Shown in pieces: positions 1 to 64,000 of a stretch of DNA of 64,000 nt. Where the stretch lies: NCBI RefSeq assembly GCF_004364285.1, contig NZ_SOBE01000001.1, positions 62,001 through 126,000 on the forward strand, in the 5' to 3' direction. The number at the start of each line of letters is the position of its first letter. Position 1 is the stretch's first letter. Made by a program: the position numbers and the translations under genes. The notes beneath the pieces were generated by a model, which worked only from the letters and a program-made list of their open reading frames with translations, ran no database searches and was not told the origin of the DNA. This DNA comes from Frigoribacterium sp. PhB116 (GTDB lineage: Bacteria > Actinomycetota > Actinomycetes > Actinomycetales > Microbacteriaceae).

Positions 1-2
1 TG

Positions 3-848
3 AAAGCGTCTGGTGACTGGCGCGCGAGTGTCCGTGCTGCGGCCGACAGTGCCTGGGTCGAAGACCGGGGGGCCGCGGGGCCCTACGCAAGGGCTTCGCT
101 CTTGGAGTGGGGCAGCATCACCAAGGGGCTGGTCGGCACCACCGCGTATCTGACCCTCGACACGAATCGTCGTGTGGCAGACCTGCTGCCCGAGTACCCG
201 GACGCCGAGTACACGGTCGCGGACCTGGTCCACCACACCTCGGGCTTGCGGCGCTTGCCCACGAACATGCGGGGTGGTCTCGTGCGAGACCCCTACCGGG
301 GCACAGTCGGTCGGCCCCTGTCGCCCGAGGACGTCCGACCTGAGGGCGGAGCGTGGGGCGAGTACCTGTACTCGAACACCGGGTACGCCCTGCTCGGCAG
401 CATCTTGGATCGCGTGCACGGAGACTGGTTCGGTGCGGTCCAGGAGCACGTTCTCGTCCCGGCCGGCATCACCACGGCCACTGTGACCCCGAGAGCCCAC
501 GACTGCATCATGCCGTCGCTCTGGTTCGGGCGGCCGCTCGCGCCGTGGCAGATGGCCGGGTCTCCCTACGCCGCCTCGGGTGGCATGTGGTCGACCTTCG
601 AGGATCTGTGTCGGTACGCGGACTGGGCCCTAGCCCACGACGCCGGACCTGAGCGGACCGTCAGCTGGCAGCGAGAGGGGGTGACGATGTGGATCAACGG
701 CGAGGTGCGTGCCTCTGGTGCGGCCATCGTCTCCGCTGGCGGCATCAGGGCCGCGGCTCACGCGCTGGCACAGGTACCGAACCGATCCGACCAGATCGCA
801 ACTGCCCTCATAGCCCGAGCACTCGCTGGTGCCCAGCCCCCGGGCTGA
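3..848 (+). CDS. Serine hydrolase, class C beta-lactamase/DD-peptidase-like (5' end outside window)
   Basis: The frame is open from the window edge to a TGA at 846-848, so the N-terminus is missing. A TTG at 102 is not the start, because family-like sequence continues before it. The class C (penicillin-binding) serine hydrolase motifs are visible: SITK, the SxxK nucleophile motif, about 13 codons after that TTG, and YSN in a YSNTGYALLG context, matching YxN. HHTSG is the usual conserved stretch between them. The third motif (HTG or KTG) is not recognisable; the C-terminus has only RASGAA and SAGGIR after the conserved tryptophans. It could be an esterase, amidase or degenerate family member; substrate unknown. 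No signal peptide can be judged. Confidence 0.75.
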   Translation, partial: KASGDWRASVRAAADSAWVEDRGAAGPYARASLLEWGSITKGLVGTTAYLTLDTNRRVADLLPEYPDAEYTVADLVHHTSGLRRLPTNMRGGLVRDPYRGTVGRPLSPEDVRPEGGAWGEYLYSNTGYALLGSILDRVHGDWFGAVQEHVLVPAGITTATVTPRAHDCIMPSLWFGRPLAPWQMAGSPYAASGGMWSTFEDLCRYADWALAHDAGPERTVSWQREGVTMWINGEVRASGAAIVSAGGIRAAAHALAQVPNRSDQIATALIARALAGAQPPG

Positions 849-872
849 CCACGAGGCGCGAGGGGCGCCGGC

Positions 873-890
873 TGCCGCACGGGTGCGGCA
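873..890. terminator. Short hairpin between convergent genes
   Basis: A 7-bp perfect stem (TGCCGCA / TGCGGCA) with loop cggg lies between the stop codons of the serine hydrolase and the phosphoesterase. There is no T-tract, which is common for terminators in GC-rich actinobacteria. Assignment as terminator is inferred from position. Confidence 0.4.
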
Positions 891-918
891 ACTCGACGCC
901 CCAAGGGCGAGCTGCGGG

Positions 919-3411
919 CTACGCGCGGCGGCGGCGGGCCCGGATGACCAGCGCGAGGCCGGCGAGCAGCACCAGCAGCGCTCCCGCGGCGAGGGGGAGG
1001 GCGTCGCTGCCGGTGAAGGCGAGCGCGCCGTCGGCCTGCGCCGTGGTGGTCGAGCCTCCGGCCGACGTGCCCGCACCCGCGCCTGCACCGGTGCCCGAAC
1101 CGGCACCGCCGGCACCGGGCGTGCCGGGCAGCGGGTCGGAGACGGCGGTCAGCTCGAAGGTGCCCCAGGTCTCGGCTCCCGTGGCGTCGGTCTGGCCGAC
1201 GAGGGTGTGGGTGCCGGCTCCGAGGCCCTCGGGGAGGCGCAGCGTGAGCACCCCGTCGTCGTCACTGGGGTCGTCGCCCAGGTAGACGGGCTCCGAGTGC
1301 ACGAACCAGTCGAGCGCCGCACCGGCGAGTCGACGCGGGACGGTCGCGGTGAGCGTGCCCTCCGCCTCGTCGACGGCGGTCACGACCAGCGTGTGCGTCG
1401 CCTCCGTCAGCTCGGAGAGCGGCACCGCCGTGGGCTCCCCGGTGCCCGGGTCGACGGGCGGCGTCGTCGGGTCCACCGGCGGCGTGGTGGGGTCGGTCGG
1501 GTCGACGGGAGGCTCCGTCGGGTCGGCCGGGCGCGACAGCGTGACCTCGTCGACGACGGCCATGTCGGTCGTGCGGTACGTCGTCATCGCGATGGAGTCG
1601 GCCGTCACCTCGACGTTGGTGAAGTTCGGCGTGTACTCCTGGTTCTGCACGGCGCTGAAGTCGAAGTCCTGCGACTGGATGTCGTAGTACTTGCTGCCGC
1701 TCGACGAGTTCGCCGTGACGTAGAGCACCTCGTCGCCCTCGGGCGCGACCGTGCCGTCGACCGGCTCGTCGGTGTGCACCGGCGTCGTGCCGCTCATTAG
1801 GTAGCTGCGGACGTACACGTGGTCGTGGCCCATCAGCACCAGGTCGACGTCGAGCTCGCTCATCACGGGCGGCAGCTCGGCGCGGCGGGTGACGATGTCG
1901 CCGTCGGTCGCGTGCGAGGCGACGCTGTAGACGGAGTGGTGGAAGGTGACGATGGTCCAGCGGGCCTCGTCGCCGTGCTCGGCGATCACCGTGCTCGCGA
2001 AGTCGGCGTGGCCGGCGTCGTCACGGTCGTTCGAGTTGAACGAGATGTAGAGCGTGTCCTGGTAGATGAACCAGTAGTCGCCGCCGGCGCGCGCCGCGTC
2101 GGGACGGCCTGCCGTCTCGCTGACGTTCGGCATCGCGAAGTGCTGCTCGTACGCCTTGCTCGCGACGTCGTGGTTGCCGATGTTGGTCGCGAAGGGCAGC
2201 GTCTTGGTCTGCGACGGCGCGAGGAACCCGTCGTACTGCAGCTCGTTCGACGCCGTGTTGACCTGGTCGCCCGCGCTCAGCACGAAGCTCGTGTCGGGGA
2301 AGGCCCCGGACGCGGTGCCCATCGTCTCGACCCAGCCCGCCGTGTCGCGCACGGTCTCGCCCGCGCCGATCTGCGCATCGCCGATGAACAGGAAGCCGTA
2401 GTCGCCGGTCGCCTGCGTCTCGAAGACGTACGTCTCCGACCAGCCGTCGGCGTCGCTGCCGACCCGGTAGCTGTACGAGGTGCTCGGCACGAGGCCGGTC
2501 AGCGTCGCGTGGTGCCAGTTCTGCCCGTCGGTCGCCACTCCGCTGGTGGAGGCGAACGAGGAGGCGCGGGCCGGGAAGACGCCGCCCGTCACGTCCTTCG
2601 TCAGCGCGAGCTGCGCCTCCTCGGCGCTGGTCGAGTCGGAGTACCACGACACGGCACGCTGCGACTCGTCGGCCCCGACGTTGAGGAACACGTCGCTGAT
2701 GGTGGCCTCGGCGCTCGCCGAGACGGGAGTGAGCGAGAGGAAGTCGAAGTAGATGTCGGAGCTGGTCGAGCGGTCCTGGTAGAGCGCGACCGAGACGGTG
2801 TTCTCGCCGGCGCGCAGCAGGGCGGGGTCGATCGTGAACGTCGAGCGGTCGGGGTCGCCGCCGCCGTCGCCCGCGTAGCCGACGTTGCCCTCGAAGTCGG
2901 CAATGCGGGAGTCCTCGTAGCCGACGACCTTCGTGCCGTTGACGTACACGACGAGCGCGTCGTCGTAGACGACGTCGGCGGTCAGCGACTTCCAGCCCGC
3001 GAGCTGGTCGGCGGTGAGGTCGAGGGAGCTGCGGAAGAAGTAGGTCGGCACGTCGGCGGTGCCGCCCGGCAGGTACTGCTGCAGCAGGGTGTCGACGGCG
3101 TAGCCGCCGCCCATGCCGGTCGCCTTGCCGCCCTTGGCGCCGAAGCTGCCCTGGGCGTTCTTCCACTGGGAGTCGTCGAAGTCGTCGGCGGTCCAGCTGA
3201 GCGGGTCGGTGCTGCCGGCGGACGGGTCGACCCCGGTCTCGAGGTAGCTCCACGCGGTCGACTCGGTGGTCAGCAGCGGGACGGCGTCGTCGGCGCGGGC
3301 CGACGTGACGGTGCTCGTGGCTCCGACGGCGGTGGCCGTGACGAGCAGGAGCGCCGCGGCGACGCGGGCGCGGTGGCGCGGGCGTCGTGCGGCGGTGGGG
3401 GTGGTGGTCAT
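919..3411 (-). CDS. Secreted cell-wall-anchored metallophosphoesterase (purple acid phosphatase-like)
   Basis: 830 aa, ATG start with AAGGA upstream. Order: Arg-rich N-terminus and hydrophobic signal peptide (about 1-40, ending SARA); an uncharacterised N-terminal domain (about 45-225); a fibronectin-like purple acid phosphatase N-terminal domain (about 230-335); a calcineurin-like phosphoesterase domain (about 337-600) with metal-binding motifs GDAQ, SAGDQ, GNHD, HHS and GHDH; a Pro/Thr/Asp linker with TTPPVDP repeats (about 645-675); an Ig-like domain; then LAFTG at 797-801, a hydrophobic helix and a basic tail. LAFTG matches the LAxTG signal recognised by class E sortases, so the enzyme is probably displayed on the cell wall to release phosphate from esters. 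No sortase gene lies in the window. Confidence 0.85.
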   Translation of the reverse strand: MTTTPTAARRPRHRARVAAALLLVTATAVGATSTVTSARADDAVPLLTTESTAWSYLETGVDPSAGSTDPLSWTADDFDDSQWKNAQGSFGAKGGKATGMGGGYAVDTLLQQYLPGGTADVPTYFFRSSLDLTADQLAGWKSLTADVVYDDALVVYVNGTKVVGYEDSRIADFEGNVGYAGDGGGDPDRSTFTIDPALLRAGENTVSVALYQDRSTSSDIYFDFLSLTPVSASAEATISDVFLNVGADESQRAVSWYSDSTSAEEAQLALTKDVTGGVFPARASSFASTSGVATDGQNWHHATLTGLVPSTSYSYRVGSDADGWSETYVFETQATGDYGFLFIGDAQIGAGETVRDTAGWVETMGTASGAFPDTSFVLSAGDQVNTASNELQYDGFLAPSQTKTLPFATNIGNHDVASKAYEQHFAMPNVSETAGRPDAARAGGDYWFIYQDTLYISFNSNDRDDAGHADFASTVIAEHGDEARWTIVTFHHSVYSVASHATDGDIVTRRAELPPVMSELDVDLVLMGHDHVYVRSYLMSGTTPVHTDEPVDGTVAPEGDEVLYVTANSSSGSKYYDIQSQDFDFSAVQNQEYTPNFTNVEVTADSIAMTTYRTTDMAVVDEVTLSRPADPTEPPVDPTDPTTPPVDPTTPPVDPGTGEPTAVPLSELTEATHTLVVTAVDEAEGTLTATVPRRLAGAALDWFVHSEPVYLGDDPSDDDGVLTLRLPEGLGAGTHTLVGQTDATGAETWGTFELTAVSDPLPGTPGAGGAGSGTGAGAGAGTSAGGSTTTAQADGALAFTGSDALPLAAGALLVLLAGLALVIRARRRRA

Positions 3412-3535
3412 CCTGGTCCTTCGTGATCGGGGAGGCGCCTCCCCTCGTTCAGGGGCGGGCCTCGGGCATCAGAGCAGGGAGATGTGGACGACAGGTGTAG
3501 CGGGGGTGACATGTGTTGCCGACGGGCGGCGTCGT

Positions 3536-3591
3536 CGAGTGGTCGGGAACGGTTCTCCTCCGGTCGGCGGAGGACCGTTCTCGACCACTCG
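3536..3591. repeat. Long inverted repeat, family 2 (copy a)
   Basis: A 22-23 bp near-perfect inverted repeat with arms at 3537-3558 and 3569-3590 and a 10-nt centre. Outer arms read GAGTGGTCG and CGACCACTC. The only two mismatches would be G-U pairs in RNA read from the plus strand. It sits in the divergent gap between the phosphoesterase and merR genes, so it is not an ordinary terminator. It shares GAGTGGTC, GGAGGACCGTT and GACCACTC with the palindrome at 14641-14700. The rest of the 3412-3717 gap holds the merR promoter. Confidence 0.6.
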
Positions 3592-3635
3592 GGTGAGGGC
3601 GGGCTCGACCGGTCGGCGACTTCTCGGGGGATCGC

Positions 3636-3666
3636 TTGACCTTGCCCCAGGGGCACGGTTTCTACT
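3636..3666 (+). promoter_or_regulatory. MerR-type promoter with 19-bp spacer and dyad
   Basis: TTGACC (-35, 3636-3641) and TCTACT (-10, 3661-3666) are separated by 19 bp, longer than the usual 17. The spacer region holds the dyad CCTTGCCCC a GGGGCACGG (3640-3658, one mismatch). A long spacer with a centred dyad is the signature of promoters untwisted by MerR regulators. The merR gene starts 52 nt downstream behind GAGGAGG, so autoregulation is likely. Confidence 0.75.
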
Positions 3667-3717
3667 TGTGGGTAGTCGGCGACGAGCGCCGGCGACGACA
3701 CCGACGAGGAGGCGCCC

Positions 3718-4595
<878 letters not shown>

Positions 4596-4599
<4 letters not shown>

Positions 4600-5327
4600 C
4601 CGAGACCGACTCCACCCGCGCCTCCCTCGACACCTCGCCCTTGCTCGCCGAGGACGTGCTCGTGCTGCTCTTCGACCCGGAGTCGGGCACGATCCGCTCG
4701 GAGGGCACGCCGCTGCTGCACACGCTGGCGGGCGCCGTCCTCACCGAGCTCGCCCTCGACGAGGCGGTACGGGTCGACGAGCACGGGTCGGGACTGCGCG
4801 GGCGACTCGTCCACGCCGTCGAGGGACAGGAGCCCGCCGACCCGCTGCTCGCCCCCACGTGGCGTCGCCTCGCTGAGAAGCCGACCGACCTGCGGTCGCT
4901 GCTGCTCGAGATAGGCCCGCGGCTGCGCGGGCCGATGATCGACCGCGTCGTCGAGCGCGGGGCGCTGCGCCGCGAGAACCGCAAGACGCTCGGGTTCATC
5001 CCGACGACGGCGCTCGTTGACGGCGGCACCGGGCGACGGGACGAGATGCTCGCCCTCGTGCGGCCGGTGCTGCTCGACGGCCAGGAGCCGTCGCCGCGAT
5101 CAGGGGCGCTCGCCGCCCTGCTGTCGGCCAGCGGCGCGCTGCCGGCGATGCACCGCGACCTGCCCTGGTCGGGCACGCTCTACACCCGCGGGCAGCAGCT
5201 GCAGCGCGGCGAGTGGGGTGCCGCCGCCACCGGCGAGGCCGTGGCTGCGTCGGCTGCCGCGGTCGCCGCCGCCGTGCTCTCGAACTCGCTGTTCGTCAGC
5301 GTCGTGCTGCCGTCTCTGCGCGACTGA
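4596..5327 (+). CDS. GPP34 family (GOLPH3-like) phosphoprotein
   Basis: 243 aa. The ATG at 4596 overlaps the merR stop (ATGA). The sequence runs LLAEDVLVLLFDPESG near the start, then a helical body with LAGAVLTELAL and a hydrophobic Ala/Val-rich segment near the C-terminus. This is the pattern of bacterial relatives of Golgi phosphoprotein 3/Vps74, peripheral membrane proteins that bind phosphoinositides in eukaryotes. The bacterial role is not established. In actinomycetes these genes are often found next to regulators and transporters, as here. A 107-nt gap with a pyrimidine tract separates it from the export protein gene. Confidence 0.8.
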
Positions 5328-5346
5328 GCCGCTGCTCGGCCTCGCA

Positions 5347-5404
5347 CCCCTCCTCCTGCCCTTCCTGCTCTTCTCTCCTCTTCTTTCACTTACCCCTTCT
5401 TCCC
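5347..5404 (+). other. Polypyrimidine (C/T) tract in intercistronic gap
   Basis: About 58 nt of almost pure C and T, with only about four or five purines, between the GPP34 and export protein genes. It is strikingly G-poor for this DNA. On the transcript it would be an unstructured C/U-rich segment, resembling a Rho loading region; that role is inferred. Confidence 0.6.
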
Positions 5405-5434
5405 GTCCTGACGACCCCGCCCCTGGAGACCGCC

Positions 5435-6169
5435 ATGTCCTTCTTCGTCCACACCGCCTCCTCGGCTGCTGGCACCTCGGCCGCCACGACCGCCGGCGGA
5501 CCGTTCGCCTGGTTCCAGGACCTCGTCGGCCAGGTGCCCGAGGTCGTTCAGCCGCTCGTCATCGCCCTGGCCGGTGCCGTCCCGTTCATCGAGGGCGAGG
5601 GAGCGTCCGCGCTCGGAATCATCGGCGGCGTGCACCCGTTCGTGGCCGCCCTCGCCGGGATCGTCGGCAACCTGCTCTGCGTCGTGGTCGTCGTGCTGCT
5701 GGGGTCACGAATAAGGGAGGCGCTGGTCCGGAGACGTGCCGGTCGCGGCGCTCAGGTGGCCGGGGCCGCGGATCCGAGCCCGTCGGCCGCGGGCGTCGGT
5801 GTCGGCACCGTTGCGACCGGTGGCGGTCCGGTCGCCTACGCCGCCGCTCCTGGGTCAGCGGGGGCCGCCGCGTCGACTCCGGCTGCCGGGGCAACTCCGG
5901 ACCCTGTCGCGGCCGGGTCGGTCGAGGCGACGGAGGCGGTGCCCGAGAAGAAGGGCAAGGCGCGGCTGCGGCGCTGGCTGGTGAAGTTCGGGGTGCCCGG
6001 GGCGAGCCTCCTGGCCCCGCTGGCGCTGCCCACCATGTTCACGGCGGCCACGTTCGTCGGGTCGGGAGTTTCCAAGGGCTGGGTCATCCTCTGGCAGGCC
6101 GTCGCCATCGTCGTCTGGACCACGCTCATCACGCTGCTCGCGACGGGTCTGATCTCCGCGATCGGCTAG
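5435..6169 (+). CDS. Small multidrug export protein (Sm_multidrug_ex family)
   Basis: 244 aa; the ATG lies 6 nt after GGAG. The N-terminal half has the family-like VPFIEGEGAS stretch between hydrophobic helices (about 30-85), and the C-terminal half has two further helices ending at the stop. A long Ala/Gly/Pro-rich loop (about 95-170) separates the halves, making the protein longer than usual family members. It is an inner-membrane protein annotated as an exporter by similarity; substrates are unknown. Position after a MerR gene and MerR-type promoter supports an inducible efflux role. Confidence 0.75.
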   Translation: MSFFVHTASSAAGTSAATTAGGPFAWFQDLVGQVPEVVQPLVIALAGAVPFIEGEGASALGIIGGVHPFVAALAGIVGNLLCVVVVVLLGSRIREALVRRRAGRGAQVAGAADPSPSAAGVGVGTVATGGGPVAYAAAPGSAGAAASTPAAGATPDPVAAGSVEATEAVPEKKGKARLRRWLVKFGVPGASLLAPLALPTMFTAATFVGSGVSKGWVILWQAVAIVVWTTLITLLATGLISAIG

Positions 6170-6199
6170 CTGCCTCTGCTTCCCTTCCTCGCTGGGGCG

Positions 6200-6257
6200 G
6201 TGAGCCGGCAGGAAGTGCTCTCGAGGAGGCGGCGGGCAGCACTTCTTGCCGGTTCAC
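6200..6257. terminator. Long hairpin between convergent genes
   Basis: 19-nt arms at 6200-6218 and 6239-6257 with a 20-nt loop. The two mismatches become G-U pairs in plus-strand RNA. It lies between the export protein gene and the convergent dehydrogenase gene and overlaps the latter's stop codon. It is most likely a bidirectional terminator; there is no T-tract. Confidence 0.6.
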
Positions 6258-7228
6258 TCCTGGGGGAGAGGGAGGAGGGACCGACGGAGGTGGGCAGCGG
6301 CCTCGTGGCCGACACGGGACATCGCCTCGCGGGTCTGCCCGCCGACGTGCGGGGTGAGCACGACGTCGGGGCGGTGCCGCAGGGGGTGGTCGCCGGGCAG
6401 GGGCTCCACCGAGGTGACGTCGAGACCGGCTCCCGCGAGGTGACCGGACTCCAGGGCGGCGACCAGCGCCTCCTCGTCGACGACGCCTCCGCGTGAGGTG
6501 TTGACCACGACCGCTCCCGCGGGGAGCAGGGCGAGCTCGCGAGCCGAGATCAGGCCGCGGGTCGCGTCGGTGAGGGGCACGTGGACGCTGAGGGCGTCGG
6601 AGGCGCGGAGGAGGTCGTCGAGACCGGCGGGCTCGGCTCCGGCCCCGCGGATCGCGTCGTCACCGAGGTGCGGGTCGTGTGCGACGACGCGCATGCCGAG
6701 TCCGTCACGGGCGATGCCGGCGACGAGCTGCGCGATGCGGCCGTAGCCGAGCAGGCCGAGGGTGGCTCCGGTGAGTTCACGTCCGGTCATGGACGCGCGG
6801 TCGCCGGGCGCGGCCGCGCTGGGATCGGCTCCGGCTCCGGCGCCGGCACTCGCGAGTGCCGGGCCGAGCCCGCGGCGCGTGACCATGAGCAGGGCGACGG
6901 CGAGCTCCGCGACCGACCGGCTGTTGGCCGCGGGCGTCGTCGTGACCTCGACGCCGAGCTCGGCGGCGGCGGCCACGTCGACGGTGTCGAGCCCGACCCC
7001 GTGACGGGCGACGATCCGCAGCCGCGGGGCCTCGCGCATCATCGCTCCGTCGACGCGGGCGGTGCGGAGCAGGACGCCCTGCACTTCCGGAGCGATGTCA
7101 GCCCAGGAGGCGGCCGTCGCGCCCCAGCCGAGACGCACGTCGGCCCACTCCGCCAGGGACTCCACGACCGCGTCGTCGATCGGACGCGGCACCCACACGA
7201 CGGGCCGGGCATCGTCGCCCTCAGCCAC
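6254..7228 (-). CDS. D-2-hydroxyacid dehydrogenase (NAD-dependent)
   Basis: 324 aa, GTG start at 7228 overlapping the end of the RraA-like gene by 8 nt. The Rossmann motif GYGRIAQLVAG follows TLGLL at about 150-165. The substrate and catalytic landmarks are present: RHGVGLDTVD, NTSRGGVVDE (Arg), an acidic residue after it, and TPHVGGQTREAM (His). This is the phosphoglycerate/glyoxylate/2-hydroxyacid dehydrogenase family, reducing 2-oxoacids or oxidising D-2-hydroxyacids. Coupled to the aldolase-like gene, it may interconvert an oxoacid such as pyruvate or oxaloacetate with its hydroxyacid; the exact substrate cannot be read from sequence. Confidence 0.85.
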   Translation of the reverse strand: MAEGDDARPVVWVPRPIDDAVVESLAEWADVRLGWGATAASWADIAPEVQGVLLRTARVDGAMMREAPRLRIVARHGVGLDTVDVAAAAELGVEVTTTPAANSRSVAELAVALLMVTRRGLGPALASAGAGAGADPSAAAPGDRASMTGRELTGATLGLLGYGRIAQLVAGIARDGLGMRVVAHDPHLGDDAIRGAGAEPAGLDDLLRASDALSVHVPLTDATRGLISARELALLPAGAVVVNTSRGGVVDEEALVAALESGHLAGAGLDVTSVEPLPGDHPLRHRPDVVLTPHVGGQTREAMSRVGHEAAAHLRRSLLPLPQE

Positions 7229-7883
7229 GCGGCACCAGCCGCCGGTTCGCCTCGCGCCGCTCGCCCTCGCCGCGCAGCAGCTCGTGCGTCGCCGCGACCA
7301 CGTCGTCGACGCGACCCGCGGGCACGACCGCCACGCCGTCGTCGTCGCCGACGACCCAGTCGCCCGGAGCCACGGCGACCCCGCCGACGGCCACGGTCTC
7401 GCCGAGTCGGTACGGGCCGGTCTTCCACGGCCCGGCAGGAGTCACGGCCCGGGCGAACACGGGGACGCCGACGCGCTCCAGCTCGACCACGTCGCGGGCT
7501 GCGGCGTCGAGCACGATCCCGCCGACCCCCAACGCGAGCGCCTTCTCGGCGACGAGCTCGCCGATCAGCGCCCGCGTCTCGTCGCCGCCGCCGGACACGA
7601 CGAGGATCTCGCCCCTCCTGATCTGCTCGAACGCGGCGTGCAGGCCGGCGTTGTCGCCGGGGCGGGTCCAGACGGTGAAGGCGCGCCCCGACAGAGCCGC
7701 CCCGCGCCAGAGCGGACGGATGCCCTCGGCGACGCCGAACCGCTCCATCGCGTCCGAGATCGTGGCCACGGGCAGCTCGCCCGCGGCGGGCAAGGCGGCG
7801 GGTCGGGCGTCGGGCCCGGCGCCGACGGGCCCCGGTGCGGGGGATCCGGCGGTCTCGGGCTGCTGCGGGTCGGGCTGGGGCAT
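7221..7883 (-). CDS. RraA family protein, probable oxoacid aldolase/lyase
   Basis: 220 aa, ATG start. Matches the RraA / 4-hydroxy-4-methyl-2-oxoglutarate aldolase fold: TISDAMERFG near the start, a Gly-rich metal/substrate region (VVSGGGDETRALIGE, about 85-100), then GIVLDAAARDV where the family usually has G-x-V-x-D-G-x-x-R-D. The Arg-Asp pair of the active site is retained. Members split 4-hydroxy-2-oxoacids into pyruvate or oxaloacetate, while others are RNase E inhibitors; with no RNase context here, a catabolic aldolase is favoured. It lies between the IclR regulator gene (60-nt gap) and the dehydrogenase gene. Confidence 0.75.
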   Translation of the reverse strand: MPQPDPQQPETAGSPAPGPVGAGPDARPAALPAAGELPVATISDAMERFGVAEGIRPLWRGAALSGRAFTVWTRPGDNAGLHAAFEQIRRGEILVVSGGGDETRALIGELVAEKALALGVGGIVLDAAARDVVELERVGVPVFARAVTPAGPWKTGPYRLGETVAVGGVAVAPGDWVVGDDDGVAVVPAGRVDDVVAATHELLRGEGERREANRRLVPRG

Positions 7884-7943
7884 CGTCGCTCCTGTCGTTC
7901 GGGGTGGTGACCCGCGGCGACGTCGCCCGGGCCGGGGCCGGGG

Positions 7944-8792
7944 TCAGTCGAGGGCGGGCGGCAGCCCGGTGCGGGCGATGTCCGAGGAGGCGGCCTGCAG
8001 TGCCCCGAGGAACCGCGCGGTCGCCTCGTCGGTGAACCGGCTGGTGGGTCCGCCGAGCGCCAGCGCCACGGGCTGCGCTCCGTCGCGACTGCGGACCAGC
8101 ACCGCCATGCCGCTGTTGCCGGGCTCGCGCACGCCGTGCGACAGCGACCAGCCGGCGGCCCGGGCCTGCTCGACGCGGGCGACCAGCGCCTCCTCGTCGA
8201 CGACCTCGGCAGCGGAACCGACGTTCGAGCCAGCCCCGGATGCAGACGGTGCACCGGCGCCTGACCCGGTGCCTGACCCGGCGCCCGCTCCGGCGACCGT
8301 GGCGGCCAGCGCCGCCACCTCGGCGCCGAGTGCCTCCGGCGCGACCGAGCTCAGCAGCACCATCCCGGCCGCGCCCTTCCACAGCGGCAGCTCGTCGCCG
8401 ACCTGGACGACGTGCCGCAGCGAGTGCGGGCTCGGCGACTGGGCGACGACGACGCGGGTCGTGCCGCTCCGCACGTAGAGGCTGACGGTCTCGCCCGTCT
8501 CGGCAGCCAGCTCGGCCATGCGGGCGGCGGTCGCCTCGGGCACGGTCCAGGCGGCGGAGGCGAAGGCTCCCCAGCGGATCAGGCGCGTGCCGACGGCGAC
8601 GCGGCCGTCGGCGACGTGCTGCAGCATGCGCTCGGCGACGAGGGTCTCGACCAGGCGGAGCACGGTGGTGCGCGGCAGCCCGGCGGCCTTGACGAGCTCG
8701 CCGATCGACAGGGAGGTGCGCTCGGGCGTGAACGCCTGCAGCACGTCGAGGGCGCGGCTGACGGCGCGGACCCCGCTCGCTTCCGTGACCAT
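7944..8792 (-). CDS. IclR family transcriptional regulator
   Basis: 282 aa, ATG start. N-terminal winged helix (about 8-70: SRALDVLQAF, SIGELVKAAGLPRTTVLRLVE) and C-terminal effector-binding domain (about 85-280). A Gly/Ala/Ser-rich insertion interrupts the effector domain near 165-195. It is the first gene of the leftward set and faces the transporter operon. A perfect palindrome in the shared gap (8889-8905) is the obvious candidate operator. IclR regulators typically sense small carboxylic or aromatic acids, which suits the neighbouring tricarboxylate transporter. Confidence 0.88.
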   Translation of the reverse strand: MVTEASGVRAVSRALDVLQAFTPERTSLSIGELVKAAGLPRTTVLRLVETLVAERMLQHVADGRVAVGTRLIRWGAFASAAWTVPEATAARMAELAAETGETVSLYVRSGTTRVVVAQSPSPHSLRHVVQVGDELPLWKGAAGMVLLSSVAPEALGAEVAALAATVAGAGAGSGTGSGAGAPSASGAGSNVGSAAEVVDEEALVARVEQARAAGWSLSHGVREPGNSGMAVLVRSRDGAQPVALALGGPTSRFTDEATARFLGALQAASSDIARTGLPPALD

Positions 8793-8844
8793 CGCCGACC
8801 TCTCGTCCCGACCCGCGCCTCCGGACCGTCCTGTGCGGTCCGCC

Positions 8845-8874
8845 TTGCACGATGTCTCGACGCGAAGCTACCAT
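8845..8874 (+). promoter_or_regulatory. Candidate promoter of the tricarboxylate transporter operon
   Basis: TTGCAC (8845-8850), 18-nt spacer, TACCAT (8869-8874) on the plus strand. Transcription would start near 8881, just before the palindrome 8889-8905 and 50 nt before tctC. Matches to consensus are moderate (3/6 and 4/6). Confidence 0.5.
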
Positions 8875-8888
8875 CAGGCGGACACAGA

Positions 8889-8905
8889 CATCCACCTAGT
8901 GGATG
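8889..8905. promoter_or_regulatory. Perfect inverted repeat, candidate IclR operator
   Basis: CATCCAC cta GTGGATG: 7-bp perfect arms with a 3-bp centre, just downstream of the predicted start of transcription of the rightward operon and about 100 bp from the iclR start. A bound dimer here would block the transporter operon. Assignment to the IclR protein rests on position and symmetry. Confidence 0.6.
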
Positions 8906-8932
8906 CCCGTCCGACGTCACAAGGGAGTGAAC

Positions 8933-9934
8933 GTGGCCAGACCGAACGACAAGACGCGGCGCCGCCTGCTCGGGGGAGTCGGCGTCGCCGTCACCGCCGT
9001 GCTCGTCGGCTTCGCCGCCGTGGACGCCGGGGACGGCACCGCGGGAGCCGATCCGAGAGCCAAGCTGACGGTGATGGCCCCGGCCGCGCCCGGCGGTGGC
9101 TGGGACCTCGCGGCCCGCGAGGCGCAGCAGGCGCTGCGGGCCGCCTCCATCGTGAACAACGTCCAGGTGGTCAACGTGCCCGGCGCGGGCGGCACCATCG
9201 GCCTGACCCAGTTCGCCGACTTCGACCCCGACCCGACGACCCTGATGATGACCGGCACGGTCATGGAGGGCGCGATCACCGTGCAGGGCTCGAGCGTGAA
9301 TCTCGAGGACACGACGCCGATCGCCAAGCTCGCCGAGGACTACGAGGTCTTCATCGTCCCCGAGGACTCGCCCTACGAGACCATCGACGACTTCGTCGAG
9401 GCCTGGCAGGAGGCGCCCTCCAGCCACGCGATCGGCGGCGGCGGGCTGGGCGGCACCGACCACCTCCTCGCGGGGCTGTTCGCCCGCGAGGTCGGCGTCG
9501 ACCCCGGCGAGATCAACTACGTGTCGTACCCGGGCGGCGGCGAGGTGCTCACCGCACTGCTGTCGGGCACGGTCGAGATCGGCGTCAGCGGCTACAACGA
9601 GTTCAGCGACCAGATCGAGGCCGGCAACCTGCGCGCCCTCGCCCTCTCGGCCGAGGAGCCCGTCGACGAGATCGACGCCCCCACCTTCATCGAGCAGGGC
9701 ATCGACATCAACTTGCCCAACTGGCGCGGCATCGTCGCCCCGGCGGGGATCACGACCGCCGAGCGGGACGAGCTCGTCGCGATAATCGACGAGATGGTCG
9801 CGTCCGACGAGTGGCAGGACACCCTGCGCCGCAACTCGTGGGAGCCGGCGGTGGTGACCGGCGACGACTTCGTCGAGTTCATCGCCGAGGACCAGGCCCG
9901 TGTCGACGCGATCATCGAGGAGCTGGGCCTGTGA
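8933..9934 (+). CDS. tctC: Tripartite tricarboxylate transporter substrate-binding protein (TctC)
   Basis: 333 aa. The GTG at 8933 is chosen because AAGGGAG lies 5 nt upstream. An Arg-rich N-terminus (RRRLLGG) precedes a hydrophobic signal segment (about 10-30); a Tat-like RR motif is possible. The mature part has the TctC/Bug pattern: [24 protein letters not shown], a Gly-rich [11 protein letters not shown] segment, and [14 protein letters not shown]. It binds a carboxylate outside the membrane and passes it to TctAB. The stop overlaps the next GTG by 4 nt. Confidence 0.88.
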
Positions 9935-10530
9935 GCGGCGTCATCCGGACCGTCTCGGTCACCCGTCGCGCCGTGGTCGTCGCCGACGGCTTCTGGCGCC
10001 GCCGCACCGGGCTGATCGTCCCGGCGCTGATGCTCGTCATCGGGCTCGGCCTCGTGGTCGGCACGGTGACGATGGAGGTGCCCGCCAACACGGCCTCGCC
10101 CGGCCCGCAGGTCTTCCCCTCGCTGATCGCCGCGCTGGTGATCGTGCTCGCCGTGCTGCTCGCGATCGACGTGCTGCGCAAGCCCGAGTCGGAGAGCGTC
10201 GAGGTCGCGCAGCCCGCGGCCCCCGGCCAGCCCGACGACGACCTCGTGCTCGACGAGGAGGGGGAGCCGCAGGCGCTCCGCCCGACGAGCAACCACCGTG
10301 CGCTGCTCGGCGCGCTGCTGACCGTCGTCGTGTTCATCGCGGCGCTCACCCCGCTCGGCTGGCTGCTCTCGGGCGCCCTGCTGTTCTGGGGCGTCGCCCG
10401 GGCGCTGGGCAGCCAGCGACCGCTGTTCGACATCCCCCTGTCGCTCGCGATCTCCTCGATCGTGCAGCTCGCCTTCTCGGCCGGCCTCGGCCTCAACCTG
10501 CCTCCGGGCGTCCTGGGAGGGATCCTCTGA
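9931..10530 (+). CDS. tctB: Tripartite tricarboxylate transporter small permease (TctB)
   Basis: 199 aa, starting at a GTG that overlaps the tctC stop (GTGA). Four hydrophobic segments with a charged acidic loop (about 85-115) between the first and second pair match the TctB layout; the ASPGPQVFPSLIA stretch after the first helix is characteristic. Its TGA shares one base with the tctA ATG. It forms the membrane part of the transporter with TctA. Confidence 0.82.
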   Translation: MSGVIRTVSVTRRAVVVADGFWRRRTGLIVPALMLVIGLGLVVGTVTMEVPANTASPGPQVFPSLIAALVIVLAVLLAIDVLRKPESESVEVAQPAAPGQPDDDLVLDEEGEPQALRPTSNHRALLGALLTVVVFIAALTPLGWLLSGALLFWGVARALGSQRPLFDIPLSLAISSIVQLAFSAGLGLNLPPGVLGGIL

Positions 10531-12083
10531 TGGAGTCGCTCGCGAACCTCGGCGACGGCTTCGCCACCGTCCTCACGCCGATCAACATGCTCTGGGTGCT
10601 CATCGGTGCCCTGCTCGGGACCGCGGTGGGCGTGCTGCCCGGCCTCGGCTCCGCGATGGCCGTCGCGCTCCTCCTGCCGGTCACCTTCTCGCTCGACCCG
10701 ATCGGCGCCTTCATCATGTTCGCCGGGGTGCTCTTCGGCGGCCTGTTCGGCGACTCGATCTCGGGCATCCTGATGAACACTCCGGGCAACAGCACGGCCA
10801 TCGCCGGCACGATCGAGGGCCACAAGATGGCCACGAGCGGCCGGGCCGCGCAGGCGCTCGCCACGTCGGCGATCGGCGCGTTCATCGGCGGCATCGTCGC
10901 GTCGATCCTCGTGGTGTTCTTCGCTCCGCGGCTCGCCGAGCTGGCCACGCTGTTCGGGCCGGCCGAGTACCTCGCGCTGGCGGTGTTCGCCTTCGTGGCG
11001 ATCTCGGCGGTCGTGACCGAGTCGGTCGTCCGGGGCCTCGGCGCCCTCGCGATCGGCCTCGCGATCTCGGTGGTCGGCATCGACGGCATCTCGGGCGCCT
11101 CGCGCTTCACCGCCGGCGTGCCCGAGCTCTTCGACGGCATCGACATCGTCGTGATCACGGTCGGCCTGCTCGCCCTCGGCGAGGTGTTCAGCGTCGCCGC
11201 TCGCCGCGGCTCGCGCGACGAGACGCAGCTGCTGCGCTCGACCGGTCGCCTCTGGCTGTCGCGGCGCGAGCTGCGGCTCGCCGCACCCGCGTGGCTGCGC
11301 GGCACGGCGATCGGCATCCCGTTCGGCATCATCCCGGTCGGCGGCGCCGAGGTGCCGACGTTCCTCGCCTACGGCACGGAGAAGAGGCTCGACTCCCGAC
11401 GGAAGTCGCCCATGTTCGGTCGGGGCGCCATCCAGGGCGTCGCCGGGCCAGAGGCGGCAGGCAACGCCACCGCCGGCACCGCGATGGGCGCGCTGCTGGC
11501 GCTCGGCCTTCCCACGTCGGCCACCGCGGCGATCCTGCTGGCCGCGTTCCGCCAGTACGGCCTGCAGCCGGGGCCGCTGCTCTTCGACCGCGCGCCGGAC
11601 CTCGTCTGGGCCCTGCTCGCGAGCTTCTTCGTCGGCATGGTCGTGCTGCTCATCCTGAACCTGCCGTTCGCGCCGCTCTGGGCGAAGCTGTTGAAGGTGC
11701 CGCGCCACTACCTCTACGCGGGCATCACCGTCTTCGCGATGCTCGGCGTCTACGCGACGAGCAGCAAGATCCTCGACCTGGCGCTCGTCACCGTGATCGG
11801 GCTGATCGGGTTCCTCATGCGACGCTACGGGCTGCCCGTCGCGCCGATGCTGATCGCGATCATCCTCGGCCCGCTCGCCGAGACGGAGTTCCGCCGGGCG
11901 CTGCTCGTGAGCGAGGGCGACCCGTCGATCCTCGTGTCGAGCGGGATCACCGTGACGCTGTACGCCGTGCTGGTGATCGCCGTCGCGGGGGCCGCGTTCA
12001 CGAAGATCCGTGCGCGTCGCCGGGCGGCGCGCGGCCTCGCCGGCGGCGGCGGCGAGCTCGCTCGAGAGAAGGAGAACGCGTGA
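10530..12083 (+). CDS. tctA: Tripartite tricarboxylate transporter large permease (TctA)
   Basis: 517 aa, about 11-12 membrane helices. Conserved TctA motifs are clear: [17 protein letters not shown] near residue 35, [15 protein letters not shown], and a second related block [14 protein letters not shown] with [12 protein letters not shown]. The start overlaps tctB by 1 nt and the stop overlaps the CoA-transferase GTG by 4 nt. It carries the citrate-like substrate across the membrane using an ion gradient (family knowledge). Confidence 0.92.
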
Positions 12084-13345
12084 CCGACGCCCCACCCGCA
12101 GGAGCCGGTGCCGCGGCGGGGGCTGGCTCGTCTGCCGGCCCTCGCCCGCTCGAGGGGATCCGCGTCCTCGACATGACGAACGTGCTCGCCGGGCCGTACG
12201 CGGCCTACCAGCTGGCGCTGCTCGGAGCCGACGTGATCAAGGTGGAGACGCCGAGGGGCGGCGACCTGGCCCGCCAGCTCGGCGCGTCTGCGGAGCTGAA
12301 CGGGCGCCTCCTCGGCATCTCGTTCCTGGCGCAGAACGCCCAGAAGCGCTCGCTGACGGTCGACCTCAAGACCGAGGGAGGCGCGGAGGTGCTCCGAAGG
12401 GCGGTCGCGGAGTCGGACGTGCTGCTCGAGAACTTCCGGCCCGGGGTGCTCGAGCGGCTCGGCTTCGGCTGGGACGCGCTCCGCGCGATCAACCCGCGGC
12501 TCGTTTACGCCGCGATCTCGGGCTTCGGGCAGACCGGACCGCTGCGCTCGAAGCCGGCCTACGACCAGATCATCCAGGGCAGCTCGGGGATGATGAGCGT
12601 CACCGGGACCCCCGAGACCGCGCCGCTGCGGGCCGGCTACCCGATCGCGGACACCCTCGGCGGGCTCGCCGCCGCCTTCGCCATCTCGTCGGCCCTGCTC
12701 GGGCGGGAACGGACCGGGGTCGGCTCGGTCATCGACGTGTCCATGCTCGAGACGGCCGCGACCGCGATGGGCTGGGTCGTCTCGAACCACCTCGTCGCGG
12801 GCACCGAGCCGCGTCCGCTCGGCAACGACAACAGCACGGCCGCTCCCTCGGGCACCTTCGCGACGGGCGACGGCGCCCTCAACATCGCCGCCAACAAGCA
12901 GGAGCAGTTCGAGCTGCTCTGCGGCGTCGTCGGCCGCCCCGACCTCGTCGCCGACCCGCGGTTCGCCGAGCGGGAGGCGCGCAAGACGCACCGAGCGGCG
13001 CTCACCGCCGAGCTCGAGGCGGCTCTCGCCTCGCGGTCCGCTCTCTCGTGGGAGGAAGCGCTGAGCGACGCGGGCGTGCCGGCCGCCGCCGTCCTCACGG
13101 TCGCCGAGATGCTCGACAGCCCGCAGGTGCGTGACCGGGAGCTGGTGCACTCGCTGCCGTTCCCCGGGGGAGCCGTCGGCGATGACCCGCTGCGCGTCAT
13201 GGGGCACGGGATCCGCATCGACGGGGTGCCGGGCAGGCCCACCGTGTCGCCGCCCCTGCTCGGGGAGCACACGGACGAGGTGCTGGCCGAGCTCGGGTAC
13301 GGAGCCGCCGAGATCCGGGCGCTGCACGAGGAAGGTGCGGTGTGA
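12080..13345 (+). CDS. Class III CoA-transferase (CaiB/BaiF family)
   Basis: 421 aa, GTG start overlapping tctA with GGAG upstream. The family hallmarks are present: LEGIRVLDMTNVLAGPYA, LGADVIKVETPRGGD, a LLENFRPGVLERLG block, and the catalytic aspartate in PAYDQIIQG. It moves CoA between a donor acyl-CoA and a free acid. In this operon it could activate the imported di- or tricarboxylate before cleavage by the lyase encoded next (GTGA overlap). The acid itself cannot be named from sequence. Confidence 0.88.
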   Translation: MTDAPPAGAGAAAGAGSSAGPRPLEGIRVLDMTNVLAGPYAAYQLALLGADVIKVETPRGGDLARQLGASAELNGRLLGISFLAQNAQKRSLTVDLKTEGGAEVLRRAVAESDVLLENFRPGVLERLGFGWDALRAINPRLVYAAISGFGQTGPLRSKPAYDQIIQGSSGMMSVTGTPETAPLRAGYPIADTLGGLAAAFAISSALLGRERTGVGSVIDVSMLETAATAMGWVVSNHLVAGTEPRPLGNDNSTAAPSGTFATGDGALNIAANKQEQFELLCGVVGRPDLVADPRFAEREARKTHRAALTAELEAALASRSALSWEEALSDAGVPAAAVLTVAEMLDSPQVRDRELVHSLPFPGGAVGDDPLRVMGHGIRIDGVPGRPTVSPPLLGEHTDEVLAELGYGAAEIRALHEEGAV

Positions 13346-14343
13346 GCGCGTCGGGTGCGGGTGCTACCGCGGCTGGTGCTGGTGCTGGTGCTGGTGCTGG
13401 TGCTGGTGCGGGTGCGGGTGCCGGTGCCGGTGCTGGTTCGCTCGAGGAGCAGCTCGCCGCGTCCCGGGCCGAGAACGCCCGGCTCGAGGCGCGGCTGGCC
13501 TCGACGACGGCGTGGTGGTCGACCGCGATCACGAAGATCGAGCCCGGGGTCATCGAGCTGCGCGGCTACCCCGTGCAGCAGCTGATCGGGAACGTCGACT
13601 TCATCAGCACGGTGTGGCTGATGACGCGCGGCGAGCTGCCCTCCCCGCAGCAGGCCGCCCTGCTCGAGGCCGCCCTCGTGGCGAGCGTCGACCACGGACC
13701 GCAGGCACCGTCGATCGCGAGCGCGCGCATGGCGGCGACCTCGGGCGTCGGCCTCAACTCGGCCATCGCGAACGGGGTCAACGTGCTGGGCGACACCCAC
13801 GGAGGCGCGGGCCAGCAGTGCGTCGCGCTGCTGAACGAGATGGTCGCGGCACACGAGGGTTCCAGTGCGGGCGAGGGCTCGCGCGCTGACGGGATCGGCG
13901 GGGCAGGCGGGCTGGGTGGCGGGCGTCCTCTGGACGAGCTCGCCGCCTCCCTCGTGGCCTCGTACAGGGCGCGCGGCGCTTTCGTGCCGGGCTTCGGCCA
14001 CCGGTGGCACCCGCGTGATCCCCGTCGGGACCCGTTGCTGACGCTCGTCGAGCGGGCACGCGACGACGGCGTCGTGGCGGGCAAGCACCTCGCCGCTGCC
14101 CTGGCGATCGAGGACGAGCTGGCGGCCAAGGACGTCCCGATGAACATCGACGGGGTCTCGGCCGTCGTCTACGGCGAGCTCGGCATCGAGCCGGAGCTCG
14201 CGCGCGGCCTCTTCGTGCTGTCGCGATCGGTCGGCATCCTCGCGCACGCCTGGGAGGAGTCGCAGTCCGGCCAGCGCATCAAGGGCCCGCTGCCGAAGGG
14301 CTTCCTCGCCGACTACACGGGCCCGCCCACCCGCGCCCTCTGA
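13342..14343 (+). CDS. Citryl-CoA lyase / citrate synthase-like protein
   Basis: 333 aa. The N-terminus (about 8-32) is an (Ala-Gly)n tract encoded by a hexanucleotide repeat, then a short coiled coil. The rest is citrate synthase superfamily: TKIEPGVIELRGY, GDTHGGAGQQ (first catalytic His), PGFGHRWHPRDPR (second His and Arg) and MNIDGVSA (Asp). At about 300 residues without the large citrate synthase domain insert, it resembles the citryl-CoA lyase branch that splits citryl-CoA into acetyl-CoA and oxaloacetate. A loop of Gly/Ser (about 175-195) is inserted after the first His. It ends the five-gene operon. Confidence 0.8.
   Translation: MSASGAGATAAGAGAGAGAGAGAGAGAGAGAGSLEEQLAASRAENARLEARLASTTAWWSTAITKIEPGVIELRGYPVQQLIGNVDFISTVWLMTRGELPSPQQAALLEAALVASVDHGPQAPSIASARMAATSGVGLNSAIANGVNVLGDTHGGAGQQCVALLNEMVAAHEGSSAGEGSRADGIGGAGGLGGGRPLDELAASLVASYRARGAFVPGFGHRWHPRDPRRDPLLTLVERARDDGVVAGKHLAAALAIEDELAAKDVPMNIDGVSAVVYGELGIEPELARGLFVLSRSVGILAHAWEESQSGQRIKGPLPKGFLADYTGPPTRAL
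13369..13437 (+). repeat. GGTGCT-type hexanucleotide repeat
   Basis: About 11 tandem GGTGCT/GGTGCG/GGTGCC units encode alternating Ala-Gly at the N-terminus of the lyase. It is a slippage-prone in-frame repeat; length changes would only alter a flexible tail. Confidence 0.85.
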
Positions 14344-14376
14344 CGCCGCTCGTCCCCTCCCTGCCGCGCATCGAGA

Positions 14377-14431
14377 GAGTTGCCCCGAAGTGCTGCTCCG
14401 AGCGGTGTGAGACAGCAATTCGGGGCGACTC
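14377..14431. terminator. Long hairpin after the transporter operon
   Basis: 19-nt arms (14377-14395 and 14413-14431) with two mismatches and a 17-nt loop, 34 nt after the lyase stop codon. It lies between convergent operons, so it probably terminates the five-gene operon. No T-tract. The 383-nt gap 14344-14726 holds this hairpin and the two palindromic repeats below, and no gene I can support. Confidence 0.6.
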
Positions 14432-14533
14432 GTTGAGCGTGTCCGAGCCCGAGCCCGAGCCCGAACCTGCCACGAGGCTCTTGCGTCCGAAGTCGGCGGG
14501 TCGCCGTCGTTGCGGGCAGGTGATTGTCGTGTG

Positions 14534-14599
14534 CGGCGGGTTCCCATCGTCGACAGCGGGTGGGCGCCGACCCGCCGCGGGTGACGGGAACCCGCCGAC
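14534..14599 (+). repeat. 66-bp palindromic repeat, family 1 (copy 1)
   Basis: Perfect outer arms CGGCGGGTTCCC (14534-14545) and GGGAACCCGCCG (14586-14597), and an inner CGGGT/ACCCG stem around GGGCGCCG. Two further copies of the same 66-bp length and layout occur at 20937-21002 and 21049-21114. This copy lies just downstream of jetC. Confidence 0.75.
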
Positions 14600-14640
14600 A
14601 TCCGGAAGTGGCTGTGGGTGCAGACGAGGAGGTGTGCGCT

Positions 14641-14700
14641 GCCGAGTGGTCAGCACGTGTCCCTTGAACTGCAGGGGAGGACCGTTGCTGACCACTCGGC
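14641..14700. repeat. Long inverted repeat, family 2 (copy b)
   Basis: 15-bp perfect outer arms (GCCGAGTGGTCAGCA and its complement) with an imperfect inner stem. It shares GAGTGGTC, GGAGGACCGTT and GACCACTC with the palindrome at 3536-3591. It lies 27 nt from the jetC stop and may also serve as its terminator. Confidence 0.6.
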
Positions 14701-14726
14701 AGCCCGGGCGGGGGAGGCGGCCTGAG

Positions 14727-17700
14727 CTAGCCGAGCAGGGCCGGGTCGAGGCCGTGGCGCTCGACCTCCATCGCCTCGCGGATCGTGAGCGGCCAGATGC
14801 GCGAGAGCTCGGGGCGGGTCGGGTCGCTCGAGATGTAGGCCACGCTCTCGACGTGCTGCTCGAAGGCGGCGACCTTGTCGCGCGGGGCTCCCACGACGAG
14901 CTGGAACCCGAGCGAGCGCAGCGCCGACAGTGCGCGGCCGGTGTACTCCGTGTCGGCCTTGACGAAGCCCTCGTCGAGCACGATCGGCGCGTAGGTCGGC
15001 ACCCGGTCGGTGCCGTCGCCGAGCCGGAACCGCAGGGCGGCGCCGAGCACGAACGCGATCAGCTCCTGGCCCTCGCCGCCCGACTTGCCTGCCACGCCCT
15101 CGTGCACGATCTGGGTGCCGTCGGCCCTGGTCTCGATCGCCCGGAACTGGAAGTGCTCCCGCGCGTCGAGCACCCGGCGGCGCCACGCGTCGCCGACCTT
15201 CGAGCGCTCCTCGAGGTGGGCCAGATCGCGCCGGAGGCGGAGGAACCGTCGCTCGACCTCGGCCGGTTCCCGAGACGGGATGGACGTGCCAGCCGGGCCA
15301 GCGCCTCCTGCGCTCGAGCCCGCGTCAGGCCCGGCACCGCGCACCGACCCGCGCGCGTCGCCCAGGTGCTCGCGCAGGGTGCGCCGGAAATCGGCCAGGT
15401 CGCTGTTCGACACGGGACGCGGCTCGATGTCCAGCGTCGAGCCCTCACGGAACTCGATCGCCCGGAGCGCCTCCGAGATGGGGCGGACGCCGCGCCGGAT
15501 GACGTGGCCGTCCTCCTCGATCTGGACGAGCAGCGCGCGGAGGCTGTCGCCCATGTCGCTGCCGGCCTTCTCGAGCCAGCTCTCCTTCGCGTGCGGCAGG
15601 TCGTCGTCGACGAGCCCGCGGTGGATGGCGAGCACGGCGGGCAAGCTGTCGATCGTCGCGTCGATCCCGGCGTTGCGGTCGAGCTCGAGGTAGCGCGCGA
15701 AGACGAGCTCGAGGGTCAGCTCGTGCTGGCCCCGCTCGCGGTCGTGCGCGTCGATCTGCGACCGCAGCTGGGCGGCGGCGTCGCGGCGCGACCGTTCGAC
15801 GTCGGCCGCCTCGCGCGGCGCCGTGAACGGCAGGGTGCTGAGCAAGGCGCGCTCGTGGTCGTCGAGCGGGTCGGCGCCGTGCAGGGCGTCGCTGAACGCG
15901 TCCTCGATGTCGACCAGGGTCGCGTGGGTCTGCTCGAGCTGGTCGAGGACCTGCTGCACCTCGGCCCCGCGACGGACGGCCTCGAGCCGGGCCTCGTCGT
16001 GCTCGGCGGCGGCGGCCTGCAGCGTCGCGACCTCGGGACGCTCGAGGGCGACCCGCTCGAGCTGGCCGCGCAGGTCGTCGAGCCGGGCGCGGGCCGGGGC
16101 GGCGTCGACGTCCGACCAGCTCGTCTCGACGGCGCGCTCGATCGTCTCGACGACGCGGCGGCGTGCGCCGGCGACGGTCTCGGCTGCGTCCCACTCGGCC
16201 CGGGCAGCGTCGAGCGAGCGGGTCAGCTCGTCGATCTCGTCGCCCAGCTCGGCGACGCGCGCGGCGTTGTCGAGACCGATCCACGAGCGGATCCGCCGGT
16301 CGTCCTTCGTGACGCGACGACCGCCTCCGGTGCGGAGACCCGCCCGGGTCACGGCCCCGCGCGCGCCGGCGGGCAACGGCGCGTCGAGGTCGTCGGCGCC
16401 CTCGACGCAGAGGACGCTGCGCTCGGCGACGAGCTCGTCGTGCAGCCAGCCGCGGAACGGGCTCGCCTGGTCGAGCACGAGCATCGACGGCACCGTGCGG
16501 GCGACCGACTCGAGACGCGGCGTGAGGTCCGGGGTCGCGGGCACGAGCGTGACGCGGCCGCGCATGTCCTCGGCGTCGACGAAACGGCGGACGGCCGCGA
16601 AGTCGTCCGAGTCGACGAGGAGGTGCGTGGCCAGCTCGCCGAGCACCCGCTCGACCGCGGTGCTCCAGTCGCGGTGCTCGGGGGCGACCTCCATCAGCTC
16701 GCCCGCGTAGGGCAGTCGGGAGACGGGGACGCCGGTGCCGTCCGCGATGCGACGGCGACGCTCGACGGCCTCGTCGGGCACGTTGCTGCGGCGGCGCTCG
16801 AACGACTCCTTCTGGCGCTGGCGCTCGCCCACCGCACGACGCGTCTCGGCGATCCGGGCGGCGAGCTCGCCGCGCAGCTCGTCGTGCTCGCGGCGGGCGG
16901 TCTTCTCCTCGGCGGCGAGCGAGGACGCACGACCGCGCAGGGCCTCGAGCTCGTCGGCCGAGGTCGGCACGGCCTCGCCGACGCCCTCGAGCGGCGCGGC
17001 GAAGCGTCGGTGCTGCGCCTCGACGCGGGCGAGCGCGTCCTCGGCCCAGCGCACCTGCTCGCGGAGGGAGTGCGAGGGATCGCCGCCGAGGTCGGCGATC
17101 TGCGCGAGGGCCTGCTCACGGGCACGGAGCGCGACCTCCTCGTCGTCGGCCGCGCGCCTCCTCGTCTCGGTCGCCTCGCGCTTCGCGAGCTGGACGCGGT
17201 CGACCTCGCCGCCCACCCAGTCGCCGACCTTGCCGGCCAGCCAGACGCGCAGACGGCTCGGCTCGGCGCCGGGCTCGTCGCCCTCGGCCAGCAGTCGTCG
17301 CTTGGCCGTCGCGTCGTCGCCCGCGGCCTGCCACTGCTCGGCGAGGGCAGGCACGGGCTCGAGCACCTCGAGCTTCTTGCGGGTCGTCTCGAAGACGTCG
17401 TAGAGCTGCGAGGCCTCGCGGTAGGTGCTGAGCGTCGTCTCCCAGCGGCTCAGGGCCTTGGGCTGCGTCAGCACGAACTGCGTGAAGAGCTCGTCGATCG
17501 AGAAGACGCCCTTCGACGCCTGTGCACGGCGCAGCAGCGTCAACGCCTTGAGCTGCGACTCGTCGCTGCCGCCGATGCCGAGCACGCCGCAGAGCCGGAC
17601 GCGCAGCTCGGGCTGCGAGTAGGTCACGAGGTCGTGCGCGGGGTCGACGAGGCGGCTGAGCGAGCTCTTCGTCAGCGGGGAGGTGCTGGTGGGGTCGCGG

Positions 17701-18290
17701 CGGGCCTCGGTCAGGCGGCTGAGGTCGAAGCGACCGCGGACGAGCAGGTAGACGGTCGACTGGGTGACCTCGTCCTGGCTGGACGTCTCGGGACCGATCC
17801 AGGCGAGGCGGACGGCGGTGAGGGTCTCGCCGAGCTCGGTGCTCCAGGTGATGGCCGAGCCGCTCGCGAACGCCTCCCCGAGCGGACGGAGGAACCGCGT
17901 CGTCGTCTGGTCGGAGGCCGCGTCGCGCACCTCGTCGGTCTTGCCGCGGGCGTAGCTGTAGACGGTGCGCTCGGAGCGCTGGCGGGAGTCGTCGCGGGCC
18001 GCGCGGTTGAACTCCTGCGGGTTCGGCATGATGACGGCGCTCATCGCGTCGAGCACGGTCGACTTGCCGCGGCCGGTCGGGCCGAGGATCGCGATGCCGC
18101 CGCGCCCGACCGGCATCCGGTGCAGGCCCGCGTAGCTGCCCCAGTTGAGCAGCTGCACGAGCTCGATGCGGTACTGGCCGGAGTGGAACATGCCGAGGTC
18201 GGGGGCGTCGTCCGGGGCGACGTCGACGTCGAGCGCGGGGGTCTCGGTTGCGGTGTCGGTCGTCTCGTCGGCGGGGGAGGCGGGGGTCAT
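14727..18290 (-). CDS. jetC: JetC/MksB-like SMC ATPase
   Basis: 1187 aa. The N-terminal ATPase half has QLLNWGSYAG and the Walker A motif GPTGRGKST (70-78). Long charged segments follow (about 320-520 and 690-1000, coiled-coil-like) around a hinge-like region. The C-terminal half has the signature GKSGGEGQE and Walker B PIVLDEGF. This is the MukB-like subunit of Wadjet (JetC) or MksB. With JetA and JetB it forms an SMC motor that extrudes DNA loops; in Wadjet it delivers circular plasmids to the JetD nuclease. The ATG overlaps the jetB stop (ATGA). No jetD gene follows. Confidence 0.88.
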   Translation of the reverse strand: MTPASPADETTDTATETPALDVDVAPDDAPDLGMFHSGQYRIELVQLLNWGSYAGLHRMPVGRGGIAILGPTGRGKSTVLDAMSAVIMPNPQEFNRAARDDSRQRSERTVYSYARGKTDEVRDAASDQTTTRFLRPLGEAFASGSAITWSTELGETLTAVRLAWIGPETSSQDEVTQSTVYLLVRGRFDLSRLTEARRDPTSTSPLTKSSLSRLVDPAHDLVTYSQPELRVRLCGVLGIGGSDESQLKALTLLRRAQASKGVFSIDELFTQFVLTQPKALSRWETTLSTYREASQLYDVFETTRKKLEVLEPVPALAEQWQAAGDDATAKRRLLAEGDEPGAEPSRLRVWLAGKVGDWVGGEVDRVQLAKREATETRRRAADDEEVALRAREQALAQIADLGGDPSHSLREQVRWAEDALARVEAQHRRFAAPLEGVGEAVPTSADELEALRGRASSLAAEEKTARREHDELRGELAARIAETRRAVGERQRQKESFERRRSNVPDEAVERRRRIADGTGVPVSRLPYAGELMEVAPEHRDWSTAVERVLGELATHLLVDSDDFAAVRRFVDAEDMRGRVTLVPATPDLTPRLESVARTVPSMLVLDQASPFRGWLHDELVAERSVLCVEGADDLDAPLPAGARGAVTRAGLRTGGGRRVTKDDRRIRSWIGLDNAARVAELGDEIDELTRSLDAARAEWDAAETVAGARRRVVETIERAVETSWSDVDAAPARARLDDLRGQLERVALERPEVATLQAAAAEHDEARLEAVRRGAEVQQVLDQLEQTHATLVDIEDAFSDALHGADPLDDHERALLSTLPFTAPREAADVERSRRDAAAQLRSQIDAHDRERGQHELTLELVFARYLELDRNAGIDATIDSLPAVLAIHRGLVDDDLPHAKESWLEKAGSDMGDSLRALLVQIEEDGHVIRRGVRPISEALRAIEFREGSTLDIEPRPVSNSDLADFRRTLREHLGDARGSVRGAGPDAGSSAGGAGPAGTSIPSREPAEVERRFLRLRRDLAHLEERSKVGDAWRRRVLDAREHFQFRAIETRADGTQIVHEGVAGKSGGEGQELIAFVLGAALRFRLGDGTDRVPTYAPIVLDEGFVKADTEYTGRALSALRSLGFQLVVGAPRDKVAAFEQHVESVAYISSDPTRPELSRIWPLTIREAMEVERHGLDPALLG

Positions 18291-19189
18291 GCCGGGTCTG
18301 CTTCCGTGTCGCGGGGGAGGTCGAGCGGGAGGTCGAGGTCGAGCGCGACCGCCGTGGGGTCGGGGGCGTGCTCGTCGGCGTCGGGCTCGTCGGGGTCCGT
18401 GTCCGTGTGGGCCTCGTCGGCCTCCGTGTCGGACTCGGGGCCGTCGAGCACCCCGACGGCCTCTGCGTCCGTCTCCGTGTCCGGCTCGGCCTCGTCGAGG
18501 TCGGGACCGACCTCGACGTCGGGACCCGCGCCTCCTGCGGCGTCGAGGTACACCTGCTCGAGGTGCGCCAGCTGTTCGGGTCGGACCAGGGGGACGATCG
18601 CGGGCGAGACGGTGAAGAGCTGCGGGTCGTCGGGCTCGGGCTCGAGCAGGTCGCGCGACACCATGGCGGCGATGGCGGCGTCGACGCGTCGGTCGGCCCG
18701 CACCTCGTCGCGGCCCGTGTCGTCGTGGAACCTGCCGAGGAACTCGGCGACCTGGTCACGCGAGACGACGACGGCCTCGTCGTCGCCGTCGGTGTACGCG
18801 TGCTCGCGCCGGAGGAACACGAGCAGGAACGATGCGTCGCGCGACAGGGGCTTCTCGCGGCGCAGCAGCACGGGGGCGTCGTCGCCGCCCGACTGCCGCT
18901 TGAACGCGACCTCGTGACCGTGGTCGACCTCGAGGTCGAGGAACAGCTCGGACAGGCGGGCGCGGATGTCGGCCTCGTGCGCCAGGAGGTCGGCCCACGC
19001 CTCCTTCTGCCTCGCCCGCGAGACGAAGCGGTGGGTCAACAGGGTGACGAGCGCACGACGACCGGCGAGGGGGAGCGTGCCGGGGGCGGCGAGGACGTCG
19101 GCGGCCGTGTCGACGCCGTCGGTGCCGGTGCCCGCGCCTGGTGCGGCGTCCTCGACCTCGGGCGTCGTGTCGACGGGGGCATCGGTCAT
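18287..19189 (-). CDS. jetB: JetB/MksE-like protein (DUF4194)
   Basis: 300 aa, ATG overlapping the jetA stop (ATGA). The middle (about 40-200) has the DUF4194 winged-helix pattern: ALVTLLTHRFVSRARQKEAW, then FLLVFLRREH, and two wing-like segments ending in VSPAIVPL. The last 85 residues are an Asp/Glu/Thr-rich acidic tail that varies in such proteins. JetB is the KITE-type subunit that binds the kleisin JetA and the JetC neck. The overlapping gene order A-B-C is the standard one. Confidence 0.85.
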   Translation of the reverse strand: MTDAPVDTTPEVEDAAPGAGTGTDGVDTAADVLAAPGTLPLAGRRALVTLLTHRFVSRARQKEAWADLLAHEADIRARLSELFLDLEVDHGHEVAFKRQSGGDDAPVLLRREKPLSRDASFLLVFLRREHAYTDGDDEAVVVSRDQVAEFLGRFHDDTGRDEVRADRRVDAAIAAMVSRDLLEPEPDDPQLFTVSPAIVPLVRPEQLAHLEQVYLDAAGGAGPDVEVGPDLDEAEPDTETDAEAVGVLDGPESDTEADEAHTDTDPDEPDADEHAPDPTAVALDLDLPLDLPRDTEADPA

Positions 19190-20856
19190 GAGGGGTCTCC
19201 CTGGAGGTGCAGCGGGGAAGCCGCGTCGGCGGAGGCAGCGCCTGCCGACGCAGCGGAGGACGGCGCCGTGAAGACGAGGCGGGGCAGCACGACCTCGCGG
19301 CCCGTGCCTCCCTCGTCGGCGGTGAGCACGACGGACTCACGGTCGTCGGTGACGAGGCCCCGGTCGACGGCGAGGTCGAGCATGCTCAGCACGAGGCCGA
19401 GGCGGCGGAACTCGGGCTCGGTGGCGAGCCACACGTCGGTGCTCGACACCTCGGCACGCTCTGCGAGGAGCCGGTCGAGCGTGCCCGCGACGGCGGCGGG
19501 GCTCGTGCCGGCGGTCAGGCGCAGCGCGACGCGGTCGGCCTCGGGCAGGGCGAGGTCGCCCTCGGTGACCTGCACGTCGACGGTATGCCGGCCGCGCTCG
19601 CTCCAGAGCTGCAGCTGCGTGAGGTCGACGGCGTCGAGCGGGCCGAGGCCGAGCACGTCGGCGGGCAGCACGGCAGCTCCCGGCCGCTGCTCGGCCCAGG
19701 CGGCACCGGCGTCGAGGGCGCGGTCGGCGAGGGCGAGCAGCCGCTGGTGCCGGTCGGCGCCCGAGCGGCTGAGGAACCGGCGGAGCGACGACGTCCAGCG
19801 GCCGTACGTCTCCTGCACGGCCTGCTCCTCGGCGAGCAGCGACGAGATGAGCTGCTCGAGCTGGGCGCGCTGGCGCTCGCCGATCTGGGAGGCGGCGTCC
19901 GGCTGGGCGAGGACCGTCTCGATGTCGGCACGCATCTGGTCGATCTCGCTCGACGACAGCATCTGCGCGAAGCCGCGGTAGGCCCGCCCCTCGGGCGTCT
20001 GCTCGAGCAGGTCGTTCTCGCGGAGGTACTGGTCGACGAGCGCTCCCTTGCCGAGGTCCTCGCTCGCGGCACGGCGGGCGACCTCACGGTGCCGCTGCTC
20101 GACCATCGCGCTCAGCTGCCGGAAGTCGGCGGGCAGCGACGCCGTCAGCCGGACGACCTCGTGCAGCTGACGGCTCAGCGCGTCGAGGGGGACCGGCTCG
20201 GTGCCGTGCTGCTCGATCCGGTCGCGCCGACGCTGCAGGTCGGCGAGCTGCGCGTCGATCCGGCCGAGCTGCGACTCGACGCTCGGGTCGGCGAGCCCGG
20301 CCAGCTGCCGGACGGCGTTCGCGATGCTGCCGAGCCGCGCCTCGCTGACGGAGTTGTCGGCCTCGACGAGCTCGCGCACGATGCGCAGCGCCCGCAGCGC
20401 GTGCGGCGAGAGCCGGTACTCGGCACGGGCCGTGTCCGCCGAGGAGGCGCGGGTGCGGACGAGCCACCGGGCGTCGACCCAGCTGCGGCAGTAGTCCGCC
20501 GGGGTGGCGCGCGTCTCGGGTGCGGAGCCGTCCGGGGCCGGCGCGGGCCGCGCCTCCTCGGCAGGGTCCTGGTCGTGGGCCGGCTGCTCGGTGCTGTTCC
20601 GCTCGGTGCTGTTCTGCTCCGTGTTGTTCTGCTCGAGGGCGTCGGCGACACGCTGGTGGAACCAGTCGGCCGAGACCGGGCCCTCGGCCTGCTCGAGGTG
20701 CTCGGAGAAGAGGGCGACGACCCAGCGGCTGTTCGTGCTGCGGAGGAGCGCCCAGGTCGGGTCCGCCTCCCACACGTCGCGCACGTCGTCGCGGGTGAGG
20801 GGGCCTCCGGGAGCTGCCGCCTCGGGGGCTGGGGCTGGGGCTGCTGTCTCGTCCAC
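19186..20856 (-). CDS. jetA: JetA/MksF-like kleisin (DUF3375)
   Basis: 556 aa from a GTG at 20856 with AGGAGGGG 7 nt upstream; frame openness further upstream runs into the palindromic repeats and is not coding. DUF3375 features: the N-terminal WEADPTWALLRSTNSRWVVALFSEHL block, a helical middle with a conserved RGFAQML-like segment, and a C-terminal winged domain. A low-complexity insert of E(Q/R)N(S/N)T repeats with an acidic Pro/Ala stretch interrupts the N-terminal domain (about 55-95). It is the first gene of jetABC; a weak -10 (TATCGT) lies about 50 nt upstream. Confidence 0.85.
   Translation of the reverse strand: MDETAAPAPAPEAAAPGGPLTRDDVRDVWEADPTWALLRSTNSRWVVALFSEHLEQAEGPVSADWFHQRVADALEQNNTEQNSTERNSTEQPAHDQDPAEEARPAPAPDGSAPETRATPADYCRSWVDARWLVRTRASSADTARAEYRLSPHALRALRIVRELVEADNSVSEARLGSIANAVRQLAGLADPSVESQLGRIDAQLADLQRRRDRIEQHGTEPVPLDALSRQLHEVVRLTASLPADFRQLSAMVEQRHREVARRAASEDLGKGALVDQYLRENDLLEQTPEGRAYRGFAQMLSSSEIDQMRADIETVLAQPDAASQIGERQRAQLEQLISSLLAEEQAVQETYGRWTSSLRRFLSRSGADRHQRLLALADRALDAGAAWAEQRPGAAVLPADVLGLGPLDAVDLTQLQLWSERGRHTVDVQVTEGDLALPEADRVALRLTAGTSPAAVAGTLDRLLAERAEVSSTDVWLATEPEFRRLGLVLSMLDLAVDRGLVTDDRESVVLTADEGGTGREVVLPRLVFTAPSSAASAGAASADAASPLHLQGDPS
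20586..20630 (-). repeat. 15-bp in-frame tandem repeat in jetA
   Basis: Three 15-bp units (gctcggtgctgttcc and close variants) encode pentapeptides of the form E-Q/R-N-S/N-T. It lengthens a loop in the N-terminal domain of JetA. Confidence 0.85.
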
Positions 20857-20936
20857 CGTTCGTCCCCTCCTGCGCCGTGCCGACGTGCTCGATGTCGACG
20901 GACGACGATACCGTGTGCGGGCGGCGCGCTCCGCTT

Positions 20937-21002
20937 CGGCGGGTTCCCGTCGGCCCCGGCGGGCGGGCGCCCACCCGCCGGGGGGCACGACGACCCGCCG
21001 AC
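20937..21002 (+). repeat. 66-bp palindromic repeat, family 1 (copy 2)
   Basis: Same layout as 14534-14599: CGGCGGGTTCCCGTCG, a GGGCGCCCACCCGCCG core, then ACCCGCCGACTTGCA. Preceded by CTCCGCTTCG, as in copy 3. It lies directly upstream of jetA and its promoter. Confidence 0.75.
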
Positions 21003-21048
21003 TTGCACAGGGGCCCGCCGAGCCGAGCTGAGCGCGCGTGCTCCGCTT

Positions 21049-21114
21049 CGCCGGGTTCCCGTCGCCGGCGGCAGGTCGGCGCCCACCCGCCGAGGGGCAC
21101 CGGAACTCGCCGAC
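21049..21114 (+). repeat. 66-bp palindromic repeat, family 1 (copy 3)
   Basis: Third copy, 112 bp from copy 2, with the same flank CTCCGCTTCG on the left and CCGACTTGCA on the right. It ends 10 nt before the stop codon of the mutarotase-like gene. Everything in 20857-21123 is accounted for by the two copies and the jetA leader. Confidence 0.75.
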
Positions 21115-21123
21115 TTGCAGAGG

Positions 21124-22089
21124 TCAAGGCCGCGCGGTGATCCACTCGACGTCGAGGGTCGACGTCGCGCCGGGCGCCAGGGTCGTCAGCGGCCCGAGCA
21201 CCTCGAGCTCGACGAGGTGGGCTGAGGGGTGCAGGCCCTCCAGCGACTCGATCGGGGCGGCGGTGGGCCGCTGCAGCCAGACCTCGACCTTCGAGCCTCC
21301 GTCGGGCCAGGTGCCCGTCCTTGCCTCCGGCGACGTCGCGAGGCCGATCTCGAGCCCGTCGGGGCCGTGCAGCTCCACCGACCCCGACGCGGACGGGTAG
21401 CCGCGCTTGGCGACGCCCGTGCCGAGCGGCAGGACCACGTCGTGGCCGCGGCGCTCGCTGTGCAGCTCGCCCTCGTACGTGCCGAGGTCGAGCTCGACGG
21501 CCGAGGCAGCATGGGGCACGACGACGACCGAGTCGCTGGCGTCTCGGCCGTCAGGGCCGCCGGTGTCGACCTGGCAGACCTCCCAGATCGACCAGCGCCG
21601 CGTCGTCGCCGACGTGTTCGTGAAGGTGACCCGCTGGGTGAACGACGACGTGCCGTCGAGGAGGCGGAACTCGCGGACGACGCGGAGCCCGGTCCGCGGG
21701 TCGTCGCCGCTGGTGAGCGTCACGGTCGCCTCGGCGTCGTCCGCCTCCCACTCGGCCGTCCACGGACCCGAGTCGAGGACGGGATCGGGCGGGCCTGCCC
21801 ACTCGTCCGGCCCCGACCAGCCCTGCGGCGCCGGCCAGGTCTTCGAGCCGCCGAGGTTCGCCCAGCTGTCCATGCCGCCGTCGTTCGCGGGCCAGTCGGC
21901 CACCGGCACGAGGGGCACGAGGTCCGCGCCGACGAGCACGGGGTTCTGCCAGAGCAGCTCGCGGCCGTCGACGACGAGCGACAGGAGCCGCCCGCCCCGG
22001 GTCGGCGCGAAGACCAGGACCAGCTCGCCGGTCGTGACGCGAAGGAGGGGCAGGTCGGGCCGCCCGGTCCGCTCGACGACGACCGTCAC
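21124..22089 (-). CDS. DUF4380/aldose epimerase-like protein
   Basis: 321 aa, GTG overlapping the dehydrogenase stop (GTGA). A beta-rich protein beginning with LVFAPTRGGRLLSLVVDGRELLW, as in mutarotase-superfamily proteins, followed by FTQRVTFTNTSATTRRWSIWEV and a C-terminal LEVLGPL segment. It is best described as DUF4380-like or galactose-mutarotase-like; no clear His/Glu catalytic set was identified. As the last gene of the ABC transporter operon it may act on the imported sugar or a derivative. Confidence in the family is moderate. Confidence 0.6.
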   Translation of the reverse strand: MTVVVERTGRPDLPLLRVTTGELVLVFAPTRGGRLLSLVVDGRELLWQNPVLVGADLVPLVPVADWPANDGGMDSWANLGGSKTWPAPQGWSGPDEWAGPPDPVLDSGPWTAEWEADDAEATVTLTSGDDPRTGLRVVREFRLLDGTSSFTQRVTFTNTSATTRRWSIWEVCQVDTGGPDGRDASDSVVVVPHAASAVELDLGTYEGELHSERRGHDVVLPLGTGVAKRGYPSASGSVELHGPDGLEIGLATSPEARTGTWPDGGSKVEVWLQRPTAAPIESLEGLHPSAHLVELEVLGPLTTLAPGATSTLDVEWITARP

Positions 22090-23276
22090 GAGGCGGCGTG
22101 CCCCGCGGCGGCGTGCCCGACGGTCGTCGTCCGCGACGCGGGCTCCTCGCGCACCGGCGCGCCGTCCGGCACCAGCACGACCTTGCCGGTCGCCCCGGCC
22201 GCCGCGATCCGGTACGCCTCGTCGGCGTGGCCGAGCGGGAGGCGGTGCGACACCACGATCTCGGGGCTGAGGCCGCCCTCGGCGATCATCCGCGCGACGT
22301 CCTCCATGCCCTGCAGCGACGTCACCCACGAGGCGGTGAGGGTGAGCTGCTTGTGCAGCAGCGTGTCCGAGACCTCGGTCTCGAGCCGGCCGCCCTCGCC
22401 CAGCAGGCCGACCCTGCCCCACTCGGCCGCCGCCTCCACCGCGGTCGACCGACCGGGCGTGCTGCCGGAGCAGTCGACGGCGACCTGGCAGCCGACGCCG
22501 TCGGTGAGGGCGAGGACGTTCGACACGGCGTCGTCGTCGGCGAGCACGACGTCGTCGACGAGGCCCGTGGCGCGGACGAACTCGATGCGCTCGGGCGAGC
22601 GCTCGACCCCGATCACGCGACGGGCACCGAGCATCCGGCCGAGCATGGCGGAGGCCAGGCCGACGGGGCCGAGGCCCACGACCAGCAGGTCCTCGCCGCC
22701 GTGCACGCCCGTGCGGCGGAGGCCCTCGTACGCGGTGCCGAAGCCGCACGCGATCAGGGCGCCGTCGACGTACGAGAGCCCGTCGGGCAGCGGCACGCAG
22801 GTCGACTCGTCGACGAGCACGTACTCGGCGTGGCCGCCGTCGCGCTGCCAGCCGTACGAGGCCTTGTGCGGCTGGTCGGTGCAGCTGATGAAGTAGCCCG
22901 AGCGGCAGTTGCGGCACCGGCCGCAGCCCTGGATGTGGTACACGATCACGTCGTCGCCGACGCCGAAGCGGGTCACGCCCGGCCCCGCCGAGACGATGCG
23001 CCCCGAGGGCTCGTGACCGGCGACGACGCCCTTGTAAGCGGGCGCGCCGTCGAGGCCCTTGTGGGTCTTGTAGCCGCCGTAGATGAAGCCGATGTCGCTG
23101 CCGCAGATGCCGCTGGCGCCGACCTGCACGAGCACCTGGCCGGGGCCGGGCGTCGGCACGTCGTGGGTGCGCAGCTCGGCGGTGTGGTCGCCGGGCAGGA
23201 ACACGCCCTGCATCGTGGCGGGCAGCGACGAGGAGGTGCCGGTCGCGCCGGCGGGGGAGGGTGCGGTGGTGGTCAT
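22086..23276 (-). CDS. Zinc-dependent alcohol dehydrogenase (MDR family)
   Basis: 396 aa, ATG start. Catalytic zinc region ASGICGSDIG with GHEPSGR; structural zinc cysteines in GCGRCRNCRSGYFISC; the GHAEYV and CGFGTAYEG segments; the NAD-binding GLGPVGL motif (about 205). Medium-chain dehydrogenase with the layout of sorbitol or threonine dehydrogenases. In this operon it probably oxidises a polyol, inositol or sugar brought in by the ABC transporter. Four nt separate it from the permease stop, so it is cotranscribed. Confidence 0.85.
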   Translation of the reverse strand: MTTTAPSPAGATGTSSSLPATMQGVFLPGDHTAELRTHDVPTPGPGQVLVQVGASGICGSDIGFIYGGYKTHKGLDGAPAYKGVVAGHEPSGRIVSAGPGVTRFGVGDDVIVYHIQGCGRCRNCRSGYFISCTDQPHKASYGWQRDGGHAEYVLVDESTCVPLPDGLSYVDGALIACGFGTAYEGLRRTGVHGGEDLLVVGLGPVGLASAMLGRMLGARRVIGVERSPERIEFVRATGLVDDVVLADDDAVSNVLALTDGVGCQVAVDCSGSTPGRSTAVEAAAEWGRVGLLGEGGRLETEVSDTLLHKQLTLTASWVTSLQGMEDVARMIAEGGLSPEIVVSHRLPLGHADEAYRIAAAGATGKVVLVPDGAPVREEPASRTTTVGHAAAGHAAS

Positions 23277-23279
23277 GGC

Positions 23280-24329
23280 CTAGCTCTCTTCGATCGACCC
23301 GCGCTTGCGGGACAGGGTGACGTTGAGGAGGACGGCGAGCACGATGATGACACCGCGCACGACGCTCTGGAGGAACGAGTCGACGCCGAGCAGCACGAGC
23401 CCGTTGCCGATCAGGGTGATGAAGATCACGCCGAGGAACGTGCCGACGAGGCTGCCGCGCCCGCCCGACATCGCCGTGCCGCCGATGACGACCGCCGCGA
23501 TGACGTCGAACTCGAGGCCGTTGGCGGCGCCGGCGTTGCCGGAGCCGAGGCGCGCGGCGAGCAGGACTCCGCTGAGCGCACCGAGCATGCCCATGATCGC
23601 GAACAGGATCACGCGCACCCGGGCGACCTTGATGCCGGCCAGGCGTGCTGCCGCGGCGTTCCCGCCGATGGCGAAGACCGAGCGGCCGAAGGCGGTCTTG
23701 CGGGCGACGAACGCGAAGACCAGGAACGCGACGATCATGATGACCGCCGGGGTCGGCACGCCGACGATCGTCCCGGTGAGGAACGGCATCACCGGCTCGT
23801 CGAGCGGCAGCGGCACGGGCAGGGCGTCGGTGCCGAACTGGCCGAGGCCGCGCAGCACGCTCCAGAGCCCCAGCGTCGCGATGAACGACGGCACGAGGAA
23901 CCGGGCGCGCAGCACGCCGGCGAGGGCGCCCCAGCCGGCCCCGACCACGAGCGTGATGAGGATGGCGAGCAGGGCCGGCAGCCCCCACTGGGTCATGGCC
24001 ACGGCGACGATCACCGACGACAGGGCGACGGCGGGGCCCGTGCTCACGTCGATCTCGCCGGCGATGATCACGAGGGTCATGCCGGTGGCGGCGATGCCGA
24101 TCAGGGCGGCGTCGCGGAGCAGTCCGCTCTGGTTCGCGATCGTGAAGAAGCCGACCGCGTTGAACATGAGGTAGAGGTACAGCAGCACGATCGCGACGAG
24201 CAGGCCGACGATGTTGACGAGCGTGGTGTTGCGGCGGAACGCGTCGCGGACGCGGCCGAGGGCGGAGTCGCGGGGCGCGCCTCCGCGTCCCGGGGCCGGG
24301 GCGGTCGTGGGGTCGAGCGTGGTGGTCAT
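23280..24329 (-). CDS. Sugar ABC transporter permease (RbsC-like)
   Basis: 349 aa, ATG start, about 9-10 membrane segments. Conserved family stretches: GMTLVIIAGEIDVSTG, AVGGN-like FAIGGNAAAARLAGI (the loop that meets the ATPase) and VIGGTAMSGGRGS. Belongs to the branched-chain/ribose permease family working with a single ATPase carrying two nucleotide domains. The neighbours encode that ATPase and the binding protein. Confidence 0.9.
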   Translation of the reverse strand: MTTTLDPTTAPAPGRGGAPRDSALGRVRDAFRRNTTLVNIVGLLVAIVLLYLYLMFNAVGFFTIANQSGLLRDAALIGIAATGMTLVIIAGEIDVSTGPAVALSSVIVAVAMTQWGLPALLAILITLVVGAGWGALAGVLRARFLVPSFIATLGLWSVLRGLGQFGTDALPVPLPLDEPVMPFLTGTIVGVPTPAVIMIVAFLVFAFVARKTAFGRSVFAIGGNAAAARLAGIKVARVRVILFAIMGMLGALSGVLLAARLGSGNAGAANGLEFDVIAAVVIGGTAMSGGRGSLVGTFLGVIFITLIGNGLVLLGVDSFLQSVVRGVIIVLAVLLNVTLSRKRGSIEES

Positions 24330-24343
24330 CGGATCGTCCTTCT

Positions 24344-25888
24344 CTAGCTCGAGACCATGGAGGCCTGGAGCAGCACGGGCAGGGAGATGTCGGGGGCGCG
24401 GAACTCCTCGCGGAGCCCGCCGTCACGGAGCACGAGGACGCGGTCGCAGGCGAGCGGCAGTTCTTCGATCTCGCTCGAGACGAAGACGACGAGCTTGCCG
24501 GTGTCGGCGACGGCGCGCATGATCTCGTAGATCTGCGCCTTCGCCTCGACGTCGACGCCGCGGGTGGGCTCGTCGAGCAGCAGCACGCGGCTGTCGGCGT
24601 GCAGCCAGCGGGCGATCACGGCCTTCTGCTGGTTGCCGCCGCTGAGGGTGCTGATCGGGCGCGACAGGTCGTGCGCCTTGATGGTGAGCTTCTCGGCCAG
24701 GGCCCGCGTGGCGGTGGCGATCGCGCCGGCCGACAGTGCGCCTCCTCGACTGACCTTCGCGAAGTCGCTCATCACGATGTTCTCGTCGATGCCGAGACCG
24801 GGCACGACGCCTCGGCCCTTGCGGTCCTCCGGCGTCATGCCGACGCCGAGCGACAGCATGCGGGAGGCGGTCGGCCGGTCGACCACGGAGCCCGCGATCG
24901 AGATCGTGCCGGAGGCGGCGGGACGGAACCCGGCGATGGCCTGCAGCAGCTCGGTGCGGCCCGAGCCGAGCAGCCCGGCGATGCCGAGCACCTCGCCGGC
25001 ACGGCCCTCGAAGCTGACGCCGCGGAGCTTCGGCGCCACGTCGAGGTCGGCGACGCTGAGCAGCACCTCGCCGGTGGTCACCGGGCGGGTGGCGACGGAG
25101 CGCTCCTCGGGGTCGGCGCCGATCATCAGCTCGATGATGTGCGCGGTGTCGCTGCCGGCGATGGAGACGGTCTCGACGACCTTGCCGTTGCGCATCACGG
25201 TCGCGGTGTCGGCGATCTGCCGGATCTCGTCCATCCGGTGGCTCACGTAGAGCACGGCGACGCCCTGCGCGGCGAGCCGCTTCACGGTGTCGAGCACGAG
25301 GTCGACCTCGGCGGCGGCCAGGGCGCTGGTCGGCTCGTCGAGGATGAGGAGACGCGGGTCGTCCTGCAGCGCCCGCCCGATCTCGACGATCTGCTGCTGG
25401 GCGAGCGTCAGCCCGGCCACCTCGGCGTGCACGTCGATGTCGGCTCCCAGGCGCTCGAACGTGGTGCGGGCCCGCTCGACCATCACGCGGGTGTCGATGC
25501 CGAACCGGCCACGGGGCCAGCGGCCCATGGCGAGGTTCTCGGCGACCGTGACGCCGGGGACGAGGCTGAGCTCCTGGTAGCAGGTGGCGACCCCCGCGGC
25601 GGAGGCGGCGGTCACCCCGCCGTCGCCCAGCGGCTGACCGCCGAGCAGCACCTCGCCGGTCGTCGGGGTCTCGACGCCGCTGAGCAGGCGGATCAGCGTC
25701 GACTTGCCGGCGCCGTTCTGGCCGAGCAGGGCGCGGACCTCGCCGGCGTGGACGGCGAAGTCGACCCCGTCGAGGGCGGTGACTCCGGGGTAGACCTGGC
25801 TGACGCCGCGGGCCTCGGCGATGGGCGCGCCGCGGTCGCGCTCGGGATCGAGCGGCACGGCCGGGGTGGCGGCTGTCGACTCTGACAA
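24344..25888 (-). CDS. Sugar ABC transporter ATP-binding protein (RbsA-like, two ATPase domains)
   Basis: 514 aa. First domain: Walker [10 protein letters not shown] (about 55), a short LTLAQQQ signature and Walker [11 protein letters not shown]. Second domain: a degenerate Walker A (GLLGSGRTE), good signature LSGGNQQK and Walker [13 protein letters not shown]. Loss of the second Walker A is usual in RbsA/MglA-type proteins. It powers the permease encoded 14 nt downstream. An 81-nt gap with a strong hairpin separates it from the binding protein gene. Confidence 0.92.
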
Positions 25889-25931
25889 GGGGATCCTCCG
25901 TGGATCGGGTGGTGGAGAGGGGGAACGGACG

Positions 25932-25964
25932 AGGAGGAGCCCGACGGGTCGCCGGGCTCCTCCT
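25932..25964 (-). terminator. Intercistronic hairpin behind the binding-protein gene
   Basis: A perfect 12-bp stem (AGGAGGAGCCCG and its complement) with a 9-nt loop, 5 nt after the binding-protein stop codon. Such hairpins stabilise or attenuate transcripts so that binding protein exceeds ATPase and permease; that role is inferred from position. Confidence 0.6.
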
Positions 25965-25969
25965 GCCGA

Positions 25970-26983
25970 TCAGGGGAGGCCGTCGGGGTGGGTCTCGGAC
26001 CAGCCTGCGGCGTCGGCCGGCAGGTACAGGTCGATCGGCGCGGCGACGACCTTGTCGTCGGGCGTCGTGCCGTCGATCGCGTCCTGGGCGGCGGCGAAGG
26101 CGAGCTTGCCGGCCTCGATGCCGCTGATGTCGACGACCGCCTTGAGCACGGAGCCGTCGGCCAGCTCAGCCGCGATGTCGCTCGTCATGTCCGAGCCGAA
26201 GACGGCGACCTGGCCGGTGAGGCCGCGGGTCTGGACCGCCTTGTACGCACCGACGGTCGCGCCTCCCGCCTCGCCGTAGAGCCCGTCGAGGTCGGGGTTC
26301 GCGCTGAGCATCTGCTCGGCGGTCGACACGGCCGTGTCGACCTCGGCGCCCTCCTGGTTGGCGACGAAGACCGTGCCGGGCAGCGCGGCGGTCAGTGCCT
26401 CGGAGAAGCCCTTGTAGCGCTGCTGGCAGACCTCGTACTGCTCGCAGTTGATGACGCCCATCTTGGGCGCCGTGATGCCGGCCTCGGTGAAGTACGCCGC
26501 GGCCTGCTTCCCGAGGTCGCCGCCGAACTTCAGCGGGTCGCCGAGCACCCAGGCCGTCACGTACTGGTCGACGGCGTCGTCGCTGACGCAGGTGTTGTAG
26601 CAGATCACCGGGATGCCGGCCTCGCTCGCCTGGCGGACGGCGGGGACGCTGCCGTCGGTCGACACGGCCGACATGATGATGGCGCTGACGCCGGAGGAGG
26701 TCAGCGTGTTCATGAACGAGCTCTCCTTCGAGACGTCGCCCGCCGAGGTCGACTCGAGGAAGTCGACGTTCTTGGAGTCGGCGTCGGCCGCGTCCTGCAC
26801 GCCCTTCTTGACGCCTCCGTAGAAGCCCTGCGAGTCGAGGTAGAGGGCGCCGATCCGCTCGGCCCCGCCCTCGCCGCCGTCGGCGGTCGGGATCGAGCAG
26901 CCGGCGAGGGCGGCGGCGGCCGCGAGCAGCGCGGCCGCGGAGAGGACGCGGCGTCGCGTCCTGGTGCGTGTCGTCATGGTCAT
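25970..26983 (-). CDS. Sugar ABC transporter substrate-binding lipoprotein
   Basis: 337 aa. N-terminal basic region, hydrophobic stretch and lipobox LAGC (about 28) show a lipoprotein. The mature part is a type I periplasmic binding protein: an IGALYLDSQGFYGGVKKGVQDAA start, a SAVSTDGSVPAVRQA block, GIPVICYN, and a VFGSDMTSDI segment. There are two in-frame ATGs (26983 and 26977); AAGGA sits only 3 nt from the first, so the second may be used. Ten nt separate it from the DUF5107 gene, so it shares that gene's promoter. Confidence 0.88.
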   Translation of the reverse strand: MTMTTRTRTRRRVLSAAALLAAAAALAGCSIPTADGGEGGAERIGALYLDSQGFYGGVKKGVQDAADADSKNVDFLESTSAGDVSKESSFMNTLTSSGVSAIIMSAVSTDGSVPAVRQASEAGIPVICYNTCVSDDAVDQYVTAWVLGDPLKFGGDLGKQAAAYFTEAGITAPKMGVINCEQYEVCQQRYKGFSEALTAALPGTVFVANQEGAEVDTAVSTAEQMLSANPDLDGLYGEAGGATVGAYKAVQTRGLTGQVAVFGSDMTSDIAAELADGSVLKAVVDISGIEAGKLAFAAAQDAIDGTTPDDKVVAAPIDLYLPADAAGWSETHPDGLP

Positions 26984-26992
26984 GGTTCCTTC

Positions 26993-29900
26993 CTAGGGGC
27001 GACCGGCGTCGTCGCCGGTCGTGATCGCGGGGGCGGTCGGGTCGGGTGTGGAGACAGGGGAGACGGACGGGACGGGGGAGGAGCGACGCGGCCGGTCGGT
27101 CGCGAGGTCGGTCCGCAGGTCGCGGACCACGTCCCGGAGCCGCTGCACCTCGGCGTCGCGCACGTCCTGCGGGTCGTCCTGGAACAGGAGCATCGTCGGC
27201 AGCGAGGTCGCGAAGTAGTCGACCTCGGCCGGGGTCGCGGCGAGCTCATCGATGAAGGCGTCGAACCGGGCGAGCAGCGCCCGCGCCTCGCCGTCCGCGC
27301 CGAGGCGGGTCAGCGCGGTGACGGCGGCGGCGTTCCGCTCGGTGAAGGCCTGGGTCGCCATGCCGGCGAAGTCGCCGGTGGCGGCCGCGGCCTGCTGCCA
27401 GGCGGCGCGAGCCCCCGCGTCGTCGCCGAGCGCGGTCAGCGCGTCGCCGAGGGCGAGGTGCAGCTCCGCCGTCGTCTGGAGGGGGTGACGTGCCTCGCCC
27501 AGGCTCGCCGGGGGCTCGAGTGCGGACTCGACACGGGCACGAGCCTCTGCTGCGTCACCCGCCGCGAGGGCCTCGCCGGCGGCCGCCAGCTGGGCTGCCT
27601 CCCAGACGCCGAGCACCTGGCCCTCGCCGCCCTCCCAGGGCTGGAACCGGCGTGCGGCCACCGCGGAGATCGCGTCGTGGTGCCGACCGATGAGGGTGAG
27701 CAGCCGGGCCCGGACGACGCTGAGGTCGTCTCGCTCGTCGACGAGGTCGGGACGCAGCTCGAGGGCACGGAGGCGGTCGGCCGGGGCCGTGCCGCGGCGC
27801 TCGGCGAGCTGGTCGGCCTCGAAGAGCAGCCGGGAGTCGTCGGGACGACGGCGCCGGGCGGCCTCGAAGTGCGTCGCGGCCAGCTCGGGGTCGTGCTCGA
27901 CGTTGTAGGCGGCGATGCCGAGGTTGCGCTCGGCGACCGCGGCCTGCGCGTCGTCGACGTCGCCCTCGAGCGCCCGGCGCCAGGCGTCGGCGGCGTCGGC
28001 CCCGCGGCCGTGGGCGTAGAACCAGCTGCCGAGCAGTGACCAGGCGAGTCCGTCGGCAGGATCGACCTGCACGGCCTCGACGAGGACGGCGACGTCGTCG
28101 AGCCGCGAGGGGAGGCAGCGGATCGCGTCGACGGCGTGCAGCGCGACGAGCGCACGGCGGGCCTCGTCGGCACGACCGGCACGGGCCAGCAAGGAGGCGC
28201 GGTGGTAGCCGAGCAGGGGCCCGACGTTCACCTGCCCCTGCGCGGCGCGGGAGAGCTGCGCCTGCGCCAGGTCGAGCACCGACAGCGCCTCGTCGAGCCA
28301 GCCGGCGGAGCCGTACTCGAGCGCGACGTCGAGCAGGGTGGGGGCGTCGTCGGAGAGCACGCGTCCGGCGAGGTGCCGGGCCCACTGGTCGAGCGGGTCG
28401 AGCGCCAACGTCTCGTCGAGCAGGGCGTCGGCCTCGTCGCGCCGGTCCAGCGCGCGGAGGACGAGGACGAGGAGGTCACGCGCCTGCAGGTTGTCGGCGT
28501 CGCGTCGCAGCACGTCGCGCAGCAGCTGCTCGGCCGCGGCCGGGTCGGAGCGTCCGAGCAGCCGGGCCCGGGCCAGCGACGCGGGGGCCGCCCAGGCCGC
28601 GTTCCAGCCGGACTTGGCCAGCGCCTCCTTCGCCTCTGTGGTCCGGCCGAGCCGCGTGAGCGTGAGCCCGAGACGGTAGAGGGGCTCGCCGTCGGCCGGG
28701 TTGGGCGCCCAGGCGAGCTGCCGCGCGACCGCGGTGCGGAGCAGGGCGAGGGCCTCGTCGTACCGGGCCGTGTCGTGCAGCCGCGTCGCCAGGGCCACGT
28801 TCACGCGCACGTCGCCCGGGTCGCGGCGGAGGGCCTCGCGCCAGTACGGCTCGGGCGAACGCGTCGCGTGCCGGTACTGCTGCAGGTACTGGCCGACGAG
28901 GAACAGCTCGTCGACCGTCGCGACGTCGGCGGGCGCGGGCGGGGCGACGGCTGCGGCCGGGGCGGCGTCCGTCTCGTCCGTTCCGTCGGCGTTGCTCGTG
29001 TCGGCCGCCCGCGCCTCCGCGTCGAGCTGCGCGAGGACGTCGCGACCGTCGACGGCCACGAGGAGGCGGCCGTCGGCTCGGGCCTCGACGACGAGCCCGC
29101 CGAGCGTCGTGCCGGCGGGCAGGGCGCAGTCGAGCACGGCGGGCAGGCCCGGAGCGACGGAGGCGCGGTGCCGGTCGAGCACGGACCCGTCAGGCGACAG
29201 GACGACGACGTCGACCTCGTCGTGGACATGCGTCACGGCGAGGCCGACGCGGAGGACGGGGGCGCGGTCGCTGCTGCTGTCGCCGGCGTCGGCGAGGTCG
29301 AGGCGCATCGCGGCGTCCCTCGTGGCCTGGTGCGCGGGCCCGATCTCGGTGATCGGGTACCAGAACTGGCTGAAGGTCTTGGTCTCGCCCGGGGCGAGGA
29401 ACGAGAAGTCGGGCTGGTTGTCGGTGTAGACGCCGGCCATCAGCTCGACGTAGGGGCCGTCCGAGTCGGTGAGGTTGTCGTCCCAGGCCCAGCCGAAGGG
29501 CGCGTCGCCCCAGGTCCACTGCTTCTTGCCGGGGGAGATCGCCCGGTCGGCCCAGTGCACGAAGCCGGCACGACGGCCGTGGTCGTAGCCGCCGAAGAAG
29601 TCGTCGTCGGTCGCGGTGACCATGTACGAGGTCGGCACGGGGATGTTGCGGTACCAGTCGAGGCGGTCGGCGTCGGGGCGGTCGGCGTCGACGCGGGCGG
29701 GGTAGTCGACGCCGTAGTACTCGCCGGCGACCCGGGGGAAGTCGACGACGGCCCGCTTCGCGTGGTCGGCGACGTGACGGACGTCGGTGGGGAAGAACGA
29801 CTGGTAGTCGTCGCCCACGGCGGCGGCGACGTTGGCCCACCAGAGGAACGTCTGCGTCTCGTCGCTGCGGTTGAACAACCGCACCCGAGCCTCGATCAGG

Positions 29901-30460
29901 GAGGAGTCGGGCCGGAGGCGGATGCCGTGCATGCCCTTCATCCGGGCGAACGGGTCGTGGTCGGAGCACCAGACGGTGACGGCCCCGTCGGCCTCGCGCT
30001 CGATCGACACGTCGGTCGGCAGGAACGTCGCGGGGCGGTGGTGCTGGGGCCAGTTGAACTCGACGCCGCCGGAGATCCACGGACCGGCCAGGCCCACGAG
30101 GGCGGGCTTCACGACGTTGTTCCGGTAGAAGATGTCGTAGTCGGCGGTCTTGTCGTAGGCGACGTGGATCCGCCCGCCCAGCTGGGGCAGGATCACGAGG
30201 CGCAGCCACGGGTTCTCGAGGTGGACCGCGTCCCAGGCGTACGGCCGCTTCTCGGGCTCGATGCTCTCGTGGAACGGCAGCGGGAAGACCCGCCCGGACG
30301 ATCCTTGGTAGACGCGGGAGTCGAGGAAGGCCGGGTACCGGTCGGGCTCGCCCGGCAGGTACGTGTCGACGACGAGGGGCTCCGACCAGGCGGCGACGCC
30401 TGCCGAGGCCTGGTCAGCGGGCACGGGGGGAAGAGTCAACCTCGACTCGGCGGTGAGCAT
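26993..30460 (-). CDS. DUF5107 and tetratricopeptide-repeat protein
   Basis: 1155 aa starting at the ATG at 30460; an upstream in-frame ATG at 30514 would add a basic, non-conserved leader and overlap the palindrome. The N-terminal third (about 1-370) is a beta-rich, mutarotase-like DUF5107 region: VHLENPWLRLVILPQLGGRIH, GVEFNWPQHH, and FAPGE-like FLAPGETKTFSQFWYP. The remainder is helical with many tetratricopeptide-like Ala/Leu/Arg repeats. No export signal was seen. DUF5107 proteins often accompany sugar transporter operons and are suspected to act on oligosaccharides. First gene of a six-gene operon, apparently leaderless (TACGCT 6 nt before the ATG). Confidence 0.75.
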   Translation of the reverse strand: MLTAESRLTLPPVPADQASAGVAAWSEPLVVDTYLPGEPDRYPAFLDSRVYQGSSGRVFPLPFHESIEPEKRPYAWDAVHLENPWLRLVILPQLGGRIHVAYDKTADYDIFYRNNVVKPALVGLAGPWISGGVEFNWPQHHRPATFLPTDVSIEREADGAVTVWCSDHDPFARMKGMHGIRLRPDSSLIEARVRLFNRSDETQTFLWWANVAAAVGDDYQSFFPTDVRHVADHAKRAVVDFPRVAGEYYGVDYPARVDADRPDADRLDWYRNIPVPTSYMVTATDDDFFGGYDHGRRAGFVHWADRAISPGKKQWTWGDAPFGWAWDDNLTDSDGPYVELMAGVYTDNQPDFSFLAPGETKTFSQFWYPITEIGPAHQATRDAAMRLDLADAGDSSSDRAPVLRVGLAVTHVHDEVDVVVLSPDGSVLDRHRASVAPGLPAVLDCALPAGTTLGGLVVEARADGRLLVAVDGRDVLAQLDAEARAADTSNADGTDETDAAPAAAVAPPAPADVATVDELFLVGQYLQQYRHATRSPEPYWREALRRDPGDVRVNVALATRLHDTARYDEALALLRTAVARQLAWAPNPADGEPLYRLGLTLTRLGRTTEAKEALAKSGWNAAWAAPASLARARLLGRSDPAAAEQLLRDVLRRDADNLQARDLLVLVLRALDRRDEADALLDETLALDPLDQWARHLAGRVLSDDAPTLLDVALEYGSAGWLDEALSVLDLAQAQLSRAAQGQVNVGPLLGYHRASLLARAGRADEARRALVALHAVDAIRCLPSRLDDVAVLVEAVQVDPADGLAWSLLGSWFYAHGRGADAADAWRRALEGDVDDAQAAVAERNLGIAAYNVEHDPELAATHFEAARRRRPDDSRLLFEADQLAERRGTAPADRLRALELRPDLVDERDDLSVVRARLLTLIGRHHDAISAVAARRFQPWEGGEGQVLGVWEAAQLAAAGEALAAGDAAEARARVESALEPPASLGEARHPLQTTAELHLALGDALTALGDDAGARAAWQQAAAATGDFAGMATQAFTERNAAAVTALTRLGADGEARALLARFDAFIDELAATPAEVDYFATSLPTMLLFQDDPQDVRDAEVQRLRDVVRDLRTDLATDRPRRSSPVPSVSPVSTPDPTAPAITTGDDAGRP

Positions 30461-30472
30461 GAGGCCAGCGTA

Positions 30473-30493
30473 CGGAGGCGGTCGACGCCTCCG
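30473..30493. promoter_or_regulatory. Perfect inverted repeat between divergent AraC and transporter operons
   Basis: CGGAGGCG gtcga CGCCTCCG: 8-bp perfect arms around 5 bp. It starts 1 nt upstream of the TACGCT -10 of the DUF5107 gene and sits 60 nt from the araC-like gene. It is well placed for control of the transporter operon; which protein binds is inferred. Confidence 0.55.
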
Positions 30494-30552
30494 GAACGAC
30501 CGATCCTGCGGCATGCCTGGACGAAACCACGACGCGCGTCCATGATGGCGGG

Positions 30553-31419
30553 ATGACCATCGAGGACGGCTTCCCCGGGCAGCGCCTGCTCGTCATGCCT
30601 CGCCCCCGCGTCCGGGCGGCCCTGGCACGGCCCGGCACGTCGCACCTCGTCGTGACCGACGCCGGGTACTTCCCCGAGGCCAGGGCGCACGGCATGGCCC
30701 GGCTGGAAGGAGTGCCGCAGAGCGTCGTGCTCGTCTGCGTCCGCGGCGCCGGCTGGTGCGTCGTCGACGGCATCCGTCACGAGGTGGCCGCCGGCCAGGT
30801 CGTGGTGGTCCCGCCGGACGCGCCGCACGAGTACGGCTCGGGCGACGCGTCGCCCTGGACGTTGTGGTGGCTGCACCTCGACGGCCGCGACCTCGCGGAG
30901 TTCCTCCGGGTGGCGGGCCTCTCGTCGTCGGCTCCCGTGCGGCAGCTCTCGGACGTCTACCGCGTGGTCGCGCTCATCGAGGAGGTGGTGCAGGCGATGG
31001 AACGGGACCAGACGTTCGCCAGCGTGCTCGCCGCCTCCGGCGCCGCCTGGCACCTCATGGCGCTGCTCTGCTCGGAGCGGCGTGTCGGCAGCCCCCGCGA
31101 GTCGGCCGTGGAGCAGGCCCAGGAGTACCTGCGGCAGCACGTGACGGAACGCGTCTCCGTCGACGAGCTCGCCGCGCTGGCCCGGCTCAGCCCCTCGCAC
31201 TTCGCCGCCCGCTTCAAGCAGGAGACGGGGTCGACGCCGCTCCGGTACCAGACGCAGCTCCGCATGGCGCGGGCCCGGGAGCTGCTCGACACGACCGACC
31301 TGCCCGTCGGGCTCGTGGCCGACCGGGTGGGCTACGTCGACCCGTTCTACTTCTCGCGGCAGTTCCGAGCAGTGCACGGGCTGACGCCTGTCGCGTACCG
31401 GGCCCAGCGCAAGGGCTGA
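30553..31419 (+). CDS. AraC family transcriptional regulator
   Basis: 288 aa, ATG start with CATGAT exactly 6 nt upstream and no Shine-Dalgarno, so probably leaderless. N-terminal cupin sugar-binding domain (about 15-130: VVVVPPDAPHEYG) and C-terminal double helix-turn-helix (about 190-285: VSVDELAALARLSPSHFAARFK and the YFSRQFRAVHGLTPVAYR end). Divergent from the ABC operon and likely its sugar-responsive regulator. Confidence 0.88.
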   Translation: MTIEDGFPGQRLLVMPRPRVRAALARPGTSHLVVTDAGYFPEARAHGMARLEGVPQSVVLVCVRGAGWCVVDGIRHEVAAGQVVVVPPDAPHEYGSGDASPWTLWWLHLDGRDLAEFLRVAGLSSSAPVRQLSDVYRVVALIEEVVQAMERDQTFASVLAASGAAWHLMALLCSERRVGSPRESAVEQAQEYLRQHVTERVSVDELAALARLSPSHFAARFKQETGSTPLRYQTQLRMARARELLDTTDLPVGLVADRVGYVDPFYFSRQFRAVHGLTPVAYRAQRKG

Positions 31420-31561
31420 AGCACCGGGTCGGCCTGCCGACGAGCGTGCGGGTCGGCGTCCCGCCCGGTCTGCTGGCCGGCCTGCTGCCGGGTCGTGTCG
31501 GAGGCGGCCGCTACGGTGTCGAGCACGCCCCGCGACGCTCGTCGCCCGGCCGGACCTGCAC

Positions 31562-31576
31562 GAGGAGGCCCCCATC
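31562..31576 (+). promoter_or_regulatory. Strong ribosome-binding site facing an ATC codon
   Basis: GAGGAGG (31562-31568) is followed after 5 nt by ATC (31574), which opens the frame of the nuclease/helicase gene 7 codons before its first GTG. No Shine-Dalgarno precedes the GTG at 31595. A possible -10, TACGGT, lies at 31512-31517. Confidence 0.5.
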
Positions 31577-31594
31577 TACATCGCCGACGACACC

Positions 31595-34500
31595 GTGGTG
31601 ACGAGCCCCACCGACCTCACGACCTGGGCCGCGTGCGAGTGGGCGTTCCTGCGCCGGCTCGACGCGAAGCTGGGGCGGATCGACGCGGTGGTCGACGAGG
31701 CCGACGCGATGCTCGACCGCACGGCTCGGCTCGGCGACGACCACGAGGTGCGGTTCCTCGAGCAGCTGCGCGCGACGCACGACGTCGTCGAGTTCGAGCG
31801 GCCGTCCCGCGACGAGTACCCCGCGGCGGCGCGGGCGGCGGCCGACGCGATGCGGGCCGGTGCCGACGTGCTCTACCAGGCGACGTTCTTCGACGGGTCG
31901 TTCATCGGGTTCAGCGACTTCCTGGTGCGGAACGACGCCGGCGAGTACGAGGTGTACGACACGAAGCTGGCGCGGCACGCCAAGATCCCCGCCCTGCTGC
32001 AGCTCGCCGCCTACGCCGAGCAGATCGAGGCGCTCGGCATCCCGGTGGGCGCGCAGGTGCACCTCGTGCTCGGCGACGGGTCGCGGTCCACCCACGACCT
32101 CGCCGACATCGCACCGGTGTTCCGGGCTCAGCGGGCGCAGCTCCGGGCGGTGGTCGCCGAGCGGGTGCGCGCGACCGAGCCCCTGGCCTGGGGCGCCCCG
32201 GGCATCACCGCCTGTGGCCGCTGCTCGCAGTGCTCGGCGCAGGTCGAGCTGCACCGCGACCTCGTGCTCGTCGCCGGGCTGACGCTCTCGCAGCGCTCCC
32301 GGCTGAACGACGCCGGCGTGCACAGCATCGACGAACTGGCGGTCAGCACCGGCAGCGTGCCGGGAGTGGGCGGCGCCGCCCTCGCGCGCCTCCGGGGCCA
32401 GGCGCAGCTGCAGCTGGCGAGCGAGCACGGCCGACCCGAGGTGCGTCTCGTCGACGCCGCGTCGCTCGCCGCGATCCCCGCGCCCGACCCCGGCGACGTC
32501 TTCTTCGACTTCGAGGGCGACCCGCTGTACACCGAGGGCGACAGCAGCGTGTGGGGCCTCGACTACCTCTTCGGCCTCGTCGACCAGGAGGCACGGTTCA
32601 CCGCGTTCTGGGCGCACGACCTCCGAGAAGAGCGACGTGCGCTCGTCGCGTTCCTCGCGTACGTGCGCGAGCGACGCGCGGCCCACCCGGGCATGCACGT
32701 CTACCACTACGCCTCCTACGAGCGGACGCACCTGCTGTCGCTCGCCGCCCGGCACGGCGTCGGCGAGGAGGAGGTCGACGACCTGCTGCGCGACGGCGTG
32801 CTCGTCGACCTCTACCCGATCGTCCGCAAGGCGCTGCTGGTCGGCTCGCGGAGCTACTCGATCAAGAAGCTCGAGCCGCTCTACATGGGGGCCGACCTGC
32901 GCGACGGCGAAGGTGTCGTGAACGCCGCCGACAGCATCACGGCCTACGTCGAGGCGATCACCGCCCTCCGCGCCGGCGACCCGTCCGGTCAGGCCCGGCT
33001 CGACCAGGTCGCCGACTACAACGAGTACGACTGCCGCTCGACCCTGCGGCTGCGCGACTGGCTGCTCGGCTTCGCCGCGACCACCGACGTCGAGGCCTCG
33101 GACGACCTGCTGCCGCTCGTCGACGACGAGCGGGTGAAGGCCGAGCCCGACCCCGTCTTCGTCGAGCTCGCCGCCCTGCTGGCCGACGTCGACCCGCTCG
33201 ACCGCGACGCCGACCAGACGGCGCTGGCGCTCGCCGCGGCCGCGATCGACTACCACCGGCGCGAGGCCAAGACCTTCTGGCAGGAGCACTTCGACCGCCT
33301 CCGCGGCCCGGTCGACGAGTGGGGCGACACCCGCGACGTGTTCGTCGTCGAGCGTACCGAGGTCGTCCGCGACTGGGAGAAGCTGCCGCGGGCCCGCACC
33401 CTCTCGCGCGACCTGCGCCTCGTCGGCTCGCTCGGGCCGGGCAGCCGTCTCAGCGCAGGCGGTCCGTCGCCGCACCTCGTCTACGACGCGCCGCTGCCGC
33501 CCACTGTCCGCGCCGCCGGGCCCGGCCTCCGCGGTGCGTCCGGTCGTGCCACGGTGCTCGACGTCGACGCGGACGGCGACAGCGTCGTCCTGCTCGTCAA
33601 GGAGTCGTTGGCGAGCGGCGGCGAGCCGCACCACCAGTTCCCGCTCGCGCTGACTCCCGCCGCGCCGCCTCGGGCGGCCCCGCAGCCCGAGGCCATCTCG
33701 GGGTGGGGCCGCGCCCTGCTCGACGAGCTGCCGGCGATGCGGCCGGACCCGGCGCTCGACCTGTTGCGCCGGATCCCGCCGCGCGGGGGAGTCGTGCCCG
33801 TCGTCGGTGACGACACCGTGGCGGCCGTGACCCGCACGCTGCTCGGTCTCGACCGCTCGTACCTCGCCGTGCAGGGGCCTCCCGGCACGGGCAAGACCTA
33901 CGTCGGCTCGACCGTCGTCGCCCGCCTCGTGAGCGAGCACGGCTGGCGCGTCGGCGTCGTCGGGCAGTCGCACGCGGTCGTCGAGAACTTCCTCGAGGCG
34001 GTCGTCGCCAAGGGCGTCGACTCCTCGCGCGTCGTCAAGGTGCCCAAGAAGGGCACCGACGCCGAGACGCTGGAGGCGGCGGCCTGGACCCCGGTCAAGG
34101 ACGGCGCCGCGGTGGCCGGCTTCCTCGCCGGGGCCGGCGAGACCGGCGGCGTCGTCGGCGGCACGGCGTGGACCTTCGCCAACGGCGACACGATCGCGCG
34201 CCGGTCGCTCGACCTGCTGGTGGTCGACGAGGCCGGGCAGTTCTCGCTGGCCCCGACCATCGCCTCCTCGGTGGCGGCCCAGCGCCTCCTGCTGCTCGGC
34301 GATCCGCAGCAGCTGCCGCAGGTCAGCCAGGGCTCGCACCCCGAGCCCGTGGACGAGTCGGCGCTCGGCTGGGTGGCCGACGGGCACGACGTGCTGCCCG
34401 CCGAGCTCGGGTACTTCCTGTCGCGGACGTTCCGGATGCACCCTGCGGTGACGGCGCCGGTGTCGCGGCTCTCGTACGCGGGGCAGCTCGAGTCGCGCGC

Positions 34501-35029
34501 TCCGTCCCGGCTGCTCGAGGGAGTCGAGCCGGGGCTGCACGTCGCGCCGGTCGTGCACGCGGGCGACACGACGTCGTCGGTCGACGAGGCCCAGCGGGTC
34601 GTCGAGCTCGTGCGCGACGTCGTCGGCCGCCGCTGGACCGACGAGCACGGCAGCCGCTCGCTGACCGACGACGACGTGATCGTCGTCGCGCCCTACAACG
34701 CGCAGGGCGCGGTGATCCGTGAGCTGCTCGACAGCGCGGGCTACGCCGGCGCGACCGTGGGCACGGTCGACCTGTTCCAGGGTCGGGAGGCGGTCGTCGC
34801 CATCGTGTCGCTCGCCGCGTCGTCGGCGGCCGACATCCCACGGGGGCTCGACTTCCTGCTGATGCCGAACCGGCTGAACGTGGCGATCTCGCGCGCGAAG
34901 TGGGCGGCGTGGCTCGTGCACTCGCCGGCGTTGGCGTCGTCGATGCCGACCTCGATCGCCGGTCTCGGGCTGCTGTCGCGGTTCATCGAGCTCGTCGAGG
35001 GCAGCCAGCCGGGCCAGCAGCCGGGCTAG
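31595..35029 (+). CDS. TM0106-type RecB-like nuclease fused to SF1 helicase
   Basis: At least 1144 aa (7 more if the ATC at 31574 is the start). Order: RecB-type nuclease domain (about 1-230) with GFSDFLVR, YDTKL and LQLAAYAEQ; a Cys cluster CGRCSQC; an RNase H/DEDD-like domain starting at FFDFEGDP (about 305) with YNEYDCRSTLRLRDW near its end; a linker; then a superfamily 1 helicase (about 740-1140) with GPPGTGKT, LLVVDEAGQ, GDPQQLP, APYNAQ, VDLFQGREA and NVAISRAK. It probably processes DNA ends or structures in repair; partners are unknown. Faces the vsr gene. Confidence 0.85.
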   Translation: MVTSPTDLTTWAACEWAFLRRLDAKLGRIDAVVDEADAMLDRTARLGDDHEVRFLEQLRATHDVVEFERPSRDEYPAAARAAADAMRAGADVLYQATFFDGSFIGFSDFLVRNDAGEYEVYDTKLARHAKIPALLQLAAYAEQIEALGIPVGAQVHLVLGDGSRSTHDLADIAPVFRAQRAQLRAVVAERVRATEPLAWGAPGITACGRCSQCSAQVELHRDLVLVAGLTLSQRSRLNDAGVHSIDELAVSTGSVPGVGGAALARLRGQAQLQLASEHGRPEVRLVDAASLAAIPAPDPGDVFFDFEGDPLYTEGDSSVWGLDYLFGLVDQEARFTAFWAHDLREERRALVAFLAYVRERRAAHPGMHVYHYASYERTHLLSLAARHGVGEEEVDDLLRDGVLVDLYPIVRKALLVGSRSYSIKKLEPLYMGADLRDGEGVVNAADSITAYVEAITALRAGDPSGQARLDQVADYNEYDCRSTLRLRDWLLGFAATTDVEASDDLLPLVDDERVKAEPDPVFVELAALLADVDPLDRDADQTALALAAAAIDYHRREAKTFWQEHFDRLRGPVDEWGDTRDVFVVERTEVVRDWEKLPRARTLSRDLRLVGSLGPGSRLSAGGPSPHLVYDAPLPPTVRAAGPGLRGASGRATVLDVDADGDSVVLLVKESLASGGEPHHQFPLALTPAAPPRAAPQPEAISGWGRALLDELPAMRPDPALDLLRRIPPRGGVVPVVGDDTVAAVTRTLLGLDRSYLAVQGPPGTGKTYVGSTVVARLVSEHGWRVGVVGQSHAVVENFLEAVVAKGVDSSRVVKVPKKGTDAETLEAAAWTPVKDGAAVAGFLAGAGETGGVVGGTAWTFANGDTIARRSLDLLVVDEAGQFSLAPTIASSVAAQRLLLLGDPQQLPQVSQGSHPEPVDESALGWVADGHDVLPAELGYFLSRTFRMHPAVTAPVSRLSYAGQLESRAPSRLLEGVEPGLHVAPVVHAGDTTSSVDEAQRVVELVRDVVGRRWTDEHGSRSLTDDDVIVVAPYNAQGAVIRELLDSAGYAGATVGTVDLFQGREAVVAIVSLAASSAADIPRGLDFLLMPNRLNVAISRAKWAAWLVHSPALASSMPTSIAGLGLLSRFIELVEGSQPGQQPG

Positions 35030-35041
35030 GCGACCCGAAGA

Positions 35042-35077
35042 CGACAAGGCAACGCGGAACATCGCGTCGTCTTGTCG
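35042..35077. terminator. Hairpin between convergent nuclease/helicase and vsr genes
   Basis: CGACAAG/CTTGTCG (7 bp) outside ACGCG/CGCGT (5 bp), loop gaacat, with a 3x3 internal bulge. It fills the 51-nt gap and probably ends transcription from both sides. A second pairing of GAAGACGAC with GTCGTCTT at 35085 is possible. Confidence 0.5.
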
Positions 35078-35080
35078 CTC

Positions 35081-35560
35081 TCACGTCGTCTTTCGCCTCG
35101 CGGCGGCTCGGGCGTGCTGCGCGGCGACGAGGACGGCCTCGACGGTCGCCAAGGCGACCCCGGCAGGTTCGTGCTCCCAGACACGCACCACGCGCCAGCC
35201 CGCCCGCGTCAGCTCGGCGTCGTGACGGGCGTCGCGCTGCCGGTTGGCGAGCAGCTTCGCGTGCCAGTACGTCGCGTTGGACCGGGGGAGGTGGGTGTGC
35301 GCCGGGCAGAAGTGCCAGAAGCAGCCGTCCACGAAGACCGCCACCCGGAGACGCGGGAACAGCAGATCGGGTCGGCCCCGGCTCACGCCCCGCACCGGTC
35401 GGTCGACGAAGTAGCGCCAGCCGCGGGCGTGGAGGGCTCTTCGCAGCAGCCACTCGGGCCTCGTGTCGCGACGACGGATGCGGCTCATCCGGAGACGCGT
35501 CGCCGCGTCCGAGTCGAACTCGTCTGCCGTGGGTCGCTCGGAGTGCGACGAGGAGGGCAT
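35081..35560 (-). CDS. vsr: Very short patch repair endonuclease (Vsr)
   Basis: 159 aa. Vsr signatures: MSRIRRRDTRPEWLLRRALHARG, GRPDLLFPRLRVAVFVDGCFWHFCPAH with the zinc-binding Cys/His cluster and catalytic Asp, NATYWHAKL and a final VRVWEHE. Vsr nicks T:G mismatches made by deamination of 5-methylcytosine, normally beside a cytosine-5 methyltransferase such as Dcm. No methyltransferase gene lies in this window, so it is solitary. TAGCGT 8 nt before the ATG suggests a leaderless or near-leaderless transcript. Confidence 0.92.
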   Translation of the reverse strand: MPSSSHSERPTADEFDSDAATRLRMSRIRRRDTRPEWLLRRALHARGWRYFVDRPVRGVSRGRPDLLFPRLRVAVFVDGCFWHFCPAHTHLPRSNATYWHAKLLANRQRDARHDAELTRAGWRVVRVWEHEPAGVALATVEAVLVAAQHARAAARRKTT

Positions 35561-35669
35561 GGATGACGACGCTAGGGCGAGGAGGCGTCCGACCCCACTC
35601 GGGCGGCGTCGCCTGTGGACGCTCGACGGCTGCGTCGCTCGGAGGAGGAACGGCAGGCCAGAACCGGGC

Positions 35670-36032
35670 TCAGGGGCCGCCGAGCAGGACGCCGACCAGC
35701 CAGATGGCCGGCAGCACGAGCACGACCACGGCCACGTCGACGACCAGCAGGGCGACGTCGACGGCCTCGTGCTCTGACGGCTCGCTCGAGGGGAGCACCG
35801 TCGTCACCGCAGCGACGGCTCCGACCGCACCCGCCGTCGGGACCGTCACCGCCAGCGCCGTCGCGGCGGCGATCGGCCCCGGCTCGGCCCACGGCACGCT
35901 CACGAGCAGGATCGCTGCGGTGACGCCCACGAGTCCGCCGAGCACGGCCACGACACGGGCGACGCGCACACGGCCACGCCTCGCCGGAGACGGCGACGGC
36001 GAAGGCGACGGCGGGGGCGACGGGGAGTCCAT
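35670..36032 (-). CDS. Small membrane protein with Pro/Ser-rich N-terminus
   Basis: 120 aa, unrecognised. The first 20 residues are Pro/Ser alternations, followed by RRGRVRVARV and three predicted membrane helices separated by short loops; the loop before the last helix is acidic (SSEPSEHEAVD). TATCGT lies 8 nt before the ATG. The gene stands alone between two hairpins. Function unknown. Confidence 0.55.
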   Translation of the reverse strand: MDSPSPPPSPSPSPSPARRGRVRVARVVAVLGGLVGVTAAILLVSVPWAEPGPIAAATALAVTVPTAGAVGAVAAVTTVLPSSEPSEHEAVDVALLVVDVAVVVLVLPAIWLVGVLLGGP

Positions 36033-36082
36033 GCCGCGCAACGATACAGACCGGTCGGACCATGCGACACCCGGCCGCGCGA

Positions 36083-36104
36083 GTCTCAGCCCCGGGGCTG
36101 AGAC
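36083..36104. terminator. Perfect 22-bp palindrome
   Basis: GTCTCAGCCCC followed directly by its reverse complement, 45 nt beyond the stop codon of the next leftward gene and about 37 nt upstream of the -10 of the small membrane protein gene. Either a terminator of the former or an operator of the latter. Confidence 0.5.
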
Positions 36105-36148
36105 GGCCGGCCAGAGCGCCGTCGAGGCGTCGGGCCGTGTCGCGAGCC

Positions 36149-36505
36149 TCAGTCCTGCGGCTTGGTCGCCACCACGAAGAACAGCACCCCGGAGACGACC
36201 ACCGTCAGCATCGCGACCGCCAGCAGCGGCGACGACACCCCCGACACGAACGAGGCGCCGCCCGACGCCGACGTCACGAGCCGGCCGATGAGCAGTGCCG
36301 CGGTCGCGAGGCCCGAGCCGAGCAGGGCGACGCGAGCCAGGTCGTGCAGGCGACGGGCGTCGTCCGCCGTGGCGCGCCTCCTCTGCCTGGGCACGAAGAG
36401 CACGACGGCCAGCACGGCCACGGCCAGCGGCACCACGGCTCCGAGCGTCAGGGCGAGCTGGACGATGCCGAACAGGGCGGGCACGCCCTCGGGCTGGGTG
36501 TTCAC
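36149..36505 (-). CDS. Small membrane protein, three helices
   Basis: 118 aa from the GTG at 36505, chosen because GAGGA sits 5 nt upstream; a GTG at 36517 has no such site. Three hydrophobic segments (about 9-36, 58-77, 90-112) with a basic loop RQRRRATADDARR between the first two. No family recognised. It is divergent from the next small membrane protein gene; the 201-nt gap holds no other feature I can support. Confidence 0.55.
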   Translation of the reverse strand: MNTQPEGVPALFGIVQLALTLGAVVPLAVAVLAVVLFVPRQRRRATADDARRLHDLARVALLGSGLATAALLIGRLVTSASGGASFVSGVSSPLLAVAMLTVVVSGVLFFVVATKPQD

Positions 36506-36706
36506 GGCGGTCCTCACGGGATCGGGTCGGTGCGGGACGGGCTGGTGCGGGTGACGAGTATCGCGTGACCATCTTGCCTGGTCGTCTCCCGCACCTGCTG
36601 ACCGGGGCCGAGGAGGCGCGGGTCGCGCTCCTGGGCTCGCTCACGGCTGGACGGCAGGGGTCGCCCAGACGACGTCGCTAGGGTCGCTGCGACGAGAGGG
36701 GGTCGT

Positions 36707-37060
36707 GTGTTCGACGCCACCGGCCTCATGGGCCTGCTGCTGATGATCGTGGGAGTCCTGCTCCTCGCGGTCGCGTTGCCGCTGATCGGATCGTTCCTGC
36801 TCGACGGGCTGATCCAGATCGTGCGCGGCGACGGCCTCCGGGTCTTCGGGCTCGCCGCCGTGCTGTCGCTCGTCACGGCCCTCGTCGGGGTCGCACTGAT
36901 CGTCGGCGCCCGGCAGGTCACCGACGACATGGTGTCGCTGGGCATGCTCGAGAACGGCCTCAGCGGGTTGTTGTCGGTGCTGGTGCCCGCGATGATCGTG
37001 CTCGCCGTGATCCAGTTCGTGCGGCGCCAGGTGCGCGCACGTCGCCGGCGCGCCGCGTAG
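36707..37060 (+). CDS. Small membrane protein
   Basis: 117 aa, GTG start preceded by GAGAGGGGG. Three hydrophobic segments (about 5-30, 42-66, 82-103) and a basic tail RRQVRARRRRAA. No recognised family. The gene ends 94 nt before a very long hairpin. Confidence 0.6.
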   Translation: MFDATGLMGLLLMIVGVLLLAVALPLIGSFLLDGLIQIVRGDGLRVFGLAAVLSLVTALVGVALIVGARQVTDDMVSLGMLENGLSGLLSVLVPAMIVLAVIQFVRRQVRARRRRAA

Positions 37061-37154
37061 CTCCCGGCATGCGTCGCCGCTTCCCGCGATCGCGCTCCGC
37101 TCCGGCCCGTGCCCGCCCGCGCCGCGGCCTCTCCGCTCGTCGACGTGGAGAAGA

Positions 37155-37216
37155 AATACGCGTGAAGGGACAAGACACCCGCGGGCCCGCAGGTGTCTTG
37201 TCCCTTTACGCGTATT
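37155..37216. terminator. 62-bp near-perfect hairpin between convergent genes
   Basis: 25-bp arms (37155-37179, 37192-37216) with one G-U-type mismatch around the palindrome GCGGGCCCGC (37181-37190). It lies between the small membrane protein gene and the convergent RNA helicase gene, so a bidirectional terminator is likely. Confidence 0.65.
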
Positions 37217-37220
37217 CAGC

Positions 37221-37276
37221 ACCGCAGCCGCAGCCGCAGCCGCAGCCGCGCCCGGAGCCGCAGCCGCGCCCGCGGC
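37221..37276. repeat. CGCAGC hexanucleotide repeat
   Basis: Tandem CGCAGC/CGCGCC-type hexamers directly after the hairpin and up to the helicase stop codon. Non-coding. Confidence 0.7.
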
Positions 37277-37282
37277 CGGCGG

Positions 37283-39064
37283 CTAGTAGCGGGGCTTGCG
37301 GTCGCGGTCGCCGTCGCGACGGGGCGCGCCGCCGCTACGACGGTCGGGCTTGATCTCGATCAGCGTGCCGCTGATGCGGGTGTCGGCCAGGCGGTCGAGC
37401 ATGTCGCGGCTGATGTCCGAGGCGAGCTCGACGATCGAGAAGTCGGGACGGATCTGGATCGCTCCGAAGTCGTCCCGGCTGAGGCCGCCTTCGTTGGCGA
37501 GCGCGCCGACGATCTGACGGGGCTCGACGCGCTGACGACGGCCGACCTCGATGCGGTAGGCGGTCATCGGCTTCGAGGTGCGGGGGCCGCGCTCGGCACG
37601 GTCGCCGCGGTCGGAGCGCCCGCCGCGGTCGTCGCGCGAGCCGGAGCCCGAGCCGCGGTCGTCGCGGGCCGGACGGTCGTCGCGCCGGGCCGGGCGCTCG
37701 TCGGCTGGGTCGAGCAGCAGGGGCGTCTCGCCCTGAGCCACGACGGCGAGGGCGGCGGCGACGTCGGCCTCGGGCACGTCGTGGTGCTCGACGTAGTGGC
37801 CGATGATGTCGCGGAACGCGCTGATCCTCGCTTCCTGGTTCAGCGCCTCCGTGATCTGGTCGTCGAAGCGCGCGAGGCGCGTGACGTTGACGTCTTCGAG
37901 AGTCGGCAGCTGCATCTGCGTGAGCGGCTGGCGCGTCGCCTTCTCGATGGCGCCCAGGAGGCGACGCTCACGGGGGGTGACGAAGCTGATCGCTGCACCG
38001 CTGCGGCCGGCACGGCCCGTGCGGCCGATGCGGTGCACGTACGACTCGGTGTCGATCGGCAGGTCGTAGTTGACGACGTGCGTGATGCGGTCGACGTCGA
38101 GGCCGCGGGCCGCGACGTCGGTCGCGACGAGGATGTCGAGCTTGCCGCTCTTGAGCTGGCCGACCGTGCGCTCGCGCTGGGCCTGGGCCACGTCGCCGCT
38201 GATCGCGGCGGCGGTGTAGCCGCGGGCCCGCAGCTTCTCGGCGAGGGTCTCGGTCTCGCTCTTCGTGCGGACGAAGATGATCATGCCCTCGAAGGCCTCG
38301 ACCTCGAGGATGCGCGTGAGGGCGTCGACCTTCTGCGGGTACGACACCATCAGGTAGCGCTGGCTCGTGTTGACCGAGGTGGTGGTCTTGGCCTTGACCG
38401 TGATCTCTTCGGCGTCGTTGAGGTACTGCTTCGAGATGCGACGGATCTGGGGCGGCATCGTCGCGGAGAAGAGCGCGACCTGCTTGTCGTCGGGGGTGTC
38501 GGCGAGGATCGTCTCGACGTCTTCGGCGAAGCCCATCTTGAGCATCTCGTCGGCCTCGTCGAGCACGAGGTACTTGAGCTCGCTCAGGTCGAGGGTGCCC
38601 TTGGCCAGGTGGTCCATGATGCGGCCGGGCGTGCCGACGACGACGTGGACGCCGCGGCGCAGCGCGCTCAGCTGGACGCCGTAGGCCTGGCCGCCGTAGA
38701 CGGGCAGCACGTGGACGCCGCGCATGCCGCTGGCGAACTGCTCGAACGCCTCGCAGACCTGCAGGGCCAGCTCGCGCGTCGGCGAGAGGACGAGGGCCTG
38801 CGGCTTCTTGGCGGAGACGTCGAGGCGGGACAGGATCGGCAGCGCGAACGCCGCCGTCTTGCCGGTGCCGGTCTGGGCCAGGCCGACGACGTCGCGTCCG
38901 CCGAGCAGGGTGGGGATGGTGGCCGCCTGGATGGCGGAGGGGGTCTCGTAGCCGATCTCCTTGATCGCCTTGAGCACCTGGTCGCTCAGACCCAGGTCCG
39001 AGAACGTCGGACCGATCTCGGGTGCATCGGCGTCGATCGTGTCGTTCTCGGTGGTGTCGCTCAT
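37283..39064 (-). CDS. DEAD-box ATP-dependent RNA helicase
   Basis: 593 aa, ATG start. Q motif region FSDLGLSDQVLKAI...TPSAIQ, Walker A AQTGTGKTA (about 55), PTREL, TPGR, DEAD (VLDEADEML), SAT, ARGLD and HRIGRTGR. A C-terminal RNA-binding domain of the DbpA type (about 500-575) follows an Arg/Asp/Gly-rich linker; the end is basic. This is the CsdA/DeaD-like layout used in ribosome assembly and mRNA turnover at low temperature. TACCCT lies 6 nt upstream of the ATG, suggesting a leaderless transcript. Confidence 0.92.
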   Translation of the reverse strand: MSDTTENDTIDADAPEIGPTFSDLGLSDQVLKAIKEIGYETPSAIQAATIPTLLGGRDVVGLAQTGTGKTAAFALPILSRLDVSAKKPQALVLSPTRELALQVCEAFEQFASGMRGVHVLPVYGGQAYGVQLSALRRGVHVVVGTPGRIMDHLAKGTLDLSELKYLVLDEADEMLKMGFAEDVETILADTPDDKQVALFSATMPPQIRRISKQYLNDAEEITVKAKTTTSVNTSQRYLMVSYPQKVDALTRILEVEAFEGMIIFVRTKSETETLAEKLRARGYTAAAISGDVAQAQRERTVGQLKSGKLDILVATDVAARGLDVDRITHVVNYDLPIDTESYVHRIGRTGRAGRSGAAISFVTPRERRLLGAIEKATRQPLTQMQLPTLEDVNVTRLARFDDQITEALNQEARISAFRDIIGHYVEHHDVPEADVAAALAVVAQGETPLLLDPADERPARRDDRPARDDRGSGSGSRDDRGGRSDRGDRAERGPRTSKPMTAYRIEVGRRQRVEPRQIVGALANEGGLSRDDFGAIQIRPDFSIVELASDISRDMLDRLADTRISGTLIEIKPDRRSGGAPRRDGDRDRKPRY

Positions 39065-39144
39065 CCTGCAAGGGTAGAGGACTGCGGGTGCTCCCACGGC
39101 CGCTCGGCGCGGGCGGGTCGTCGAGACGTGCCCGGCGAGGCAGC

Positions 39145-40980
39145 TCAGGCGCCGCCGGTCGAGCCTCCCGAGCCGGCTGCGCCTGCTGAGCCGGTCGTCC
39201 CCGGCGCGGGCGTCTGCGGGCCGACGATGCTGATCGGCGAGGTGTCCAGCCGCTCGGACTGCACCACGACGCGCTTCGCCCGGCGCCGCAGCGAGCGCCG
39301 CGCGCCGGGGGTCGCCAGCAGGCTGCCGAGCACCAGGCCGGCGCCGATGGCGAGCGTCGTCGAGACGGAGCCGACCACGTCGAGCGCTGCTCCGCCCGTG
39401 CCCGCCATGACGTTGAGCAGCGCGGAGGCCACGGCGAGCGACGGCAGGAGCGAGCCGCAGAAGGCGGGCACGGCGATGGCGGTCGCCGAGACGCGCAGGC
39501 GCGCCGCGATGACGGTGCTGAGCGCCCCGAGCAGGGTGGCCACCAGGAACGTCGCGCCGAGCAGGGGCACCTCGAGCTGCTTCAGGCACCACAGGGTGAC
39601 GGTGCCGACGAGCGCGACGCCGATCGCGACCGGCACGACGCGGGCGTTGGCCCCCTGTGTGACGGCCGTCGCCGACGCGGCGAAGAAGGTCGTGACGAGG
39701 AGGAGCCAGATCGGCAGGGTCCGGAGCGTGATGTCGGTCGGGTCGACCTCGATCGACAGGCCGGAGGTGAGGGCCAGCCCGCCGGGGATGCCCACGGCGA
39801 TCCCCGCCACGATCAAGGCGATGATCAGCGCCCGGGACAACGCCATCGCGCGGAAGCCCGAGATGGCGTCCTGCGCCCAGGTGACGATCGTCACGTGGGG
39901 CAGGATCAGCACCACCACGGCGGCCACCATCGCGGCGGCGCTGCCGGCGCCGACCGCGCCCGCCCCGATCGCGAGCGACCCCACGGCGGCGACGCTCGCC
40001 GACTGCAGGGCGACGATGAAGAAGTTCGGGATGCCCTTGCGGGTGAGCCAGCGCCCGAGGACCATCGCGCCGACCATCAGGACGAAGGCGCCCGCCGCGC
40101 CGGCGAGCGAGCCGCCGGCCTGCAGGGAGACGGACACGCCGAACAGGCCCATGGCCGCGTCCGTGATCCAGGTCGGCCAGCGCGGGGGAGAACGCAGCAC
40201 CGTGACCAGCCCCTCGACGGCGCTCGTCATGTCGCGCTCGTCGTGCAGCAGCTCGTCGACGATCTGGTAGACGAGCGAGAGCCGGTGCAGGTCGCTGCCC
40301 TCGGCCGCGACGACGCGCATCTTCACGAGGGGCGGGCCCTCGACGGGCGTGTACTGCACCGTGATCGCGGTGCCCGTGATGTCGAGCTCGAGCGGGGCCA
40401 GGTTCCACTTCGTGCCGACCGCGACGATCGCGACCTCGACGGTGCGGACGTCGGCGCCCGAGGCGAGCATCACCTCGCCGAGGTCGAGGCAGAAGTCGAC
40501 GATCTGACGGGGCGAGTAGAGGTCGCCGAGGTGGCCGTGCGCGGGCGTCGTGCCCTCGTAGATCGTCCCGCGCAGGCGGGCGCGGACGTCGCGCATCTCC
40601 TGCGCGTCGACCCGACGGCGGCGGACGCGTGCCGGCCGCGGGGCCGAGGGCGCCTTGGGCGCACCCCGCCCCGTCGCCTTGGCCGGGGCCTTCGGCGGCG
40701 TCCGGTAGGTGGGGATCCAGGGAGCCGCGGGGTCCCGGGTGGTCCCCGGCACCTCCTGGTGCGCGTCGGCAGCGACGGCGGCGCCGCCTGTCCTGTCGGT
40801 CGCGGCGCTCGGGGCGCCGCCGGGCGCAGCCCCGTCGGCCTCAGGTCCTGCCTCGGGAGCAGCCGGTCGCCTCGGCGGCGGGTCGTACGCCCGCGGGCCG
40901 TCGGCGAAGCCGGGTGTGCCCGCCCGGGTCGGCGCCCCGTCGCGGTCGGCAGGTCGGTCGGAGGCGGGGCGTTCGGACAT
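39145..40980 (-). CDS. thrE: Threonine/serine exporter (ThrE family)
   Basis: 611 aa, ATG start. A long Pro/Ala/Gly-rich basic N-terminal extension (about 1-130) is followed by the ThrE catalytic-like half (about 140-260: LGEVMLASGADVRTVE, LELDITGTAITVQY, with RWPTW after it) and a membrane half with about ten helices (LALTSGLSIEVDP, PAFCGSLLPSLAVASALL). Family members export threonine and serine in corynebacteria; this protein is longer than those (about 490 aa) because of the N-terminal extension. Its start lies 10 nt after the DUF1851 gene stop, so the two may be cotranscribed. Confidence 0.85.
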   Translation of the reverse strand: MSERPASDRPADRDGAPTRAGTPGFADGPRAYDPPPRRPAAPEAGPEADGAAPGGAPSAATDRTGGAAVAADAHQEVPGTTRDPAAPWIPTYRTPPKAPAKATGRGAPKAPSAPRPARVRRRRVDAQEMRDVRARLRGTIYEGTTPAHGHLGDLYSPRQIVDFCLDLGEVMLASGADVRTVEVAIVAVGTKWNLAPLELDITGTAITVQYTPVEGPPLVKMRVVAAEGSDLHRLSLVYQIVDELLHDERDMTSAVEGLVTVLRSPPRWPTWITDAAMGLFGVSVSLQAGGSLAGAAGAFVLMVGAMVLGRWLTRKGIPNFFIVALQSASVAAVGSLAIGAGAVGAGSAAAMVAAVVVLILPHVTIVTWAQDAISGFRAMALSRALIIALIVAGIAVGIPGGLALTSGLSIEVDPTDITLRTLPIWLLLVTTFFAASATAVTQGANARVVPVAIGVALVGTVTLWCLKQLEVPLLGATFLVATLLGALSTVIAARLRVSATAIAVPAFCGSLLPSLAVASALLNVMAGTGGAALDVVGSVSTTLAIGAGLVLGSLLATPGARRSLRRRAKRVVVQSERLDTSPISIVGPQTPAPGTTGSAGAAGSGGSTGGA

Positions 40981-40990
40981 CGGGACGAGT

Positions 40991-41701
40991 CTAGGCAGGC
41001 GCGCCCGGCGAGTCGCTGCGACCGTCGCCGACCGGCGCGTCCCCCGAGGACTCGGCCTCCGCCTCCTGCGCCCGCTGCCGGGCGAACATCTGCGGGACGA
41101 TCCTGAGGAACGTCCAGACGTCGCCCCGGTCGTAGCTGTCGGGCGACTCGTCGCCGCCGAGGAACGGGTACGGCACGGGCACGTACACCTGGTCGGGGCC
41201 GAGTGGGCCCGTGCGGCGCGCGACCTCGTCGAGGTGGGGGCGGCGCAGGACGAACTCGTCGAAGCCCTCGTCGGACAGGACCATGGCGTCGAAGTGATCG
41301 AGGGAGTCGAAGCGGCCGTAGTCCTTGAACGCGTCTCGGAAGGGGTGCAGCACCCCGAAGGTGCCCTCGCGCCGGTCGTGGAGGAAGACGTGCCCCAGGT
41401 GCGAGTAGCCGACGACGTCGGTGTACGAGCGGTGCAGCCCCTCCCAGCCGGGCAGGTCGCCGACAGGACGGGGCGACGGGAGGAGGTGGTAGCCGGGCGA
41501 GCCGGCAGCGGGCTCGGGGGCAGTGGGCCCGGCCGCGCGCTCGGGGGTCCCGGGCCCGGAGGCGGGCTCGGCAGCGGGCTCGGCCGCAGGCGCGGCCTCC
41601 GGCTGGGGCGCCGGCCCGGCGGGGGTGCTGGCAGGCGCGCTCTCGGGTGCGACCGCGGTGTCCTGGGGGCTCGTCGTCGAGCGCCGGAACGGGTTCCTCA
41701 T
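40991..41701 (-). CDS. DUF1851 (Tdi1-C-like) domain protein
   Basis: 236 aa. Starts at the ATG at 41701: MRNPFRRS then a 70-residue Pro/Ala/Glu-rich linker. The C-terminal part (about 75-205) has the DUF1851 pattern: SYTDVVGYSHLGHVFLHDRREG with FGVLHPF, then VYVPVPYPFLGG and a final WTFLRIVPQM. The domain is also found in Tdi1 immunity proteins of type VI systems, but no secretion genes are present and it is widespread elsewhere. Function unknown; adjacent to thrE. Probably leaderless (TAAGCT 7 nt upstream). Confidence 0.6.
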   Translation of the reverse strand: MRNPFRRSTTSPQDTAVAPESAPASTPAGPAPQPEAAPAAEPAAEPASGPGTPERAAGPTAPEPAAGSPGYHLLPSPRPVGDLPGWEGLHRSYTDVVGYSHLGHVFLHDRREGTFGVLHPFRDAFKDYGRFDSLDHFDAMVLSDEGFDEFVLRRPHLDEVARRTGPLGPDQVYVPVPYPFLGGDESPDSYDRGDVWTFLRIVPQMFARQRAQEAEAESSGDAPVGDGRSDSPGAPA

Positions 41702-41708
41702 TCGCGTG

Positions 41709-41737
41709 AGCTTAGGGGGACCGCGCGCGCCCGTCGA
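41709..41737 (-). promoter_or_regulatory. Candidate leaderless promoter of the DUF1851 gene
   Basis: On the minus strand TCGACG (41737-41732), 17-nt spacer, TAAGCT (41714-41709), then 7 nt to the ATG at 41701. The transcript would start at or next to the start codon. Confidence 0.5.
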
Positions 41738-41823
41738 GAGCTGACGAGAACTCAGGAGGTGGTCCGCCCGAGCGCAGGACAGACCTGCGGGAATGCACGG
41801 CCGCCGACCCGGTTGCACCACGG

Positions 41824-42948
41824 ATGAGCTCTGCCGACACCACTTCCCCTGACTCCTCGACCACCTCCACCTCCACCTCCGCTCCGCGCACCGCGCTCGT
41901 CGTCGGCGCGAGCGGCATCACCGGCACCGCGCTGGTCGAGCGCCTCACGGCGGACGGCTGGGACGTCCTCGCGCTGTCGCGCCGCGCCTCCTCGGCCCCC
42001 GGCGTCCGCGGCATCGCCGCCGACCTGCGCAGCGCCGACAGCCTGCAGGAGGCGCTGGCCGGCGAACGCCCCACCCACGTCTTCTTCACGGCCTGGTCGC
42101 GCCAGGAGACCGAGGCCGAGAACATCGCGGTCAACGCGGGCATGGTCCGCGACCTGCTCGCCGCCCTGGCGCACGCGCCCGTGCAGCACGTCGCGCTGGT
42201 CACCGGCCTCAAGCACTACCTCGGCCCGTTCGAGGCGTACGCCGCGGGCGAGATGCCCGACACGCCGTTCCACGAGGAGGAGCCCCGCCTCGACACCCCG
42301 AACTTCTACTACGCGCAGGAGGACGAGCTGTTCGCCGCCGCCGAGCGCCAGGGCTTCACCTGGTCGGTGCACCGCTCGCACACCGTGATCGGCTACGCCG
42401 TCGGCAACGCGATGAACATGGGCCTCACGATCGCCGCTGCTGCCGCTCTGAGCCGTGAGCACGGGCTGCCGTTCGTGTTCCCGGGCAGCGAGACGCAGTG
42501 GAACTCGCTCACCGACATGACCGACGCCGGCCTGCTCGCCGACCACATGGTCTGGGCGTCGACCGACCCTGCCGGCGCGGACGAGCCGTTCAACGTCGTC
42601 AACGGCGACGTGTTCCGCTGGCGCTGGATGTGGCCCCGCCTCGCCGCGCACCTCGGCGTGGACCCGGCGCTGGTCTCCGGGCCGTCGGGCGCGCCGCAGC
42701 CGCTCGAGGTGCAGATGGCCGGGCGCGAGGACGACTGGGCGGCGCTCGCCGCGAAGCACGATCTCGTCGAGCCCGACCTCGCGCGCGTCGCGTCGTGGTG
42801 GCACACCGACGCCGACCTCGGCCGCGAGATGGAGGTCGTCACCGACATGGGCAAGAGCCGCGAGGCCGGGTTCGTCGGGTTCCGCCGAACGGAGCGGGCG
42901 CTCACGGAGCTGTTCGACCGGTACCGCGCCGCACGCCTGGTGCCGTAG
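41824..42948 (+). CDS. SDR family oxidoreductase (PRISE-like)
   Basis: 374 aa, ATG start. A Ser/Thr-rich N-terminus precedes the NAD(P)-binding GASGITGTALVERL (about 30-43), then SRR. Further landmarks: VFFTAWSRQETEAEN, VTGLKHYLGPFE (Lys of the variant active site), FYYAQEDELF (the second active-site Tyr region) and VNGDVFRWRWMW. This fits the progesterone-5-beta-reductase/iridoid-synthase-like SDR group that reduces activated C=C bonds. Substrate unknown. Divergent from the DUF1851 gene. Confidence 0.75.
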   Translation: MSSADTTSPDSSTTSTSTSAPRTALVVGASGITGTALVERLTADGWDVLALSRRASSAPGVRGIAADLRSADSLQEALAGERPTHVFFTAWSRQETEAENIAVNAGMVRDLLAALAHAPVQHVALVTGLKHYLGPFEAYAAGEMPDTPFHEEEPRLDTPNFYYAQEDELFAAAERQGFTWSVHRSHTVIGYAVGNAMNMGLTIAAAAALSREHGLPFVFPGSETQWNSLTDMTDAGLLADHMVWASTDPAGADEPFNVVNGDVFRWRWMWPRLAAHLGVDPALVSGPSGAPQPLEVQMAGREDDWAALAAKHDLVEPDLARVASWWHTDADLGREMEVVTDMGKSREAGFVGFRRTERALTELFDRYRAARLVP

Positions 42949-42980
42949 GGCGGGTGCGCCTCCCGCGCGCTGAACATCGC

Positions 42981-43061
42981 GCACATGCCGACCGCTTGTG
43001 CTGCAATACCTGCATTTCCACCTGTTGCGGCGCCGCTCGACGGCTGACAGTCGGCATGTGC
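42981..43061. terminator. Large hairpin between convergent genes
   Basis: A 12-bp perfect outer stem (GCACATGCCGAC and complement) and an inner GCTGCAA/TTGCGGC stem (43000-43006, 43025-43031). It lies between the SDR gene and the convergent small gene. Rest of the gap 42949-43099: nothing else beyond a GGAGGCGCGGG word at 43082. Confidence 0.55.
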
Positions 43062-43099
43062 AGCAGATGAAGCTGAGCCGAGGAGGCGCGGGTCGCGAG

Positions 43100-43495
43100 C
43101 TAGGGGAGGCGCGTGTCGTCCGCCGGGCCGTCAGATGCGTCGTCGAGGCGGGGGGCACCCTCCGCGAGGGGCACGTCGTCCGCGTGGGCGAGGATCGACT
43201 GCGCCGTGGCGCCGAGCACCACGGCGGCGTCGACGCCGCGTGCCTCGGCCAGGGCCGCACTGAGGCCGGCCGCGAGGCTGCCGCCGGCTGCTCCGAGGGT
43301 CGAGACGACCGCCTCCTGCTTCTCGGTCAGCGGGTCGCCCGCCTGCTCAGCGACCACCTCGCGCAGGTTGTCGTCGCTGGCGTCGAGCGCCTCGTCGTCG
43401 CCCTGGGAGATGGCTGCCGCCTGCGACACGATCGCGAGCGCGAGCTCCGCGGCGTCGCGCTCGGGCGTGCGGTCGGTCGGTGTCGTCTCGTCCAT
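43100..43495 (-). CDS. Hypothetical acidic protein
   Basis: 131 aa, unrecognised. Acidic at both ends (MDETTPTDRTPERD, DDASDGPADDTRLP) with an Ala-rich helical middle. No signal peptide or membrane segment. The start is supported by TACGGT exactly 6 nt upstream of the ATG without a Shine-Dalgarno, as in other probable leaderless genes here. The 118-nt gap to 43613 has no further gene. Confidence 0.6.
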   Translation of the reverse strand: MDETTPTDRTPERDAAELALAIVSQAAAISQGDDEALDASDDNLREVVAEQAGDPLTEKQEAVVSTLGAAGGSLAAGLSAALAEARGVDAAVVLGATAQSILAHADDVPLAEGAPRLDDASDGPADDTRLP

Positions 43496-43613
43496 GCGGC
43501 GACCGTACGCCGCGCTCGCGAGTGATCGTCAGGCATCTCGGAGGCAGTGCCCTCCCGTGCGACTGAGCAGTGCGCCGTTCACAGGCCGCTCAGCGCGCGC
43601 CGCGGCACCCCGT

Positions 43614-44375
43614 TCAGTGAGCGCCGCGGCGCCGCGCCAGCTCGACCGCACGCTCGACGCCGTCGCGCCACGGCGCCCCGTGGCCGGGGAGCACCACCCG
43701 CGCTCCCGTCGAGGCGAGGGCGTCGAGCGAGGCGAGGGCCACGTCGCTGTCCGCCGTCGCGGCTCCGGCCACGATCTGCGGGCCGCGACCGCCGGTGTAG
43801 GGGTCGAGCGTGACGAGCGCGTCCCCGACGATCACGGCGTCGCGGTCGGGCAGGTGGAGCGCGACGTGCCCGTCGGTGTGTCCCGGCGTCGGCACGATCA
43901 CGGCGCCCTCTGGCAACGGGGTGCCGGCACCGATCGGCTCGGCGTCCCGGACGCCCCGCACCCCCAGTGCGCCCGCGAGGGCCATGCGGCCGAGCGCCGG
44001 CAGGGCGGCGAGGTGCTCGACCGGGTACCTCCAGCGGGGGCGCTCGTGGCGGTACGAGTACGGCCGGGCCGCGAGACGGGCGTCGGCCTCGTGGACCCAC
44101 ACCGGCAGCCCCCAGCGCCGCCGCACCTGACGAGCGCAGCCGACGTGGTCGAAGTGGGCGTGGGTGAGGAGGACGCCGTCGACGTCGTCCCGGCCGTGGC
44201 CGAGCTCGAAGAGGGCCTGCAGGAGGTGCGGCCACGCAGCAGGGAGACCCGCGTCGACGATCAGCACCCTCGTGCCGTGCTCGACCAGGTACAGGTTCGT
44301 GTCGGCGACCTCGAGGCGGTGCACGCCGGGGGCGACGTCGCGCTCGAGCAGGGCGGAGGGGCGGAGGAACGACAT
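43614..44375 (-). CDS. MBL-fold metallohydrolase
   Basis: 253 aa, ATG start. Metallo-beta-lactamase fold with THAHFDHVG (HxHxDH metal ligands, about 70), PTPGHTDGH, IVGDAL and LPGHG. Active on an ester or thioester, perhaps glyoxalase II-like; substrate not evident. It stands between the small acidic protein gene and the SNF2 helicase. The 135-nt upstream gap holds a small GACAGG/CCTGTC hairpin (44418-44433) of unknown meaning. Confidence 0.85.
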   Translation of the reverse strand: MSFLRPSALLERDVAPGVHRLEVADTNLYLVEHGTRVLIVDAGLPAAWPHLLQALFELGHGRDDVDGVLLTHAHFDHVGCARQVRRRWGLPVWVHEADARLAARPYSYRHERPRWRYPVEHLAALPALGRMALAGALGVRGVRDAEPIGAGTPLPEGAVIVPTPGHTDGHVALHLPDRDAVIVGDALVTLDPYTGGRGPQIVAGAATADSDVALASLDALASTGARVVLPGHGAPWRDGVERAVELARRRGAH

Positions 44376-44510
44376 GCACCGACCGAACCACGGCGGGCTC
44401 GTCCGCGCAGACGGCTTGACAGGAGCCCCTGTCGAGGGGCCACGGAGCCGCGCGCCGGGCCGACGGTGTCAGGCACCAGTCAGCCGGTGTCCGGGTTCGA
44501 CCACCGTCGG

Positions 44511-47500
44511 TCAGGCGTCGAGCAGGCCGCGGATGTCGTCCGCGGTGAGCGACGAGCTGAAGACGGCGTCGTCGTCGACGACCGCGTCGAAGAGGGCGGC
44601 CTTCTTGCGGCTGAGCGCGAGGACCTTCTCCTCGATCGTGTCGTTCGCGATCATCCGGTAGACCATCACCCGCTTCGTCTGGCCGATGCGGTGGGCACGG
44701 TCGACCGCCTGCGACTCGGCGGCGGGGTTCCACCACGGGTCGAGCACGAAGACGTAGTCGGCCTCGGTCAGGTTCAGGCCGACCCCGCCGGCCTTGAGGC
44801 TGATGAGGAACACGGGCGACGCCCCCGAGCGGAAGCGCTCGATCACCTCGGCCCGTCGCCTCGTCGACCCGTCGAGGTACTCGTGGGCGACCCCCCTCTC
44901 GGCGAGTCGGTCGGCGACGCGCGACAGGAACGACGTGAACTGGCTGAACACGAGCGCGCGATGGCCGCCCGCGACGACGTCGTCGATCTCGTCGAGCAGC
45001 TGGTCGAGCTTCGCCGAGGGCACGTCGTCGTAGGCAGGATCGATCAGCACCGCGTCGAGCGCGAGCATCCGCAGCAGGGTCAGCGAGCGGAACACGATGA
45101 ACCGGTTGCGGTCGAGGTCGTCGATGAGGTCGAGCAGCTTGAGGCGCTCCCGCTGCAGGAACGCGTCGTACAGCTCTCGGTGCGCCGGCGCCAGGTCGAC
45201 GCGGAGCACCTGTTCCTGCTTCTCGGGCAGCTCGGGCGCCACGAGCTCCTTCGTGCGCCTCAGCATCAGCGGCCGGATCCGACGCCGCAGCGCCTGCAGC
45301 AGCTCGGGTCGTTCACCGGTCGCGATCGGCTTCAGCCAGTCGTCCGAGAAGCGGACGCTCGTCGACAGCAGCCCGGGCGCGACGATGCGGAACAGCGCCC
45401 AGAGGTCCATCAGGCCGTTCTCGAGCGGGGTGCCCGTGATGGCGATCGTCACCGGCACGTCGAGGTCGACGGCGCACCGGTGCGTCTGCGACTGCGGGTT
45501 CTTCACGTTCTGGGCCTCGTCGAGCACCAGCGCAGCCCACGAGTGCGAGGAGTACGCCGCGAAGTCGAGACGGAACAACGCGTAGGAGGTGACCACCACG
45601 TCGGCCTCGGCCGCCGCCTCCCGCAGACCCCCGCGGCTCTTCGCCTCGGTCTCGGTGATCGTGCGCACCGTGAGGCCCGGGGTGAAGCGAGCGGCCTCGG
45701 ACGCCCAGCCCGAGACGACGGAGGTGGGGGCGACGACGAGGAACGGGGCAGGTGTCGGGGAGTCGGGCGAGTCGTGGCCGGGGGAGCCGCCGCCGGAGGA
45801 GCCGACGCTCGCCGCTGCTGCTGCCCCTGCTGTCGCTGCCTCCGTCTCGCGGACGTGGGCGACGAGGGCGAGCGTCTGCAGTGTCTTGCCGAGCCCCATG
45901 TCGTCGGCGAGGACGCCGCCGAGCCCGTGCTCGTACAGGAACGCCAGCCAGCGGAAGCCCTCGAGCTGGTAGAGCCTCAGCGTGGCCGTCACGGAGGCGG
46001 GGACGGGTGCGGAGGACGCCGACGCGGCCACGACGGCCGCAGCCCCGCGCTCGTCCTCGCCGTCACCGGCGGCGGCGTCGGCCGCGTCGGCGAGTGCGAG
46101 CAGCCCGCCCACCGTCCGCCGCCAGCTCTCCGCCTGGACGGTCGCGTCGGCGAGGTCGTCGAACTCGGCCCAGAGGCCCGCCTGGTACCGGTTGATGCGG
46201 GGAGTCTCGACCTCCCACTCGTCGAGCGAGGTCGCCTCGTCGATCAGTCGCTTGAGCTCGTCGAACGCCGGGTGCGTGAGCGAGAGGTACGACTTGTCGA
46301 CGAGCAGCATCTTGCGCTGCCGCTTGGCCAGCGCCGTCAGCAGCGGGACGAACGGCACGGTGCGCCCCTCGATCGTGACGAGCACGCCGAGGTCGAACCA
46401 GTCGCGCTTGTCGGTCTCGATCGTCGTCACGGTCAGGTGCGGAGCCTCGGTGAGCTCGCGGTAGTCAGGGCGCTCGCCGACGACGTCGACGCGGACGTCG
46501 CGCCGGGCCTCGAGGTCGGGGAGGCGTGCGTGGGCGAACTCGGCCGCAGCGACGCCGCGGAGCCTCGTCCCCCTGGCGGGGACGCCCCACTGCTCGACGT
46601 CGGGCACGACGACGCCGGGTGCCGGTGCCGCCGAGCCGAGGGGCACGACGCGGCCCGCCACCTCCCAGTGCCAGGCGAGCCCGAGGCTGTCGCCCGTGCC
46701 GAAGGTGGCCGTCAGCACGAGCTGCGGCGGCAGCACCTCGGGGAACACGACCGAGTCGTCGCTGCTCGTCACCGCCACGGCCTGCTGCAGCGCGGGGTAG
46801 AAGTCGCGGAGGAACTCGTCCGCGTCGTCGGCGGGCACGACGACCTCGCGCGCCGACGTCAGCAGCCGTCGCTGCTCGTCGCCGAGCGGCACGGCCGTCG
46901 GCGCGAGCACGATCGACAGGGCAGGGGCGGGCGTCACGAGATAGACGCCGTGGTCGGCCACCGTGCCCGTCTCGTCACCCGTGCGCAGCACGCCGTCGAC
47001 CGTCACACCCGCCTCGAGGACGAGCCCCCCGTCGTCGTCGCGGCGCGCGTCGACGCTCACCCGGGCGCTCGCCGCGACGGTGACGTCCGTGCTCCGCTTA
47101 CCGGTCACCAGCGCGATGCCGAGTCGGTCGGCCTCGTCGAGCAGGGGCCAGAGCAGCGGACTGGAGAAGTCGTCGAGCATCAGCCAGTCGCTCTCGCCCG
47201 CCACCCAGGCCGCGTGCACGGAGCGGTGCAGGGCCGCGAACTGGCCGAACCAGGCGTGCACGTCGGCCGCGATCTGCAGGCGGTTCATCTGGTACGGCAG
47301 CGACGTCCAGGTGAGGTCGCCCCGCACCCAGTTGCCCGTGCGGCTGAGGCTGACCGGCCGCACCCCGAGACGCCAGGAGGCGCCCGCCGCCCCGCCCAGG
47401 GAGGCACCCGTCACCAGCCCGCCCCCGCCCAGCCCGCCCGTGGCACGGCCCTGCGCGTCGACGAGCGGCGCCGGCGACGGCGCGTCCCAGCGGCTGCGTG

Positions 47501-48068
47501 AGGGCCGTGCTCGCGGCCGACGCTCGAAGAGCAGTCCCATGCGGGTCGTGCGGGCGTCGACCAGGCGAGGCGGCTCGGTCAGCTGGGCCAGGCGCGAGCG
47601 CCAGTCGGCGGGGGAGCCGGTGCCGGCGGCAGCGCCTGCGACGACGGCAGGGGAGGCGACCGTCTCGTCGCCGCCCGCGACGCCGGTGGCCCAGCCCGCG
47701 CCTCCTGCGCTCGAGGCCGTGCGCACGAGGCCAGCACCCGGAGACAAGACCCGTGCGTTGTTGGCCAGCAGGGCCGCGGCGACGTGCTTGCAGTCTCCGC
47801 CGAGCGGGCAGCTGCACTCGCTGCTCGTGGGGCGCCCGTGCTCGCCGCGGCCCGGAGCGAGCACGACGCTGCAGCGGTAGGGAGCGGCGACGCTGCCCCG
47901 CACCTCGGCCGAGAGCACCTGCCCCTCCACATCCCACGACGACGAGAGGACGTGCTCGTCGCGGGCGTACTCCTTGGCGCGGGAGAACGCGCGCGGCCCG
48001 ACGAGCCGGATGACGTCGACGGCGTCGACCAGGGGCGCGGGCGCGTCCGTCGGCTCGGGGGAGGGCAT
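44511..48068 (-). CDS. SWIM zinc finger SNF2-family helicase
   Basis: 1185 aa. The ATG at 48068 is chosen over upstream in-frame ATG 48176; GATCAT lies 6 nt before it. An N-terminal SWIM zinc finger (CSCPLGGDCKH, about 70-80) follows a short domain. Then a large variable region, and the SNF2 core (about 700-1180): DDMGLGKTLQTLAL, VLDEAQNVKNP, TGTPLEN, then the helicase C part with LDGSTRRR, LISLKAGGVGLNLTEAD and DRAHRIGQTKRV. A DNA translocase likely working on protein-DNA complexes; bacterial role unclear. Divergent from the dehydrogenase gene. Confidence 0.9.
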   Translation of the reverse strand: MPSPEPTDAPAPLVDAVDVIRLVGPRAFSRAKEYARDEHVLSSSWDVEGQVLSAEVRGSVAAPYRCSVVLAPGRGEHGRPTSSECSCPLGGDCKHVAAALLANNARVLSPGAGLVRTASSAGGAGWATGVAGGDETVASPAVVAGAAAGTGSPADWRSRLAQLTEPPRLVDARTTRMGLLFERRPRARPSRSRWDAPSPAPLVDAQGRATGGLGGGGLVTGASLGGAAGASWRLGVRPVSLSRTGNWVRGDLTWTSLPYQMNRLQIAADVHAWFGQFAALHRSVHAAWVAGESDWLMLDDFSSPLLWPLLDEADRLGIALVTGKRSTDVTVAASARVSVDARRDDDGGLVLEAGVTVDGVLRTGDETGTVADHGVYLVTPAPALSIVLAPTAVPLGDEQRRLLTSAREVVVPADDADEFLRDFYPALQQAVAVTSSDDSVVFPEVLPPQLVLTATFGTGDSLGLAWHWEVAGRVVPLGSAAPAPGVVVPDVEQWGVPARGTRLRGVAAAEFAHARLPDLEARRDVRVDVVGERPDYRELTEAPHLTVTTIETDKRDWFDLGVLVTIEGRTVPFVPLLTALAKRQRKMLLVDKSYLSLTHPAFDELKRLIDEATSLDEWEVETPRINRYQAGLWAEFDDLADATVQAESWRRTVGGLLALADAADAAAGDGEDERGAAAVVAASASSAPVPASVTATLRLYQLEGFRWLAFLYEHGLGGVLADDMGLGKTLQTLALVAHVRETEAATAGAAAAASVGSSGGGSPGHDSPDSPTPAPFLVVAPTSVVSGWASEAARFTPGLTVRTITETEAKSRGGLREAAAEADVVVTSYALFRLDFAAYSSHSWAALVLDEAQNVKNPQSQTHRCAVDLDVPVTIAITGTPLENGLMDLWALFRIVAPGLLSTSVRFSDDWLKPIATGERPELLQALRRRIRPLMLRRTKELVAPELPEKQEQVLRVDLAPAHRELYDAFLQRERLKLLDLIDDLDRNRFIVFRSLTLLRMLALDAVLIDPAYDDVPSAKLDQLLDEIDDVVAGGHRALVFSQFTSFLSRVADRLAERGVAHEYLDGSTRRRAEVIERFRSGASPVFLISLKAGGVGLNLTEADYVFVLDPWWNPAAESQAVDRAHRIGQTKRVMVYRMIANDTIEEKVLALSRKKAALFDAVVDDDAVFSSSLTADDIRGLLDA

Positions 48069-48200
48069 GCGCCCATGATCCCAGCAGCCGCCGACACCGG
48101 CGGACGGGGCCGTCGAGGAGGACGTCGACCGCCGTGCGGCCGGGGCGAGGATAGGGCTCCCGGCGCGCGTCGACAAGCCCCGTCAGCCCCTGCGCCGTCC

Positions 48201-48224
48201 GGTGTTGGCTCGGGGAGCCACACC
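48201..48224 (+). other. Hairpin in the leader of the alcohol dehydrogenase gene
   Basis: GGTGTTGGCT and AGCCACACC form a 9-bp stem with one bulged T and loop cgggg, about 37 nt before the dehydrogenase start. It may be an operator or RNA leader structure. The remainder of 48069-48260 shows only GAGGAG before the start codon. Confidence 0.35.
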
Positions 48225-48260
48225 GACGAGAGGACCCAGCACGATGAGGAGTCAGCACGC

Positions 48261-49406
48261 ATGAGGGCGATGACGTACCGAGGGCCGTACAAGATCCGCG
48301 TCGACGAGAAGGACGTGCCGACGATCCAGCACCCGAACGACGCGATCGTGCGGGTGACCCTCGCGGCCATCTGCGGCTCCGACCTGCACCTCTACCACGG
48401 CATGATGCCCGACACGAGGATCGGCCACACGTTCGGGCACGAGTTCATCGGGGTCGTCGAGGAGGTCGGGTCGTCGGTCGAGAACCTGGCGAAGGGCGAC
48501 CGCGTGATGGTCCCCTTCAACATCTACTGCGGCTCGTGCTGGTTCTGCGCCCGCGGCCTGTACTCGAACTGCCACAACGTCAACGCGAACGCGACGGCGG
48601 TCGGCGGCATCTACGGCTACTCGCACACCACCGGCGGCTACGACGGCGGGCAGGCCGAGTACGTGCGGGTGCCGTTCGCCGACGTGGGGCCGAGCATCAT
48701 CCCGGACGACATCCGTGACGAGGACGCGTTGTTGATGACCGACGCCCTCAGCACCGGCTACTTCGGCGCCCAGCTCGGCGAGATCGCCCAGGGCGACACG
48801 GTGGTCGTGCTCGGCGCCGGGCCGGTCGGGCTCTTCGCCGCCCGCTCCTCCTGGTTCATGGGCGCCGCGCGCGTGATCGTCGTCGACCACCTCGAGTACC
48901 GCCTCGAGAAGGCCCGCAGCTTCGCCCACGCCGAGACCCTCAACTTCGCCGAGCACGACGACATCGTCGTCGAGCTCAAGAAGCAGACCGACTACCTGGG
49001 CGCCGACGTCGTCATCGACGCGGTGGGCGCCGAGGCCGACGGCAACCTGATCCAGCACGTGACAAGCGCCAAGTTCAAGCTCCAGGGCGGGTCCCCGATC
49101 GCGCTCAACTGGGCCATCGACGGCGTCCGCAAGGGCGGCACCGTCTCGGTGATGGGGGCCTACGGCCCCATCTTCAGCGCCGTCAAGTTCGGCGACGCCC
49201 TCAACAAGGGCCTCACCCTCCGCATGAACCAGGCGCCGGTCAAGCGGCAGTGGCCGCGCCTGTTCGAGCACATCCGGGCCGGTCACTTCACGCCGAGCGA
49301 CATCGTCACGCACCGCGTGCCCCTCGAGCACATCGCCGAGGGGTACCACCTCTTCTCGGCGAAGCTCGACGGCAACATCAAGACCCTGGTCGTGCCGGGC
49401 ACCTGA
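48261..49406 (+). CDS. Zinc-dependent alcohol dehydrogenase, formaldehyde-dehydrogenase-like
   Basis: 381 aa, ATG start with GAGGAG 9 nt upstream. Begins MRAMTYRGPYKIRV, as in the glutathione-independent formaldehyde dehydrogenase branch of medium-chain dehydrogenases. Zinc ligands: ICGSDLH and GHEF; structural cysteines in YCGSCWFCARGLYSNC. NAD motif VLGAGPVGLFAA. The NAHPNDAIV-type N-terminal region and the TGGYDGGQAEYVRVP loop are typical. Probably oxidises formaldehyde or another small alcohol/aldehyde. Followed after 62 nt by a gene that often accompanies it. Confidence 0.88.
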   Translation: MRAMTYRGPYKIRVDEKDVPTIQHPNDAIVRVTLAAICGSDLHLYHGMMPDTRIGHTFGHEFIGVVEEVGSSVENLAKGDRVMVPFNIYCGSCWFCARGLYSNCHNVNANATAVGGIYGYSHTTGGYDGGQAEYVRVPFADVGPSIIPDDIRDEDALLMTDALSTGYFGAQLGEIAQGDTVVVLGAGPVGLFAARSSWFMGAARVIVVDHLEYRLEKARSFAHAETLNFAEHDDIVVELKKQTDYLGADVVIDAVGAEADGNLIQHVTSAKFKLQGGSPIALNWAIDGVRKGGTVSVMGAYGPIFSAVKFGDALNKGLTLRMNQAPVKRQWPRLFEHIRAGHFTPSDIVTHRVPLEHIAEGYHLFSAKLDGNIKTLVVPGT

Positions 49407-49500
49407 GGCCGACCGGCACCCGCAGCAGCACCTGTCCCGTACCTGTCCCACGGACGAGGAGACATCCCATGAGCGACCACGACGACATCCCCTGGCGTAC

Positions 49501-50064
49501 GTGCCCTCCAAGCCCCGCGACGTCCCGAGCGCCGAGCAGCTCCGCGAGCGGGTGCCCGGCTGGGGTGCCGACCTCGACCCGGCCGACCGCCCGTCGCACC
49601 CCAAGCTGCAGTTCGCGCCCGGCGCCTCCGGGGCCCGGTGGGACTTCCCCGAGCGGCAGCCCGGCGCCGAGGGGCGCGAGCGCTCGATCGAGCACGCCTT
49701 CGTCACGCCCGTCTTCGGCACGGCCCAGCCGCTGCACGGCGTGTCGGGCGCGATCCGCCGGTTCGCCTACGACCGCTACAGCGAGGGACGCCTCGCCCAC
49801 TGGCTGCTGCTCGTCGCCGGCGACCGCGTCGACGCGACGGGGGCGCACCTCCGGTCGTTCGTCAGCGGCCGGCCCGACGACCTGTTGACCGAGACCGGCG
49901 TGACCGCCGAGGCGAAGAAGGAGGCGCGGGCCGCGTCCCGCGACTCGACCCGCGTCGACCGCCACCACCGGTGGCTCGACCCGCTGATCGTCGCCGGCCC
50001 GTGGGTCGTGACGGGCGTGGTCGCCGTCCGCGTCGTCGCGAAGGCGGTGCGCGCACTGCGCTGA
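49501..50064 (+). CDS. Conserved hypothetical protein with apparent 5' frameshift
   Basis: 187 codons in this frame, beginning VPSKPRDVPSAEQLRERVPGWG. A good start, ATG at 49469 with GAGGAG before it, encodes MSDHDDIPWRT in another frame. Joining the two needs one extra TACG in the CGTACGTG at 49496-49503, which would read PWRTYVPSKP. So either a 4-bp loss from a TACG repeat has broken the gene or there is a sequence error; the GTG at 49501 has no Shine-Dalgarno. The body is a soluble globular region (about 30-140) then a hydrophobic C-terminal segment (about 160-180). Function unknown. Confidence 0.6.
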   Translation: MPSKPRDVPSAEQLRERVPGWGADLDPADRPSHPKLQFAPGASGARWDFPERQPGAEGRERSIEHAFVTPVFGTAQPLHGVSGAIRRFAYDRYSEGRLAHWLLLVAGDRVDATGAHLRSFVSGRPDDLLTETGVTAEAKKEARAASRDSTRVDRHHRWLDPLIVAGPWVVTGVVAVRVVAKAVRALR

Positions 50065-50126
50065 GCCAGGGGAGGGAAGGGACGTCGCCGGGAGGAAGGG
50101 CCCGGCGGTGTCGTGCGGGACGCCCG

Positions 50127-50154
50127 CGTGGTGCCAGAATTGGCGCGCACCACG
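50127..50154. promoter_or_regulatory. Inverted repeat upstream of the phosphorylase operon
   Basis: CGTGGTGC (50127-50134) and GCACCACG (50147-50154), 8-bp perfect arms with a 12-nt centre that includes a -10-like CAGAAT (50135-50140). About 65-90 nt before the HAD gene. Candidate operator overlapping the promoter; the regulator is not in the window. Confidence 0.5.
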
Positions 50155-50217
50155 GGCCGTCGTCGCTCCGGGGCGCTCCGAACGCCTCTGACCGACACCT
50201 CCTCGAAGGATCCGTGC

Positions 50218-51096
50218 ATGGCCTCCACCCTCCCGCGCGACGCGTCCCGCCTCGGCGAGTTCGGCGCGCTCCTCTTCGACCTCGACGGTGTCCTCACGCC
50301 GACGGCCGAGGTGCACATGCGCGCCTGGTCCCGCCTCTTCAACGACTGGTTCGACGCGCACGGGCTCGCCCCGTACACCGACGCCGACTACTTCGAGCAC
50401 GTCGACGGGCGCCCCCGCTACGACGGAGTCCGCGCGATGCTCGCCGCGCGCGGCGTCGAGCTGCCCGAGGGCACGGACGACGACAGCGCCGACGCCGAGA
50501 CCGTGCGCGGCCTCGGCAACCGCAAGAACGCCGTCTTCGCGGCCGAGCTGGACGAGAACGGCGTCGAGCCCTACCCGGGCAGCGTCGAGTTCCTCGACCG
50601 CGCGATCGCCCTCGGCGTGAAGGTCGCGGTGGTCTCCAGCTCGCGCAACGCCGTGCCCGTGCTGGTGGCCGCAGGGCTGCGTGACCGCTTCGACGTGATC
50701 GTCGACGGCGCGGTGGCCGCCGCCGAGAACATCGCGGGCAAGCCGGCGCCCGACACGTACCTCGAGGGCGCCCGCCGTCTCGGCCTCACGGCCGCGGACT
50801 GCGTCGTCGTCGAGGACGCGACCAGCGGGGTCGAGGCCGGCCGCGCCGGCTCGTTCGGCCTCGTGCTCGGCGTCGACCGCGGCACCGGCCGCGACGCGCT
50901 GCTCCGCTCCGGCGCCGACGTGGTGGTCGACGACCTGCAGGAGGTGGTCGCCGCGCTCGGCTCGGCCCGCGCCTCCTCGTCGCCCGACCCGGCCCGCACG
51001 GCCGAGGCCGACACCGCCACCACCAGCAGCGCGGACACCACCAACACCGGCACCCCCGACACGACCAGCACCGAGACCGCAGAGGCACAGCCGTGA
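50218..51096 (+). CDS. Beta-phosphoglucomutase-like HAD hydrolase
   Basis: 292 aa, ATG start 7 nt after AGGA. HAD motifs: FDLDGVLTPTAEVHMRAW (nucleophile Asp and cap-side region), VVSSSRNAV, KPAPDTYLEGA (Lys) and VVEDATSGVEAG (Asp pair). The cap domain lies between the first two. A Thr/Ser/Asp-rich tail (about 250-292) is unusual. The stop overlaps the GH65 gene GTG (GTGA). In this pairing it turns beta-glucose-1-phosphate, released by the phosphorylase, into glucose-6-phosphate. Confidence 0.88.
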   Translation: MASTLPRDASRLGEFGALLFDLDGVLTPTAEVHMRAWSRLFNDWFDAHGLAPYTDADYFEHVDGRPRYDGVRAMLAARGVELPEGTDDDSADAETVRGLGNRKNAVFAAELDENGVEPYPGSVEFLDRAIALGVKVAVVSSSRNAVPVLVAAGLRDRFDVIVDGAVAAAENIAGKPAPDTYLEGARRLGLTAADCVVVEDATSGVEAGRAGSFGLVLGVDRGTGRDALLRSGADVVVDDLQEVVAALGSARASSSPDPARTAEADTATTSSADTTNTGTPDTTSTETAEAQP

Positions 51097-53600
51097 ACCA
51101 CATCACCTCCGACCCGCTCGACCGCAGCCGGTTCCCCGTCGACGAGTGGGCGCTCGTCGAGGACGAGTACCACCAGGGCGACGAGGGCGTCTCCGAGACG
51201 ATCTTCGCCGTGGGCAACGGCTACCTCGGGCTCCGCGGGAACCCCGACGAGGGGCGCGGCGGCCACTCGTTCGGCACCTACGTGAACGGGTTCCACGAGA
51301 CGTGGCCGATCCGCCACGCAGAAGAGGCGTTCGGCTTCGCCCGCGTCGGCCAGACGATCGTCAACGTGCCCGACGCGAAGGTGATCCGGCTCTACGTCGA
51401 CGACGAGCCCTTCGTGCTCTTCGAGGCCGACATCCTGCGGCACTGCCGCCGGCTCGACTTCCAGGACGGCGTCCTCAGCCGCGAGGTCGAGTGGCGCACC
51501 CCGTCGGGCAAGCGGGTGCTCGTCACGAGCCGCCGCCTCGTGAGCCTCGAGGACCGCCACCTGGCGATCATCGAGTACGAGGTCACCGTGCTCGACGCCG
51601 ACGCCTCGCTGCTGATCTCGAGCCAGATCCTCAACCGCCAGGACATGGGCGACGAGTACCACGCGGGCATGCGGGCCGCCGCCGACGCCTTCGACCCCCG
51701 CCGCGCCGAGTCCTTCGAGGACAGGGTGCTGCAGCCCGTGCTGGCCCGCAACGGCGGCGCCCGCGCCGTGCTCGGCTACCGCACGACCAACTCGGGCATG
51801 ACCATCGCGGTCGGCGCCGACCACGTGATGGAGACCGAGAACGAGTGGGACGAGTCGTCGTCGATCGACGACGACCTGTCGAAGCACGTGTACCGCGTCC
51901 GCGCGAAGGCGGGCGTGTCCGTGAAGATGATCAAGACGGTGACGTACCACACGAGCCGCGGCGTGCCGCCGCGCGAGCTCGCCGACCGCTGCGACCGCAC
52001 CCTCGACCGTGCCGCGGAGGAGCCGCCGCAGGCGATGTTCGACAAGCAGCGGGCCTGGCTCGACGACTACTGGGCTCGGACCGACGTCGTCGTCGGGGGC
52101 CAGCCCGAGATCCAGCAGGCCGTCCGCTGGAACCTCTTCCAGCTCGCGCAGGCGACGGCCCGCACCGACGGCCAGGGCATCGCCGCCAAGGGCGTCACCG
52201 GGTCCGGCTACGGCGGGCACTACTTCTGGGACACCGAGATCTACGTGCTCCCGTTCCTCACGTACACGGCGCCCAACGTCGCACGGAACGCCCTGCGCTT
52301 CCGTCTCGGCATGCTCGACGCCGCCCGCGACCGCGCCGTCGAGCTGAACCAGCGCGGCGCCCTCTTCCCGTGGCGCACCATCAACGGGCTCGAGTCGTCC
52401 GCTTACTACGCGGCCGGCACCGCGCAGTACCACATCGACGCCGACATCAGCCACGCTCTCAGCCAGTACGTCCAGGCCACGGGGGACCTCGACTTCATGG
52501 AGCGCGGCGGCGTCGACATCCTCGTCGAGACGGCACGGCTCTGGGCCGACCTCGGCTTCTGGCGCTCGAACGGCGACCAGCGGTTCCACATCGACGGCGT
52601 CACGGGCCCCGACGAGTACACGACCGTCGTCGACGACAACCTGTACACGAACGTCATGGCCCGCGCGAACCTCCGGGCCGCCGTCCGCTACGTCGCCAAG
52701 CTCGCGGAGGAGTCGCCGGTCGCCTACGAGCGCATGGTCTCCCGGCTGGGGCTCGACGAGCAGGAGGTCGCCGGCTGGCAGCGCGCCGCCGAGGCCATGG
52801 AGATCCCCTACGACGAGCACCGCGGCATCCACCCGCAAGATGCGCAGTTCCTCGACAAGGAGCTGTGGGACCTCGACGCCACGCCGGCGAACAAGCGCCC
52901 GCTGCTGCTTCACTACCACCCGCTGGTGATCTACCGGTTCCAGGTGCTCAAGCAGGCCGACGTGGTGCTCGCGCTGTTCCTGCAGGGCGACGAGTTCACG
53001 GCCGAGCAGAAGCTGCGCGACTTCGAGTACTACGACGCGCTGACGACGGGCGACTCCACGCTCTCGGGCGTCGTCCAGTCGATCATCGCGGCCGAGGTGG
53101 GCCACCACCAGCTGTCGATGCAGTACTTCCTGTCGTCGCTCTACGTCGACCTCGCCGACCTGCACCGCAACACGGCGGACGGTGTGCACGTCGCGTCGAC
53201 CGGCGGCATCTGGAGCGCGCTGGTCAACGGCTACGGCGGCATGCGCGACTACCTCGGCGGTGTCAGCTTCGACCCGCGCCTGCCCGCCGACTGGGAGGAG
53301 CTCACGTTCCGCCTGACGGTCAAGGGAAGCCGCCTCCGCGTCGACCTGGCCGTCGACGAGATCGTCTTCACGATCGAGGACGGCGAGGGCCTCACGGTCA
53401 GCGTCCGCGGCGAGACGGTCGAGGTGCCGACGGACCGGCCCGTGCGCGTCGCGCTCGACGACCAGGGCCCCCGCATCACCACGAAGGTGCCGACGACGAG
53501 CGACCTGCGCGGGCTGGTCCGGGCCGACGGCTCCGTGATCACGGCGTCGATCCCGACGATCAGCATCGACCGCTACGACGAGGACGAAGCGTCGGCCTAG
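51093..53600 (+). CDS. Glycoside hydrolase family 65 disaccharide phosphorylase
   Basis: 835 aa, GTG start translationally coupled to the beta-phosphoglucomutase gene. N-terminal beta-sandwich (about 15-270: FPVDEWALVEDEYH, VGNGYLGLRG), central (alpha/alpha)6 barrel (about 320-700) with HYFWDTEIYVLPF and GVTGPDEYTTVVDDN, where the Glu is the general acid. A short C-terminal beta-domain follows. GH65 enzymes phosphorolyse maltose, trehalose, kojibiose or nigerose to beta-glucose-1-phosphate; which one cannot be told here. No hydrolase-type extra catalytic acid was looked for. Confidence 0.9.
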   Translation: MNHITSDPLDRSRFPVDEWALVEDEYHQGDEGVSETIFAVGNGYLGLRGNPDEGRGGHSFGTYVNGFHETWPIRHAEEAFGFARVGQTIVNVPDAKVIRLYVDDEPFVLFEADILRHCRRLDFQDGVLSREVEWRTPSGKRVLVTSRRLVSLEDRHLAIIEYEVTVLDADASLLISSQILNRQDMGDEYHAGMRAAADAFDPRRAESFEDRVLQPVLARNGGARAVLGYRTTNSGMTIAVGADHVMETENEWDESSSIDDDLSKHVYRVRAKAGVSVKMIKTVTYHTSRGVPPRELADRCDRTLDRAAEEPPQAMFDKQRAWLDDYWARTDVVVGGQPEIQQAVRWNLFQLAQATARTDGQGIAAKGVTGSGYGGHYFWDTEIYVLPFLTYTAPNVARNALRFRLGMLDAARDRAVELNQRGALFPWRTINGLESSAYYAAGTAQYHIDADISHALSQYVQATGDLDFMERGGVDILVETARLWADLGFWRSNGDQRFHIDGVTGPDEYTTVVDDNLYTNVMARANLRAAVRYVAKLAEESPVAYERMVSRLGLDEQEVAGWQRAAEAMEIPYDEHRGIHPQDAQFLDKELWDLDATPANKRPLLLHYHPLVIYRFQVLKQADVVLALFLQGDEFTAEQKLRDFEYYDALTTGDSTLSGVVQSIIAAEVGHHQLSMQYFLSSLYVDLADLHRNTADGVHVASTGGIWSALVNGYGGMRDYLGGVSFDPRLPADWEELTFRLTVKGSRLRVDLAVDEIVFTIEDGEGLTVSVRGETVEVPTDRPVRVALDDQGPRITTKVPTTSDLRGLVRADGSVITASIPTISIDRYDEDEASA

Positions 53601-53633
53601 GCGACGACCCAGAGCTCGACGTCCTCGGGAACG

Positions 53634-53663
53634 CGGCCGGCACCTCCTCCGAGGGGCCGGCCG
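53634..53663. terminator. Hairpin between convergent genes
   Basis: CGGCCGG (53634-53640) pairs with CCGGCCG (53657-53663) with extension by the next base pair. Placed between the phosphorylase stop and the convergent small gene stop. Confidence 0.5.
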
Positions 53664-53697
53664 TCGTCGTGACCCGGGCGCGCGCCGAGGCCGAGGG

Positions 53698-54054
53698 CTA
53701 GAAGGGCCCGGCCGCCGAGGCGATGGCGTCGAACAGCGCGATCGTGTCGGCGTCGCGCTTCTTGACGCTGACGCCGATGGTCCCGGCCGGCGCGTGCACC
53801 TCGCCGGAGATGCGGCTGCCCGCGCCGGCCTCCTCGAAGACGAGGTGGACGGTGTCGGCGTCGCTCGCCGTCGCCGAGCGGCGGATCAGCCGTGCGCCCT
53901 GCTCGTCGGCCGACGTGAACGAGAAGGCGGGCGTCGACTGCACGGCGCGGCGCACGACGCCCGCGAGCAGCGACACCGGCAACGAGAGCTCCAAGGAGGC
54001 GCGGGTCACGTCTGCGTCGCCGGTCTCGACCTGGGGTGCTCGCTTCTCTGCCAT
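53698..54054 (-). CDS. Hypothetical protein
   Basis: 118 aa, no recognised family. Mixed alpha/beta character, no signal or membrane segment; reads like a small soluble protein (VKKRDADTIALFDAIASA at the end). The ATG is supported by TAGCCT 7 nt upstream (probable leaderless start). Divergent from the next small gene, with only 48 nt between the two starts. Confidence 0.55.
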   Translation of the reverse strand: MAEKRAPQVETGDADVTRASLELSLPVSLLAGVVRRAVQSTPAFSFTSADEQGARLIRRSATASDADTVHLVFEEAGAGSRISGEVHAPAGTIGVSVKKRDADTIALFDAIASAAGPF

Positions 54055-54089
54055 GCGCCCGAGGCTACGGCAAGTGCGCGCCGCGCCCG

Positions 54090-54105
54090 TAGGGTGGCTG
54101 GCATG
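54090..54105 (+). promoter_or_regulatory. Leaderless -10 element with start codon
   Basis: TAGGGT (54090-54095), 7 nt, ATG (54103). Its minus-strand counterpart for the divergent gene is TAGCCT (54067-54062), 7 nt before the ATG at 54054. Two back-to-back leaderless starts within 48 bp. Confidence 0.5.
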
Positions 54106-54387
54106 AAGACGCTGTTCTACGCAGGCCAGGAACTGATCGTGACCGACGAGCTGGCCGAGGTGCTGCTCGCCGCCGCCATGGAGTTCAGCGACGACGACCG
54201 CACGTTCCGCGTCCCGGTCGCGGCACGTCTCGGCGGCGTGGCCCACATGGCGCAGCTGGTGATCGGCCCCGGCATCCCGTTGCTCGTCGTCGACGCGGAC
54301 GACGACGTCGAGCCGGCCGCCGGGTCCGAGTCCTCCGTCGCGTTCATCGTCGAGCTGATGGAGAGCCTCGTCGACGACGACGAGTGA
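54103..54387 (+). CDS. Small hypothetical protein
   Basis: 94 aa, unrecognised. Begins MKTLFYAGQELIVTDELAE and ends with an acidic VDDDDE tail; compact alpha/beta content. The tail and stop codon lie in a 14-bp tandem repeat. Possibly a small binding or accessory protein; no function can be supported. Confidence 0.6.
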   Translation: MKTLFYAGQELIVTDELAEVLLAAAMEFSDDDRTFRVPVAARLGGVAHMAQLVIGPGIPLLVVDADDDVEPAAGSESSVAFIVELMESLVDDDE

Positions 54388-54430
54388 CCGACGACGAGTG
54401 ACCGACGACGAGTCGTGGACGACGAGTGAG
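54375..54430 (+). repeat. 14-bp tandem repeat over a stop codon
   Basis: CGACGACGAGTGAC occurs at 54375-54388 and 54389-54402, then a partial copy and a variant to 54430. The first unit contains the stop codon of the small gene. The rest of the gap to 54495 has the TAGCCT -10 of the next gene. Confidence 0.65.
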
Positions 54431-54495
54431 CCGAGACCACGGTGAGGCGCGCCCGGCCCCAGCGGATCCCGAGCGCCGCCGCCTAGCCTGACCGC

Positions 54496-56115
54496 ATGTC
54501 CGTGCGCCTCGACCCACCCGCAGCAGCGACCCGCGAGGGCATGACGACCCGCACCTCCTCGGGCTGGGCCGCGGTCGCCGGCGTCGTCTCGGCGGCGGCC
54601 TTCCTCGCCTCGGCCGAGCTCGCCGCCGTCGTGACCGGCCCCAGCGGCAGCCCGCTCTACGCGGTCGGCTCCGCGGTGATCGACCTGGCACCTCCCGTGG
54701 CCAAGGACACGATGGTCGCCCTCTTCGGCACCGGCGACAAGGTCGCGCTCTTCACCCTCATGGGCGTGCTGCTCGCCGTCATCACGGCGGGCGCGGGCAT
54801 CGCCGAGCTCCGTCGGCCCCCGGCAGGCAAGGTCGTCTTCGGCCTCGGGGGAGTGCTCGCGATGATCGCCGTGCTCACCCGAGCCGACTCGTCGAGCATC
54901 AACGGGGTGCCCACCGCGGTGGGCACGCTCGTCGCCCTGCTCCTCCTCACGGCGCTCGTCCGGAGGCTCTCCCGCTGGCAGGCGACCACCCGCACCGGCT
55001 GGTCCGAGGCCTCGGTGCCCGCGCCGCCCCTCCGCGGCCCCGGCCTCGAGCGCCGCAGCTTCGTGCTCCTCGCGGGCATCGCCGGCGTGGCCTCGGTCGT
55101 CGTCGGCACCGGTGCCCGTGCCTGGAACGCGACGCGGGCGAACGTGACGCAGCTGCGCGCGGCCCTGCGCCTGCCGGCCGCGGAGAACGTCGAGGAATCG
55201 GTGCCCGCGGGCGCCTCGCTCGACGTCGACGGCCTCACGTCGTACATCACGCCGAACGACGAGTTCTACCGGATCGACACCGCCCTGCGCGTGCCCGGGA
55301 TCGACCCGGCGGACTGGTCGCTGCGCATCCACGGCCTGGTCGACGAGGAGGTGGTGCTCACGTTCGACGACGTGCTCGCCCTGCCGCTCGTCGAGCACAC
55401 GGCCACCCTCAGCTGCGTCTCGAACGAGGTCGGCGGCACGCTGATCGGCACCGCGCTCTGGCTCGGCTACCCGCTCCGCGACCTGCTCGCACGGGCCCGC
55501 CCGCAAGCCGGCGCCGACATGGTGCTCTCCCGCAGCATCGACGGCTTCACCGCGGGCACGCCGCTCGAGGTGCTGCAGGACGATGACACGGAGGCGTTGC
55601 TCGCGGTCGGCATGAACGGCCAGCCCCTGCCCCAGGAGCACGGGTTCCCCGCCCGCCTCGTCGTGCCCGGCCTCTTCGGCTACGTCTCGGCGACGAAGTG
55701 GGTGACCGAGCTCGAGGTGACGCGCTTCGCCGACGCCGAGGGCTACTGGACCCCTCGCGGCTGGGACGCCCTCGGCCCGGTCAAGCTCGAGTCCCGCATC
55801 GACGTGCCCGCCGCCGGGACGACCGTCGACGCCGGCACGGTCGCCGTCGCCGGGGTGGCCTGGCACCCGCACACCGGCGTCTCGCGCGTCGAGGTCCAGG
55901 TCGACGGAGGCGCGTGGGACGAGGCCGAGCTGGCGGAGTCGATCTCGCCCGACACCTGGGTGCAGTGGGTCTACCGCTGGTCGGCGTCGTCCGGCGGGCA
56001 CACCCTGCGCGTGCGGGCGACGAGCGCCGACGGGACCGTCCAGTCCGAGACGGAGCTGCCGCCCGCGCCCAACGGCGCAGAGGGCTGGGACGAGCACGCG
56101 GTGTCGGTGCGCTGA
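54496..56115 (+). CDS. Membrane-anchored molybdopterin-dependent oxidoreductase
   Basis: 539 aa, ATG with TAGCCT 6 nt upstream (leaderless-like). Four membrane helices (about 25-155), then a RRSFVLLAG-type helix (about 190) and a sulfite oxidase/YedY-like molybdopterin domain (about 250-425): RIDTALRVPGIDP, TLSCVSNEVGG (the Cys that ligates molybdenum) and PARLVVPGLFGYVSATKW. A C-terminal Ig-like dimerisation domain follows (about 440-539). The catalytic part probably faces outward. The electron partner and substrate are unknown. Confidence 0.88.
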   Translation: MSVRLDPPAAATREGMTTRTSSGWAAVAGVVSAAAFLASAELAAVVTGPSGSPLYAVGSAVIDLAPPVAKDTMVALFGTGDKVALFTLMGVLLAVITAGAGIAELRRPPAGKVVFGLGGVLAMIAVLTRADSSSINGVPTAVGTLVALLLLTALVRRLSRWQATTRTGWSEASVPAPPLRGPGLERRSFVLLAGIAGVASVVVGTGARAWNATRANVTQLRAALRLPAAENVEESVPAGASLDVDGLTSYITPNDEFYRIDTALRVPGIDPADWSLRIHGLVDEEVVLTFDDVLALPLVEHTATLSCVSNEVGGTLIGTALWLGYPLRDLLARARPQAGADMVLSRSIDGFTAGTPLEVLQDDDTEALLAVGMNGQPLPQEHGFPARLVVPGLFGYVSATKWVTELEVTRFADAEGYWTPRGWDALGPVKLESRIDVPAAGTTVDAGTVAVAGVAWHPHTGVSRVEVQVDGGAWDEAELAESISPDTWVQWVYRWSASSGGHTLRVRATSADGTVQSETELPPAPNGAEGWDEHAVSVR

Positions 56116-56185
56116 GCGCGCCGACCGACAGGCCTCGACAGCCCCCGACCGGACCCGGCCCTCGACGGCCCGCGACGGGCGAGTC

Positions 56186-58324
56186 TCAGCCCACGACGCC
56201 CAGCGAGAACGGCAGCACGGCCGACGCCCCCGCCCGGCGCAGCTCGCGCCCGGCGGTCGTCATCGTCCAGCGGCTGTCGACGAGGTCGTCGACGAGCAGC
56301 ACGGGCCCGGAGACCTCGGCCAGCGCGGCGGCCAGCTCGGGGCCGACCTCGACCGCCTGCCAGACGTCGGCGAGCCGGTAGACGCTGTTGCCGCCTCCTC
56401 TGCTGCCTCGACCGGCTGACGGTCGAGTCGGGGTGAGCGAGCCGAGCAGGGGAAGGCGCCCCACGGTGCTGATCGCCTCGACGAGTGAGCCGACGAGCTG
56501 CGGCCGTGCCGTCGACGGCATCGCCACGACGCCGACCGGGCGCTCGGCCCACGGCCACTCCTTGAGCACGCGGACCACCCCGTCGAGCAGCGCCTTGGTG
56601 AGCGGTGCGTCCTCGGCACCGGCCGCGAAGACCTGGCGCAGCGTCGTGCCCCAGCCGAGGTCGGTGAGGCGGGCCAGGGCGCGGCCGGTCTCGACGCGCT
56701 CGCCTTCGGCGATCTTGCCCTTCGCGGGCACGCCGGCCCGGTCGGCGCCCGTCGGCCACTGGGCCCGGGGCTCGATCTCGACGCCCACCCGGTCGAGCGA
56801 GGTCGAGGCCGACGCAGCGGCCTCGCCGCCGATCTCTCTCGGGTACCAGGCGCCGGCGCAGATGTCGCACCGGCCGCAGGGTGCCGCGGCCGGGTCGTCG
56901 AGGTCGAGCTGGAGCATCTGCATCCGGCAGGTCGTCGCGCGCTCGTAGGCGATCATCGACTGCTGCTCGGCGACCCGTGCCTCGCCGATGCGCCCGTAGC
57001 GCTCGGCGTCATAGACCCAGGGCCGACCCGTGCTGACCCAGCCGCCCTGCACCCGCGACACCGCGCCGTCGACGTCGAGCACCTTGAGCATCAGCTCGAG
57101 CGGCGAGCGTTTGACGTCGACCCGGGCCTCAAGGGCCGGCGTCGACAGGGGCGTGTCGCCGAGCTCGGCGAGGACAGCCGACGCGCGGGCCTCCGACGGC
57201 ATCGAGGCGGTCGCGAAGTACTGCCAGATCTCGGCGTCCTCCGTGCCCGGCAGCAGCAGCACGTCGGCGTTGTCGGTCGCGCGCCCCGCGCGGCCGATCT
57301 GCTGGTAGTAGGCGACGGGCGACGACGGCGCCCCGAGGTGCACCACGAAGCCGAGGTCGGGCTTGTCGAAGCCCATGCCGAGGGCGCTCGTGGCGACGAG
57401 CGCCTTGAGCTCGTTGCGCTTGAGGTGGCCCTCGAGCGCCTCGCGTTCTTCGTTGTCGGTGCGGCCCGAGTACGAGCGCACCGCGTGGCCGGCCTCACGG
57501 AGCAGGCGGGCCGTGTCGTCGGCCGCCGAGACGGTGAGCGTGTAGATGATGCCGCTGCCCGGCAGGTCGTCGAGGTGGCTGAGCAGCCAGCCGAGCCGGT
57601 CACGCGAGGTGGGCAGCGTCAGCACGCCGAGCCGCAGGGAGGCGCGGGCCAGCGAGCCGCGGATCGTCAGCACCTGGTCGTCCGGCCCCGCCGTCAGCTG
57701 TTCCTCGACGTCGGCGACGACCCGCTCGTTCGCGGTCGCCGTCGTGGCCAGCACGGGCACCGTCGTCGGCAGGGTGCGGATCAGGTCGGCGAGCCGCCGG
57801 TAGTCGGGCCGGAAGTCGTGGCCCCAATCGCTGATGCAGTGCGCCTCGTCGACGACGAGCATGCCGAGGCGTGCCACCAGCACGGGCAGCTGCTCGTCGC
57901 GGAACCGCGGGTTGTTGAGGCGCTCGGGCGAGACGAGCAGCACGTCGACCTCGTCGGCCGCGAGGGCCTGCTGCACGTCGGACCACTCGTGCGCGTTCGC
58001 CGAGTTGACCGCGACCGCCCGCACGCCCGCACGACTCGCCGCGGCCACCTGGTCGCGCATCAGGGCGAGGAGCGGCGAGACCAGCAGGGTCGGCCCGCCG
58101 CCTCGGCGTCGCAGCAGCAGGGTGGCGATGAAGTAGACGGCCGACTTGCCCCAGCCGGTGCGCTGCACGACGAGGGCGCGACGACGGTCGGCGACGAGCG
58201 CGCGGATCGCCTCGAGCTGGCCGTCGTGGAACACGGCGTCGTCGCGGCCCGTCAGGGCCCGCAGCAGCTCGAGCGCCTCGGCGTCGATGTCGGTCGTGGT
58301 GCTGGCCGTGCTGCTCGTCGTCAT
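56186..58324 (-). CDS. recQ: RecQ-family DNA helicase with C-terminal phosphoribosyltransferase-like domain
   Basis: 712 aa, ATG start. Helicase motifs: QRTGWGKSA (a Walker A with Trp instead of the usual Gly), SPLLALMRDQV, VVDEAHCISDWGHDFRPDYRRL, ATTATAN, and QIGRAGRATDN. The zinc-binding region has Cys in ATTCRMQM and PCGRCDIC (about 470-495). Instead of a usual HRDC domain the C-terminus (about 570-712) ends with VLLVDDLVDSRWTMTTAG, the PRPP-binding signature of phosphoribosyltransferases (ComF-like). It unwinds DNA in repair; the added domain's role is unknown. Leaderless-like CAGCAT lies 6 nt upstream. Confidence 0.88.
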   Translation of the reverse strand: MTTSSTASTTTDIDAEALELLRALTGRDDAVFHDGQLEAIRALVADRRRALVVQRTGWGKSAVYFIATLLLRRRGGGPTLLVSPLLALMRDQVAAASRAGVRAVAVNSANAHEWSDVQQALAADEVDVLLVSPERLNNPRFRDEQLPVLVARLGMLVVDEAHCISDWGHDFRPDYRRLADLIRTLPTTVPVLATTATANERVVADVEEQLTAGPDDQVLTIRGSLARASLRLGVLTLPTSRDRLGWLLSHLDDLPGSGIIYTLTVSAADDTARLLREAGHAVRSYSGRTDNEEREALEGHLKRNELKALVATSALGMGFDKPDLGFVVHLGAPSSPVAYYQQIGRAGRATDNADVLLLPGTEDAEIWQYFATASMPSEARASAVLAELGDTPLSTPALEARVDVKRSPLELMLKVLDVDGAVSRVQGGWVSTGRPWVYDAERYGRIGEARVAEQQSMIAYERATTCRMQMLQLDLDDPAAAPCGRCDICAGAWYPREIGGEAAASASTSLDRVGVEIEPRAQWPTGADRAGVPAKGKIAEGERVETGRALARLTDLGWGTTLRQVFAAGAEDAPLTKALLDGVVRVLKEWPWAERPVGVVAMPSTARPQLVGSLVEAISTVGRLPLLGSLTPTRPSAGRGSRGGGNSVYRLADVWQAVEVGPELAAALAEVSGPVLLVDDLVDSRWTMTTAGRELRRAGASAVLPFSLGVVG

Positions 58325-58349
58325 CCGGCCATGCTGTCACGGGCCACCG

Positions 58350-59858
58350 TCAGCGAGGCCCGGTGCCGACTCCCGCGCCCACGGCCTGCAGCAGGGCCCA
58401 CAGCTCGGCCCGCCCGGCGAAGCCATCGAGCGGCAGCCCCAGCACGGACTCGACCTTGGCGACTCGTGCGCGGAGGCTGTGGCGGTGCAGGCCGAGTCGG
58501 CGGGCGGCCGGGTCCCAGACGCCGTTGTGCTCGAGCCACGTCCGGCAGCAGGCCAGCAGCTCGTCGCCGTCGGGCAGGGCTGCCACGGGGGCGAGGCGGG
58601 ACGACGCGAGCTCGGCGGCCCCCTCCGACCAGAGCGCGGCCACGAGGCCGCCGGCCGCGAGGCTCGCCCAGGTGACCACCGCCTCCTCGGCGGACGACGT
58701 CGCGACGGCGAGGGCGCGCTCGGCCTGTGCCACGGCACCGGCGAGGTGGTCGAGGTCGGTGACGTCCGAGACGCCGATCCGCAGGCCGTGGGCGGCGGCG
58801 AGCGCTGGCAGATCGACGGCGCTCTCGGCGGCGAGCACGGCGATCCTCCCGTCGACGAGCGCGACGAAGACGTCGGGCCGACCGGCGGCGAGTCGCTCGA
58901 CGGCCTCGGTCGCGTGGTCGGGCGAGTCCCGAGGAGGCGCGGCGAGGGCCACGACGACCGGCCCCGCGGCGATGCCCACCCCGACCGACCTCGTGATGGA
59001 CCGTGCCACCTCGACCTGCCCTGCCACCAGCAGCGACCACACCTGCCGCCAGAGCTCGCGCTGCCCGCGCAGCCGGGCGACGTCGCGCTCGAGGGTGACC
59101 TCAGCGAGGGCGACCACGCTGGTGAGGACGGCGCGGGCGGCCGTGTCGAGCTCGGCGGGGGTGCGGACGGTGAGGACGCCGCGGAGGCCGTCCCGCCGGC
59201 CGAGGGTCTGCAGCGACACCACGGCCCCGGGGACGGTCACGGTGCTGCCGGCCCGGGCCCCGCGGCGCAGGAGCCGTGCGACCTCGGCCTCGACCTGCCC
59301 CTGGTCGACCTGCCCGTGGTCGGCCGCGGCATCCGTCCCGTGCAGCACCACCGACCCGCCGAGCTGCTCGCCGAGCACCCGCAGCACGGCGTCGAGCCCG
59401 CCGTCGCCGATGGCCGCGACGGAGACGGCGCGCTGGGCCCGCAGCGTCCAGCGGTCGCGGTCGCGCGCCTCCTCGGCCAGCTGGTCGGCCGCCCAGCGGG
59501 CGACGGCGATGAAGGGGGTGCGCCAGGGGACCTCGACGACGGGCACCCCGAGGGCGGAGGCGGCGAGCACGAGCTCGACGGGCGTGTCGGGCCGGTGCAC
59601 GCCGGCGCCGAACCCGAGGGCGACCACGCCGGCGCCGACGACCCGCTCGACCCAGGCGTCGTAGTCGTCCTGCGTCGCGTCGGCCCGGAACTGGCTGCCG
59701 GTCGTGAGCAGCATGGTCGAGGCGGCGACGAAGGGCGACGGGTCGACCAGGTCCGAGCTGTGCACCCACGAGAGCGGCTCGTCGGTGCGCGTCGTCGGGT
59801 CGAGGAGGCGCAGGCCGAGGGGAGCCTGGCGGACGAGGGCTCGGACGGTGGGGCGCAC
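58350..59858 (-). CDS. PucR family transcriptional regulator
   Basis: 502 aa. GTG start at 59858 with TAGGTT 6 nt upstream (leaderless-like). N-terminal PucR-type ligand domain (about 1-120), a GGDEF-like CdaR middle domain (about 280-400) and a C-terminal helix-turn-helix (about 435-495: WDPAARRLGLHRHSLRARVAKVE). It is divergent from gabT-gabD, and members often regulate amine, purine or GABA catabolism; likely the local regulator. A perfect palindrome (59874-59898) overlaps its own promoter. Confidence 0.85.
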   Translation of the reverse strand: MRPTVRALVRQAPLGLRLLDPTTRTDEPLSWVHSSDLVDPSPFVAASTMLLTTGSQFRADATQDDYDAWVERVVGAGVVALGFGAGVHRPDTPVELVLAASALGVPVVEVPWRTPFIAVARWAADQLAEEARDRDRWTLRAQRAVSVAAIGDGGLDAVLRVLGEQLGGSVVLHGTDAAADHGQVDQGQVEAEVARLLRRGARAGSTVTVPGAVVSLQTLGRRDGLRGVLTVRTPAELDTAARAVLTSVVALAEVTLERDVARLRGQRELWRQVWSLLVAGQVEVARSITRSVGVGIAAGPVVVALAAPPRDSPDHATEAVERLAAGRPDVFVALVDGRIAVLAAESAVDLPALAAAHGLRIGVSDVTDLDHLAGAVAQAERALAVATSSAEEAVVTWASLAAGGLVAALWSEGAAELASSRLAPVAALPDGDELLACCRTWLEHNGVWDPAARRLGLHRHSLRARVAKVESVLGLPLDGFAGRAELWALLQAVGAGVGTGPR

Positions 59859-59873
59859 GCGCCGAACCTAGCA

Positions 59874-59898
59874 CCGGCCTGCCGATCTGGCAGGCCGG
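59874..59898. promoter_or_regulatory. Perfect inverted repeat between pucR and gabT
   Basis: CCGGCCTGCC gatct GGCAGGCCGG: 10-bp perfect arms around 5 bp. It lies 4 nt beyond the pucR -10 (59870-59865), over its spacer and -35, and about 50 nt upstream of a gabT -10 (TAGAGT, 59948-59953). A fitting operator for autorepression and gab control. Confidence 0.6.
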
Positions 59899-59979
59899 AG
59901 GCAAACATGCGACGAAATGTCGGTCGAGGAGGTGCGCCCCGGCTCCCTAGAGTCGCCGCAACGTCGAAGGAGCGCCTGC

Positions 59980-61335
59980 ATGTCGAGCACCACAGTCACC
60001 ACCCCGCGCGGAGGCCCTGGCCTCGAGCAGCGCCGCCGTCTCGTCACCGAGGTGCCCGGCCCGCGGAGCCGCGAGCTGATGGAGCGCAAGCGCGGCGCGG
60101 TCGCCGCGGGCGTCGGCGTCTCGCTGCCCGTCTTCACGGAGGCGGCCGGCGGGGGAGTGCTCGTCGACGTCGACGGCAACACCCTGATCGACCTCGGCTC
60201 GGGCATCGCGGTGACGGGCGTCGGCAACTCGGCCCCCGGCGTCGTGGAGGCGGTCGTCGAGCAGGTGCAGCGCTTCACGCACTCCTGCTTCATGATCACG
60301 GCCTACGACGGCTACGTCGAGGTCTGCGAAGCCCTCAACCGGCTCACGCCCGGCGACCACGACAAGCGCTCGGCGCTGTTCAACACCGGCGCGGAGGCGG
60401 TCGAGAACGCCGTCAAGATCGCGCGGTCGTACACGCGGAAGTCCGCCGTCGTGGCCTTCGACCACGCCTACCACGGCCGCACGAACCTGACGATGGCGCT
60501 CACCGCCAAGTCGATGCCCTACAAGAGCGGCTTCGGGCCGTTCGCCCCGGAGATCTACCGCGCCCCGCTGTCGTACCCGTACCGGGACGCGGGGCTCGAC
60601 GGGCCGCAGGCCGCGGCTCGCGCGATCTCGCAGATCGAGAAGCAGGTCGGCGCCGCGAACCTCGCCGCAGTCGTCATCGAGCCGATCCAGGGCGAGGGCG
60701 GCTTCATCGTGCCGGCGCCCGGGTTCCTCCCCGCGATCGTCGCCTGGTGCCGCGAGAACGACGTCGTGTTCATCGCCGACGAGGTGCAGACCGGCTTCGC
60801 CCGAACCGGTCGCATGTTCGCCAGCGAGCACGAGGGCATCGTGCCCGACCTGGTCGTCACGGCGAAGGGCATCGCGGGCGGGCTGCCGCTCTCGGCCGTC
60901 ACCGGACGGGCCGCGATCATGGACGCGCCGCACGTCGGCGGCCTCGGCGGCACCTACGGCGGCAACCCGATCGCGTGCGCCGCGGCCCTCGCGGCCATCG
61001 AGTCGTTCGAGCACGACGGCCTGCTCGAGCGCGCGACCGCCATCGGCGACCTGCTGCTCGGCCGCCTGCACGACCTGCAGCAGGGCGACCCGCGCATCGG
61101 CGACGTCCGGGGCCGCGGTGCGATGATCGCGATCGAGCTCGTGGACCCGCTCACCGGGGAGCCCGACGCCGCGCTCACCGGCCGGGTCGCCGCCGCCTGC
61201 CACGCCGAGGGCGTCATCGTCCTCACCTGCGGCACCTTCGGCAACGTGATCCGGTTCCTGCCGCCGCTCGCCATCGACGACGCGCTGCTGCACGACGGCC
61301 TCGACGTCGTCGCCGCCGCGCTCGGGTCGGCCTGA
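59980..61335 (+). CDS. gabT: 4-aminobutyrate aminotransferase
   Basis: 451 aa. The ATG at 59980 lies after GAAGGAG; an in-frame ATG at 59917 has no site. Class III aminotransferase motifs: FNTGAEAVENAVK, FDHAYHGRTN, IEPIQGEGGF, FIADEVQTGFARTGRMFA, and the PLP lysine in VVTAKGIAGGLPLSA. Converts GABA and 2-oxoglutarate to succinate semialdehyde and glutamate. Its stop shares one base with the gabD start (TGATG). Confidence 0.92.
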   Translation: MSSTTVTTPRGGPGLEQRRRLVTEVPGPRSRELMERKRGAVAAGVGVSLPVFTEAAGGGVLVDVDGNTLIDLGSGIAVTGVGNSAPGVVEAVVEQVQRFTHSCFMITAYDGYVEVCEALNRLTPGDHDKRSALFNTGAEAVENAVKIARSYTRKSAVVAFDHAYHGRTNLTMALTAKSMPYKSGFGPFAPEIYRAPLSYPYRDAGLDGPQAAARAISQIEKQVGAANLAAVVIEPIQGEGGFIVPAPGFLPAIVAWCRENDVVFIADEVQTGFARTGRMFASEHEGIVPDLVVTAKGIAGGLPLSAVTGRAAIMDAPHVGGLGGTYGGNPIACAAALAAIESFEHDGLLERATAIGDLLLGRLHDLQQGDPRIGDVRGRGAMIAIELVDPLTGEPDAALTGRVAAACHAEGVIVLTCGTFGNVIRFLPPLAIDDALLHDGLDVVAAALGSA

Positions 61336-62852
61336 TGACCGACGTGTCGACGGTCGCGCGCACGTCGGGGGTCGACGCCGTGCCGCCCGGCGTCGCGGCC
61401 CTGCCCGCGTTCCCCGCGCGCGTCGTCGCACTCGCGGGCGATGAGCAAGCGACCTCCGCCCTCGACGGCGTCCCCACCTTCCCGGTGCGGGACCCGGCCA
61501 CGGGCGAGGTCCTCGCGCTCGTCGCCGACCAGCGCCCCGCGGACGCGATCCGCGCCCTCGACCGGGCGGTGGCGGCCGCCGACGAGTGGGCCGCCACGCC
61601 GCCGCGCGTCCGCGGCGAGACCCTGCGCCGGGCCTTCGACCTCCTCGTCGAGCGTCGGGAGTCGTTCGCCCTGTTGATGTCGCTCGAGATGGGCAAGCCC
61701 CTCGCCGAGGCGCGGGGCGAGGTCGCCTACGGCGGCGAGTTCCTCCGCTGGTTCTCCGAGGAGGCGGTGCGCGTCCAGGGCCGGTACGGTCCCGTCCCCG
61801 AGGGCACCGGCACCATGATCGTCACCCACCGGCCGGTCGGGCCGAGCTACCTCGTCACCCCGTGGAACTTCCCGCTCGCCATGGCGACCCGCAAGATCGC
61901 GCCTGCCCTGGCGGCCGGCTGCACGGTCGTCGTCAAGCCGGCCGAGCTCACGCCGCTCACGACCATCGCGTTCGCCGAGCTGCTGCGCGAGGCCGGCGTC
62001 CCCGACGGCGTCGTCACCGTGCTGACCACGACGGACGCGGCCGGGGTGACCGGGCCCCTGCTCGCCGACCCGCGCCTCCGGAAGCTCTCGTTCACCGGCT
62101 CGACCGCGGTCGGCCGGGTGCTGATCGCGCAGGCGGCCGAGAACGTGCTCCGCACCTCGATGGAGCTCGGCGGCAACGCCCCCTTCGTCGTGATGGCCGA
62201 CGCCGACCTCGACGCCGCCGTCGACGGCGCGATGCTCGCGAAGTTCCGCAACGGCGGGCAGGCCTGCACGGCCGCGAACCGCCTGCTCGTGCACGAGCGG
62301 GTCGCCGACGAGTTCACGCGCCGCCTCGCCGAGCGCGTCGAGGCGATCGTCGTCGGGCCCGGCACGGCCGACGGGACGACCCTCGGCCCGCTGATCGACG
62401 ACCGCGCCGTCGCGACCTGCGAGCGGCTCGTCGCCGACGCCGTGGCCCGGGGCGCCCGCGTCGTCACGGGCGGCTCGGCGCCGGGCGGCCCCGGCTCGTT
62501 CTTCGCGCCGACCGTGCTCGCCGACGTGCCCCGCGACGCCGACCTGATGCACCAGGAGATCTTCGGCCCGGTCGCCGCCGTCACGACGTTCCGCGACGAG
62601 GACGACGCCGTCCGGCTCGCCAACGACACTCCCTACGGCCTCGTCGCCTACCTCTTCACGACCGACCTGGCCTGTGGACGACGGATGCTCGGTCGGCTCC
62701 GCACCGGCATGCTGGGCGTCAACACCGGCCTGGTCTCGAACGCCGCGGCCCCGTTCGGCGGGGTCGGGCACTCGGGCCTGGGGCGTGAGGGCGGCAGCGA
62801 GGGAATCCACGAGTACCTCGACACGACCTACGCACTGCAGCCCGACGGCTGA
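61335..62852 (+). CDS. gabD: Succinate-semialdehyde dehydrogenase
   Basis: 505 aa, ATG overlapping gabT by 1 nt. Aldehyde dehydrogenase motifs: VTPWNFPLAM, FTGSTAVGR, MELGGNAPFVV (Glu), GQACTAANR (catalytic Cys) and QEIFGPV. The RNGGQACTAANR context matches the succinate-semialdehyde branch. Completes GABA conversion to succinate. The N-terminal 45 residues are an extra Ala/Val-rich stretch. Confidence 0.92.
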   Translation: MTDVSTVARTSGVDAVPPGVAALPAFPARVVALAGDEQATSALDGVPTFPVRDPATGEVLALVADQRPADAIRALDRAVAAADEWAATPPRVRGETLRRAFDLLVERRESFALLMSLEMGKPLAEARGEVAYGGEFLRWFSEEAVRVQGRYGPVPEGTGTMIVTHRPVGPSYLVTPWNFPLAMATRKIAPALAAGCTVVVKPAELTPLTTIAFAELLREAGVPDGVVTVLTTTDAAGVTGPLLADPRLRKLSFTGSTAVGRVLIAQAAENVLRTSMELGGNAPFVVMADADLDAAVDGAMLAKFRNGGQACTAANRLLVHERVADEFTRRLAERVEAIVVGPGTADGTTLGPLIDDRAVATCERLVADAVARGARVVTGGSAPGGPGSFFAPTVLADVPRDADLMHQEIFGPVAAVTTFRDEDDAVRLANDTPYGLVAYLFTTDLACGRRMLGRLRTGMLGVNTGLVSNAAAPFGGVGHSGLGREGGSEGIHEYLDTTYALQPDG

Positions 62853-62895
62853 TCCCGAGCCGACGAGCACCGACCCGACCGAACCGAACCGAACC

Positions 62896-62940
62896 GACCA
62901 GCACGGCCCCGACCAGCACGGCCCCGAGCACCACGGCACC
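62896..62940 (+). repeat. 15-bp tandem repeat in the gap after gabD
   Basis: GACCAGCACGGCCCC twice perfectly (62896-62925), then a third degenerate unit (62926-62940). It is preceded by an ACCGA-type 5-bp repeat (about 62876-62895). Non-coding. Confidence 0.75.
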
Positions 62941-62960
62941 AGCACCACCGAGAGGACATC

Positions 62961-64000
62961 ATGGCGACCCTGCAGAACTTCGTCGACGGCCGGTACGTCG
63001 ACGCCCACGGCACCGCGACGATCGACGTGGTCTCGCCGATCACCGAGCAGGTCGTGGCGGTCTCGCCCGTGAGCGACGCGGCCGACGTCGACGCGGCGGT
63101 GCAGGCCGCGGCCCGGGCGTTCCCCGGCTGGAGCCGCAGCACGCCGTCGGTGCGCCAGGCCGCGCTGCTCGCGCTCGCCGACGCCCTCGACGCGCACAGC
63201 GACGAGCTCGTCGAGGCGCAGCACCGGGACACGGGGCAGCCGAAGGCGATCATCGCTGCCGAGGAGGTCGCCGTCGGCGCCGACCAGGTGCGCTTCTTCG
63301 CCGGGGCCGCCCGCCGGCTCGACGGCATCGCCTCGGGGGAGTACCTCGACGGGCTCACCTCGTCGGTGCGCCGCGAGCCCATCGGCGTCGTCGCCCAGGT
63401 CACGCCCTGGAACTACCCCCTGATGATGGCGATCTGGAAGATCGCCCCGGCGCTCGCCGCGGGCAACACGATCGTGCTGAAGCCGAGCGACACGACGCCG
63501 GAGTCGACCCTCGTGCTCGCCTCCCTGACGAAGGGCGTCCTGCCCGACGGCGTCTTCAACGTCGTCCTCGGCGACGCGAGCACGGGCCAGGCCCTCGTCG
63601 AGCACCCCGTGCCCGGGCTGGTCGCCATCACGGGCTCGGTGCGCGCCGGCGTGGCCGTCGCGACCTCCGCCGCCGACCGCGTGGCCCGGGTGCACCTCGA
63701 GCTCGGAGGCAAGGCGCCCGCCGTCGTGTTCCCCGACGTCGACGTCGACGTGGTCGCCCCCCAGATCGCGGAGGCGGCCTTCTTCAACGCCGGCCAGGAC
63801 TGCACCGCGGTGACCCGCGTCATCGTGCACGAGTCGGTCCACGACGACCTGGTCGCCGCCCTGGTGCGTGCCGCGGAGGCGACGACGACCGGTCCCGACG
63901 CCGGGGAGGGCGCCTCCTACGGGCCCCTCAACAACGCGCGGCACTTCGCCGCGGTCCAGGCCGTCGTCGACTCGCTGCCCGCGCACGCGACCGTGGTGAC
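62961..64000 (+). CDS. Aldehyde dehydrogenase, probable gamma-aminobutyraldehyde dehydrogenase (3' end outside window)
   Basis: About 347 codons visible, ATG with AGAGGA 4 nt upstream. ALDH motifs: VTPWNYPLMMAIWKIAPALAAGN, LKPSDTTPES, a HLELGGKAPAVVF Glu and GQDCTAVTR (catalytic Cys). The N-terminal NFVDGRYV start and overall layout match the betaine/gamma-aminobutyraldehyde group (PatD, PuuC). Beside gabT-gabD this suggests putrescine catabolism: aminobutyraldehyde to GABA to succinate. The gene continues past the edge. Confidence 0.85.
   Translation, partial: MATLQNFVDGRYVDAHGTATIDVVSPITEQVVAVSPVSDAADVDAAVQAAARAFPGWSRSTPSVRQAALLALADALDAHSDELVEAQHRDTGQPKAIIAAEEVAVGADQVRFFAGAARRLDGIASGEYLDGLTSSVRREPIGVVAQVTPWNYPLMMAIWKIAPALAAGNTIVLKPSDTTPESTLVLASLTKGVLPDGVFNVVLGDASTGQALVEHPVPGLVAITGSVRAGVAVATSAADRVARVHLELGGKAPAVVFPDVDVDVVAPQIAEAAFFNAGQDCTAVTRVIVHESVHDDLVAALVRAAEATTTGPDAGEGASYGPLNNARHFAAVQAVVDSLPAHATVV

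Follow-up and report, generated by a model that had tools for sequence, protein, structure and literature searches.

The window, by which we mean the whole 64,000-nucleotide stretch of Frigoribacterium sp. PhB116 DNA analyzed here, encodes on its reverse strand a RecQ-like helicase of 712 aa, with an ATG start and the bounds given in the initial annotation. The features of this ORF are as follows.

56186..58324, reverse strand: rqlH, RecQ-like helicase with a ComF-like phosphoribosyltransferase (PRTase) tail; 712 aa, with the stop codon counted in the bounds
57695..58237, reverse strand: helicase lobe 1 (residues 30-210), DEAD family; Pfam DEAD at residues 35-205, E 3.6e-24, and predicted model
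58142..58159, reverse strand: Walker A TGWGKS (residues 56-61); W58 in 219/226 and K60 in 224/226 aligned rows
57839..57850, reverse strand: Walker B DEAH (residues 159-162); D159, E160 and H162 in 226/226 rows
57278..57562, reverse strand: helicase lobe 2 (residues 255-349); Pfam Helicase_C, E 6.5e-17
57026..57238, reverse strand: RqlH-type linker (residues 363-433); helices and two short strands in the model's secondary structure, winged-helix-like
56858..57007, reverse strand: predicted zinc module (residues 440-489) with cysteines 466, 483, 486 and 489; Pfam RecQ_Zn_bind, conserved Cys
56189..56827, reverse strand: ComF-like PRTase tail (residues 500-712); predicted fold and profile match to ComF
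56258..56290, reverse strand: PRPP-type loop DDLVDSRWTMT (residues 679-689); D680 equals E. coli D663 by alignment

The loop lies within VLLVDDLVDSRWTMTTAG (residues 675-692), and the longer Walker A string TGWGKSA occupies residues 56-62. Upstream is a gene for a PucR-type regulator (58350-59858, reverse strand), whose stop is separated from the rqlH start by 25 bases (58325-58349); with so short a gap the two genes may be co-transcribed. Downstream, a molybdopterin oxidoreductase gene (54496-56115, forward strand) is convergent to rqlH.

Both helicase lobes of the protein score above their Pfam cut-offs, as does NCBIfam TIGR00614, the model for RecQ-family helicases; the RecQ equivalog models fall far under theirs. 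A full-length AlphaFold2 model built from 38 sequences (mean pLDDT 86.2, pTM 0.80) has RecQ catalytic cores as its best PDB matches. Together these bear out the RecQ-like motor first proposed for this gene. The marks of a canonical RecQ, a C-terminal HRDC domain and a TGGGKS-type Walker A, are missing. No HRDC match was found in the protein in Pfam at E<=1 and the tail is predicted to fold as a PRTase, in agreement with the initial statement that the usual HRDC is absent. The same genome encodes a separate, HRDC-bearing RecQ (C4:46567-48417) and a third RecQ-like helicase (C2:264291-265739).

We aligned 226 full-length RqlH rows, one of which (L008) repeats the protein encoded in the window. 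R345 and R348 are found in 226/226 rows, as are the Walker B residues D159, E160 and H162, and the four cysteines of the zinc module are retained in 223-224 of 226. The Walker A had been called unusual; its sequence was read correctly, but the tryptophan that sets it apart is shared by nearly the whole alignment (W58, 219/226). Together with the loop tryptophan W686, present in 226/226 rows, it is a mark of the family and not an oddity of this protein.

The order of linker and four-cysteine module is present in the model, with C466, C483, C486 and C489 in the sequence as predicted zinc ligands. RecQ_Zn_bind matches the window protein at E 0.0028, which is under the Pfam cut-off, and 35/38 relatives have a match to it with E<=0.01. 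We infer from the model that the linker preceding this module may be a winged helix. Pfam matches of that kind are weak: DprA_WH at E 0.013 in the window protein and, among the 38 relatives, HTH_IclR in three and DprA_WH in one.

This architecture is already known from the RqlH/PsyrT proteins of M. smegmatis, P. syringae and E. coli. RqlH was reportedly defined in M. smegmatis (MSMEG_5935) by Ordonez, Unciuleac and Shuman in 2012. The M. smegmatis protein resembles that of the window in its RecQ-like ATPase, linker, tetracysteine module, lack of HRDC, ComF-like tail and lack of an RqlI; it differs in belonging to another genus and in that its biochemistry is demonstrated, whereas for the window protein it would follow by analogy. 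Its motor functions without the tail, and PsyrT and RqlH are orthologues, as stated in the part of the E. coli RqlH study drawn on here (PMC4670107). The PADLOC PsyrT model, PDLC03928, fits the window protein along its whole length (residues 15-708 on positions 6-681 of 689, E 4.6e-209); unlike the PsyrTA system of Pseudomonas syringae, the window genome has no PsyrA. The fused tail is thus a trait of a described family and nothing out of the ordinary.

The tail modeled alone by AlphaFold2 (residues 495-712; pLDDT 91.9, pTM 0.87) is predicted to adopt a class I PRTase fold, so that the PRTase-like tail first proposed is present in the predicted structure; the initial note had named a prediction lacking this fold as what would refute it, and that outcome did not occur. 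With E<=0.001 as the limit, Foldseek gave five entries, namely H. pylori ComF, human HGPRT, the T. thermophilus enzymes APRT2 and APRT, and one titled '1144'. In VIA-align the best match of the tail model is H. pylori ComF (7p0h; Z 12.5, rmsd 5.5 A, 175 residues), and two of three ShosT structures (8zvc, 8zvd, 8zvb) follow: ShosT with PRPP-Mg (8zvc) at Z 10.5 (rmsd 3.8 A, 172 residues) and ShosT with phosphate at Z 10.3; the third entry is at Z 8.5. The first salvage PRTase, aligned over 130 residues, is at Z 9.8. This is within 1 of the 10.5 of ShosT, which is therefore tied in Z with the salvage enzymes, and ShosT and ComF cover more of the tail in the alignment than the salvage enzymes do. 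PurR is also among the matches (7rmw, Z 8.7; 1p4a, Z 8.5).

Profile comparisons agree with the fold. A profile of 103 RqlH tails matched one of 24 ComF proteins with a probability of 96% and E 4.8e-9 over 120 columns (window residues 577-711); a 38-row tail set gave 85% and E 7e-7 in the same comparison, and a helicase-lobe control gave E 0.9. A profile of 15 tails matched the PRPP loop of PRPP synthetases among PDB sequences at E 0.0012. Searches with the single sequence count against the assignment or are silent: the tail matched a Pfam PRTase at E 0.11, under the cut-off, and phmmer against PDB sequences gave one sub-significant match, again a PRPP synthetase (E 0.29). With the NCBIfam comF model the RqlH tails of four relatives were matched, all under the cut-off, and the window tail was not among the two matches listed for its own genome; over the 40 genomes searched nothing exceeds that cut-off, true ComF copies included. 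A separate ComF (L298) is also encoded in the window genome. The short PADLOC model named DpdF, PDLC02866, matches the tail (56186-56815, reverse strand) at E 8.5e-47, as against E 2.2e-23 for PsyrT. That model was probably built on the C-terminal parts of RqlH proteins, and solo RqlH may be wrongly labeled DpdF by it.

The PRPP-type signature that had been placed near the C-terminus is found there, in the string of residues 675-692, and the acidic pair of its loop, D679 and D680, is intact. The tail is ComF-like in the profile and fold matches given above; the loop itself departs from the textbook ComF form and lacks the usual TTG: the window has DDxxDSRWTxT where H. pylori ComFC has DDIITTGTTL. 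Position 685, a glycine in ComF, is R, G, Q, K, C, T, S or L across the 226 rows and A in the E. coli copy L321. We considered Arg685 as a mark of harmless solo tails and rejected it, since the RqlI-linked Nostoc protein (L133) has R and solo Streptomyces-type rows have G; residue 685 is variable across the alignment and does not mark activity.

Two of the structural matches bear on what the tail may bind. ComFC is the best match by structure and is reached by profile as well, but it is a separate small protein with a zinc finger of its own, whereas the window tail is fused to a helicase. As described in the part of the H. pylori study drawn on here, ComFC has PRPP and AMP among its ligands, with no demonstrated reaction, and its T165A variant loses nucleotide binding and retains binding of ssDNA (PMC9005727). 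ShosT aligns with the tail in its PRPP-Mg complex, and its partner ShosA is DprA-like, as is RqlI. The review passage available to us describes ShosT as having PRTase and pyrophosphatase activity and names no helicase for it, and its likeness to the window tail is structural and not by sequence. By its fold, its loop and the ShosT and ComFC complexes, the tail of the window protein is putatively PRPP- or nucleotide-binding.

The gene is constant within the genus and patchy outside it. It occurs in 16/16 genus genomes examined, that of the window included, at 85-100% identity (98-85% in the other 15). Beyond the genus, matches at E<=1e-160 were found in 8/21 other genomes of the family and 18/23 of the order, three of them (G044, G052, G055) partial or in pieces, and a draw from the phylum gave matches at E<=1e-156 in 64/346 genomes. 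No phage relative of the tail was detected by tblastn in 50,697 phage records, no PHROGs family matched it, and one scan of viral contigs with an Acinetobacter protein revealed no relative. Among the neighbors of 137 solo loci the largest cluster comprised 52/137 and looked spurious, crude ORF calls in high-GC DNA being mostly spurious antisense.

We found no gene for RqlI or PsyrA beside rqlH or elsewhere in the window genome. The sole relative of RqlI there is one ordinary DprA, which shares 29% identity with it over residues 91-304 and is encoded some 710 kb away from rqlH. Because the genome holds only this distant DprA and no RqlI, the window rqlH is solo. In this it is typical, as 99.6% of Gram-positive carriers of rqlH are solo according to the portion of PMC4670107 used here. 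We regard the gene, with a probability of roughly 0.8, as an ordinary solo rqlH, consisting of a RecQ-type motor, an RqlH linker, a four-Cys module and a ComF/ShosT-like class I PRTase tail that would bind PRPP or nucleotides. It is one more solo rqlH from an actinobacterium.

What the tail of such a protein might do is suggested by E. coli RqlH. In the extraintestinal strain F11, RqlH is toxic without its partner RqlI and the toxicity needs the PRTase tail; the D663A change abolishes growth inhibition, SOS induction and filamentation, with a modest loss of viable count remaining, and helicase-dead RqlH behaves in a complicated way. All RqlH toxicity data are from E. coli RqlH, an RqlI-bearing system, as far as the part of the study at hand reports (PMC4670107). 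The E. coli protein has the architecture of the window protein, with K49, D148 and D663 at the positions of window K60, D159 and D680; residues were matched through the chromosomal copy L321, in which the numbers K49, D148 and D663 are those of the F11 mutants. It differs in that rqlI, absent from the window genome, overlaps the end of rqlH, and in having DSAWT for DSRWT in the loop.

By analogy with M. smegmatis RqlH, the first ~500 residues of the window protein would act as a 3'-5' ssDNA translocase and helicase independent of the tail. The tail would, as in E. coli RqlH and ShosT, use D679/D680 and an S-x-W-T-x-T phosphate loop to bind PRPP or a nucleoside monophosphate, and without restraint it could upset nucleotide metabolism and put the DNA under stress. 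For the solo window protein the most likely restraint on the tail would be the protein's own helicase domain, coupling tail activity to the state of the motor on DNA.

We asked how the acidic pair fares with and without RqlI. The 226 rows comprise 30 that are RqlI-linked, 188 that are solo, and eight with less than 900 bases of downstream flank. DD is found at 679-680 in 30/30 RqlI-linked rows, including one, L131, with a broken RqlI. The solo rows divide into 167 with DD, 16 in which D680 is replaced and five in which D679 alone is replaced; in the eight short-flank rows DD is present in seven and D680 lost in one. Outside the alignment, the RqlI-linked L321, L202 and L203 all have DD, and motif reading of five more loci, each solo or unclassified, shows D680 lost in L323, L335 and L344 and DD present in L327 and L332. 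In the window's order and its neighbors D680 is present in 111/111 rows and D679 in 110. A row-wise Fisher test of pocket loss against absence of RqlI, on rows that are related and with L086 still counted as RqlI-linked, gave p 0.05; L086 was later reclassed as solo, its DprA-like gene lying 2.2 kb away.

The association was also placed on a tree of the helicase region only, with 103 representatives. One branch with 91% SH-aLRT support (not starred) unites 65 rows, the window included and none RqlI-linked. Parsimony infers about six losses of the acidic pair, two of them in clades, one with four members (D679V) and one with six, and the others in L039, L159, L183 and L199; the change in L039 is a mild one, D679E, and four of the six losses replace D680. 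No loss is inferred on an RqlI-linked branch, L199 counting as unclassified for having less than 900 bases of downstream flank. With solo branches accounting for 0.657 of the DD-state length of the tree, six of six losses on solo branches has a probability of about 0.08, and five of five, leaving out L199, of 0.12. An independent-pairs test on this helicase-only tree had no power (p 1).

Rates of change point the same way. The ratio of tail to helicase terminal branch length has a median of 1.28 in RqlI-linked rows (n=25), 1.59 in solo rows with DD (n=57) and 1.85 in rows that have lost the pair (n=14); against the RqlI-linked rows p was 0.012 for solo DD and 0.0012 for loss, and the third p of the three-group comparison was 0.026, all on terminal branches that are not fully independent. 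For nine solo rows nested among RqlI-linked ones p was 0.035 against all 25 and 0.085 against the 21 that are actinobacterial. These comparisons suggest that solo tails evolve faster relative to their motor and that pocket loss is associated with absence of RqlI. The association leaves the window's own clade, solo with its pocket intact, unexplained.

The pattern of D680 loss among solo RqlH, absent from RqlI-linked ones, appears to be what is new here, the rest being already known. The passages of the RqlH literature covered here yielded no description of a natural loss of D663, and a literature search for work joining RecQ, DprA and a phosphoribosyltransferase domain yielded none. The E. coli authors weighed less toxic alleles in bacteria without RqlI and saw no major sequence differences, in the part of their report used here (PMC4670107). 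The changes found here are of single residues in a minority of rows.

A tentative interpretation, and one we would not press, is that RqlI-less lineages have repeatedly made a D663A-type change, with A, T, L, V, G or P in place of D680, and have kept the tail and its invariant Trp for a second role within the helicase; solo clades that keep the pocket, the window's among them, would then carry a live PRPP-dependent effector restrained only by its own helicase domain. If so, it would speak to the open question raised by the E. coli authors of how RqlH is tolerated without RqlI, given that it is toxic to E. coli without RqlI and yet most Gram-positive carriers have none (PMC4670107, in the portion cited above). 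Loss of D680 in some solo lineages against an intact pocket in others offers a side-by-side test of natural alleles.

The same losses admit another reading, that the solo tail is a relic or scaffold of PRTase fold that binds DNA, the motor or another protein, with PRPP chemistry dispensable. Replacement of the acidic pair in 21/188 solo rows means that the tail's enzyme role is not fully essential, and the tail and W686 are retained throughout those rows; the tail-independent motor of M. smegmatis (PMC4670107) and the ssDNA binding of ComFC T165A (PMC9005727), as reported in the parts of those papers used above, are what a scaffold would lead one to expect. Against this, the near-invariance of D679 and D680 in the window's order and neighbors would be expected if the pocket is in use, and fold and pocket loop are predicted to be intact in the window protein; we consider a relic possible but doubtful for this gene.

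Alternatively, the tail might catalyze nothing and instead sense PRPP or nucleotides, adjusting the helicase to the supply of nucleotides in the way that PurR of B. subtilis adjusts its DNA binding. The two PurR structures among the matches of the tail model are consistent with such a role, as is the binding of PRPP and AMP by ComFC with no reaction shown in the part of PMC9005727 consulted. An enzyme or effector role is favored in some members by the D663-dependent toxicity in E. coli and by the PRTase and pyrophosphatase activity given for ShosT in the review passage, and a pure sensor seems to us a conjecture of limited likelihood. A working PsyrTA/RqlHI pair for toxin-antitoxin function or phage defence, formed by this gene with the housekeeping DprA as antitoxin in trans, is improbable: the genome's one DprA has its 29% identity to RqlI over the middle part and RqlI-linked relatives do lie inside BREX-1 or type I restriction operons, but RqlI is absent beside the gene and from the genome, the adjacent genes encode a molybdopterin oxidoreductase and a PucR-type regulator and are not defence genes, and presence in 16/16 genus genomes is unlike a mobile defence module.

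Several contexts of relatives were noted along with the solo rqlH described here. On an Acinetobacter plasmid (NZ_CP090068.1; L130, 5004-8533) an rqlH-rqlI pair lies within a BREX-1 operon, with pglX on one side and, on the other, a DUF262 gene followed by pglZ. On an E. coli plasmid (L132, 3995-7512) and an E. coli chromosome (L135, 5956-9473) the pair lies between the S and R genes of a type I restriction operon. It was found at >=99% identity in 53/5426 E. coli genomes. In E. coli AVS0935 (NZ_CP124405.1, ~3043220-3047991) the match to rqlH-rqlI contains an ISEc52-type element, and the annotation gives the tail as a separate ComF family protein. The broken RqlI of L131 (7033-8504), on pSymB of S. 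meliloti, is split over two frames and unannotated, through either a true break or a sequencing error. One genome (G103, contig C10) carries two rqlH copies about 20 kb apart (L196 and L197), each followed by an RqlI-like gene. On a Tsukamurella plasmid (L137, 3947-6055) the acidic pair is eroded, with VVDESGTGW in the loop, and the gene adjoins yajC-secD-secF, apt and a RelA/SpoT gene. A plasmid of Halanaeroarchaeum (L134, 3974-6055) encodes a full-length haloarchaeal RqlH, without adjacent RqlI, whose loop reads DDTVGSRWSFT.
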